Program-made: the position numbers and the translations under genes
Assembly: GCA_018500105.2 (NCBI GenBank)
Contig: JAHBAL020000288.1
Coordinates: forward strand, 1-38,914
Direction of reading: 5' to 3'
Source of the DNA: Anaerolineae bacterium
Lineage (GTDB): Bacteria; Chloroflexota; Anaerolineae; J036; Brachytrichaceae
Length of the DNA: 38,914 bases
Notes under the pieces: generated by a model
What the model was told of the DNA's origin: nothing
The model's input: the letters and a program-made list of their open reading frames with translations, nothing else
The model's database searches: none
In this document: positions 1 through 38,914 of the stretch, piece by piece
How positions within the stretch are numbered: the stretch's first letter is position 1
Layout of the letters: each line of letters begins with the position of its first letter

Positions 1-19
1 AGATGTGTATAAGAGACAG
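1..19 (+). other. Tn5/Nextera mosaic-end adapter (library artefact)
   Basis: The first 19 bases, AGATGTGTATAAGAGACAG, are identical to the Tn5 transposase mosaic end used in Nextera tagmentation libraries. They are not genomic. Read in the third frame, with the base that follows, they give the peptide MCIRDR, a known contaminant N-terminus in protein databases. Genomic sequence begins at about base 20. Confidence 0.97.
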
Positions 20-662
20 GTTTGCGCTCGAGCGTGACGATGTGAAACGTGAAGGCAGCGGCTATTTGTTGACCTGCACCAGCAGCAGCATGGTCAAACG
101 CAGCGAATTGACCACCTTGCCGACTGTGCCGGGGCAGATGTTCATCGCGTGTGGGGTGGGCGATGCCGACACAGTGATTAGCGCCTCTGTCACGAAAGGC
201 GACGAAGAAGTGATGTTGTTTAGCCAACTCGGCATGGCGATTCGCTTCAAGCAAGACGACGTGCGTCCGATGGGCTTGCCAGCGGGCGGTGTGGTCGGCA
301 TGAAGCTCGACAATGGCGATCTGGTGATGGCGATGGCATTGGTGCAGCAGACGTATGCGGTTGAGCACGATGTGGTGTTGGCGACAACCGACGGCAAGGC
401 CAAGCGCATTTTGATAGATGATTATCCAATTCAAGGGCGGGCTGGCAAGGGCGTGGTCACGACCAAATTGCTCAATGAAGCCACGGTGGCCGATGCGGTG
501 ATTGTGGCTGCCGATGACACAATTGTGTATGTGACGGTGAAAGGCAATGCGAAATCGCTTAAGGCCAAAAACTTGCAGCGGCGGGGGCGCCCTGCCTTTG
601 GCGATGATGCGATGTCAATGGCGGGGGGCACAGATCGTTTGGCGAAGTTGGTGGTGGTGTGA
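20..662 (+). CDS. gyrA: DNA gyrase subunit A, C-terminal fragment (5' end missing)
   Basis: This is the 3' end of a type IIA topoisomerase A subunit. It covers part of the C-terminal beta-propeller that wraps DNA. The reading frame enters from the contig edge and has no genuine start. The blade-like repeats are visible, for example VMLFSQLGMAIRF and the later VVLATTDGKAKRI, followed by YPIQGRAGKGV, the typical gyrA blade ending RVQGRGGKG. The sequence ends DRLAKLVVV with a stop at 660-662. The first residues encoded by the adapter (MCIRDR) must be removed. ParC is the alternative, since only the propeller is present, but the blade signatures favour GyrA. Confidence 0.8.
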
Positions 663-689
663 TATAACATATGGATGGAGGTATTGTTT

Positions 690-1031
690 ATGGGGACGCA
701 ATTAGAGGAATATTTTGACTTTTTAGCTGTGGATGATATTCGATTGAAAGGCCATCGGCTTGGTATTGAGTCGGTTTTGGATGAATATTTGCATCATGCC
801 CAAACGCCGGAACAGATTGCCGAGCGATACCCGACATTGCGTATAGATCAGATTTACGCGACAATTTTGTATTATCACCTCAATAAGCCCCTTGTCGAGA
901 CCTATCTGAAAACGTGGTTAGATGATGCGCGTGTTGCTCGGGTTCAACAGCAACTGAACCCAAGTGCGGCTGTGCTTAGAATTCGTCAGTTGAAGGCTGA
1001 AAAACACCGTGCTCATCATCTTATCGCATGA
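690..1031 (+). CDS. DUF433-family protein, probable antitoxin (VapB45-like)
   Basis: A 113-residue protein of the DUF433 type, a helix-turn-helix-like fold common as the antitoxin of DUF5615 toxins. The signature is the stretch LGIESVLDEYLHHAQTPEQ followed by IAERYP and then DQIYATILYYHLNK, matching the family pattern of a short strand, an 'eeIa..yP.l' helix and 'v.aaL.Yy..n'. The frame is also open from an ATG at 675, but a GGAGG at 677-681 lies 8 bases before the ATG at 690, so 690 is the better start. Its stop overlaps the next gene by 4 bases (ATGA), so the two are translationally coupled. By analogy with the family it probably represses its own operon. Antitoxin function is inferred from family and pairing. 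Confidence 0.72.
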   Translation: MGTQLEEYFDFLAVDDIRLKGHRLGIESVLDEYLHHAQTPEQIAERYPTLRIDQIYATILYYHLNKPLVETYLKTWLDDARVARVQQQLNPSAAVLRIRQLKAEKHRAHHLIA

Positions 1032-1393
1032 GCGAAATTCAATATTTGTTAGATGAGCACATCAACCCAAGACTGCGCCGTGCATTGAAGCTTGCAGCAC
1101 CTGAGTTGGTGGTTTGGATGGTAGGCGATGTTGGCGCACCGCCTTTGCAATCACTTGATCCTGAAATTATTTTATGGTGCGAGACAAATGGCTTTTCATT
1201 GGTGACCAATAACCGTAAAAGCATGCCGGGACACTTACACGATCATCTTTCGGAAGGAAATCATATGCCGGGTATTTTCGTGGTGGATAGCAATTTGTCG
1301 TATAAAGAATTGATTGATGAATTGCTCTTAATATGGGGTGCTTCGTTTGCTGAAGATCATATGGATCAGTTGATTTATTTGCCCATTCGGTGA
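1028..1393 (+). CDS. DUF5615 PIN-like protein, probable toxin
   Basis: A 121-residue protein resembling the DUF5615 PIN-like family, which are predicted ribonuclease toxins. It opens with YLLDEHINPRL, matching the family's 'fLlDEnl...l' with the first acidic residues D9 and E10. It then has the strand VVWMVGD and the segment GFSLVTNNRKS, where most relatives have a 'lvT.D.dF' motif. The second acidic position appears to be Asn here, so catalytic competence is uncertain. It overlaps the upstream DUF433 gene by 4 bases, the usual antitoxin-first order. A glycosidase gene follows after about 40 bases and is probably unrelated. Confidence 0.68.
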   Translation: MSEIQYLLDEHINPRLRRALKLAAPELVVWMVGDVGAPPLQSLDPEIILWCETNGFSLVTNNRKSMPGHLHDHLSEGNHMPGIFVVDSNLSYKELIDELLLIWGASFAEDHMDQLIYLPIR

Positions 1394-1431
1394 TGGAAGA
1401 AAATAGAAATGACAATCGTTGAAATCAGCGG

Positions 1432-3030
1432 ATGATTTTTTGCTTAAGGTATCATTTACATGTGACTTGTTCCTCGAGATTAACCATAACCTATAAACGT
1501 ATTTGCTTAGTAAGCGTATTGGCCTTTGGTTTAGTGGCGTGCCGCAGCCAAGCGACGCCCGAACCCGCGCCAACGGCGACTGCCGCGGGTGTTGTGCCTA
1601 ATGTGCCGATTGGCACAGCCATCAGCTCGGCGGTAACAGCGGCGGCGCAGACCAGCACGCCTGTCGCAATTACTGCGCCTGCCAAACCGACCGCGCTGCC
1701 ATCCCCCACGCCACCGCCACCCACGCCCGTGCCCACGCTTAAGCCAGCCGCCAATGCTGGCACAATCGTGATTGGCAATAACACTACCGGCATTGAGGTC
1801 GAATTGGCTGCCGGAGCCGGAACCAAGGCTGTGAAAGAGGCCGGCGCGTTGTGGATTCGCTATAACGGCGTCGTGTGGGCCGATATCGAGCCGAATCGTG
1901 GCGACCGCAAATGGGAGAGCCAAGCCAACCTAGAAACCCGCTTGAAAGAAGCCTCGGCGGCGGGCTTGCAGACCATTTTGATTGTGCGCGGTGCGCCAGC
2001 TTGGGCGCGGCAAGTCGAAAAAGCGTCATGTGGGCCGATCAAGCCAGATGCAATGGCGTATTATGTGATTTTTCTGCGCGATATGGTGGCGCGGTATAGC
2101 GCCGCGCCGTTCAATGTCAAATATTGGGAGATTTGGAACGAGCCGGATGTGTCGCCTGAAGCGGTTGCCAATATTCCCGATTCGCCATTTGGTTGCTGGG
2201 GCGACGCCAAAGATGCGTATTTTGGAGGCGGGCAATATGGCGAAACGCTGAAAGTGGTTTATCCGCTGATTAAGAGCGCTGACCCAAAGGCCCAAGTGCT
2301 GATCGGCGGCTTGCTGCTCGATTGTGACCCGCGTGTCTCGAAGCCCGACAAGGATTGTAAACCCGCCAAGTTCTTAGAGGGCATTTTGAAGAACGGCGGC
2401 GGGCCGTTTTTTGATGGCATTAGTTTTCATGCCTACGATTTCTTTTATGGCAAGCCGGGGCATTATGGCAATGCCAATTGGGACAGTGTATGGAATGTGA
2501 CCGGCCCCGTGTTGGCGGCGAAAACGCGCTTTATCAAAGAGGTGTTGGCGCAAAACAATGTGCAAGGCAAATACCTCATTAACACCGAGACCGGCGTGTT
2601 GTGTTACCAATGTCAAACGCCGCCGGTTGAGTTTGAGATCACCAAAGCCTATTATGTGCCAGTGACATATGCCGCTGCCGCCGCCGAGGGGCTGTCGGGC
2701 AACATTTGGTATAGCCTGAGCGGTTGGCAAGAGTCAGGCTTGCTCAGCAAAAATCAGCCGGTTTTGGCGTATAAGGCGTATCAAGTATGGTCGCAGCAGA
2801 TGAAAGATTTGAAATTTGTGGCTGAAAACACGGCTGTGCCGGGCATTAAAATTTACGAATTTAAGAATGACACGAAGCGCGTTTGGGTGGCTTGGTCGGC
2901 AGATGGCACGCTCAAACCAGCCAACCTTAACACGCCGATCAAATCGGTGACAGATGCCTTGGGCAACGCAAAATCGTTGCCTTTAACGCAGATTGACATC
3001 ATGCCGCTCTACATTGAACTTGAAAAATAA
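1432..3030 (+). CDS. Secreted lipoprotein glycoside hydrolase (clan GH-A, GH39/GH5-like)
   Basis: A predicted lipid-anchored glycosidase of up to 532 residues. A hydrophobic signal ends in the lipobox LVAC (Cys37), followed by a Pro/Thr/Ala-rich linker to about residue 105 and then a TIM-barrel domain. The motif WEIWNEPD puts the likely acid/base at E237, and INTETG puts the likely nucleophile at about E386, the two-glutamate arrangement of clan GH-A. The barrel is of the GH39/GH5 type, but substrate cannot be told. The first start (ATG 1432) has no ribosome site. A GTG at 1462, 12 bases after an AAGG, gives a more typical signal peptide. The 3' end overlaps the next glycosidase, suggesting the two act together outside the cell. 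Confidence 0.72.
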   Translation: MIFCLRYHLHVTCSSRLTITYKRICLVSVLAFGLVACRSQATPEPAPTATAAGVVPNVPIGTAISSAVTAAAQTSTPVAITAPAKPTALPSPTPPPPTPVPTLKPAANAGTIVIGNNTTGIEVELAAGAGTKAVKEAGALWIRYNGVVWADIEPNRGDRKWESQANLETRLKEASAAGLQTILIVRGAPAWARQVEKASCGPIKPDAMAYYVIFLRDMVARYSAAPFNVKYWEIWNEPDVSPEAVANIPDSPFGCWGDAKDAYFGGGQYGETLKVVYPLIKSADPKAQVLIGGLLLDCDPRVSKPDKDCKPAKFLEGILKNGGGPFFDGISFHAYDFFYGKPGHYGNANWDSVWNVTGPVLAAKTRFIKEVLAQNNVQGKYLINTETGVLCYQCQTPPVEFEITKAYYVPVTYAAAAAEGLSGNIWYSLSGWQESGLLSKNQPVLAYKAYQVWSQQMKDLKFVAENTAVPGIKIYEFKNDTKRVWVAWSADGTLKPANLNTPIKSVTDALGNAKSLPLTQIDIMPLYIELEK

Positions 3031-5956
3031 ATCTGTTTATCCAGCGATTGTCTTAATGATCTTAATCAGTTTGGCTTTTTTGATGGGCAACCTAACGCCC
3101 ATTAACATGATTGCCAACATAAAAAGAGAAGAATATCAGACTTATTTGCCGACCTTGCTGTCGCCGCAAACCTTGGTCACGCGGGCCGCGCCGATTTGGC
3201 CCAGCGGCCTTGCGGCAACCAATAGCAACCAAGTGGCGCTATTTCGCACCACTTTTGCATTGACACGCACGCTTGAAAACGCGCAACTCGAAATTTTTGC
3301 CGATACACGTTACGATGCTTGGGTGGATGGCTTTTGGGTCGGGCGCGGACCGGCCCGCTTTTCGCGCACGCTACACGAATATGACGTGATTTCAATCGGC
3401 ACGTTGTTCCCCGGTCAACATGTTATTGCCGTGCGTGTTCAATTTGCCCCCAATACCCGCCGTTCCGAGTCGCAAATTCCGCATTTGGTGGCGCATATTC
3501 AGGGCACACAAGGCGGCGAGCAAAAAATCGTATTAACCACCGACACCACTTGGAAGGCCATGCGCAGTGACGCATGGCGCAATGACTCGCCGCAAGTGCA
3601 TTCGCAGGCATTAATTGGCCCAACCGAGATTTTTGATTTTTCGCGCTTGCCCGAAAATTGGAATCAACGCGGATTTAATGATCAGGGCTGGCCCACTGCG
3701 GTCAAACAGCCGGGGGCGGTGGCGCTTTATCAGCCGCGCAGCATTCCCAGCCTCATGCGCCGCGAGATCATTCCAAGCGTGACCAGCGGCGTAGTGGATT
3801 TTGGCACATTGTCGCCCGATAGCGTCCTAGTCGAGGTGCTGAATCCCGGTAGCCCTCGAGGCAAAGTTGAGTTCTATACCACGACATCAACGGCTGTTCG
3901 CTTTGAAATGCTGGGTTTGAGCGGGTCACCGCAACAGGTGCTGCTCGATGGCAACGGGTTGACGTGGTTGCCGACTGGCAGAACGCGCCCGGATGTATAT
4001 ATCGCTGAGGCGGTGGTGGCGGGGGGCAGGCACGAGCTGACGATGGGCGATGTTGTGCCTTATGGGGCGACAGTGCTCATTTCAAAGCAAAATGTGGTTG
4101 TGCCAAACCCATTTTCGCAAGGTACGCATGCCGGGCGGCGTTTGCTATTGGCCGAACCTGTGCCAAACCGCGTTATACAGGCGGTTGCTCGCGCCAATAC
4201 TGGTGTTGATATCATAATTCCGCCATCGGCGATGCCGGGCTATGTCGTTGTTGACTTAGGGCGCACTGTGTTGGGGCGGGTTCAGGCCGATATCAGCACA
4301 GGGGCGAACACAGTGATTGATGTTGGCTGGGATGAGCGTTTGCTCTCCAGCACCAATCGCCCTTTGCCATTTCCGGGGTCGGCGCATCCGGAATGGAATC
4401 AAACGGATTCGTGGGCGCTCGGCGTGGGCGAATTTGCCATTAGTTCAATTGACGCACGCGCAGGGCGTTATTTGATTGTGGCGGTGTGGGGCAGTGCCCA
4501 AGTCAGCATCAGTAATTTGCGGGTCGAAGAGGAGCTTTATCCAACCCAGCAACTTGGTTCGTTTACCTCATCGGATGAGAAGCTAAATAAAATTTGGCAA
4601 GTTGGCGCGACGACGGCGATGGTCAATATGAGCGATGCCTACGCCGACCCTTGGCGCGAGCGCGGGCAATGGTGGGGTGATGCTTTTATCGTTGATCACG
4701 TTAATCGTGTGGCGTTCGGCGATTATCGCCTGCTGCGCCGTGGCCTTATGTTTTTGGGCGAATCAATCACGCCGCAAGGCCGCTCATTCAGCCTTGCGCC
4801 CAACAATGGCGATGCCCAAATTTTGGATTATGGCATGTTGTGGGTGCAATCGTTGGCCAAATATGTGCATTTGACCAATGACATCGAGTTTGCCAAGCGC
4901 ATGTATCCCAAATTAGATGCCTTTTTGCGCTATTTGAAATCGTTAGAGAATAGGAGCACGGGCTTGTTGGATGTGCCCGTCGGACATTGGTCTAAAACGG
5001 CATTGGTGGACTGGTATGCTTATTACGCCCAGCCTAATTCAGCGGTGGCGGGCCAGTCGTCGGCGATTAACGCCATGTATTTTGGCACATTGCAAGACGC
5101 GGCTATCATCGCCGGGTGGGCTGGCGACCCGCTTGGGTCATCGCAATTTCGCACGCGGGCCAAGACGCTGCAAGATGCGATGAACGAAACCTTGTTTGTG
5201 AAAAGCGAAAAACGTTATTTATCGTCTATCATTCAAAATACCAAAGTGCCGCCCTATTTGCATGCGCAGGCGTGGCCGTTGGCCTACGATGTGCCGAAAT
5301 CGAGCGATGTGAGTGGCGTGGTTAGTTCGATGATGTCATTAATTTCGATTGAAAACCCGCAACGCGAGACTTTTGAGATCTATGGCACGTATTGGATTTT
5401 AGAAGCGTTGGCGAAATCGAAGCGTTTTAATGACGCAATTAAACTCATCACCAACTACTATTACCCCATGATCGAGCGTTGGGGCGCAACCACATGGTGG
5501 GAGTCGTTTGATATTAATCGTATTGCTTATACCCAAGCGTTGTCGCATGGCTGGGGTAGCTCGCCGACATGGTTTTTGACCACCCACATCGCGGGTATTC
5601 GGCAAACGTCGTCGAGCACATGGGAGGCGCGTCCGCCGCTTGGCGGCGTTACCTTAGTGAGTTTTGTAGATGCGAGTTTGCCGGTGGGGATGGATAAAGG
5701 CGTGTTGCAATTTCGCTGGGATCAAGTGAGTTGCAAGGAGCATCGTCTGCGCATTACCGCGCCGCCCAATTTTATGGGCAATGTGGTGTTGCCTTATGGC
5801 CCATCTAACGGCTTGCAAATTCAGCAAAATGGCAGCCTGATTTGGCAAAACGGGATTGCGATTGCCAATGGGGTGAGCGCTCAGACCGACGGCATGCACA
5901 TTCGCATCACGCCGGGCGCATATGACATTATTGCCACGCGCAGTGCATGTTTGTGA
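2993..5956 (+). CDS. Alpha-L-rhamnosidase-like (GH78) membrane-anchored or secreted enzyme
   Basis: A 987-residue protein related to GH78 alpha-L-rhamnosidases, which release terminal rhamnose from glycans. It has an N-terminal hydrophobic segment (about residues 15-35, signal or anchor), beta-sandwich domains (DAWVDGFWVGRGPARFS near residue 110 is typical), and an (alpha/alpha)6 barrel. The barrel carries the motif DPWRERGQWWGD at residues 552-563, supplying the general-acid region (E556, D563), and TTWWESFD with E837, where GH78 enzymes have the second catalytic Glu. The start is a TTG at 2993 inside the end of the previous gene; later TTG codons are possible. It converges on a minus-strand methyltransferase with a 2-base gap and no visible terminator. 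The exact substrate is inferred from the family only. Confidence 0.78.
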   Translation: MTSCRSTLNLKNKSVYPAIVLMILISLAFLMGNLTPINMIANIKREEYQTYLPTLLSPQTLVTRAAPIWPSGLAATNSNQVALFRTTFALTRTLENAQLEIFADTRYDAWVDGFWVGRGPARFSRTLHEYDVISIGTLFPGQHVIAVRVQFAPNTRRSESQIPHLVAHIQGTQGGEQKIVLTTDTTWKAMRSDAWRNDSPQVHSQALIGPTEIFDFSRLPENWNQRGFNDQGWPTAVKQPGAVALYQPRSIPSLMRREIIPSVTSGVVDFGTLSPDSVLVEVLNPGSPRGKVEFYTTTSTAVRFEMLGLSGSPQQVLLDGNGLTWLPTGRTRPDVYIAEAVVAGGRHELTMGDVVPYGATVLISKQNVVVPNPFSQGTHAGRRLLLAEPVPNRVIQAVARANTGVDIIIPPSAMPGYVVVDLGRTVLGRVQADISTGANTVIDVGWDERLLSSTNRPLPFPGSAHPEWNQTDSWALGVGEFAISSIDARAGRYLIVAVWGSAQVSISNLRVEEELYPTQQLGSFTSSDEKLNKIWQVGATTAMVNMSDAYADPWRERGQWWGDAFIVDHVNRVAFGDYRLLRRGLMFLGESITPQGRSFSLAPNNGDAQILDYGMLWVQSLAKYVHLTNDIEFAKRMYPKLDAFLRYLKSLENRSTGLLDVPVGHWSKTALVDWYAYYAQPNSAVAGQSSAINAMYFGTLQDAAIIAGWAGDPLGSSQFRTRAKTLQDAMNETLFVKSEKRYLSSIIQNTKVPPYLHAQAWPLAYDVPKSSDVSGVVSSMMSLISIENPQRETFEIYGTYWILEALAKSKRFNDAIKLITNYYYPMIERWGATTWWESFDINRIAYTQALSHGWGSSPTWFLTTHIAGIRQTSSSTWEARPPLGGVTLVSFVDASLPVGMDKGVLQFRWDQVSCKEHRLRITAPPNFMGNVVLPYGPSNGLQIQQNGSLIWQNGIAIANGVSAQTDGMHIRITPGAYDIIATRSACL

Positions 5957-5958
5957 TG

Positions 5959-6837
5959 CTATTTGGTTAATGTGCAAATGACTGCGCTGGTGAATAGCTC
6001 GCGGTGCAATTTTTGCGCCAACTTGCCCGCCCATTCAACGCCTGTGCCATCGGCGACGGCGGGAATGCGATGATCTACGTGTGCCCAAGGATGGCGGGCA
6101 AAAATCGCCTCAAATTCGCTGAGTAATAGCCGGTTAACATGATCAAACACGGGTTTGATCGGGAATTGGGCGTGGGCGTTGTAGGTCGCCATATTGTGCT
6201 TTTGCGCGTCTACAATCGCCACCGCTTCGGCGATGGCGGCTTCGCTAAACATGACATGCGGCCAAGGGAACGCCAGCCAATCATCGGTGTGGGCGCACCA
6301 AGGTGAGTAATAGGGCGGGAAAACGATAAATAACTGGCCACCCGGCTTCAATGTGCGATAACATTCCGACATGACACTGGCAACATCGCCGACATGTTCG
6401 AAAACGTAAATTGAGCTGATCAGGTCGAATGTGTTATCGGCAAAAGGCAAGTTTGCGCCATCGGCGTTGGCGAGCGGCGGGGTGCGGGCCGGGCCGAGGG
6501 TCGGCTCGTTGGCAAACAGCGACACAATTTCGACCAGTGATGGGTGATTGAGGTCAACCCCGACCGATAGTTTCGCGCCTTGTTTGGCAAAATAATCGGT
6601 CGCTCCGCCTAATCCGCAGCCAAAATCTAACACACATTTGCCCGAAAAATTGAGCGCTGGTCCACGCCTTAAAAAATCTTTGAGTGTGTCAATTTCCCAA
6701 TCGAACCCTGCTTTTAACGAAGTTTTTATTTGTTGCTGAAATTCGGCTCTTGCGGTTGCATTTGCCCGTAAACGATTCATGCCGAGAATCAGGTTTACTT
6801 GGGTCGAGATGGGTAACCATCCAAAAAAAGGTTTCAA
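5959..6837 (-). CDS. Class I SAM-dependent methyltransferase
   Basis: A 292-residue Rossmann-fold methyltransferase. Motif I is CVLDFGCGLGG (residues 68-78), the acidic end of strand 2 is VGVDLNHPSL, motif II is FDLISSIYVFEHV, and a post-motif is YRTLKPGGQLFIVFPPYYSP. This is the Methyltransf_11/25 pattern. The substrate is unknown. Its neighbours are glycosidases and a lipoprotein, so a glycan or small-molecule substrate is possible. The frame opens with a TTG at 6837; an in-frame ATG at codon 20 (about 6780) is an alternative start. It ends two bases from the stop of the convergent rhamnosidase-like gene. Confidence 0.75.
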   Translation of the reverse strand: MKPFFGWLPISTQVNLILGMNRLRANATARAEFQQQIKTSLKAGFDWEIDTLKDFLRRGPALNFSGKCVLDFGCGLGGATDYFAKQGAKLSVGVDLNHPSLVEIVSLFANEPTLGPARTPPLANADGANLPFADNTFDLISSIYVFEHVGDVASVMSECYRTLKPGGQLFIVFPPYYSPWCAHTDDWLAFPWPHVMFSEAAIAEAVAIVDAQKHNMATYNAHAQFPIKPVFDHVNRLLLSEFEAIFARHPWAHVDHRIPAVADGTGVEWAGKLAQKLHRELFTSAVICTLTK

Positions 6838-6885
6838 GATGCGCTAAGGTCCTTTTGTCAACGTGTGCTGTTTGCAAAATGATCA

Positions 6886-6910
6886 GCGCTCCGAGTGTAA
6901 ATCGGAGCGC
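6886..6910 (-). terminator. Probable intrinsic terminator after the small lipoprotein gene
   Basis: A perfect 9-bp stem, GCGCTCCGA (6886-6894) with TCGGAGCGC (6902-6910), and a 7-base loop. On the minus strand it follows the lipoprotein stop and is succeeded by TGATCATTTTG, a weak U-tract. It would separate the lipoprotein from the downstream methyltransferase. Confidence 0.55.
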
Positions 6911-6935
6911 CATATGTCAAATAAAAAAATGGTAG

Positions 6936-7481
6936 TTAGGGCATCTTGGTGACCAATGCGCCCAAATCAAGCTGTTGCCCAGCCGACACTTTCATCAACA
7001 TGACTTTGTCCGGCTGTTGTTTTTCGCCAATCATGACCGAATTGTGCGGCGACCAAATCACTAAGGCATATTCGCCGGGTGGCAAATCGGCAATGGCGAA
7101 ATAACCTTCTTTATCTAGCACCGCCTTGGGCGATGTTTGTGGACTCATGTTGACCAAAAAGTCTGGCCCGGGTGTCAGTGGTAAGCGTGTGCCGAAGAAA
7201 ATCGTCACCCCTTCGATTGAGTAGCTGGTGGGTGGGTCTGGAACAATGCGCCCAGCGACTGCCGCACGGGCTGGGGCGGGGGTGGGCACACCCCGCGCAT
7301 TCTTTGGCAGTGGACTGGTGAGCGGGCTATTGAGTGCGCCTTGGGTCGTGCTGGTTTTGGCGGCTGGCTCGGTCCCGCCGCTTGTGGTATTGGTGGTGGC
7401 GGTCTCGCCGCGTTGAGAACATGCGCTCAAGACGAGCATGATGCACGTGACGAGCGATAGTAGAGAAAATGTCTTTTTCAT
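6936..7481 (-). CDS. Small lipoprotein with a carboxypeptidase-regulatory-like domain
   Basis: A predicted 181-residue lipoprotein. Starting at the ATG at 7481 gives MKKTFSLLSLVTCIMLVLSAC, a compact signal peptide with lipobox LSAC and Cys21. The frame is open 15 codons further upstream to 7526, but that would bury the signal. A Thr/Ser/Pro/Ala-rich spacer follows. The C-terminal roughly 110 residues contain DKEGYFAIADLPPGEYALV, the classic beta-sandwich motif of prealbumin-like or carboxypeptidase-regulatory domains that bind or present ligands at the cell surface. No enzymatic residues were recognised. It is followed by a hairpin terminator at 6886-6910 and lies downstream of a secreted repeat protein that has its own terminator, so it is probably transcribed alone. 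Confidence 0.6.
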   Translation of the reverse strand: MKKTFSLLSLVTCIMLVLSACSQRGETATTNTTSGGTEPAAKTSTTQGALNSPLTSPLPKNARGVPTPAPARAAVAGRIVPDPPTSYSIEGVTIFFGTRLPLTPGPDFLVNMSPQTSPKAVLDKEGYFAIADLPPGEYALVIWSPHNSVMIGEKQQPDKVMLMKVSAGQQLDLGALVTKMP

Positions 7482-7535
7482 ATTGGAGGTGATAATGATA
7501 CCGTGATGTGTGAGAGTCCTTATCAATAAATAGAC

Positions 7536-7570
7536 AATAAAATGGGCTACCGAGTAACTCGGTAGCCCAT
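7536..7570 (-). terminator. Strong intrinsic terminator of the repeat-protein gene
   Basis: A perfect 13-bp inverted repeat, ATGGGCTACCGAG (7542-7554) and CTCGGTAGCCCAT (7558-7570), with a 3-base loop. On the minus strand it is followed by TTTTATT, a U-rich tail. It begins 37 bases downstream of the repeat-protein stop. A terminator this strong fits a highly expressed, single-gene transcript. Confidence 0.88.
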
Positions 7571-7607
7571 AAACTCAGCTTAGCTAGGCATTAGATCAAT
7601 GCGTTGA

Positions 7608-8957
7608 TTATTGACCAATACCTTCGTATGAGTAAAGGGTGTCTGCGTTGTTGTTGGCATCCGCACCTTCGATGATGTCTTCGTTAGCGATACACACCAT
7701 TGGTTGTGAGGAGGTCACAGTGGCAGCGCCGTTATAACCATCTGGCAACGAGGTTGCAAATGGGGTAACGACTTCATACAAACCACCGGCGGCGATGCTG
7801 CCCGACACTGAGGTCACAGATGAACCTGAGTAGGCGATATTCATCGTAGCGGCGGCGTTGCCAATGTTCTGGCAGTTGATAGCGCTGCTATATTTGAAGT
7901 AGCGGCGGTGAATGATTGGCAAGCGGACGGTGGTCGAACCAGCGCTGGCGCCAGTGTATGAGGCGGCGCGGTTCTTGCTGCCCAACGATTGGTTGACCAA
8001 CACCACGACTGGTTGACCCGTTGAGGTGATCTTGGCAGGTTGCTTGTCGCCGTTGTTCACGCCCGAACCGGCTTGGAATTGCAAGAATTCAGCCAAACCA
8101 CCGGGTTGAACGTTGTTCACGGTCTTCGAAGAACCATTGCCATAGGTAATGGTGATGTTGGTGGCGGCGTTACCCACGTTTTGAACGTTTACCGAGGTGT
8201 TATAACCATAGTAGTTGTTCATGGTCAACGGCGCATAGGCGGTGGTTGAACCACTGGTGAACGGGGTGTAAGAATAGAGCTGACCGGCTGCGCCGCCTTC
8301 GCCATACACGTTGGCTTCTACGGCGATGTTGCCGTTGGCGCTGATCTTGGCCGAGTAGGCGGTGTTGCCCGTCATGCCCGACAAGCCTTTTTGCTCGAAG
8401 TTCGCATAACCATTGGCCGCAATGTTAGCGGTTTGGGTGGCGACGGCGTTGGGGTTGCCAGCGGCGAAGATTTGCACGGTCACTTGCACGGCTGCTGCGG
8501 TGGTGTTTTGCACCACGAAGTTGGTGTAGAAGCCGTAGTAGTTATTGAAAGCGTTGGGAGCGAACCAAGTGTTGGCGACTTTGGTGCTGTCCACGCCGTC
8601 ATACGATGCACCGCTGTTGGCGCCACCGTTGGCTGAGTGGTTGACCACTGCGGCAACTTGTTGGTCGCAGCTAATGACACCGGCATATTGACCAGCAGCC
8701 AAACCACCGATGCTGGGCACGTAGGTGGATGCGCTCGCGCCTACGCCCAAGGGGAATGAAGCGCTGGTGTGCTTGAGTGCGCCAGCCGAATCATAAAATT
8801 GATAAACACAGGTGGCGGTGCTGCCCGACAGGTTTTGCACTGTGAAGGCGCTGGCGAAGGTCCCGCTTGGGCCGGGCACTGCGGCGTTTGCACCGACGGC
8901 CCCGACCATTGATGAGGCCAATACTGCCCCTGCCAAAGTAAGTTTAATTGTCTTCAT
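7608..8957 (-). CDS. Secreted protein with four roughly 105-residue repeats, function unknown
   Basis: A 449-residue exported protein. The signal peptide MKTIKLTLAGAVLASSMVGA runs to a GANA-A cleavage site near residue 26. The mature part is almost wholly four tandem beta-rich repeats. Each opens with a core xVQN or xCQN (Gln at 41, 150, 259 and 363, spacing 109, 109 and 104) and closes with A/Y-SY (Tyr 119, 230, 334 and 444). Repeats 2-4 begin with an aromatic run such as NNYYG or RRYFKY. Composition is rich in Ala, Gly, Ser, Thr and Asn, and the first repeat has two Cys (50, 97). I do not recognise the family. A surface layer, matrix or adhesin role is an inference. An AAAGGA ribosome site, an upstream promoter and a strong terminator suggest an abundant monocistronic product. 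Confidence 0.75.
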   Translation of the reverse strand: MKTIKLTLAGAVLASSMVGAVGANAAVPGPSGTFASAFTVQNLSGSTATCVYQFYDSAGALKHTSASFPLGVGASASTYVPSIGGLAAGQYAGVISCDQQVAAVVNHSANGGANSGASYDGVDSTKVANTWFAPNAFNNYYGFYTNFVVQNTTAAAVQVTVQIFAAGNPNAVATQTANIAANGYANFEQKGLSGMTGNTAYSAKISANGNIAVEANVYGEGGAAGQLYSYTPFTSGSTTAYAPLTMNNYYGYNTSVNVQNVGNAATNITITYGNGSSKTVNNVQPGGLAEFLQFQAGSGVNNGDKQPAKITSTGQPVVVLVNQSLGSKNRAASYTGASAGSTTVRLPIIHRRYFKYSSAINCQNIGNAAATMNIAYSGSSVTSVSGSIAAGGLYEVVTPFATSLPDGYNGAATVTSSQPMVCIANEDIIEGADANNNADTLYSYEGIGQ

Positions 8958-8966
8958 GTTATATAT

Positions 8967-8972
8967 TCCTTT
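8967..8972 (-). promoter_or_regulatory. Ribosome binding site of the repeat-protein gene
   Basis: On the minus strand AAAGGA lies 9 bases before the ATG at 8957. It fixes the start and is one of the few clear Shine-Dalgarno sites in this window. Confidence 0.7.
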
Positions 8973-9028
8973 ATCTAAACTAAGCTAAGAGAGTTTTAAA
9001 GTCTTCGCAGTTGTTCTGCTTGGGCCTA

Positions 9029-9056
9029 ATCATATGGTTTTGATCCTAAAAATCAA
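9029..9056 (-). promoter_or_regulatory. Candidate sigma70-type promoter of the repeat-protein gene
   Basis: On the minus strand TTGATT (9051-9056) and TATGAT (9029-9034) are separated by 16 bases and would start RNA near 9022, giving a leader of about 65 bases before the ATG at 8957. The match is good but short motifs can occur by chance. Confidence 0.4.
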
Positions 9057-9123
9057 TAACCCATTGGTATTATTTGGGCTGTTTGCAACGAAAAACAGGG
9101 GTATTAGACGGCATTAACCCGTA

Positions 9124-10083
9124 TTAGTGCTGCTGGGCATAGCGTGCGACCCGCCAAAGCAGGAAACTGAAGATGAGATCGGAGCCGAGGAAGATGATGC
9201 GTAGCATGGCTGCAACGGTAATGGCAGACTCTAGGCCAGTGTAGGGCGAGAGCAAATAGGTGAGGCTGAACTCGCGGATGCCGAAGCTGAGCGGAATGAT
9301 GACGGTGGAAAGGAAGATGAACCCGCCCATCAAGGCATATAACTCGATGGTGACGGGTAGGGTGAGGCTGGTTTGTGGCTCAACGGCGATGGCGGTGATG
9401 TAGGTTAGCCCCGCGCCGAGTAAATAACACAAAACATAGACAAGCAAAATAAAGGGCAAAATTCCCAAACGGTGAGCCGCAATGGCTGAATGACGTTTGC
9501 CCAATTGCCATAATACTGCCAGCATCACCCCAAACAAGAAGATCGTCGCCGACCAACCCAGACGGTCGTGATGCAGCGCCCAGCCGATGGTATAAGCGAT
9601 GGGGGCCGCCAACACCAAATTCACCCATTCGGCGCTGCTGGCGATGAGTGTTTTACGGCCTTGCACGCCATCTTTTTTATACGACTCGACCCGCTCGATC
9701 AGATACCACACCACGCCGGGGGTGTTGCGCAGCAAATTTGACAGCGCGTAAACCTCGGCATCGCGCCAACCGTAGGGCACGCCCGCATAGCGATTCATCA
9801 ACAGCCCCCACATCCACGCCTGAAGATTAAACGACAAGCCGTAAAGCAGGGTGCTAAAAATCAGCGCATTACCCATCGCGGCCCAGCGTTCAAATCCCAC
9901 CTCGCCCCAGCCGCGCCGAAAAATGAGCGCAATCGAAGCCAGCGTGAGCAATGCGCCCAACGCTCGCGCCAACTTGATAAAGAGCGGGTTACTGAGCACC
10001 TTGTCTCGCAACAAGCTACTGAGCGAACGGGCGAGGGCGGCACTTTTGCCAACTACCCCATTTGTATTGGTGAGAAGGTTCAC
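9124..10083 (-). CDS. Integral membrane protein of the lysylphosphatidylglycerol-synthase transmembrane-like family
   Basis: A 319-residue polytopic membrane protein with about eight hydrophobic helices, for example around residues 37-55, 71-92, 151-168 and 210-231. The pattern of a conserved loop after the second or third helix with NLLRNTPGVVWYLIERV resembles the UPF0104/LPG_synthase_TM superfamily (also AglD-like), whose members flip or modify lipids and often accompany glycan genes. It is the last gene of a minus-strand run with a methyltransferase and a GT2 glycosyltransferase, so it may move or bind a lipid-linked sugar. No catalytic domain follows the membrane part, unlike MprF. Transport function is an inference. 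Confidence 0.6.
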   Translation of the reverse strand: MNLLTNTNGVVGKSAALARSLSSLLRDKVLSNPLFIKLARALGALLTLASIALIFRRGWGEVGFERWAAMGNALIFSTLLYGLSFNLQAWMWGLLMNRYAGVPYGWRDAEVYALSNLLRNTPGVVWYLIERVESYKKDGVQGRKTLIASSAEWVNLVLAAPIAYTIGWALHHDRLGWSATIFLFGVMLAVLWQLGKRHSAIAAHRLGILPFILLVYVLCYLLGAGLTYITAIAVEPQTSLTLPVTIELYALMGGFIFLSTVIIPLSFGIREFSLTYLLSPYTGLESAITVAAMLRIIFLGSDLIFSFLLWRVARYAQQH

Positions 10084-10116
10084 GAGGCGCTTAGTTTACC
10101 GCCGTTTTGGGCCGCA

Positions 10117-11070
10117 TTATGTTTTTTGCAACGCCCATGTTAAAACGGTGGCTTGTTTGCTGCGTTCGATCAGCCATTGAAATGGCAAAAACGCTAGCCG
10201 CGTGAGCGGGGTGTAATACAGGCGGCGCAGTTGCTTGGCAATGGGTTTTAGGCCCGCAGGCCAATCTTGCATCCAATGCGTGAGCGAATTGCCCAGCACG
10301 AAATAAGTCACCATAAAGCATTGCCGATCAATCACCTTGAACCCATGTGCCTCGACGGCTTGTGCGAGGGTGTGGACCGGAAATAAAAAGAGGTGGCGCG
10401 GCAATTCCCAACCCATCCAATAGCGCCCAAACACATGACGGCTGAGGCTGTCGGGGTTGGGGATGGCGATGATGAGATGACCGCCGGGTTTTAGCACGTC
10501 ATAGGCTTTTTTTAGCGCATCCATCGGCGCATACAAATGCTCGAACACATTCCACATCGTCAGCACATCCTGACTGTTGGGCGCGATTTCGGCTTGCTCA
10601 AATGGCAGCGTGGTGACGGGAATGCCCAATTGCGCTTGGGCGAAGGTGGCCGCGCTGGTGTTTGGCTCGATGCCTTGCAATTGCCAGCCGCCCGCCAATT
10701 GCATTTCTTCGAGAAAAACGCCGTTGCCGCAACCGATATCAATCAAATTGCCCGATTTGCAAAACCGCTCGATGAAGGCGCGTTGTTTTAATGTGCCGAT
10801 GCGCTGCAACCGGCGTTTGATGGACGATGATTCTTGGCGCAACAGCTTGCCATATGAGTCGTAATCGCCTTGGTAATAGGGTTCGAGTTGCTGCCAAGAG
10901 AGTTGCGGGTATTGGTAAATCAGCCCGCACTGTTCGCATTGATACAGCGCAAACTGGCCGGGATGCCCAAGATGGCGGTCGGGGCCGGTGAATAGGTGTT
11001 TTCGTTGGGCGCTGCCACAAACTTGGCAACCATCGTCGGAGATTGAGCGGGTGTTGGTCAAAATGTTCAA
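10117..11070 (-). CDS. SAM-dependent methyltransferase with N-terminal zinc-ribbon
   Basis: A 317-residue methyltransferase of the Methyltransf_23 type. The N-terminus carries two CxxC pairs (C15/C18 and C45/C48, the latter in CEQCGLIYQYP) forming a likely zinc ribbon, followed by the linker YYQGDYDSYG typical of sugar-cluster methyltransferases. Motif I is LIDIGCGNGVFLEEM (residues 109-123), then WQLQGIEPN, VLTMWNVFEHL and VLKPGGHLIIAIPNPDS. The C-terminal domain has basic, helical character. Relatives methylate nucleotide sugars or glycan ends. The frame begins with a TTG at 11070. A 20-bp-stem hairpin lies just upstream, between it and the GT2 gene. Confidence 0.78.
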   Translation of the reverse strand: MNILTNTRSISDDGCQVCGSAQRKHLFTGPDRHLGHPGQFALYQCEQCGLIYQYPQLSWQQLEPYYQGDYDSYGKLLRQESSSIKRRLQRIGTLKQRAFIERFCKSGNLIDIGCGNGVFLEEMQLAGGWQLQGIEPNTSAATFAQAQLGIPVTTLPFEQAEIAPNSQDVLTMWNVFEHLYAPMDALKKAYDVLKPGGHLIIAIPNPDSLSRHVFGRYWMGWELPRHLFLFPVHTLAQAVEAHGFKVIDRQCFMVTYFVLGNSLTHWMQDWPAGLKPIAKQLRRLYYTPLTRLAFLPFQWLIERSKQATVLTWALQKT

Positions 11071-11135
11071 ACCTGAAGCGCGATTTTAACTGATCTTGAC
11101 CTCAATTGGCTTTAACTGTCAGAGGACAAAATGAC

Positions 11136-11192
11136 CTCTCACAAAGATCACAAAGCCTTCAACCATTGTGATCTTTGTGTTCTTTGTGAGAG
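11136..11192. repeat. Short-word hairpin H1 (CACAAAG words)
   Basis: Two 20-base arms, 11136-11155 and 11173-11192, pair with one mismatch around a 17-base loop. Each arm contains two CACAAAG or CTTTGTG words offset by 9 bases. It lies in the gap between two co-directional minus-strand genes. On the plus side it is followed by ATTTTT. It resembles the heptamer-word hairpins further right but its word spacing is 9 rather than 7. Confidence 0.8.
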
Positions 11193-11205
11193 ATTTTTGT
11201 GTTAT

Positions 11206-12072
11206 TTAAGGCATGGGAATGGGCAACAGCGGCTTTCGCCAGCCCGAACGCAATCCAGCCCAAAACGCAGGCACAAATTGGGGCCGCCCCTTCAGCACAA
11301 ATTCACGCAGCCCAAACCAGCCCATATTGAACGCCACCGCCAAACGCGGCCAGCGGCTGTGGCGACGAAAATAGAGCACGCTGCTTTCGCCGTGCATCTG
11401 CCAGAATAGCGGTTTGCCGGGCTGAGTGGTTTGCGAGACCTTGTGCCACATGTGTGCCGTCGGCACTTGCACAATGTCAAGGCCCGCATCGCGCACGCGC
11501 TGACAAAATTCGAGGTCTTCCCACATAAAAAAAATGCTCTCATCCAGCAACCCGACCCGCTCGAAGGCACGGCGGGTGATCAAAATGCAGCACGCAATCG
11601 CATAATCAAGCTGGCGTTGCTGACCTGTGATGTGGTTATCCATCACAAAGGCGGGCGGAAATGGACGATAGCTGGCTCCTGCAGACCAAATGCGCTCGCG
11701 GCGATGATATTCGTAGGCAATAGGCACACAAATCCCCACGTTATGGGTGCAACTCACTTGGGTCAACTGTTGCAGCATGTCGGGGGCCAGCACGGTGTCA
11801 TTATTGAGCATCAGCACGGCATCGGCCCCATTCGCCAAGGCGTGGCGAAAGCCAACATTGTAGCCACGCGGCACACCCAAATTGCTGCTATTTTCGATGA
11901 CGGTGACTTGCGGAAAATATCGGCGTACATTGGCGACCGTATCGTCACGCGACGCATTGTCAACCACCACGCAATGCGTTTGTGAATTGAGCAAGGGGGC
12001 AATGCTGCTTAGGCATTCGTGGGTGTCGGCATAACCGTTGTAGGTGAGGATGACGATGTAGGTCGTTGCCAT
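11206..12072 (-). CDS. Glycosyltransferase family 2 (rhamnosyltransferase-like)
   Basis: A 288-residue GT-A fold glycosyltransferase. It begins TYIVILTYNGYADTHECLSS, the GT2 nucleotide-binding start, has VVVDNASRDDT (residues 35-45), and NLGVPRGYNVGFRHAL, the loop typical of the rhamnosyltransferase/WcaA branch. The metal-binding motif is LMLNNDTVL, with D92 in NND replacing the DxD. A later MWEDLEFCQRVRDAGL supplies the catalytic-base region (ED). No membrane helices are evident, so it is probably cytoplasmic and membrane-associated, adding a sugar to a lipid-linked or polysaccharide acceptor. It is 6 bases from the next upstream gene and shares a minus-strand run with a methyltransferase and a flippase-like protein. 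Confidence 0.8.
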   Translation of the reverse strand: MATTYIVILTYNGYADTHECLSSIAPLLNSQTHCVVVDNASRDDTVANVRRYFPQVTVIENSSNLGVPRGYNVGFRHALANGADAVLMLNNDTVLAPDMLQQLTQVSCTHNVGICVPIAYEYHRRERIWSAGASYRPFPPAFVMDNHITGQQRQLDYAIACCILITRRAFERVGLLDESIFFMWEDLEFCQRVRDAGLDIVQVPTAHMWHKVSQTTQPGKPLFWQMHGESSVLYFRRHSRWPRLAVAFNMGWFGLREFVLKGRPQFVPAFWAGLRSGWRKPLLPIPMP

Positions 12073-12078
12073 GCTAGA

Positions 12079-13164
12079 TTATTTCACACCTATCGGCAAG
12101 TAGGTCTTTTGATTCAGACGTTCGTTCAGGATGGTATCTGTATACAAATTGTCACCGATCACGTATTGCCCCGAATAAATGACATTCCCGACCTCTGTCC
12201 ATGCTTTTTCGCATTGCTGTATCCACCAAACATCATTGGCGGCTGGGACGGTAGTTTGCTGCCAATACCCTTGCCAGTGCGAAAAACGCAACATGCCGTT
12301 GCGATTCCACAGCATGTAATCTTTGCCAGTGGCGGGGCCTTTGGGCTTTTCCCAGCCCCACGCATACAACACCGCTTCGCAGCCTAAAACGGGCTTGTTC
12401 GGGTCATTGGGGCGAGCCGCCCACGCATAGCCCTGATATACCACCCCAACCGATGGGCTGGTTTTGCAAATTTGGTTGGCAATGGCGCTCTCGCTGGCAG
12501 GCACGCCCTTTTTGAGATCATCACAGGCGTTATTGCGCTGATCGGTATTCGGCTCGCCCCACTGTTCTTCTAATTTGGCAAACGCATAGCCGCCTTTGGC
12601 GCATTTATCGTTGACCATTACGGCCAAATCGGTCTTGGTGAATGGCTGAGATTGATTGGTGACGGGGTAAAGCAGCCCCGACGTGCAATCCACATCGCCA
12701 ACGGGGCGCGTTTCGGCCTCGGTTTTGCCTGCATAACGCATTTGGCGTAATTGATTGTTAATCGGTTGCCATAATTCATACTCATAAGCGCGGGTGACGC
12801 TGTTGCTTGGCTTTGGATATTCGGCAGGCGCATCTGTAAAATCGGAATAATGGTCCTCGCGGAACCCTTTATAGGCCGCCGTTTTGCCCGTGTAAGGGCG
12901 ACTCCACTCCCAAATCACTTTTTGCGGCGACTCGGTGTATGAAATGGCGTGCCAGCGCCGTCCCACAAATTGCCAGCCGTCTTTTTCGCCTTGCCACGTG
13001 GCGCTGTCAACTGGGCAAATTTGGGTGTGTTGTTCGCAAAATTCGTCTTTGCCGATTGAAAAATCGCTCGAAAATCCATTTGCTGGTGTTGTATTGGCGC
13101 GATTGGCAGCAAGTAAACAAAAAATGGCGGTGGTGAGCAGAAAAGATGTTTTGTTGACCATCAT
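12079..13164 (-). CDS. Secreted protein of unknown function
   Basis: A 361-residue protein with an N-terminal signal peptide (MMVNKTSFLLTTAIFCLLAA, cleavage near residues 20-26). The mature protein is rich in Trp, Tyr and Gly and has about nine cysteines, for example in EFCEQHTQIC and DCTSGLLYP, suggesting disulphides in an exported protein. WEWSRPY and YAWAARPNDPN are conspicuous but I do not recognise a family, and no catalytic motif is evident. The second ATG (M2) could also be the start. It is separated by 14 bases from cofC upstream and 6 bases from the GT2 gene downstream, so all are probably co-transcribed, though a link to F420 is not implied. Confidence 0.55.
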   Translation of the reverse strand: MMVNKTSFLLTTAIFCLLAANRANTTPANGFSSDFSIGKDEFCEQHTQICPVDSATWQGEKDGWQFVGRRWHAISYTESPQKVIWEWSRPYTGKTAAYKGFREDHYSDFTDAPAEYPKPSNSVTRAYEYELWQPINNQLRQMRYAGKTEAETRPVGDVDCTSGLLYPVTNQSQPFTKTDLAVMVNDKCAKGGYAFAKLEEQWGEPNTDQRNNACDDLKKGVPASESAIANQICKTSPSVGVVYQGYAWAARPNDPNKPVLGCEAVLYAWGWEKPKGPATGKDYMLWNRNGMLRFSHWQGYWQQTTVPAANDVWWIQQCEKAWTEVGNVIYSGQYVIGDNLYTDTILNERLNQKTYLPIGVK

Positions 13165-13178
13165 GTATGGTCTTTATC

Positions 13179-13787
13179 TTACAACACAAATGGCGCGGCC
13201 TGAAAAAGAATGAGGTCGTCGGGATGATCCACATCCAGCGCGGTCGCACCCGACGCATACCAATACACCGGCAAGCTCGCCGTTTGAGCAGCGCGGGCGT
13301 GGGCATGGGCGCTGTCTTCGCCATAATGTAGCGGCAATGCCAACGGCGGCTTGATAAGCAGCGCATTTGTGCCGCGCCCATGCCGGTCTGGTGCAATGAC
13401 CACACACATCGTCGCAGCATGGGCCAGCGCCATCATCGCCAGCGCATCTTCGCGCCCAAACCATGCCAAATCTGCTGGCACAATGAGTAATGCCTCGTAT
13501 TGCGTCAGGCTGTGCCGCGCCAAATCGAGCGCCTGATTAAGTCCAGTTGGGTGGCCGGTTTGCTGTTCGCGCAGGCTGGCAATGCCCCATGTTTTCGCCC
13601 ACCGCGCCACCTCGTCATCGGGCGTGAGCAAAATCGGTGTCAGGTCTGCAACCCCGCGCAACTCAGCCACGATGCGCCGTGCCGTGTCATGCACAAATTG
13701 CGCCCGTTCGGGCAAAGGCCATGTCTGCGCCAGCCGCGTCTTTACTTGCGTTAGCGATTTAACCGGAATGAGGGCTGCAATGGACAT
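13179..13787 (-). CDS. cofC: 2-phospho-L-lactate (or phosphoenolpyruvate) guanylyltransferase, F420 biosynthesis
   Basis: A 202-residue nucleotidyltransferase-fold protein. It begins AALIPVKSLTQVKTRLA (residues 4-20), the CofC/FbiD signature, in which the Lys and Arg bind the GTP phosphates. VPADLAWF near residues 103-110 gives the metal-binding Asp, and APDRHGRGTNALL is the conserved GTP/substrate loop. The C-terminal ALDVDHPDDL is also typical. The enzyme joins GMP to a three-carbon phosphoacid (2-phospholactate, or PEP in many bacteria) for use by CofD. The second F420 gene, cofD, lies 0.9 kb away on the same strand, with a toxin-antitoxin pair in between. Length is normal for the family. 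Confidence 0.88.
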   Translation of the reverse strand: MSIAALIPVKSLTQVKTRLAQTWPLPERAQFVHDTARRIVAELRGVADLTPILLTPDDEVARWAKTWGIASLREQQTGHPTGLNQALDLARHSLTQYEALLIVPADLAWFGREDALAMMALAHAATMCVVIAPDRHGRGTNALLIKPPLALPLHYGEDSAHAHARAAQTASLPVYWYASGATALDVDHPDDLILFQAAPFVL

Positions 13788-13814
13788 AAAAGGTGGAGCG
13801 GGTGAAAATTTATG

Positions 13815-14276
13815 CTAATTACCCAGACGAGTGAGCCAAGAAATTTGATCGAAATCGCTGTCAAACGATAAGATATGACTAATGTCAAATTCTTTGCAAG
13901 CGAGTGCAATGAGGGCATCGTTAAAATTCAGACGACCCGAAGTTTGACGCATCAGATTGACACAATCGTTAAATTTGTTGCGCACATTTGGCAATAGCCA
14001 AATAAATTGATCGGAGGTAGACGCTTGAACCAGTGCTTGATTGCTCAACGCTTCAAAATCAGCAATTCGTTTTTGTTCCTCAGCGCGTCTGGCGACAACC
14101 GTCAGCGTTTCGATTAAAACGCAATCCGCGTAGATCAGATCAAATTTGTCATCAGCCTCGATCGCCTGTAACAAACTTATGGCTTTTGCGTGTTGTGAGT
14201 CGCGTGAACTGGCCAGTGCCACCAAAACACTGGTATCAACCATTAAACGTGTTCGTCTCGGTTGCTCGTCATTCAT
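13815..14276 (-). CDS. PIN-domain protein, probable VapC-type ribonuclease toxin
   Basis: A 153-residue PIN-domain protein, a predicted metal-dependent ribonuclease. The four acidic positions are visible: D14 in LMVDTSVLVAL, E56 in VLIETLTV, D120 in FNDALIALAC, and D139/D141 in ILSFDSDFD. The first 11 residues, including several Arg, precede the usual PIN start. It overlaps the upstream small gene by 8 bases, as expected for a toxin placed after its antitoxin. It sits between cofD and cofC, which are unrelated in function. A VapC-like target such as tRNA or rRNA is known for the family but cannot be read from this sequence. Confidence 0.82.
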   Translation of the reverse strand: MNDEQPRRTRLMVDTSVLVALASSRDSQHAKAISLLQAIEADDKFDLIYADCVLIETLTVVARRAEEQKRIADFEALSNQALVQASTSDQFIWLLPNVRNKFNDCVNLMRQTSGRLNFNDALIALACKEFDISHILSFDSDFDQISWLTRLGN

Positions 14277-14514
14277 ACATATTTTGGCTGTCTGTAAGTG
14301 CGTCTCCAGCCAATTGGGTAATATTTGCCCATGCGCGGAGCGAAGATGCCGGTTGCCCGTCTTTAGAAGCTGAAGGTTGTCTGATGCCGCCTTTCAGATC
14401 ATTAAAAGCGTTTTGGGTTCTGATCATGCGAAGCATTTGAAATGCCACTTCCCATTGTGATTTGGATAAACCCTGTAATTCTGCGACAAGATCTTGATAT
14501 GTGACAGTTTGCAT
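14269..14514 (-). CDS. Small protein upstream of PIN toxin, probable antitoxin
   Basis: An 81-residue protein, basic/helical at the N-terminus (YQDLVAELQGLSKSQWEVAF) and with an Ala/Ser-rich tail. It is not a recognised antitoxin family. The inference comes from its size, an 8-base overlap with the PIN toxin gene and order (antitoxin first). A GGGAGG lies about 14 bases before the ATG at 14514, rather far but the best ribosome site available. The upstream leader contains an inverted repeat (14541-14596) whose loop can pair with that GGAGG region. Confidence 0.6.
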   Translation of the reverse strand: MQTVTYQDLVAELQGLSKSQWEVAFQMLRMIRTQNAFNDLKGGIRQPSASKDGQPASSLRAWANITQLAGDALTDSQNMYE

Positions 14515-14540
14515 AAAATTTAAGGTTTCCTCCCAATAAT

Positions 14541-14596
14541 GCCGAACTCGCTATCTCTCTGGCATCGCAAGGAAACGAGGAAATAGTGAGTTCGGC
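14541..14596 (-). promoter_or_regulatory. Inverted repeat in the leader of the antitoxin gene
   Basis: Fourteen-base arms at 14541-14554 (GCCGAACTCGCTAT) and 14583-14596 pair with one G-T-type mismatch around a 28-base loop. On the minus strand the loop contains GTTTCCT, which is complementary to AGGAAAC at the ribosome site just downstream of the second arm. This would allow either an operator hairpin or alternative folds that hide or free the antitoxin ribosome site. No T-run follows, so it is not a terminator. Confidence 0.5.
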
Positions 14597-14617
14597 GAAA
14601 AGAGCAGTTCAAATTCT

Positions 14618-14656
14618 ACTTTTAACTTAGCACTTAGTACTTAGCACTTTTAACTT
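14618..14656. repeat. Heptamer-word repeat H2, single arm (ACTTAGC words)
   Basis: About four 7-base words (ACTTAGC, ACTTAGT, ACTTAGC, ACTTTTA) with the same words as hairpin H7 at 20228-20316, but here with no opposite arm. It lies directly downstream of cofD on the minus strand. Confidence 0.7.
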
Positions 14657-14659
14657 CTC

Positions 14660-15634
14660 TTATCGCTGCGGCAACCGGCAACCGCCCAATTTTTCTGGGC
14701 GCAAGTGGTCGGCAAAATTGATCACCTCGCAGGTCAGCGCGGCGCGGTCATTGCGATCTCGCATCCAAGTATTGGTTACCAGCACCCCCAAACCCAAGGC
14801 GCGAATGGCATCGGCATATTCGGCATCGCGCTCGTCTAGCACAAAACCGTTGATGAACTCGGCGTAATGCTGCGCCACACTCAGCGGCGTGGGTTCAACG
14901 CCCATTTCGCGCATCATCTTGGCGGCAGGGCCTTTGACCGCCTCGCCCCCAATGATGGGCGTGACCGCGATGATGGGGGCTGCCGCGTTGAAAAGCGCAT
15001 CTTTCACCCCCGACAACCCCAACACTGGCTCGACACTGAGATAAGGATTAGAGGGACACAAGATAATCGTGTCAGCCGTTTCAAGCGCTCGTAAGGTCTC
15101 AAAGGTTGGATTGGCTTTCTCAATGCCGTCAAATAAGATGCGTTTGACGGTGGGCTGCCACTTGTGCTTGACAAAATACTCTTGGAAAGGCAGCACGCCA
15201 AATTCGGCTGTGTCTACCATGGTGCGCACAATGTCGTTTGTCATCGGCAAAATGCGCGTATCTATATTTAAGCGTTGCGACAACACTTGGGTCACTTCGG
15301 TCAAATTGGCCCCAAGCCGCATCATTTCTGTGCGCAACAGGTGCGTCGCCACATCCCGATCCCCCACGCGGAACCAAGGCTGCACGCCATATTTTGCCAA
15401 CATCCCAAAATTTTCAAATGTGTCTCCCGACACCCCCCAGCCTGTATCAACATTGGCAAGCCCGGCCAAGGTATACATCACTGTATCCAAGTCGGGCGAA
15501 ATCCGCAATCCATACAACTGAAAATCATCTGCTGTGTTTACAATAATGGTCAGTGCCTCTGGCCCGACACTCTGGGCCAGCCCATCAGCAAACTTGGCAC
15601 CGCCAACACCACCGGATAATGCGACAACGTTCAT
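14660..15634 (-). CDS. cofD: 2-phospho-L-lactate transferase, F420 biosynthesis
   Basis: A 324-residue CofD/FbiA family enzyme. It transfers the phospholactyl (or phosphoenolpyruvyl) group from the CofC product to the deazaflavin Fo, making F420-0 or its dehydro form. The start ALSGGVGGAKFADGL (residues 5-19) is the conserved nucleotide-binding loop. IIVNTADDFQLYGLRISPDLDTVMYTLA, shown here as NTADDFQLYG and SPDLDTVMYTLAG, is diagnostic. Later segments ILCPSNPYLSVEPVL and VTPIIGGEAVKGPAAKMM are also typical. Length and motif order are normal. It reads toward a toxin-antitoxin pair and cofC. Its 5' region is shared with a divergent acetyltransferase gene and contains a large heptamer hairpin. 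Confidence 0.94.
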   Translation of the reverse strand: MNVVALSGGVGGAKFADGLAQSVGPEALTIIVNTADDFQLYGLRISPDLDTVMYTLAGLANVDTGWGVSGDTFENFGMLAKYGVQPWFRVGDRDVATHLLRTEMMRLGANLTEVTQVLSQRLNIDTRILPMTNDIVRTMVDTAEFGVLPFQEYFVKHKWQPTVKRILFDGIEKANPTFETLRALETADTIILCPSNPYLSVEPVLGLSGVKDALFNAAAPIIAVTPIIGGEAVKGPAAKMMREMGVEPTPLSVAQHYAEFINGFVLDERDAEYADAIRALGLGVLVTNTWMRDRNDRAALTCEVINFADHLRPEKLGGCRLPQR

Positions 15635-15680
15635 AACGAGTATATTTTGCGTCAGAATGAAAAAAATAGCAAGTCTTTTT

Positions 15681-15849
15681 AATTATGAATTATGAGTGAT
15701 GAATGATGAATGAGTAACGAGTAACGAGTAACGAGTAACGAGCAGTAAGTAAATTATTGGTTGCTTATTACTCGTTACTCATTACTCGTTACTCATTACT
15801 CGTTACTTATCACTCGTCTCTTCCCATTCATCACTCATAATTCATAATT
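15681..15849. repeat. Heptamer-word giant hairpin H3 (GAGTAAC and AATTATG words)
   Basis: A 169-base palindromic structure. The basal arms 15681-15705 and 15825-15849 pair perfectly over 25 bases. Inside them the left arm has four tandem GAGTAAC words and the right arm has alternating ACTCGTT and ACTCATT words, so most of the interior can pair in several registers. The words repeat every 7 bases, and even the base is AATTATG AATTATG. It fills the divergent gap between cofD and the GNAT gene, so any promoters for these genes must lie in or beside it. Confidence 0.9.
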
Positions 15850-15860
15850 CACCCCAAAAA

Positions 15861-16835
15861 ATGGCTCATTACACCTTCCGCCCCGCTACCACCGACGATG
15901 CTGAGCAGATTTATGCCCTGCAACGTGAGGTGAGCAAACAAGACCAGCCCGACCGAATCGTAACTTTGTCGGAGATTTTGGCCGACTTTAGCGACCCATA
16001 CGGCAATGCCGAACACGATAGCCTCGTCGCCGTTGATGCAACAGGCGCGATTGTCGGCCTCATATGGGTGTTTGTGCCGCCCGAACCGATGGGCGAAGTG
16101 CCCGCCTCGCTCACGGCTTCGGTGCATCCCGCCCATCGCCGACGCGGGATCGGGCATCATTTGCAAACATGGGGCGAGCATCGCGCCGCCGAACGCCTCG
16201 CCAATTACGCCAGCAGCGGCCTGCGCCGTCTCTACCGCGTTGGTGCGCGTGACACCCAATTAGATCGGCTAACGCTTTTTAAGGAATACGGCTACGCCGA
16301 ATCACGCATGTTATACCGCATGAGGCGCGATTTGCGCGAGCCAATTCCTGCCCCGATCTTGCCCGCCAACATTAAATTGCTGACCTATCAGCCTGAACAC
16401 GATCTTTTGGCGTGGCACGCCGTAGATCAAGCCTTTGAAGATCATTGGGGACATCAACCGCTCAGTCTCGACGAATGGCATTTGTATTACACCCATAGCC
16501 CCGATTTTCGCGCCGATCTCACCGTGATTGCGTTGGATACCGAGCGCAACGAAGTCGCCGCCGCCTGCATAATGAAGGTCGTGGCCGACGAGGTTGCAAC
16601 GACGGGGATGAAAATAGCGTGGCTGCCATCCATCGGCGTGCGGCGGTCTTGGCGCAAAATCGGATTGGGTGCGGCCTTGGTGTCGCAGGCCATGCTCAAT
16701 TGCCGCGCCGCTGGGCTAGACTATTTGCGCCTCGGCGTAGACAGCGACAACCCGACCGGCGCATTGCGCCTCTACGAGCGACTCGGCTTCCGCCCGATTT
16801 GGCGTTGGGTGTGGCTAGAGAAAGATTTCGTATAA
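15861..16835 (+). CDS. Tandem GNAT-family acetyltransferase
   Basis: A 324-residue protein with two GNAT domains, an arrangement seen in mycothiol synthase (MshD) and relatives. The first domain runs over about residues 4-150 with the acetyl-CoA loop VHPAHRRRGIGHHLQ (RRRGIG at 93-98). The second runs over about 165-324 with SIGVRRSWRKIGLGAALVSQ and then LGVDSDNPTGALRLYERLGF, the canonical motif A/B pair. Usually only one half of such proteins is catalytic. The second half has the better preserved pyrophosphate loop. No mycothiol genes are seen here, so the substrate is unknown. No ribosome site precedes the ATG, and the upstream gap is filled by hairpin H3. Confidence 0.8.
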   Translation: MAHYTFRPATTDDAEQIYALQREVSKQDQPDRIVTLSEILADFSDPYGNAEHDSLVAVDATGAIVGLIWVFVPPEPMGEVPASLTASVHPAHRRRGIGHHLQTWGEHRAAERLANYASSGLRRLYRVGARDTQLDRLTLFKEYGYAESRMLYRMRRDLREPIPAPILPANIKLLTYQPEHDLLAWHAVDQAFEDHWGHQPLSLDEWHLYYTHSPDFRADLTVIALDTERNEVAAACIMKVVADEVATTGMKIAWLPSIGVRRSWRKIGLGAALVSQAMLNCRAAGLDYLRLGVDSDNPTGALRLYERLGFRPIWRWVWLEKDFV

Positions 16836-16836
16836 T
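16831..16836 (+). promoter_or_regulatory. TATAAT box close to the start codon of the membrane protein
   Basis: A perfect TATAAT ends 9 bases before the GTG at 16846. It sits in the last codons of the previous gene. If used, RNA would begin at or very near the start codon, giving a leaderless message. No ribosome site is present. The -35 match is poor. Confidence 0.4.
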
Positions 16837-16845
16837 CTCGCCCGC

Positions 16846-18888
16846 GTGAACGCCTTTATCAGCCCCACTGGCAGCATCCAATTGCTGACCTTGCCTTTTT
16901 ATGTAGAACTTGCCCTCATCATCCCTATCGGTTTGCTGTTTTATCTTGCGCCAGCCTATGCTTTGCTCGATGCGTTTGCGGGGCGGGCCTTGCGCCAAGC
17001 CGAATTTACGCTGGCTGAGCGCGTGTCGTTGGCGTTGGGGTTTGGCGCGGCGCTGCCGCCGTTGTGGGTGGAATTGACCAGTGCGGTGGGGCTGCGCTGG
17101 TCGCCCTTGTTGGCATGGGTGTATGTGGGCAGCGGGGCGGTTTATGTGGCTTGGCGGTTTGTTCGACACTGGCGAACCCGCGCTCGCCCGATTGCCATTG
17201 ACACACCTGCGCTAATGTTGGCGATATTGATGCTGGTGGCGCTGGCGGGCCGCATGTGGGCCATTCGTGATTTGCCGGTCGGTTTGCTCGGCGATGCCTA
17301 TCATCACACCATGATGGCGCAACTGATCGCCGAAAATGGCGGCTTGTTCAAAAATTGGCTGCCCTATGCCGATCTTGGGACGTTCACCTATCATTTCGGT
17401 TTTCACGCCAACGCCGCTATGCTGACTTGGCTGACCAGTCTTGAAACACCGCGCACAGTGTTATTTGCCGGTCAATGGATGAACACGCTGGCTGTGCCGT
17501 TGGCCTTTTTGCTCACCTCGCGCCTCATCAAGCTCAGTCAGCCAACCCAGACCCAATTCGCCGCCCTTGCTGGTCTCATTGCCGCCGCCCTGACTGGTTT
17601 TTACAATTTATATCCGGGCTTTGTCGTCAACATGGGCCGCTACACCCAATTGACCGGCCAAAATGTCTTAGCCATCGCACTTGTGCTGACAATTGAAAAT
17701 TTAAAATTTAAAATGGAAAATGGAAAATGGCTGCCTTCAATTTTAAATTTTAAATTTTTAATTTTAAATTCTATTTCATTGGCGTGTTTGTTCCAAACCC
17801 ACTACTTGGTGACCGCATTTGCGGGCATGTTTGTGGGGTTGTTGGTGTTGATGGCGCTATTGCGGGCCAAAACTTGGCGACATCAATTCGTGGTGCTGCT
17901 TGTGATGGGCGGCATTGGCCTGCTGGCGTTGCTCTTGGCTGCGCCTTGGCTGATTAACGTCAGCAGCGGTTTTTTACTGCGCAACGCTAGTGGCTATGTT
18001 GCCCCAAACGATGGCGAAGAGGTTCGGCAAGTGGTGGCGCAAGCGGCGATACTTGCGCCCATCGTGCCCCATTTTCTAAAAGCGCCAATTTTATGGCTGG
18101 CAGCGGCGGGCGCACTCATCGCCGTGCGGCGGCGGGCGTGGCTGTTGGCAATGCCGGTGCTATGGTCGGCGGCGCTGGTGCTCATCGTCGTGCCATACTT
18201 GCTTGGCTTGCCCGGCGCGGGCATTATTGACTATCTTACGGCATTCAGCGTCCTTTATCTCACGCTTATCCCGCTGGCGGCTTACACATTGGGAAATTTA
18301 AAATTTAAAATTGAAAATTTAAAATTATTTCCAATTTTAAATTTTGCCCTGCTGGTCTTGGCGGCGTGGGGCAGCACGTGGCAGGCCAATATCGTCGAGC
18401 CAGAGCGCCAAATTTACAATTGGGCCGATCATCGGGCTATGTTGTGGATACGCCAAAACACGCCGCCGGATGCGCGATTTTTTGTGAATGGCTTTCCGGC
18501 ATATGGCGGCTCGTTGATCGCTGGCAGCGATGCTGGCTGGTGGATTCCGCTTGTCACCCAGCGCAAAAGCACGCTGCCGCCGTTGACCTACGGCAGCGAG
18601 CGCGGCATGAATAACGAAGATTTGTTTGCGCGAGTCAACCCACTCTATCAGCAGTTGCGCGGGCGACGCTTGCCCGACACCACACCGGTTTCGCTTGATC
18701 TGACCACACCGACGGCGCTCGATTTGTTGCGCAAAGCCGGTGTGACGCATATTTACAGCGGCGCAAAACCTTTCCCCCCGCCCAACGGGGCGGACCGTGT
18801 TAATCTTGAGCTATTGCGGCGTCACCCCGCGTTTAAGTTGCTTTATGCCGAGGGTGGTGCTGAGGTGTATGAGTTGAGTAGTCAGTAG
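16846..18888 (+). CDS. Large polytopic membrane protein, GT-C glycosyltransferase-like
   Basis: A 680-residue protein with about twelve hydrophobic segments in the first 500 residues and a soluble C-terminal region. The first large loop contains LLGDAYHHTMMAQLI (D150), and a second loop has YHFGFHANAAML, the acidic/His arrangement of GT-C transferases of the ArnT/PMT type that use polyprenyl-phosphate sugars. This fit is moderate, so polymerase or a protein of another fold remain possible. Two AT-rich heptamer hairpins (17698-17756 and 18300-18345) are translated in frame as Leu/Lys/Phe/Asn-rich segments at about residues 282-309 and 484-500. The last codons (SSQ and the stop) come from hairpin H6. 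The GTG start follows a TATAAT box by 9 bases. Confidence 0.62.
   Translation: MNAFISPTGSIQLLTLPFYVELALIIPIGLLFYLAPAYALLDAFAGRALRQAEFTLAERVSLALGFGAALPPLWVELTSAVGLRWSPLLAWVYVGSGAVYVAWRFVRHWRTRARPIAIDTPALMLAILMLVALAGRMWAIRDLPVGLLGDAYHHTMMAQLIAENGGLFKNWLPYADLGTFTYHFGFHANAAMLTWLTSLETPRTVLFAGQWMNTLAVPLAFLLTSRLIKLSQPTQTQFAALAGLIAAALTGFYNLYPGFVVNMGRYTQLTGQNVLAIALVLTIENLKFKMENGKWLPSILNFKFLILNSISLACLFQTHYLVTAFAGMFVGLLVLMALLRAKTWRHQFVVLLVMGGIGLLALLLAAPWLINVSSGFLLRNASGYVAPNDGEEVRQVVAQAAILAPIVPHFLKAPILWLAAAGALIAVRRRAWLLAMPVLWSAALVLIVVPYLLGLPGAGIIDYLTAFSVLYLTLIPLAAYTLGNLKFKIENLKLFPILNFALLVLAAWGSTWQANIVEPERQIYNWADHRAMLWIRQNTPPDARFFVNGFPAYGGSLIAGSDAGWWIPLVTQRKSTLPPLTYGSERGMNNEDLFARVNPLYQQLRGRRLPDTTPVSLDLTTPTALDLLRKAGVTHIYSGAKPFPPPNGADRVNLELLRRHPAFKLLYAEGGAEVYELSSQ
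17691..17775. repeat. Heptamer-word hairpin H4 inside a coding region (AAATTTA words)
   Basis: Perfect 17-base arms at 17698-17714 and 17740-17756 made of AAATTTA words, in strongly GC-rich surroundings. It is translated in frame in the membrane-protein gene as residues such as NLKFKMENGK and SILNFKFLILN. Confidence 0.85.
18292..18346. repeat. Heptamer-word hairpin H5 inside a coding region (AAATTTA words)
   Basis: The same AAATTTA word as H4, with 14-base perfect arms at 18300-18313 and 18332-18345. It is again in frame, giving NLKFKIENLKLFPILNF. Two copies of one word in one gene suggest local spreading. Confidence 0.82.
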
Positions 18889-19013
18889 TCAGATAGAAGA
18901 ATCAAGAACCAAGAACCAAGAATCAAGAATTAAGATGGAATATGAGTAGTAAGCACTTACAATACTCATCTGACTACTGATTACTGACTACTGTCTACTG
19001 TCTGCTGACTACT
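18877..19013. repeat. Heptamer-word hairpin H6 (AGTAGTC and AGAACCA words)
   Basis: The left arm (from 18877) holds AGTAGTC words, followed by AGAATCA/AGAACCA words, an inner small hairpin, and a right arm of CTACTGA/TTACTGA/CTACTGT words to 19013. The outermost 17-base arms (18877-18893 and 18969-18985) pair with one G-T-type mismatch. The stop codon of the upstream gene (18886-18888) lies in the left arm. Confidence 0.85.
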
Positions 19014-19022
19014 TGTAATAAT

Positions 19023-20213
19023 ATGAAAATCGCAGTTATCGGCCCCACTTATCCCTTTCGCGGGGGCATTGCACATTACACCACGTTGCTGGTGAAGCAT
19101 TTGCGCGAGCGCCACGAGGTGCGATTTATTTCGTATCTCAAGCAATACCCCAAATGGCTTTTTCCGGGCAACACCGCGCTCGATCCGTCGTCGAAATCTG
19201 ACGTGCTGCAAGTGCAATGTGATCGGGTTTTAGAGCCGCTCAACCCGTTGTCGTGGTGGCGAACGTATCAGATCATCAAAAAGGATCGCCCCGATTTGCT
19301 GTTGTTGCAATGGTGGACACCGTTTTGGTCGCCGATGTTGTTTTTGCTCACGCGCCTCATTCAGCGCACCGCCAGCCTCGCCGACATGCACGTTTTGTTC
19401 ATTTGTCATCATCTCATCCCGCCCGATGGTGGCGTGTTGGATTGGTTTTTGGCGCGGCGCATTTTGTGGCGCGGCGATTCTTTCATCGTGATGAGTGAAG
19501 AAGATTTCGCGTTGTTGCGGCGGGCCTTGCCGCAAGCCCGCATCAAAGGCACAGCATTGCCGCCTTTTGACGTGTTTAACCGCACACCTATGCCCAGCGC
19601 CGACGCTCGCGCCAAGCTCAATTTGGCCCCTGATGATGAAGTATTGCTGTTTTTTGGCTTCATTCGCCGTTACAAAGGCTTGCGCTATTTGCTCGAAGCG
19701 TTGCCGCACATTCGCCAGTCGCGCCCGGTCAAGCTGATTGTGGCGGGCGAATTTTGGGAGGATGAGCGCCCATACCGTGAATTGGTGCAGCAATTGGGCG
19801 TGCAAGATGCGGTTCAGTTTTACAGCAACTATATCCCCAACGAAGAAATTTCGCTGTATTTCAGCGCCGCCGATGTGGTGGTGATGCCGTATTTGGAGGC
19901 CACCCAAAGCGGCATTGCCCAACTTGCCATCAGTTTCGAGAAGCCCATGATCGCCACTTCGGTCGGCGGGATGCCCGAAGCCATTCACCACAATTCGACC
20001 GGGCTGATCGTGCCGCCCGCCAATAGTGCCGCGCTGGCGGAAGCGGTGCTGCAATTCTTCGCCAATGATTTGGCTGAGCCATTCGCACACGCCATCCGCG
20101 CCGACAAAACCAGCTCGTCGTGGCAGCCGCTCATCGCCTTGGTTGAGGAGCTAACTGCGATGGGCCGCAACGACATGTCTGACCCAAAGGCTAAATCACC
20201 TAGAGTGTTGTGA
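19023..20213 (+). CDS. Glycosyltransferase family 4
   Basis: A 396-residue GT-B fold glycosyltransferase. The N-domain starts MKIAVIGPTYPFRGGIAHYTTLLVKHL, with the Gly-rich acceptor loop seen here as FRGGIAHYT. The C-domain has LLFFGFIRRYKGLRYLLEAL and ATQSGIAQLAISFEKPMIATS followed by VGGMPEAI. In the usual E-x7-E donor motif the second position is Gln rather than Glu, as in the ATQSG subgroup. It is cytoplasmic or peripheral to the membrane and transfers a sugar from a nucleotide donor in polysaccharide assembly. Hairpins H6 and H7 occupy the gaps on both sides, and no ribosome site precedes the ATG. Confidence 0.82.
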   Translation: MKIAVIGPTYPFRGGIAHYTTLLVKHLRERHEVRFISYLKQYPKWLFPGNTALDPSSKSDVLQVQCDRVLEPLNPLSWWRTYQIIKKDRPDLLLLQWWTPFWSPMLFLLTRLIQRTASLADMHVLFICHHLIPPDGGVLDWFLARRILWRGDSFIVMSEEDFALLRRALPQARIKGTALPPFDVFNRTPMPSADARAKLNLAPDDEVLLFFGFIRRYKGLRYLLEALPHIRQSRPVKLIVAGEFWEDERPYRELVQQLGVQDAVQFYSNYIPNEEISLYFSAADVVVMPYLEATQSGIAQLAISFEKPMIATSVGGMPEAIHHNSTGLIVPPANSAALAEAVLQFFANDLAEPFAHAIRADKTSSSWQPLIALVEELTAMGRNDMSDPKAKSPRVL

Positions 20214-20227
20214 GAGTGACAAGTAGC

Positions 20228-20316
20228 AAGTGCTAAGTGCTAAGTGCTTACTTATCGCCAAGCACTCAGGACTTAACACTTAACACTCAGGACTTAGCAC
20301 TTAGCACTTAGCACTT
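20228..20316. repeat. Heptamer-word hairpin H7 (ACTTAGC words), terminator-like
   Basis: Perfect 20-base arms at 20228-20247 and 20297-20316. The right side consists of consecutive 7-base words: ACTTAAC twice, ACTCAGG, then ACTTAGC three times. It is followed at once by TTTATT on the plus strand, so it could act as an intrinsic terminator after the GT4 gene. Confidence 0.88.
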
Positions 20317-20325
20317 TTTATTCTG

Positions 20326-22329
20326 ATGCGTTTCGTTTTCCTTTGCACCTCCAGCATCGAAGATGCCTCGCCGCAAGGCCGCTGGCTGCCCATTGCTTGT
20401 GAACTGACGAACGGTGGGCATGAGGTGCATGTGCTGATGTTGCACCCGATGTTTGATCAACTGGCCGCCAAGCAGGTGGTGTTGAACGCGGCGGGCACGC
20501 TGGTGGCTCAACACGTTGGGCAAATGCACGTTTATGGCAAGCCCGGCAGCCGGCGATATTTCGGGCCGTTGCAATTGCTCGGCATCACTGCCCGCGCCAC
20601 CTTCGCGCTGGCGCGTCATGCCATTGCGCTTAAGCCTGATGTTATTCAAGTGTGCAAGCCGCAGCCGATGAACGGGTTGGCGGGCTTAATCGCGGCGCGT
20701 TGGCTTAATCGCCCTTTGCACGTGGATTGCGATGATTATGAGGCCGAGTCGAACCGTTTTAGCAGCGCATGGCAGAAAAAGCTGGTGCAATTTTTTGAGG
20801 ATCGTTTGCCGTGCTTGGCACGGGCCATCACCGTCAACACGCGCTTTTTGTTCAATCGCTATCGCTCGCTCGGCATCCCTGCCGAAAAAATGACGTATGT
20901 GCCAAACGGCATCGCAGCCAATCCCCAGCCCCCAATCGCCAATCGCCAATTCCCAATCTCTAAAATTGTTTATGTTGGCACAATGAGCAAAATCTCGCAC
21001 GGAACCGATTTGCTCATCGAGGCATTTGCCTTGCTACGCCGCCAATTTGCCGATGTGCGGCTGGTGATGGTTGGCGATGGCGACGACCGCCCGGCATTGG
21101 TGGCACAGGCCCAAACCTTGGGCATTGGTGCGGCGATTGATTGGGTAGGGCGTGTGCCATTTGCCCAGACGCAGGCGTATTACGCCGATGCCATTTGTTC
21201 GGTTGACCCCGTATTTGATCGGCCTGTGATGGGCGCACGCTCGCCGCTCAAGATTGTCGAGAGTTTGGCGTGTGGCACACCTGTCGTGACTGGCGATGTG
21301 GGCGATCGGCGCGAAACGCTACTGGGAGGCCAGCCGTGCGGGGTGTTGGTCGCGCCGGGTAATGCCCAAGCCCTTGCCGATGGCTTTGCCACGCTATTGG
21401 GTGACGCAAACTTGCGGGCCGAGATGGCGCACAATGCCCCATTACGCGCCCGCGAATTTGATTGGGCAGCTCTGGCGCAACGCTGGGCGGGGCAATATCC
21501 GCCCAACGGTAGGCTGTGGGGGCAAAACAAACCCCATGCTGCCATTGTGCATCTCTTTTATCTTGACCTTGCAGCAGAGTTACTGGGCGCGTTGTTGCCT
21601 CTGCAAGCCCAGCTCGATATTTATGTCACGGTTCCCGAAAAAGCGGCGGCACAATTTGAGGCGAGCATCTTGGCACTTTGCCCAGCGGCGCGGGTGTTGC
21701 CAGTGGCAAATCGCGGGCGCGACATTTTGCCATTTATGATGGTGTTGACGCAGATTCAGCATTTGAATTATGGCTTTATTTTGAAATTGCACAGCAAAAA
21801 GTCAAAGCATTTGGCGGATGGGGCACGTTGGCGCAATGAGGTAGTGGGCGGTTTGACCGATGACGCCGACAAATTGCTGGCTTATATCACCGAGCCGACC
21901 CATCGGGTGGCGTTGGTCGCCCCGCGTGGGCATATTGTGGATGGCAAAAAGTATGTGGGCGGGAATTTGGCGCGAATGCGGGCGCTGCTGGCCTTGTATG
22001 GCATCGCCCTTGATGATGCGCATATCCCCGCTTTTCCAGCGGGGTCCATGTATTGGATTCGCAAAGATGTGGCGGATTTGCTGCTGAAGCTATCGCCTGA
22101 GTCTTTTGAGCCAGAGCGCGGGCAAATTGATGTGACTTTGGCCCATGCGATTGAGCGCATTGTGCTGGCGCTGGCGGTCAAAGATGGCAGTCGCGCCATT
22201 TACCCCAATTTGCTTGATTATCAGCACGAAGTCAATCAAAATTATGAGTTTGCTCATGACAGCGCCAACACGCCACCTGTGAAGCGCAGCCGGTGGCAAA
22301 AAATAGTGCGGTGGTTGGGAGGGAGGTGA
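20326..22329 (+). CDS. Fusion of GT4 glycosyltransferase and RgpF-like (rhamnan synthesis F) domain
   Basis: A 667-residue two-domain protein. Residues 1 to about 385 are a GT4 (N-domain MRFVFLCTSSIEDASPQG; C-domain IVYVGTMSKISHGTDLLIEA, DWVGRVPF, and PLKIVESLACGTPVVTGDVG, with the donor Glu). From about residue 400 it resembles RgpF: HAAIVHLFYLDLAAELL, LPVANRGRDILPFM and ILKLHSKKS are characteristic, as is FPAGSMYWIRKD. RgpF-type domains add or link rhamnose-rich chains, so the fusion may add two consecutive sugars. A heptamer-word tract (20930-20960) is translated at about residues 200-212 as PPIANRQFPI in the linker between the two Rossmann lobes. The next gene starts after a repeat-filled gap. 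Confidence 0.8.
   Translation: MRFVFLCTSSIEDASPQGRWLPIACELTNGGHEVHVLMLHPMFDQLAAKQVVLNAAGTLVAQHVGQMHVYGKPGSRRYFGPLQLLGITARATFALARHAIALKPDVIQVCKPQPMNGLAGLIAARWLNRPLHVDCDDYEAESNRFSSAWQKKLVQFFEDRLPCLARAITVNTRFLFNRYRSLGIPAEKMTYVPNGIAANPQPPIANRQFPISKIVYVGTMSKISHGTDLLIEAFALLRRQFADVRLVMVGDGDDRPALVAQAQTLGIGAAIDWVGRVPFAQTQAYYADAICSVDPVFDRPVMGARSPLKIVESLACGTPVVTGDVGDRRETLLGGQPCGVLVAPGNAQALADGFATLLGDANLRAEMAHNAPLRAREFDWAALAQRWAGQYPPNGRLWGQNKPHAAIVHLFYLDLAAELLGALLPLQAQLDIYVTVPEKAAAQFEASILALCPAARVLPVANRGRDILPFMMVLTQIQHLNYGFILKLHSKKSKHLADGARWRNEVVGGLTDDADKLLAYITEPTHRVALVAPRGHIVDGKKYVGGNLARMRALLALYGIALDDAHIPAFPAGSMYWIRKDVADLLLKLSPESFEPERGQIDVTLAHAIERIVLALAVKDGSRAIYPNLLDYQHEVNQNYEFAHDSANTPPVKRSRWQKIVRWLGGR
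20930..20960. repeat. Heptamer-word repeat H8 inside a coding region (AATCGCC words)
   Basis: Words CAATCGC CAATCGC CAATTCC CAATC repeat every 7 bases, with no opposite arm. The tract is in frame in the linker of the GT4 half, so it is tolerated as added residues. Confidence 0.65.
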
Positions 22330-22332
22330 GTG

Positions 22333-22462
22333 GCAGAGTTGCAGGTTGCAGAGTTGCAGGTTGCAAGGTTGCAGGTTACAAGGTTGCAGGTTGCAGAGTT
22401 GCAGGGGGCAAAACTGACACTTTGCAACTTTGCAACCTGCAACCTGCAACCTGCAACTTGCC
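22333..22462. repeat. Heptamer-word hairpin H9 (GTTGCAG words)
   Basis: The left arm (22333-22406) has GTTGCAG/GTTGCAA words in mixed 7- and 8-base steps. The right arm (22421-22462) has CTGCAAC words, its reverse complement, so many pairing registers exist. It starts 3 bases after a stop codon and fills most of the gap before the FkbM gene. An open frame runs through it, producing a spurious LQVAELQV-like N-terminus. Confidence 0.9.
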
Positions 22463-22487
22463 CGCCCCCTCCCACTTTGACTATAAT
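22458..22487 (+). promoter_or_regulatory. Candidate promoter giving a near-leaderless FkbM transcript
   Basis: TTGCCC (22458-22463) and a perfect TATAAT (22482-22487) are 18 bases apart. The TATAAT ends 10 bases before the ATG at 22498, and there is no ribosome site, so RNA would start at or a few bases before the ATG. Confidence 0.5.
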
Positions 22488-22497
22488 TTCAACGTTT

Positions 22498-23349
22498 ATG
22501 TTAAAGCGTCTTATTCATTACATTCAGGTCATCCGCGAACACTATCGCACTAGTCCACAATCTCTCGAAGATCAGTTGTATGAGGGTTTGATTGAACGCG
22601 GCGACGTGGTGTATGACATTGGCGCAAACTATGGCTCGGTGGCGCTATATATGGCGCACTTGACCGGCCCGACTGGGCGCGTATATGCGTTTGAACCGAT
22701 TCCGACCACTTACCAAAAATTATGCCGCAATTTGCGTTACGATTTTCGTCTGAACAAGGCCAAGATCACCCCATTACAACTGGGTGTGTCTGATGCCAAT
22801 CAGATGGCGGTGTTCAATTTGCCGGGCGAGGCCAATCAGTCTGCCTCGTTAGCGCGGGCTGAAGAATGGCAGCAGGCGTTGGGGATGGGCGCACAGACGC
22901 ACACATTTGAGTGCCGATGCATGACGCTCGACAGCCTGATCGAATCGGGCGAGGCTGCGCCGCCAAATGTGATTAAGATTGACGTGGAAGGAGCCGAATT
23001 ACTGGCATTACGTGGGGCGGGTAATCTGCTCAAATCGCCCAAGCCACCGCTCATGTTGATTGAAGTTTTCGCGCCTTGGGAGCGTGCCTTTGGTTATACC
23101 CCTTGGGCTGTGTTTGAATTGCTTTTGGCGGCAGGGTATCGCATCGTGTATGTTTGCCCCGATGGCTTGCGCGATTTTTCGCCCACCGCCGAAAAACCTG
23201 CACCACCCGAATATGAACACGGCTACAATATTATTGCGTATGTGCCGGGCAAACACGATGGGCGAATGGCTAGCTTGCGACCATTATTTGCGGGTCGCAG
23301 CGCTGCGCGTCTGCTGCCCATGTCGCCTGCGCCGATGCCGAATAAGTAG
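22498..23349 (+). CDS. FkbM-family methyltransferase
   Basis: A 283-residue class I methyltransferase of the FkbM type, which O-methylates sugars or small molecules. Motif I is VVYDIGANYGSVALYMA, the strand-2 acidic end is VYAFEPIPTTY, and the family-specific IKIDVEGAELLALRGA follows with the Asp and Glu expected for metal or substrate binding. The start at 22498 (MLKRLIHYI) gives a normal family length. The open frame extends 56 codons upstream through hairpin H9 but that part is repeat-encoded. A perfect TATAAT lies 10 bases before the ATG. The stop TAG is supplied by hairpin H10. It sits between a GT4-RgpF fusion and a flippase. Confidence 0.86.
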   Translation: MLKRLIHYIQVIREHYRTSPQSLEDQLYEGLIERGDVVYDIGANYGSVALYMAHLTGPTGRVYAFEPIPTTYQKLCRNLRYDFRLNKAKITPLQLGVSDANQMAVFNLPGEANQSASLARAEEWQQALGMGAQTHTFECRCMTLDSLIESGEAAPPNVIKIDVEGAELLALRGAGNLLKSPKPPLMLIEVFAPWERAFGYTPWAVFELLLAAGYRIVYVCPDGLRDFSPTAEKPAPPEYEHGYNIIAYVPGKHDGRMASLRPLFAGRSAARLLPMSPAPMPNK

Positions 23350-23439
23350 TCAGTAATCAGTAGTCAGTAATCAGCTAGGAGAATCAAGAACCAAGAACCA
23401 AGAAATTAGGACTAATCTGGCTGCTGACTACTGACTACT
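23345..23439. repeat. Heptamer-word hairpin H10 (AGTAGTC and AGAACCA words)
   Basis: AGTAGTC/AGTAATC words on the left, AAGAACC words in the middle, and CTGACTA words on the right. Arms 23359-23375 and 23423-23439 pair over 17 bases with one G-T-type mismatch. It shares both word types with H6, 4.5 kb away. The FkbM stop codon (23347-23349) lies in its left end. Confidence 0.85.
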
Positions 23440-23452
23440 CCCCAACCAACCT

Positions 23453-25120
23453 ATGTTGCAATACTGGCTAAACCTCATTCTGAATCGCACACAACCGATG
23501 TCGGAGGGGCATCGCCGCTACCAGCGTATTGGGCAGGCCATTGTGACTGGCTTCTTGGGCAAGGGGGTTCTGGTGCTGGTCAATTTAATCGCCGTGCGTT
23601 GGGTGCTGGGTTACTTGGGGGCCGAGCGATACGGCGCTTGGATGACGATCAGCAGTTTGCTGGCGTGGATCGCGATTGCCGATTTTGGTCTGGGCAACGG
23701 CCTCATCACCTCACTATCAGAGGCGTATGCGCACGGGCGGCGCGATGCAGCCCAACGCATTGTGGCGACCGCTTTTTGGTTGTTGACGATGATTGCGGTG
23801 GTGTTGTGGCTTGTTTTAGGCGGTGTCGCCTTGCTAATAGATTGGGGCTGGGTGCTCAATGTGCGCTCATTTGATGCCCAAGCCGAAGTGAATTTGGCCG
23901 TATTTGTCGCGCTATTTATCACGCTTTTGGGGCTGCCTATGTCCATCATCGAGCGAATTTACCGCGCTCACCAAGAGGGCGCGAGTGCCAACTATTGGTC
24001 GGCCTTGGGTAGTGTGCTTAGCCTGATCGCCTTGATGATTGCCACCAGTTTGCGCGGCGACCTCATGTGGCTGATCGTGGCATTTTCGGGCATGGCGCTG
24101 GCGGTGCAAATCGGCTCGGCGTTATGGCTGTTTGGCTGGCACATGCCTTGGTTGCGCCCCACATTGGCCGTAGCCGATATGACCCAATCGCGTGGCATTG
24201 TCACCACCAGTTTGCAATTGTTCATTTTGCAAATTGCCGCGCTGGTCATTTTGCAAACCGACAACCTCATCATTGCACGGCTATTGGGGGCCGAAGCGGT
24301 AACCCCGTATAGCGTGACATGGCGCTTGTTCAATTACGCCTCGTTGCTGATGGCATTTACTGCGCCAGTGCTGTGGCCGGCCTATGCCGAGGCAAATGCG
24401 CGGGGGGATGTGGCATGGATGCGTCGCGCATTTTTGCGCAGCAGCAGCACCAATATTGCGATCACAGCGGGGTTGTCGTTGTTTTTGGTCATCATCGGGC
24501 AATGGTTTGTCCGAATTTGGACCGGCAGCGAAGCAGCGGTGGCCCCATTTTGGGTGTTTGTGGGCATGGCGGTGTGGAATACCATTAGCGTGGTGACAAC
24601 GGCGACCTTTACCTTTTTGGGCAGCCTCGACCGCTTGCGTGGGCCGGTGGTCTATGGCATTTTGTCTGCCATTGCTAACCTCATCTTCTCCATCATTTTT
24701 GCCCAATGGTATGGCATTACGGGCGTCATTTGGGCAACTGTGCTGGCGTATGCGCTGTTTAACTTGGCCCCGTCTGTGGTTGAGGTGGCGCAAATTTTGC
24801 GCACGCCCGTTGCCACATCTGCCCAAACCACTACTAACCCCGCCGAGACCGATGCCGAAGACGAGCCGCCTTTTGACGACGTGGATGTCGTTAAAGCTGC
24901 CCGTTTTAGCGAGGAATGGCGCGAACCGAGTTTTGCGCCCGATGCCCAAGCTGCGCCCTTTGCCAAGCGCGTATCGCCACGAGCGGCGACATGGCTGTCG
25001 CGATTTCGCACGCAATCTGCCAAAAATGAAGCGCCTGTGCCAGTCATTGACGCTATCCCGCCAAACATTGTGTTGCGGCAGCCTGCCTCCCGCACGGATA
25101 AGAAAGTTGATAGTGGATAG
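23453..25120 (+). CDS. Oligosaccharide flippase (Wzx/MATE-like)
   Basis: A 555-residue polytopic membrane protein with about 12-14 hydrophobic helices over roughly residues 28-450. The first two contain GKGVLVLVNLIAVRWVLGYL and LGAERYGAWMTISSLLAWIA, and ADFGLGNGLITSLSEAYAHG follows. This is the polysaccharide biosynthesis/oligosaccharide flippase signature that begins Wzx-type transporters, which move lipid-linked repeat units across the cytoplasmic membrane. A hydrophilic acidic C-terminal tail of about 105 residues (from near residue 450) is unusual and its role is unknown. The last residues VDSG and the stop come from hairpin H11. It closes the plus-strand run and is convergent with argJ. 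Confidence 0.84.
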   Translation: MLQYWLNLILNRTQPMSEGHRRYQRIGQAIVTGFLGKGVLVLVNLIAVRWVLGYLGAERYGAWMTISSLLAWIAIADFGLGNGLITSLSEAYAHGRRDAAQRIVATAFWLLTMIAVVLWLVLGGVALLIDWGWVLNVRSFDAQAEVNLAVFVALFITLLGLPMSIIERIYRAHQEGASANYWSALGSVLSLIALMIATSLRGDLMWLIVAFSGMALAVQIGSALWLFGWHMPWLRPTLAVADMTQSRGIVTTSLQLFILQIAALVILQTDNLIIARLLGAEAVTPYSVTWRLFNYASLLMAFTAPVLWPAYAEANARGDVAWMRRAFLRSSSTNIAITAGLSLFLVIIGQWFVRIWTGSEAAVAPFWVFVGMAVWNTISVVTTATFTFLGSLDRLRGPVVYGILSAIANLIFSIIFAQWYGITGVIWATVLAYALFNLAPSVVEVAQILRTPVATSAQTTTNPAETDAEDEPPFDDVDVVKAARFSEEWREPSFAPDAQAAPFAKRVSPRAATWLSRFRTQSAKNEAPVPVIDAIPPNIVLRQPASRTDKKVDSG

Positions 25121-25183
25121 TGATAGTGGATAGTTGTTTACTATCCACTATCACTATCCACTATCACTATCTACTATCAACTT
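25104..25183. repeat. Heptamer-word hairpin H11 between convergent genes (GATAGTG words)
   Basis: Perfect 25-base arms, 25109-25133 and 25141-25165, with a 7-base loop. The words are GATAGTG and GATAGT alternating. The flippase stop codon (25118-25120) is in the left arm. It lies between two convergent genes and could act as a bidirectional terminator. A second run of words on the right extends pairing registers. Confidence 0.93.
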
Positions 25184-25195
25184 CCCAATTCCCCT

Positions 25196-26386
25196 CTAGG
25201 TGCGATACTTGCCGTTGATCGTCACATAGTCATGCGACATATCGCAGGTCCAGACGGTGCATTCGGCCTCGCCAAGCCCCAAATCGAGATGCACTTCGAC
25301 ATCTACCGGCTTCATGGCAGCGGTGGCGTCGGCATCTGAATAATGGGTGGGCGTGCCGTGCGAGAACACATGCACCCCGCCAAACCACAGCGACATGTGA
25401 TCGGGGTTGACATCTTCGCCGCTATAGCCTGCGGCGCAAGTAATTCGGCCCCAGTTGGCATCTTCGCCATAAAACGCGGTTTTGACCAGCGGCGAGGTGG
25501 CAATGGTGCGGCCCACTTTGTGTGCCATGTCCCATGTGCGAGCGCCCGTCACCCGAATGGTGATGAATTTGGTTGCGCCTTCGCCATCACGGGCGATCTT
25601 CTTCGCCAATTCCATGCTGACCTCGTTGAGTGCATCCTCGAATTCGGTGGCGCTGGGTTTGGCCCCGCTTGCACCATTTGCCAGCACGGCAAACGTGTCG
25701 TTGGTGCTGGTGTCGCCGTCAATGGTGATGCAGTTAAATGAGCGATTGGTGGCATTTTTAACCGCTTGCCGCAACGTTCCCAACGACACTTTTGCATCAG
25801 TCATCACTACCGAGAGCATGGTCGCCATGTTGGGGTGAATCATGCCCGCGCCTTTGGCGATACCGGCAATGGTGAATTGCTTGCCATCGGCGGTGGTGTA
25901 GGTGCGGCAAATAGATTTTGGCACGGTGTCGGTGGTCATGATCGCCTGCGCAATGTCGGCCAGCGACGTATTGTTGAGCGCCGCGACGGCTTGTGGCATC
26001 CCTGCCTGAAATTTATCCATCGGCAATTGCACCCCAATCACACCGGTTGACATCACCATCACTTGATCATGCGCATTGAGGCGCAGCAGCGTGCTGGCAA
26101 GTTGGGCGGTGGCGTCGGCATTGCGCAGCCCTTGTTCGCCGGTGCAGGCGTTGGCGCAACCGGCGTTAATCACCACTGCGCGCATTTCCTTTGCATAGGC
26201 AGAATTGAGCTGAGCCATGCCGCGTAGCACGGGCGCGGCCTTTACCTTGTTAGTGGTGAACACGGCGGCGGCTTTGCAGTCGGTGTCGCTGGTGATCAGC
26301 GTCAGGTCGGGCTTGCCATTTTTCTTGATGCCCGCCGCAATGCCGGCGGCGCGGAACCCTTTGGGTAGGGCGGTTTGTGTAGTCAT
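25196..26386 (-). CDS. argJ: Bifunctional glutamate N-acetyltransferase / amino-acid acetyltransferase
   Basis: A 396-residue ArgJ, which transfers acetyl between N-acetylornithine and glutamate (and may use acetyl-CoA) in arginine synthesis. STGVIG at residues 113-118 binds substrate. KGAGMIHPNMATML (178-191) contains the self-cleavage site Ala-Thr189, where Thr becomes the nucleophile of the beta chain. NRSFNCITIDGDTSTND and GEDANWGRITCAAGYSG are the other family landmarks, and length is normal. It is probably cytoplasmic. The gene is convergent with the flippase. No ribosome site is seen; a TAAAAT 7 bases before the ATG fits the near-leaderless pattern. Confidence 0.95.
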   Translation of the reverse strand: MTTQTALPKGFRAAGIAAGIKKNGKPDLTLITSDTDCKAAAVFTTNKVKAAPVLRGMAQLNSAYAKEMRAVVINAGCANACTGEQGLRNADATAQLASTLLRLNAHDQVMVMSTGVIGVQLPMDKFQAGMPQAVAALNNTSLADIAQAIMTTDTVPKSICRTYTTADGKQFTIAGIAKGAGMIHPNMATMLSVVMTDAKVSLGTLRQAVKNATNRSFNCITIDGDTSTNDTFAVLANGASGAKPSATEFEDALNEVSMELAKKIARDGEGATKFITIRVTGARTWDMAHKVGRTIATSPLVKTAFYGEDANWGRITCAAGYSGEDVNPDHMSLWFGGVHVFSHGTPTHYSDADATAAMKPVDVEVHLDLGLGEAECTVWTCDMSHDYVTINGKYRT

Positions 26387-26419
26387 GGGGGTGATTTTAA
26401 TGCAAATGCCGATACCGTT

Positions 26420-27526
26420 TTAAGCTTCGCTAAGCACTTGCGCCACCCGTTGAATTTGCTCATCGGTCATCTCCGGAAAAATCGGCAACGATAGCATTTC
26501 CTTATGGTTGCGCCATGCGATTGGGAAATCGGCTGGCTCATTTTCTTGGTAGCGATAGGCCTGTAAAAATGGCAACGGGGTGGGGTAGTGAATGCTGGTG
26601 GCGACGCCGTTGGCGTTGAGGTGGGCCTGCATTTTGTCGCGATTTTTTACCCGCACCGAGTAAACATGATATACATGACTGGCGTTTTCACGCACGACGG
26701 GCAAGCTTAGGATATGCGGGTTGCCTTGCAACAATTCGTTATAACGTTTGGCGACCGCTTGGCGCTTTTGCGTCCAGTCGCCAATATGCGGCAATTTGGC
26801 GAGCAAAATAGCGGCTTGCAGCCCGTCCATGCGGCTATTAATGCCTTCCATAACGTGATCGTGCTTGTTGACGGGGCTTGCCCCGTGCGAGGCAAAAATT
26901 TTGCAGCGTTTGGCCAATTCATCGTCATTGGTAATGATCGCGCCTGCGTCGCCATATGCGCCCAAATTTTTGCCGGGGTAAAAGCTAAATGTGCCAGCCA
27001 CGCCAAATGTGCCGACCCGTTGCCCGTTGTAGGTGGCAAAATGGGCTTGAGCGCAGTCTTCGATCAACAATAAATTGTGGACATCGCAAATGGCTTTAAT
27101 TTTGTCAATTTGGGCGGGCTGACCGAGCAAATGCACGGCGATGATGGCTTTGGTGCGCGGAGTGATTTTTGCGACGATTTTGTCGGCATCAATATTGTAA
27201 AAATCTTCTTCGACGTCAACAAATACGGGGCGTGCACCACATTGAGTCACCGTTTCCGAGCTGGCGATCCATGTGTTTGCGGTAGTAATTACTTCGTCGC
27301 CGGGGCCAATGCCCAGCATTTTCAGCACAATGTAAATGGCCGAAGTGCCATCGGCGCATGACACGCAATGTTTGACGCCATAGGTTTCGGCATACTTTTT
27401 CTCAAATTCAGCCACAAAGCGCCCGCGAATATAGGCGCTTTCGGCGATGACGGTCGCAATAGCTTGATCAATGTCTTCCTTGATCGAAAGATATTGGGCA
27501 TGTAGGTCAACAAATGGGATTTTCAT
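26420..27526 (-). CDS. DegT/DnrJ/EryC1/StrS sugar aminotransferase, WbpE-like
   Basis: A 368-residue PLP-dependent aminotransferase of the DegT family, which makes amino sugars on nucleotide carriers. The Schiff-base Lys is K186 in SFYPGKNLGAYGDAG, D157 in LLIEDCAQAHFA binds the PLP nitrogen, and CADGTSAIYIVLKML is the PLP-phosphate loop. The start IPFVDLHAQYLSIKEDID is typical of the family. The gene overlaps the acetyltransferase by 4 bases (ATGA), and the dehydrogenase comes before that, so the three form one operon. This set matches WbpE-WbpD-WbpB of UDP-2,3-diacetamido-dideoxy-glucuronate synthesis, in which it would put the amino group on C3. The WbpE assignment rests on the trio. Confidence 0.82.
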   Translation of the reverse strand: MKIPFVDLHAQYLSIKEDIDQAIATVIAESAYIRGRFVAEFEKKYAETYGVKHCVSCADGTSAIYIVLKMLGIGPGDEVITTANTWIASSETVTQCGARPVFVDVEEDFYNIDADKIVAKITPRTKAIIAVHLLGQPAQIDKIKAICDVHNLLLIEDCAQAHFATYNGQRVGTFGVAGTFSFYPGKNLGAYGDAGAIITNDDELAKRCKIFASHGASPVNKHDHVMEGINSRMDGLQAAILLAKLPHIGDWTQKRQAVAKRYNELLQGNPHILSLPVVRENASHVYHVYSVRVKNRDKMQAHLNANGVATSIHYPTPLPFLQAYRYQENEPADFPIAWRNHKEMLSLPIFPEMTDEQIQRVAQVLSEA

Positions 27527-28146
27527 AGTTCAATGTTATAGTCGGCAATGTCAGAAATATTGCCGATAATGCGTCCGGGATTGCCCACAACAACCGCACC
27601 GTCGGGCACATCTTTGGTCACCACCGCGCCCGCTCCAATCAGGGCGTTGACGCCCACGCGAACGCCGGGCAATAGGGTGACATTTGCCCCAATTTTGGCG
27701 GCGCGGCAAACGTGCGCCCCTACCAACGAATGTTTTGCGTTGGGTGACAGCGGGTAGCGAGCGTTGGTGACGACGACATTCGGGCCGAGCCAGCAGCCGT
27801 CTTCTAGCACCGAATATTCGGGCACAAAGACGTGTGAATGCAGCCGCACGCCATTGCCAATGGTGACATGATGCTCAACGATGCTGCCTGTGCCAATGCT
27901 GACATCATTGCCGATGGTGTTGGCTTCGCGGATCATCGCGCCGTGACCGGTTTGAAAATTGGCCCCAATGACGTTGGCGGCATAGATCACGGTATGTGAG
28001 CGAATGACGGCATTGGGGCCGATGACGGTGGCTTGCTCGCCTTCTTTTTTGCCGCGTGCGGGTTTGCCGATAATGGCAAAAGGTTCGATGTCGCTGTGGT
28101 CGCCAAGCTGAACACCGAGCATGATGATAGCGGTAGTGTGTTGCAT
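27523..28146 (-). CDS. Left-handed beta-helix acyltransferase, WbpD-like
   Basis: A 207-residue hexapeptide-repeat N-acetyltransferase. Multiple isoleucine-patch hexapeptides are evident (IGPNAV, IGANFQ, IGNDVS, IGTGSI, IGNGVR), then a loop, then IGANVTLLPGVRVGVNALIGAGAVVTKDV and GNPGRIIG at the end, as in WbpD/WlbB and related sugar acetyltransferases, which use acetyl-CoA. His residues near GAMIRE and EHHVTIG are candidate catalytic bases. The start codon directly follows the stop of the dehydrogenase gene with no gap, and the stop overlaps the aminotransferase start. It would acetylate the C3 amino group made by the neighbour. Confidence 0.8.
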   Translation of the reverse strand: MQHTTAIIMLGVQLGDHSDIEPFAIIGKPARGKKEGEQATVIGPNAVIRSHTVIYAANVIGANFQTGHGAMIREANTIGNDVSIGTGSIVEHHVTIGNGVRLHSHVFVPEYSVLEDGCWLGPNVVVTNARYPLSPNAKHSLVGAHVCRAAKIGANVTLLPGVRVGVNALIGAGAVVTKDVPDGAVVVGNPGRIIGNISDIADYNIEL

Positions 28147-29208
28147 TTAACTGAGTATATCGCCGATAACGTCGCTGATGGCGACGACTTTTTTCTCGCG
28201 TAGCGCCTTTTGTCCGGCTTCGAGCACTGCCACGACAGCGCGTGCATGGCTTGGCCCTGTGATGGGCGTTGTGCCGTTGCGGATGCAATCGAGAAAATGG
28301 GCGCTTTCGACTTTGAGTGGTTCAGGAAAATCCACACGAGGAATGCGGATATCGCCCGCGCGTTGTTGCAAACGATAGCTATTAGGCGTATCAAAATCCA
28401 TGCGTTCGCCGAGGCGGGGCACACGGTCGAAGCCTTTGTCAAAGATGGTGATTTTGTCGTCGCCGACATCGTCGTAGACCACCATTTTGCGGCTGCCAAC
28501 CAAGGTCATTTTGCGCACTTTGCCGGGGTCGAGCCAACTGACTTGCACTTGGGCAATGACGCCGTTGGCCCACTGCAAGGTTGCAAACACCACATCTTCG
28601 ACACCGGCTTGCAAATAGTCTTTGCCGCTGGCGCTGATGGTTGTGGGTAGTTCGTCATTCATCCAGTGAATGAGGATGCTGATATCGTGCGGAGCAAGGT
28701 TCCACCATGCGTTGACGTCATTGCGCACTTGGCCGAGGTTGAGCCGCTGCGAGTAAATATAGTGCGGCTGGCCGATTTCGTTACGATCGAGCATATTTTT
28801 TACATGGCGGACTGCGCCATTGAATAAAAAGGTGTGCCCCACCATTAAAACGCGGTCGTGCTTGTTTGCCAGTGCCGTGAGCGTATCTACCTCGGCGACG
28901 CTCATGGCGAGCGGCTTTTCGACAAATACGTGTTTGTCGGCGCTGAGTGCCATTTTTGCCAATGCAAAATGTGACGCGGCAGGCGTGGCGATGACGACGG
29001 CGTCCACATCGGAGTCGCGCAAGACATCTTCGGCATTGGTGAGGGTGCGCGTTTTTGGAAAATTACTTTCGACATATTGCCGACGTTCTGCCACTTGATC
29101 GGCTAGCCATTTGACATGACAATTGGGTTGTGCTGAGAAGTTTCGGAGTAAATTTGGCCCCCAATAGCCGCAGCCAATTTGTGCAAGGGTGAGGGATTTG
29201 TTTTGCAT
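28147..29208 (-). CDS. Gfo/Idh/MocA-family oxidoreductase, WbpB-like
   Basis: A 353-residue NAD(P)-dependent oxidoreductase. The N-terminal Rossmann fold has LAQIGCGYWGPNLLRNF (GCGYWG at 12-17), and the typical EKPLA appears as HVFVEKPLAMS (97-99). NLAPHDISILIHW gives the second-domain His/Asp. It would oxidise a UDP-sugar at C3 so that the aminotransferase can act. The frame opens 17 codons further upstream but the ATG at 29208 is the natural start of the Rossmann fold. GATAAT (29219-29224) ends 10 bases before it. It is divergent from a GT4 gene across about 130 bases. A general Gfo/Idh role is sure; the WbpB role is inferred from the trio. Confidence 0.8.
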   Translation of the reverse strand: MQNKSLTLAQIGCGYWGPNLLRNFSAQPNCHVKWLADQVAERRQYVESNFPKTRTLTNAEDVLRDSDVDAVVIATPAASHFALAKMALSADKHVFVEKPLAMSVAEVDTLTALANKHDRVLMVGHTFLFNGAVRHVKNMLDRNEIGQPHYIYSQRLNLGQVRNDVNAWWNLAPHDISILIHWMNDELPTTISASGKDYLQAGVEDVVFATLQWANGVIAQVQVSWLDPGKVRKMTLVGSRKMVVYDDVGDDKITIFDKGFDRVPRLGERMDFDTPNSYRLQQRAGDIRIPRVDFPEPLKVESAHFLDCIRNGTTPITGPSHARAVVAVLEAGQKALREKKVVAISDVIGDILS

Positions 29209-29218
29209 AGCGGTGTGT

Positions 29219-29224
29219 ATTATC
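29219..29224 (-). promoter_or_regulatory. GATAAT box close to the start of the WbpB-like gene
   Basis: On the minus strand GATAAT ends 10 bases before the ATG at 29208 with no ribosome site between, so a transcript could begin almost at the start codon. The -35 region is not a good match. Confidence 0.35.
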
Positions 29225-29338
29225 GCCTGTTGACATCTGACGGCAGCGAAGATTTGCATGATTGCGTGTTCACGCTAATTTCGCGGCTATACTTCGCCCC
29301 GTTTTATCGTTTTGCTGTTGATAGCATTGTCATACATT

Positions 29339-30388
29339 ATGCGAGTTCTTCATTTGCCGCAAAATATTGCTGCCCAGATCACGATTACGGTGCGAGCTTT
29401 GCGTGATATCGGCGTGCCGGCGCGGGGTATTTCGCCGCGTTTTGTCATTATGCCTAACGATGTGGTTGAGTTTGTTCCCGATTTTCCGAAGGAAACCATT
29501 AAGGCAGCGCCTTTACGTTGGTCAAAAGCGCATTTGGGGCGGACAAAAAAGATTTTGCAAGCGATTATGTGGGCTGATGTGGTTCATTGGCATTTTCAGC
29601 CTGCGTTGCTCATGGCGCTTGATTTATGGGTAGCGAAGGCATTGGGTAAACGCGCCTGTGTCGAATTTTGGGGGTCCGATATTCGCCTGCCTGAGTTAGA
29701 GGCACAGCGAAATGTTTATTATGCAGATGGCTGGAAAAAAGGGCTGTATAAGTTAGAGAGCACAGCACAATCGCAGCGTATTCAGCGTCGCTTTGCGCAA
29801 GTTAACCCAACCGTGTTTGTGCCTGATGTGCAAATGTTGAGCTATGTTGACCGGAAGTTGTTGCCGGATGTGCGGTTGATTGAACGGCGGGTGTGTGTGC
29901 AAGATTATGCAACTCATTACCCTGATATTGGACAGCGCAAACCGACGGTGATGCATATCCCTAGCGTGCCGGCCTTTAAAGGCACACCTGCGGTCGAGGC
30001 GTCAGTGCAATCGCTTTCGGCACAGCATGATTTTGAATATCGTTCGATGACGGGCGTGACCTATGACGAGGCAATGCGGGCGATGTCTACCTGCGATATT
30101 TATGTTGACCAATTGGTGTTAGGGGTGTTTGGGCTTGCTGCAATTCAGGCGATGGCCTATGGCAAGCCGACTGTGTGCTATATGTTGCCAGAGATGCAAG
30201 CCGCCTTGCCCGATATGCCGATTATTCACGCCACCCAAGAAAATTTGCACGAGGTGTTGGATAATTTGTTGCGTAACCCGCAATTGCGGCACGAGATTGG
30301 GGTAAAAAGCCGGGCGTGGGTTGAACAACATAATAACGCACATACAATTGCCAGCGACTTGGTCAAGATCTATTCGGAGCGAAAGTGA
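29339..30388 (+). CDS. Glycosyltransferase family 4-like
   Basis: A 349-residue GT-B glycosyltransferase, starting MRVLHLPQNIAAQITITVRALRD. The frame is open 9 codons upstream but MRVLHLP is the natural beginning. It has a hydrophilic N-domain with HWHFQPALLMALDLWVAKALGKR and the RACVEFWGSDIRLP stretch, then VMHIPSVPAFKGTPAV and GLAAIQAMAYGKPTVCYM as donor-domain landmarks. The classic E-x7-E motif is not obvious, so the donor site is divergent. It is the first gene of a plus-strand run of glycan genes. No membrane segment is predicted. Confidence 0.72.
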   Translation: MRVLHLPQNIAAQITITVRALRDIGVPARGISPRFVIMPNDVVEFVPDFPKETIKAAPLRWSKAHLGRTKKILQAIMWADVVHWHFQPALLMALDLWVAKALGKRACVEFWGSDIRLPELEAQRNVYYADGWKKGLYKLESTAQSQRIQRRFAQVNPTVFVPDVQMLSYVDRKLLPDVRLIERRVCVQDYATHYPDIGQRKPTVMHIPSVPAFKGTPAVEASVQSLSAQHDFEYRSMTGVTYDEAMRAMSTCDIYVDQLVLGVFGLAAIQAMAYGKPTVCYMLPEMQAALPDMPIIHATQENLHEVLDNLLRNPQLRHEIGVKSRAWVEQHNNAHTIASDLVKIYSERK

Positions 30389-30458
30389 CGATAATGCTAT
30401 TTTGCCGGGCAAAATTTGGTTTTGTTGCCGACAATAGCTGATGGGAAAAGCTGAAATC

Positions 30459-31517
30459 ATGAGAATTGCGTATATCGCCCATATGAACACCTCGCCTGAA
30501 GATGGCGTGGTGAAAAAGGTCGTTGACCATGTGCGCCAATGGGAGAAAGCCGGTCACACAGTTCAGCTCTTTTTGGTGTCACGCACTGGTGTGGTGTGTG
30601 ATGCGCTCAAGCCGCTGAACCCCAAGGTGTATATTTCGACACGGCATTACCATGCGCTGGGCCGTTTAACTTGGATGGGCGTCAATATTAGCCAGTGGCG
30701 GCCAGATATTGTGTATGGGCGAGTTGGGCTATTTTTGCCATATATGCTGTTTTTGCCGCGCAAAGCCCCGTTTGTGATTGAGGTGAATGGCAATCAGTTG
30801 GTCGAATATAAAGTAACTGAAACCAAGCGCTCGTATGACTACTTTGTGCGCACCCGCGATTTAATGTTGCGTCGGGCTGCGGGGTTTGTGTGTGTGGCGC
30901 ATTATCTCGACGATTTATATCGTCCATATCACAAGCCGACGATTGTGCTGAGCAATGGCATTGACTTAACAAAATACCGGGTTTTGCCGGTATCAAATGA
31001 GACAAAGCCACATTTGATTTACGTGGGTTCGCATCAGCCTTGGCAAGGAATTGAGCAAATGTTTGCCTTAGCGCGGCGTTTTCCTGATTGGCATTTCGAC
31101 TTGGTGGGTATCAACGGCGAAGGCTTAGAGGTTCCATTCAATGCAATTTGTTATGGGTTTAAGCCATTTAGCGAATATGTGCCCTTGATGGCACGGGCAC
31201 ATGTGGCGATTGGCGCATTGGCGACCTCGGTGCGCGGTACGCCCGAATCGAGTTTGTTGAAGGTGCGCGAATATTTGGCCAATGGTTTGCCGATTATTTT
31301 GCCTGCACCAGATACTGACTTTATTGAGGGTGCGCCATTTATTTATAAGTCGCCCTATGAATTTAACTCGGAAGATAATTACGTGGGTTTAGCCAATTTT
31401 GTGCAGGCTTGGATGGGGCAACGAGTGCAACGCGAAGGCATTATGCATTTGGATGCGAGCGCGAAAGAGGCGAAGCGGTTGGCATTTTTTCAGCATATTT
31501 TAGAGGCGAGAGCCTAG
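30459..31517 (+). CDS. Glycosyltransferase family 4
   Basis: A 352-residue GT-B glycosyltransferase. It starts MRIAYIAHMNTSPEDGVVKKV; the frame is open 6 codons further, to an ATG at 30441, but the shorter start is better aligned with the first beta strand. The donor half has LIYVGSHQPWQGIEQMFALA and CYGFKPFSEYVPLMARAHVAIGA, then TPESSLLKVREYLANGLPIIL, which contains a typical donor-site Glu. It ends 2 bases before galE. A sugar-transfer step in polysaccharide assembly is likely; the acceptor and donor are not readable. Confidence 0.77.
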   Translation: MRIAYIAHMNTSPEDGVVKKVVDHVRQWEKAGHTVQLFLVSRTGVVCDALKPLNPKVYISTRHYHALGRLTWMGVNISQWRPDIVYGRVGLFLPYMLFLPRKAPFVIEVNGNQLVEYKVTETKRSYDYFVRTRDLMLRRAAGFVCVAHYLDDLYRPYHKPTIVLSNGIDLTKYRVLPVSNETKPHLIYVGSHQPWQGIEQMFALARRFPDWHFDLVGINGEGLEVPFNAICYGFKPFSEYVPLMARAHVAIGALATSVRGTPESSLLKVREYLANGLPIILPAPDTDFIEGAPFIYKSPYEFNSEDNYVGLANFVQAWMGQRVQREGIMHLDASAKEAKRLAFFQHILEARA

Positions 31518-31519
31518 TT

Positions 31520-32509
31520 ATGACCATGCATGTTTTAGTTGTTGGTGGCGCTGGCTATATTGGTAGCATTACTGCGGCTCAATTAGTGGCGCAAGGGCAT
31601 CGGGTGTCTGTCTTTGACAATCTGAGCACAGGCCATTTGCAGGCGATTCCCAAAAACGCCCAGTTTTATCTTGGTGATCTGGGTGATACCGAACGAATTC
31701 ACACAGTTATTCAGACGGCTAAGCCAGATGCCATTTTTCACTTTGCAGCGCTTGCCGAGGTCGGTGAATCTATGCGTAACCCAACGATCTATTACCGAGA
31801 AAATGTGGTGAATTCGCTCAATCTTTTCGAGGCTTGCGTGAATAATGGCGTTGAGAAGCTCATCTTTTCTTCCACTTGCACGGTCTATCCAGCGACACAA
31901 AATGTCATTACAGATGATTCGGTATTGTCGCCAAAAAATTGTTATGGGGAAACCAAGTTGACAGTTGAAAAAATGCTACATTGGTTTCAAGGAACGCATG
32001 GGTTGAAATTTGCAATTTTGCGCTATTTCAACGCCTGTGGGGCATGGGGTGAACTTGGTGAAGATCATACGCCAGAATCGCACTTGATTCCGCTGGTGAT
32101 TCAAACCGCACTTGGGCGACGCGATTATTTTGAGATTTATGGTACAGATTACGATACACCGGATGGCACTTGTGTGCGTGATTATGTGCATGTGGCAGAT
32201 TTGGCTGATGCGCATTTACGTGCGCTGGCATATTTGGGCCAACACAAACGGCTGGTGTGTAATTTGGGTAGCGGCAAGGGGTATTCGGTGCGTGAAGTCG
32301 TTGAAGCAGTTCAGCGCGTGACTGGGCGATCATTTGCTGTGATTGAAAGCGCCCGACGTAAAGGCGACCCAGCAAGGTTGGTGAGCGGTTCGGCGGTTGC
32401 AAAGCGCGAATTGGGTTGGATACCCAGCCATAGTGATTTGTCAGAAATTGTGGACACGGCTTATGAATGGATGTGCAATCATCCATTTGGATATACTGGA
32501 CACCCTTAA
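31520..32509 (+). CDS. galE: UDP-glucose 4-epimerase
   Basis: A 329-residue extended short-chain dehydrogenase. The start MTMHVLVVGGAGYIGS has the Gly-rich NAD loop (GGAGYIG, 9-15), the catalytic Ser region is FSSTCTVYP, and the catalytic pair is Y142 and K146 in CYGETK. RYFNACGAWGELGEDH and DYVHVADLADAH are GalE-specific. It interconverts UDP-glucose and UDP-galactose (or the N-acetyl forms) and so feeds the glycan genes around it. The open frame starts 37 codons earlier inside the previous gene, but 31520 is the family start. It is followed by a GT2 gene after 8 bases. Confidence 0.93.
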   Translation: MTMHVLVVGGAGYIGSITAAQLVAQGHRVSVFDNLSTGHLQAIPKNAQFYLGDLGDTERIHTVIQTAKPDAIFHFAALAEVGESMRNPTIYYRENVVNSLNLFEACVNNGVEKLIFSSTCTVYPATQNVITDDSVLSPKNCYGETKLTVEKMLHWFQGTHGLKFAILRYFNACGAWGELGEDHTPESHLIPLVIQTALGRRDYFEIYGTDYDTPDGTCVRDYVHVADLADAHLRALAYLGQHKRLVCNLGSGKGYSVREVVEAVQRVTGRSFAVIESARRKGDPARLVSGSAVAKRELGWIPSHSDLSEIVDTAYEWMCNHPFGYTGHP

Positions 32510-32517
32510 GAGTGGAT

Positions 32518-33654
32518 ATGTCGTCTATCGAAGTTTCAATTGTGATGCCTTGTCTTAATGAGGCTGATACCGTGTCTGTGTGTGTTCAGAAAGCCTGCCG
32601 CGCCTTGTTTGACGCGGGCATTTCGGGCGAGGTGATTGTTGCTGATAATGGCAGCACGGATGGTTCACAACAATTAGCACAGCAAGCAGGCGCGCGAGTT
32701 GTGCCTGTCGCACAAAAAGGCTATGGCAATGCGTTGATGGGCGGTATTGATGCGGCACGAGGGTGTTTTGTGATTATGGGCGACGCAGACGACAGCTATG
32801 ATTTTTTGCAAACGCCGCGTTTTGTAGCGAAGTTGCGCGAGGGTTACGATATTGTTCAGGGCTGTCGTTTGCCAGCCGGTGGCGGCGTGGTGATGCCGGG
32901 TGCGATGCCGTTTTTGCACCGCTGGTTGGGTAATCCTATGTTTTCATTTTTGGCTCGCTGGTGGTTTGGTGCGCCCATTCATGACATTTATTGTGGCTTG
33001 CGGGGGTTTACCAAAGATTGGTATGTTGGGTTGAATCAACGGTGTGTGGGCATGGAATTTGCCACTGAGATGATTATCAAGTCGAGCCTGATGAAGGCTA
33101 AGATTGCTGAAATTCCTATCACTTTACATCCTGATGGGCGAAAGGCGCACCCGCCGCACTTGCGCACTTTTCGAGACGGTTGGCGCACGTTGCGGTTTTT
33201 CCTCATGTATACACCGCGCTGGTTGTTTTTGCTGCCGGGTATTTTGCTAATGGTGTTAGGGTGTCTCGGTTACGGTGCAGCATTTTTGTCAAACACCTCA
33301 TTGAGTGAATTAACTGAAGTGCGGTTGTTGTTGATTTCTAGCTTATTGCTCATCTGTGGTTATCAGGCAATTTGGTTTAGTATCTTAGCCAAGACATTTG
33401 CTGTGATGGAAGATCTTATGCCCGAAAGTCCGGGGTATCAGCTTTTTTTTCGTTATGCGACGATTGAGCGGGGGATTGCATTGGCTTTGATAATTCTACT
33501 GGTGGGGTTGGTCTTGACGGTGATCGGGGTTGCCAATTTCTCTCCGGCTGTCGGATTGAATCTATTAATTGTTGGGATTACCGTGGTCGCATTAGGTATT
33601 CAAACCATGCTGTCTAGTTTTTTTGTTAGCCTTTTGGGGTTAAAGCGGCGTTAA
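32518..33654 (+). CDS. GT2 polyprenyl-phosphate glycosyltransferase with membrane tail (DPM1/GtrB-like)
   Basis: A 378-residue protein with a GT-A domain and a membrane tail. The catalytic domain has VSIVMPCLNEADTV, VIVADNGSTDGSQQLA and the DxD in VIMGDADDSYDF (89-91). DIYCGLRGFTKDW and EFATEMIIKS are typical of dolichyl-phosphate mannose/glucose synthases. Hydrophobic helices at about residues 235-255, 268-285, 312-335 and 345-365 anchor it in the membrane. It would make a polyprenyl-phosphate-linked sugar, a donor for GT-C-like enzymes such as the membrane protein at 16.8-18.9 kb (inference). The start at 32518 replaces an in-frame ATG 51 bases upstream that overlaps galE. Confidence 0.85.
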   Translation: MSSIEVSIVMPCLNEADTVSVCVQKACRALFDAGISGEVIVADNGSTDGSQQLAQQAGARVVPVAQKGYGNALMGGIDAARGCFVIMGDADDSYDFLQTPRFVAKLREGYDIVQGCRLPAGGGVVMPGAMPFLHRWLGNPMFSFLARWWFGAPIHDIYCGLRGFTKDWYVGLNQRCVGMEFATEMIIKSSLMKAKIAEIPITLHPDGRKAHPPHLRTFRDGWRTLRFFLMYTPRWLFLLPGILLMVLGCLGYGAAFLSNTSLSELTEVRLLLISSLLLICGYQAIWFSILAKTFAVMEDLMPESPGYQLFFRYATIERGIALALIILLVGLVLTVIGVANFSPAVGLNLLIVGITVVALGIQTMLSSFFVSLLGLKRR

Positions 33655-33657
33655 ATC

Positions 33658-34251
33658 ATGTTTCAAAAACTTCACCAAGGCTATGTCCATTCGCGCCGTG
33701 TGCGCGTGCTTTCCCAATTATTTGCTCAGCTATTGCCTTTGAAAGCAAGTGTGCTGGATGTTGGATGTGGCGATGGGATATTGGCTGGGCTTATTGTGAA
33801 GTCACGTCCTGACATTCAAATGAATGGAATTGATGTGCTTGTTCGTCAAGATACTATGATCCCTGTGACATGGTTTGATGGTGGTTCGATCCCATTGCCT
33901 GATCAAAGTGTTGATGTCGTTATGTTTGTAGATGTGCTACATCATACAACCGACCCAATGATTTTGCTTAAAGAAGCAAAGCGGGTTGCCAAGCAATATG
34001 TTTTGATCAAAGATCATACATGTGATGAGTCGTTTGCTTATCCTACCTTGCGATTTATGGATTGGGTAGGGAATGCCGCCTACGGAGTTGCGTTACCTTA
34101 CAATTATTGGGGAACGCTTAAATGGCATCAGGCATTTAATACATTGGGATTAAAGTTAGCTCACTGGGAGCAATCGCTGGGGTTGTATCCATTTCCAGCC
34201 TCCTTAATTTTTGAGCGCCGTTTGCATTGTTTAACAAAACTACAAGTTTAA
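33658..34251 (+). CDS. Small class I SAM-dependent methyltransferase
   Basis: A 197-residue methyltransferase. Motif I is SVLDVGCGDGILAGLIV (31-47), the strand-2 end is MNGIDVLV, motif IV is VDVVMFVDVLHHT, and a helix-capping DPMILLKEAKRVAKQYVLIKDH follows. This is a Methyltransf_11-type core. It is only 3 bases from the upstream GT2 and 8 from the next methyltransferase, in a co-directional polysaccharide run, so a sugar or lipid-linked substrate is the best guess. The substrate cannot be read from the sequence. Confidence 0.78.
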   Translation: MFQKLHQGYVHSRRVRVLSQLFAQLLPLKASVLDVGCGDGILAGLIVKSRPDIQMNGIDVLVRQDTMIPVTWFDGGSIPLPDQSVDVVMFVDVLHHTTDPMILLKEAKRVAKQYVLIKDHTCDESFAYPTLRFMDWVGNAAYGVALPYNYWGTLKWHQAFNTLGLKLAHWEQSLGLYPFPASLIFERRLHCLTKLQV

Positions 34252-34259
34252 ATTTTGGG

Positions 34260-34910
34260 ATGATTATGGTTACACCAAACCCTTGGGAACAAGCTTATCT
34301 TCGATTTGAAACCCCAGAAGAGGAAACACAAAAGTTTATCCGACGATTGAACCAACTCGGACAAGATAAATGGTCACGAGATTTGAAAATAGTTGAGATA
34401 TTTTGTGGCCGTGGTAATGGGTTGATCGCATTACAAAGATTGGGCTTTAAAAATATAATAGGGATCGATCTTTCTCCAGCTTTACTAAAAGCATATCAAG
34501 GTCATGCACCCTTGTGTTCATCAGATTGTCGTTGGCTCCCTTTGGCTGATAAAAGCTGTGATATCGTGATTGTGCAAGGCGGGTTGCACCATTTGCCAGT
34601 TTTGCCTGATGATCTTGAATTAACGGTGGCGGAAGTACATCGTGCTCTGCGTTCAGGCGGGAGATTTGTGGTCGTTGAACCTTGGTTAACCCCGTTTTTG
34701 AGACTCATTCATTTTCTGAGTGAGCGACGTATCATTCGCGCGATTCTGCCAAAATTTGATGCGTTTGCAACGATGGTGCATTATGAGCGTGAGACTTATT
34801 TTAATTGGTTGCAGCAGCCAGATACAGTGCACGCGGTTATTGTAAATAAACTACTTGAGGTGAGTTGCAATAAAAAATTAGGAAAAATCGCTTTTGTTGG
34901 AAAAAAATAG
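34260..34910 (+). CDS. Class I SAM-dependent methyltransferase
   Basis: A 216-residue methyltransferase with motif I KIVEIFCGRGNGLIALQRLGF (about 43-63), where the usual D/E-x-G-C-G is E-I-F-C-G-R-G. NIIGIDLSPALLKAYQ follows, then CDIVIVQGGLHHLPVL and VHRALRSGGRFVVVEPW. The start is 34260 (MIMVTP) or 34266; the frame is open further upstream into the previous gene. Base composition begins to fall here relative to the genes before 30 kb. Its neighbours are methyltransferases and a GT2. An AT-rich 134-base gap follows before the FkbM gene, with TTGATT and TATCAT boxes 15 bases apart as weak promoter candidates. Confidence 0.75.
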   Translation: MIMVTPNPWEQAYLRFETPEEETQKFIRRLNQLGQDKWSRDLKIVEIFCGRGNGLIALQRLGFKNIIGIDLSPALLKAYQGHAPLCSSDCRWLPLADKSCDIVIVQGGLHHLPVLPDDLELTVAEVHRALRSGGRFVVVEPWLTPFLRLIHFLSERRIIRAILPKFDAFATMVHYERETYFNWLQQPDTVHAVIVNKLLEVSCNKKLGKIAFVGKK

Positions 34911-35044
34911 TGCTGAATTTGTTGTGTATCTAAAATTGGCTTTCGTTTGCTTTAATTTACGTCTTAAATTCTGTGAAAATTACATTTTTTTGATTCCTCA
35001 ACAGTTTTTTTATCATATTTTGCATTTTAAATGTTGTTTTACAC

Positions 35045-35827
35045 ATGAAATCTTTTTTTAGCCACCACCTTCTGTCGGTAATTTTTACGCGTTTTTATTT
35101 TACTTATAAACGCTATATTGAAGACCCTTATTATCATCTCATCAAGCGGCATCCAGAGTTATTTATTGGGGGACACATTCTTGATATCGGTGCAAATATT
35201 GGTTACACCACACATCTTTTCAGCAAGATAGTTTCAGAAGGATATAAAGTCTTTGCTTTTGAACCTGATCCGATCAATTTCAATGTTTTAGGACAGGTTA
35301 TTCAATCCAAGCAAATAAGTAAACATGTATTGCCATTTCAATTAGCAATCGGAAAAGAAGAAGGTGTAGTAGAATTTTGGCAAAAATCCGGAAGTCACGC
35401 AGACCATCGCATTAAAACCGACGATCTTAAATCGCGCCACGCGATACCAGAAGCACAGAGCTTACAAATTAATCAAACAAGCATCGATTGTTTTGCACAT
35501 GATCACAAAATAGAACAGGATATAAAATTTATTAAAATTGATGTGCAAGGTTATGAACCATCTGTTTTAGCCGGAATGCAAACTGTATTAAATCAATCGC
35601 CACATCTCGCTTTTTCTATTGAGTATTGTCCTAACATGTTAATAGAAATGGGGTTCAATCCATTGGATTTTATACAAAAAGCTCAAGATTTACAATTTCA
35701 AGTTTATACAATTGGATTAAATGGTATATTGAAATCTATTTCTAATCTCACTGATTTTTCCTTACCTAAAAGGGGATATATTGAGTTGTTATTGACACAT
35801 AATAAATACAAAGATGATCAAGCTTAA
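35045..35827 (+). CDS. FkbM-family methyltransferase, AT-rich
   Basis: A 260-residue FkbM methyltransferase. Motif I is HILDIGANIGYTTHLFSKI (44-62), then VFAFEPDPINFNVLGQVI and FIKIDVQGYEPSVLAGMQ, the FkbM signature (IDVEG/IDVQG). It is AT-rich, unlike the FkbM at 22.5 kb, and has different N-terminal residues. In a sampled 60-base line (35521-35580) only 18 bases are G or C. It is followed after 25 bases by a decayed second FkbM gene. It probably O-methylates a sugar on the local glycan. Substrate unknown. Confidence 0.85.
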   Translation: MKSFFSHHLLSVIFTRFYFTYKRYIEDPYYHLIKRHPELFIGGHILDIGANIGYTTHLFSKIVSEGYKVFAFEPDPINFNVLGQVIQSKQISKHVLPFQLAIGKEEGVVEFWQKSGSHADHRIKTDDLKSRHAIPEAQSLQINQTSIDCFAHDHKIEQDIKFIKIDVQGYEPSVLAGMQTVLNQSPHLAFSIEYCPNMLIEMGFNPLDFIQKAQDLQFQVYTIGLNGILKSISNLTDFSLPKRGYIELLLTHNKYKDDQA

Positions 35828-35852
35828 ATTTTTTCAATCCACTGCGGCAAAG

Positions 35853-36607
35853 ATGCGTGTTGCTAACTTACTTTATAGAATTACAAAATTTTTGAGAATC
35901 CCAATCATACAACCCATTCAGAGAGATCAAATAACGTATGAAGTAGATTTAAGATAAGGCATTGACTTGTCTTTATATTGGTTAGGCAGCTTTCAAAGCC
36001 ACATTGTAAAATGCTTAAAGCCTTACATCTTACATAGATAGCGCACCTAATAATTGCAGCGTGCTTGATGTGGGGGCAAACTTTGGGTTAGTTGGACTAT
36101 CTTTAGCCAAATATCTGCCTACTGCAAATATTTATATGTTTGAGCCAACCGATTATGCCTTTGAGAAGTTAAAAAAAATGTGTCGCTAAACAAAGATATC
36201 CAAACACGGCTTTTCCGATACAGACCTTCGTCGGTGACCACAGTTCTGACAACTCAGTATTTACTGCTTTTGCAAGTTGGCGCGTGGATCATGTTCACTC
36301 CGAAAGCAATGATCAACATCCCATTCACTTGGGCATAAAAAAGGCGGCTCCGACACATCAGATTAGCTTAGATGATTTCGTGCAACAAAGAAATATCGGC
36401 CCAATATTTTTAATAAAAATTGATACCGAAGGGTATGAATTTAATATGCTAAAGGGTGCTAGTAAAATCCTAGCAGCTTATAAACCAATTGTTATTTTTG
36501 AATTAAGTTTATATCAAATGATTGAGCATAATTTAACATTAGCCGATTTCGAAGATTTCTTTTTACCATTAGGATATAAACTATTTAACAGCGAGACATT
36601 GAAATAA
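35853..36607 (+). pseudogene. Decayed FkbM methyltransferase
   Basis: A degenerate second FkbM gene. The frame from ATG 35853 reads MRVANLLYRITKFLRI and stops at 35955 or so. After a series of stops the frame switches and encodes SVLDVGANFGLVGLSLA and IYMFEPTDYAFEKL, then breaks at an A-run near 36172-36180. A third frame encodes TFVGDHSSDNSVFTAFASW, then HQISLDDFVQQRN and IKIDTEGYEFNMLKGA to the stop at 36605-36607. Motif I, the FEP strand and the IDTEG motif are all present but in three different frames with several stops. Sequencing error at the A-run could explain one break but not all. Confidence 0.85.
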
Positions 36608-36641
36608 TTAACGACAAATTCTTTGACACAGATTCCTGAGG

Positions 36642-36674
36642 GAGGAGGGATTGACGTTTTAGCGATCCCTCCTC
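36642..36674 (+). terminator. Intrinsic-terminator-like hairpin after the decayed FkbM gene
   Basis: Ten-base perfect arms, GAGGAGGGAT (36642-36651) and ATCCCTCCTC (36665-36674), with a 13-base loop. ATTTGC follows, a weak U-tract. It sits 35 bases after the pseudogene stop and 17 before the next gene, so it may separate two transcripts. Confidence 0.55.
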
Positions 36675-36690
36675 ATTTGCATCCTAGATA

Positions 36691-38040
36691 ATGAGAAATT
36701 TTATTCAATCAATACGTGGTTATTTTTACAGAGTTATTGCATCTTCAATATTTGTAGTAACAGAATTTTATGATTCAGTCATCCAAGTATCGCCACTAAA
36801 GCAGGATGATTTATTAATTACTAACTTTCTAAATAATTGGTTTAAACCTAAAGAATCAAGAGTTTCCGTAATTGCTGAAGTTCAAGATATCGCAATCGAA
36901 AAAAATCAACGCACTGCCTTGCTGCTAAATGGCAATCTAAATTATGATCTAGATATCCAAGCCACGCTTTCAAACATCAAAAAGCAAATCTCACGCAACA
37001 CTCGCCTAGTAATGGTTATGTATAACCCCTTGTTATCCCCTTTGTTTATACTTGCAGCAAAGATGGGGATTCGTCGTGGAGATATCCCAGTAACATTTAT
37101 CACCCGTGAAAGTTTTTATGATTTAGTTCGGTTGTCTGGTTATGAGGTAGTTACTATTAAGCCATGTGTATTTTTCCCATTTTCTGCTTTAGGTATTGGT
37201 GACTTAATAAACCTCATCTTCCCAAATATCCCGTTAATACAAAATTTAAGCTTGGTTCATATTGCTGTTATACGACCTGTTATAGCTGAACAGCCAGAAA
37301 AACTGCCATCAATATCAATTATTATTCCAGCAAGAAATGAGTTTGGTAATATAGAAGCTGCACTTAAGCGTATGCCAGATTTTGGTGCAAAGGTCGAAAT
37401 TATCTTCGTGGAAGGACATTCTAAAGACAATACTTGGGATGAAATCGAACGGGTAAGACAATCTTATAACTCAATTGATCGCCCAATTCGTGCATATCGT
37501 CAAACCGGTAAAGGCAAAGCAGATGCAGTACGATTAGGCTTTTCTCAGGCCCAGCACGAACTGGTTACGATTTTAGATGCCGATTTAACCATGCCCCCTG
37601 AGATGTTGCCTCGTTTTTACCAGGCTTATTGCGATGGTCTCGGTGATTTTATTAATGGTAATCGCCTGACTTATCCGATGGAGGGCGAGGCAATGCAATT
37701 TTTGAATCGGCTAGGCAATATTTTTTTTGCCAAAGTTTTAAGTTATGCGATGGGGCAACGTATCGGAGATTCTTTATGCGGTACTAAATTAATGTCGCGA
37801 GAGGATTATGTTCGCATGACAAAATGGCGACATCAATTTGGTGATTTCGACCCTTTTGGTGATTACGAGTTACTTTTCCCTGCCTCTCAATTTGCACTAG
37901 GCATTATCGATGTTCCAATTCGATATTTAGCCAGAATTTATGGCAGCACAAATATTCATCGGTTTAGGCATGGGTTTATGTTAATTAAGATGGTGTTTGT
38001 TGCATTAATTAGATTGAAACTGGGACGCATTTATGGTTAA
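36691..38040 (+). CDS. GT2 glycosyltransferase fused to an N-terminal methyltransferase remnant
   Basis: A 449-residue protein. The C-terminal part (from about residue 206) is a GT-A/GT2 domain with ISIIIPARNEFGNIEAAL, IFVEGHSKDNTWDEI and DAD in VTILDADLTMPPEML. The N-terminal roughly 200 residues resemble the back half of a class I methyltransferase, with segments such as NTRLVMVMYNPLLSPLFILA, VTFITRESFYDLVRLSGYEVV and FFPFSALGIGDLINLI. That pattern is seen in larger methyltransferase-GT2 proteins, but the glycine-rich SAM loop (D-x-G-C-G) is missing, so the module is probably inactive. It overlaps the following methyltransferase gene by 8 bases. Confidence 0.75.
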   Translation: MRNFIQSIRGYFYRVIASSIFVVTEFYDSVIQVSPLKQDDLLITNFLNNWFKPKESRVSVIAEVQDIAIEKNQRTALLLNGNLNYDLDIQATLSNIKKQISRNTRLVMVMYNPLLSPLFILAAKMGIRRGDIPVTFITRESFYDLVRLSGYEVVTIKPCVFFPFSALGIGDLINLIFPNIPLIQNLSLVHIAVIRPVIAEQPEKLPSISIIIPARNEFGNIEAALKRMPDFGAKVEIIFVEGHSKDNTWDEIERVRQSYNSIDRPIRAYRQTGKGKADAVRLGFSQAQHELVTILDADLTMPPEMLPRFYQAYCDGLGDFINGNRLTYPMEGEAMQFLNRLGNIFFAKVLSYAMGQRIGDSLCGTKLMSREDYVRMTKWRHQFGDFDPFGDYELLFPASQFALGIIDVPIRYLARIYGSTNIHRFRHGFMLIKMVFVALIRLKLGRIYG

Positions 38041-38803
38041 AAAACATTTGGAAGCTATGTACAGCATTGACAGCCCTTCACGATATGAAGATATTTCCAT
38101 GAGAATTCGATCTAAATTTGCATTAAATGCATTTTATAGAAATGCTTATTTGCAATACCAAAATTGCTTAAGAAACACTCCTGAGAGTGGTCTCATCTTA
38201 GAATTAGGAAGCGGTGCTGGTTTTGTGAAGGATTTAATCCCTGGGATTTTATGTAGCGATTTGATCGCTTATCCCAAATTAGATTATGTATTAGATGGAA
38301 CACGGTTGCCATTTGCTGATCATAGTGTTCGTATGATTGCAATGTTGAATGTTTTTCATCATATTCCTGATGTTGAAGGCTTTATTAACGAGGCTCAGCG
38401 ATGTTTGCTTGACGGTGGACGAATTATGATCATTGACCCTAATGTTGGGTGGATTAGCACTCCAATTTTAAAGTATGGACATTCTGAGCCGTTTAATCCC
38501 AATGCGGCGAGGTGGGATTTCAATAGTATAGGACCTTTATCAAGTGCGAATGATGCACTGTCTTGGATTGTTTTTCAGAGAGATTTGGTTGAGTTTCAAC
38601 GAAAATTTCCATTACTGAAGCTGGTTCGATTTGAGCCGCACTCCCCTCTATTATATTGGCTTTCAGGAGGATTGAAGAAGTGGTCTTTAATCGGAAAAAC
38701 AACATATCCAATCATTAATATTATTGATGGTTTCTTAATGAATTTGTCTTCTAATTTCGGTAGTTTCGTTAATGTGGAGATTTTAAAACTTAAAGTGATT
38801 TGA
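38033..38803 (+). CDS. Class I SAM-dependent methyltransferase
   Basis: A 256-residue methyltransferase of the Methyltransf_11 type, with motif I LILELGSGAGFVKDLIPG (54-71), FADHSVRMIAMLNVFHHI and NEAQRCLLDGGRIMIIDPN. It overlaps the upstream GT2 fusion gene by 8 bases, so translation is coupled; perhaps this intact enzyme replaces the SAM-binding part that the fusion lacks (inference). AT-rich like its neighbours. The last 111 bases of the window hold no clear gene. Confidence 0.8.
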   Translation: MVKKHLEAMYSIDSPSRYEDISMRIRSKFALNAFYRNAYLQYQNCLRNTPESGLILELGSGAGFVKDLIPGILCSDLIAYPKLDYVLDGTRLPFADHSVRMIAMLNVFHHIPDVEGFINEAQRCLLDGGRIMIIDPNVGWISTPILKYGHSEPFNPNAARWDFNSIGPLSSANDALSWIVFQRDLVEFQRKFPLLKLVRFEPHSPLLYWLSGGLKKWSLIGKTTYPIINIIDGFLMNLSSNFGSFVNVEILKLKVI

Positions 38804-38914
38804 TTTGATTGATATACGGTAGTGGTCAAAATGCCAATGCCTTGTTCAAATTGTAACGAATAATGAAGAGACGAGTGACAAGATCATGGTAAAAATCGGA
38901 TTTTGAAAATGACA

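Follow-up and report, generated by a model that had tools for sequence, protein, structure and literature searches.

The palindromes H4 and H5, two AT-rich segments in one membrane-protein gene of an Anaerolineae bacterium, probably belong, as coding copies, to a class of heptamer hairpins that is found throughout the genome and would have arisen by slippage and fold-back copying. This class is seen in the number of its members, their 7-nt period, the pairing of their arms, the polarity of the pairs, a shared vocabulary of words, dispersed composites, the change of words at fixed sites and in-frame copies in protein loops.

Two heptamer hairpins in a membrane-protein gene

The window, i.e. the whole stretch of DNA analyzed here, spans 38,914 nucleotides and belongs to a MAG (G000) of 5.34 Mb in 574 contigs. 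All features of the window described below are on the plus strand. The host gene (16846..18888) was delimited as an ORF with a GTG start and encodes a polytopic membrane protein of 680 amino acids. Profile and structure-family searches yielded no Pfam, NCBIfam or PDB family above the cut-off, and orthologs are present in 25 of 60 relatives. H4 (17691-17770) and H5 (18294-18344) are both in frame, and the gene is open through both of them, as the first-pass annotation had stated.

Each hairpin consists of a tandem 7-nt word, AAAATTT with its variants AAAATTG and AAAATGG, followed by the reverse complement. The purine-rich 5′ arm of H4 (17691..17730), in which all three heptamers occur, codes for IENLKFKMENGKW. 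Its pyrimidine-rich 3′ arm (17736..17770) is composed of TTTTAAA heptamers and codes for SILNFKFLILNS, which continues into the next predicted transmembrane helix (298-316). H5 has a 5′ arm (18294..18326) of AAATTTA heptamers with one AAATTGA unit, coding for NLKFKIENLK, and a short 3′ arm (18330..18344). Tandem Repeats Finder reported period 7 at 17691-17730, 17739-17770 and 18294-18326, and the H4 arms 17691-17725 and 17736-17770 are 86% complementary (93% over the inner 28 nt), which confirms both palindromes at the place given in the first-pass annotation.

The above-chance feature of the window hairpins is the 7-nt periodicity. In a lag scan of the window, 12 separate arrays were obtained at lag 7, compared with none at lags 3-6 and 8-12. 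The bare word AAATTTA occurs 20 times against 10 expected, and this 2-fold excess is weak evidence. The folding of H4 is strong (z = -4.3, with 0 of 200 shuffles as good), and for H5 alone z is -1.8 with 11 of 200 shuffles as good, so that folding energy by itself is insufficient for H5. The host gene had also been described as very GC-rich, which does not hold: its GC content is 54.5%, compared with 50.7% for the window, 16% for H4 and 6% for H5. A uniform AAAATTT array contains a stop every 21 nt in every frame on both strands. This stop is avoided by a variant unit in each hairpin, AAA-ATG-GAA in H4 and AAA-ATT-GAA in H5, in place of AAA-ATT-TAA. An AlphaFold run with two sequences gave a pLDDT of 35 and was not used.

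H4 and H5 in place of existing codons

We aligned the host protein with its relatives. Residues equivalent to those of H4 were found only in a close relative, the sister genome recorded as Chloroflexi bacterium REEB501 (G002), and 15 further relatives are without them. In place of H5, even G002 has an ordinary loop. The Lys/Phe/Asn/Leu-rich residues are thus missing from orthologs outside G002, and the view that both hairpins are foreign to the gene and represent one kind of element is upheld.

The expectation that they had been inserted was borne out as far as foreign in-frame DNA is concerned, but not as regards length. In the H4 region the spacing between the GQ and THY motifs is 44 residues compared with 34-42 in relatives without the element, so that a hairpin of 27 codons adds just 2-10 residues. 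Across H5 there are 73 residues compared with 80 in G002, i.e. 7 fewer than in the loop replaced. Because these spacings are near the lengths in relatives, both hairpins appear to have replaced existing loop or helix-edge codons. Judged from these alignments, H4 and H5 would mostly have overwritten codons that were already there, rather than being simple insertions, with the H4 mapping leaning on the alignment of a poorly conserved loop. The hairpin segments of MutS and TopA, described below, seem closer to net insertions.

The spacing also bears on whether H4 and H5 could be ancestral AT-rich parts of the protein, since relatives do have a loop of similar length at both sites. Such an origin is nevertheless highly improbable and is refuted by the alignment: the H4 residues are common only to G002 and the H5 residues occur in no relative. 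In addition, the same peptide is found in the unrelated genes topA, ilvA, an Mfd-like gene and a MoeA-like gene, and the DNA that encodes it here is 6-16% GC within a 54.5% GC gene.

A genome-wide class of paired heptamer arrays

Genome-wide figures were obtained from a 434-kb sample, part of which was picked for AAAATTT hits, and from pattern searches of the whole genome. The sample contains 146 period-7 arrays, about 34 per 100 kb, and the next-highest period reached 4.8. In 155 kb of contigs picked by number, regardless of content, there were 41 period-7 arrays per 100 kb and 0-6 for the other periods from 4 to 11. Extrapolation at about 34 per 100 kb gives roughly 1,800 arrays in this genome, a figure that carries the partial choice of the sample for AAAATTT hits.

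An inverted partner lies within 150 nt of 101 of the 146 arrays, compared with 7 when the same arrays were placed randomly; the other 45 are without a partner at this distance. The words vary by site and fall into 46 classes among the 146 arrays, with AATGAGT as the commonest word in G000. Two arrays share a word with a probability of 0.036, compared with 0.0014 for simulated random words. The first-pass annotation had pointed out that the same word occurs twice in the host gene. The arms of H4 and H5 are indeed 94% alike over 32 nt, but the claim was an understatement, as the AAAATNN family is present throughout the genome and is one of dozens of heptamer words.

The pairs have a pronounced polarity, with a purine-rich 5′ arm and a pyrimidine-rich 3′ arm. 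It was found for 97 of the 101 paired arrays in G000 (97:4) and in a ratio of 148:9 when ten genomes were pooled, counts in which both arms of one hairpin may be included. The purine-first ratio was 44:0 for exact inverted repeats overlapping heptamer arrays. The corresponding ratio was 64:25 for the remaining inverted repeats of G000, which possibly include decayed arrays, and 14:10 for those in samples of relatives. Since the polarity is identical on both strands, it cannot reflect the direction of replication or transcription.

Several members of the class surround the host gene in the window. Intergenic hairpins are located at 15697..15817 (GAGTAAC/TTACTCG) and 20213..20324 (AAGTGCT/AGCACTT), and the intergenic segment 18877..19013 is a composite of TAGTCAG outer arms and an inner CCAAGAA array, of which a second copy lies at 23341..23439. 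A single array of CCAATCG (20917..20958) is in frame within a glycosyltransferase/RgpF gene (20326-22329). Further hairpins are GTTGCAG/CTGCAAC (22333..22461), with a 7+8 nt hybrid period, and GGATAGT/ACTATCC (25104..25183). The hybrid periods within the latter two, 15 (7+8) and 13 nt, suggest one-base slips within units. At the end of the host gene (18868-18888, GAG TTG AGT AGT CAG TAG) the last codons and the stop double as the opening units of the TAGTCAG array downstream; G002 reads GAA TTG AGT GGT CAA TAG at this position. A phage DNA search with one stretch of the window gave no match.

Dispersal and turnover of the hairpins

The genome has eight sites with the TAGTCAG and CCAAGAA composite, identical in their internal junction and unrelated in their flanks, and the reversed junction, used as a control, has 0 copies in the genome. 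The eight copies share their junctions yet end at varying points of the arrays, and by eye no target-site duplication was seen among them. At fixed sites the words are exchanged between genomes. The three intergenic hairpin sites of the window compared with G002 contain GAGTAAC and GAGCCAT words (15697..15817), TAGTCAG and GTTAATG words (18877..19013) and AAGTGCT and AAAGTGC words (20213..20324), respectively. Similarly, H4 has AAAATTG units in G002 where the window has AAAATTT. The two versions of H4 differ at 13 of 86 positions, including two clear compensatory pair changes.

Of 298 genomes of the class, 118 contain the TAGTCAG word, in a scattered distribution, and the vocabularies overlap within and between G000, G002 and a third genome, G003. 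No arrays were found in 60 kb sampled from G001, a genome labelled as the same genus as G000, which indicates that some lineage-specific factor is involved. The MutS and TopA proteins of G001 are only 61-65% identical to those of G000 despite this label, which may be doubtful. An AT-type hairpin is also present in frame in a MoeA-like gene, named from its translation, on a contig recorded as Thermoflexus hugenholtzii (a MAG; L123, 3001-3139).

Copies within protein-coding genes

ORFs of at least 200 codons make up 86% of the sample and contain 24 of the 146 arrays (about 16%); arrays are about five-fold depleted in genes. Coding copies were found in topA, mutS and the genes for threonine dehydratase, a UDP-sugar dehydrogenase, a DegT-type aminotransferase, an Mfd-like protein, 2-oxoacid:ferredoxin oxidoreductase, an FGGY kinase and hydantoinase A, with some of these loci taken from the AAAATTT pattern search outside the 434-kb sample. 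The segment in TopA comprises 31 residues, compared with 4 in PDB 6ozw, and that in MutS 28 residues, compared with 4 in the structure template. Both sites are variable loops in ortholog alignments. In mutS (L072, 6264-9050) about 800 bp separate two arrays of opposite orientation, CCAAAAT and ATTTTGG, neither of which has a partner close by; arrays in a mismatch-repair gene are curious in view of the repeat load.

Words that are stop-free on both strands account for 12 of the 24 coding arrays compared with 16 of the 122 non-coding ones (Fisher p = 0.00016, with arrays of the same ORF not being independent). Among the non-coding words, the 13% that are stop-free on both strands compare with 50% of all heptamers.

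Possible origin of the hairpins

We propose that the arrays change in length by 7-nt slippage. The nascent purine-rich strand would fold back, copy itself and rejoin the template, and this intrastrand template switching would both make the second arm and keep the arms complementary. The purine-first polarity would fit a nascent purine-rich strand that copies itself after fold-back. Dispersal to new sites may occur by ectopic fold-back copying or through a putative mobility function. Most copies that arrive in genes would be purged, and the survivors would be those that replace loops tolerant of indels and that have variant units at the positions at which a stop would arise in a uniform array. 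The T-rich 3′ arm of H4 encodes Phe, Leu and Ile, with which the following helix may begin; this would help to explain why the arm is tolerated. We do not infer any benefit of the hairpins for the host. As a more tentative proposal, in which we place limited confidence, some Chloroflexota lineages may possess a dedicated and hitherto undescribed hairpin-copying process, enzymatic or replicative, that provides purine-rich 7-nt arrays of any kind with a complementary arm on their 3′ side, disperses the composites and continually rewrites the loops of housekeeping proteins.

The dispersed composites, with common internal junctions at unrelated sites, would also be expected if the hairpins were non-autonomous mobile elements of the MITE or REP type that are mobilized by a transposase in trans and have the heptamer arrays as their terminal structures. 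The vocabulary common to G000, G002 and G003, within and between these genomes, and the patchy spread over 118 of 298 genomes are consistent with such mobility as well. However, the hairpins have no fixed ends, their words change freely at a single site and the eight composites showed no target duplication by eye. Moreover, G002 and another genome, G015, carry TAGTCAG arrays without a Y1 transposase of the REP type or a reverse transcriptase. We therefore regard mobile elements of this kind as an unlikely explanation. A role as transcription terminators or mRNA processing sites, with accidental drift into genes, is less probable still, even though 122 of the 146 arrays are intergenic and many are able to pair over long arms. 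Convergent gene pairs show no enrichment of arrays (5 of 61 gaps compared with 42 of 283), most arrays lie between tandem genes, as gaps generally do, and an Rfam search gave no match. A terminator in a coding sequence would be harmful, yet topA and mutS hold coding copies.

Several candidates for machinery that correlates with the arrays were rejected. The array-carrying genomes G002 and G015 have no match to PF01797, the Y1 transposase of REP/RAYT systems, and reverse transcriptase is missing from G000, G002 and G015. Loss of the hairpin nuclease SbcD is not a correlate either, as SbcD is present in array-rich genomes; in G000 it is represented by only two partial matches, at contig ends.

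Relation to known repeats and significance

Heptanucleotide repeats are known from cyanobacteria as STRR repeats. In the P6b stem of the Nostoc trnL intron the repeated 7-nt motif is either TDNGATT or NNTGAGT, and one and the same site has shifted from one to the other (PMC4476775). The hairpins described here resemble P6b in having tandem 7-nt units on both sides of the stem, in length changes by 7-nt steps and in the swapping of word class at a fixed site, and AATGAGT, the commonest word of G000, fits the class II motif NNTGAGT. Unlike P6b, which is one site in one intron, they are genome-wide, use dozens of words, occur in protein genes and are purine-first. Rickettsia palindromic elements are dispersed palindromic repeats found as in-frame fusions to unrelated housekeeping genes (PMC10969869). 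We tested for the same property and found in-frame palindromic DNA in unrelated protein genes. However, the Rickettsia elements (about 100-150 bp) form families with conserved sequences and peptides, whereas here only the 7-nt architecture is conserved and both words and peptides vary.

Abundant dispersed heptamer tandems are also known from Chloroflexus aurantiacus, of the same phylum, as (GATAGRA)n satellites (PMC6749651), and from Beggiatoaceae as TAACTGA direct repeats, with a single inverted set among 170 (PMC4679880). In contrast to the hairpins, both were described as direct repeats of one main word. According to a proposal cited in the Beggiatoaceae study, slippage by 7 nt is favoured by the contact length of the polymerase. 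REP/RAYT palindromes (PMC3733652) are likewise short and dispersed, and are extragenic; compared with them, the present hairpins have no conserved tag and a Y1 transposase is not consistently present. In the openly accessible literature we found no description of genome-wide heptamer hairpins in protein genes or of a purine-first rule.

For the annotation of Chloroflexi proteins, artificial-looking peptides such as NLKFKIENGK and SILNFKF are to be expected. Beside the Rickettsia elements, the hairpins provide a second example, independent of sequence, of palindromic DNA in essential proteins, including MutS and topoisomerase I. There is no agreed cause for the heptamer repeats known from several bacterial phyla, and the high density of paired hairpins, the strand rule and the site-by-site differences between sister genomes make the origin of the 7-nt unit testable.
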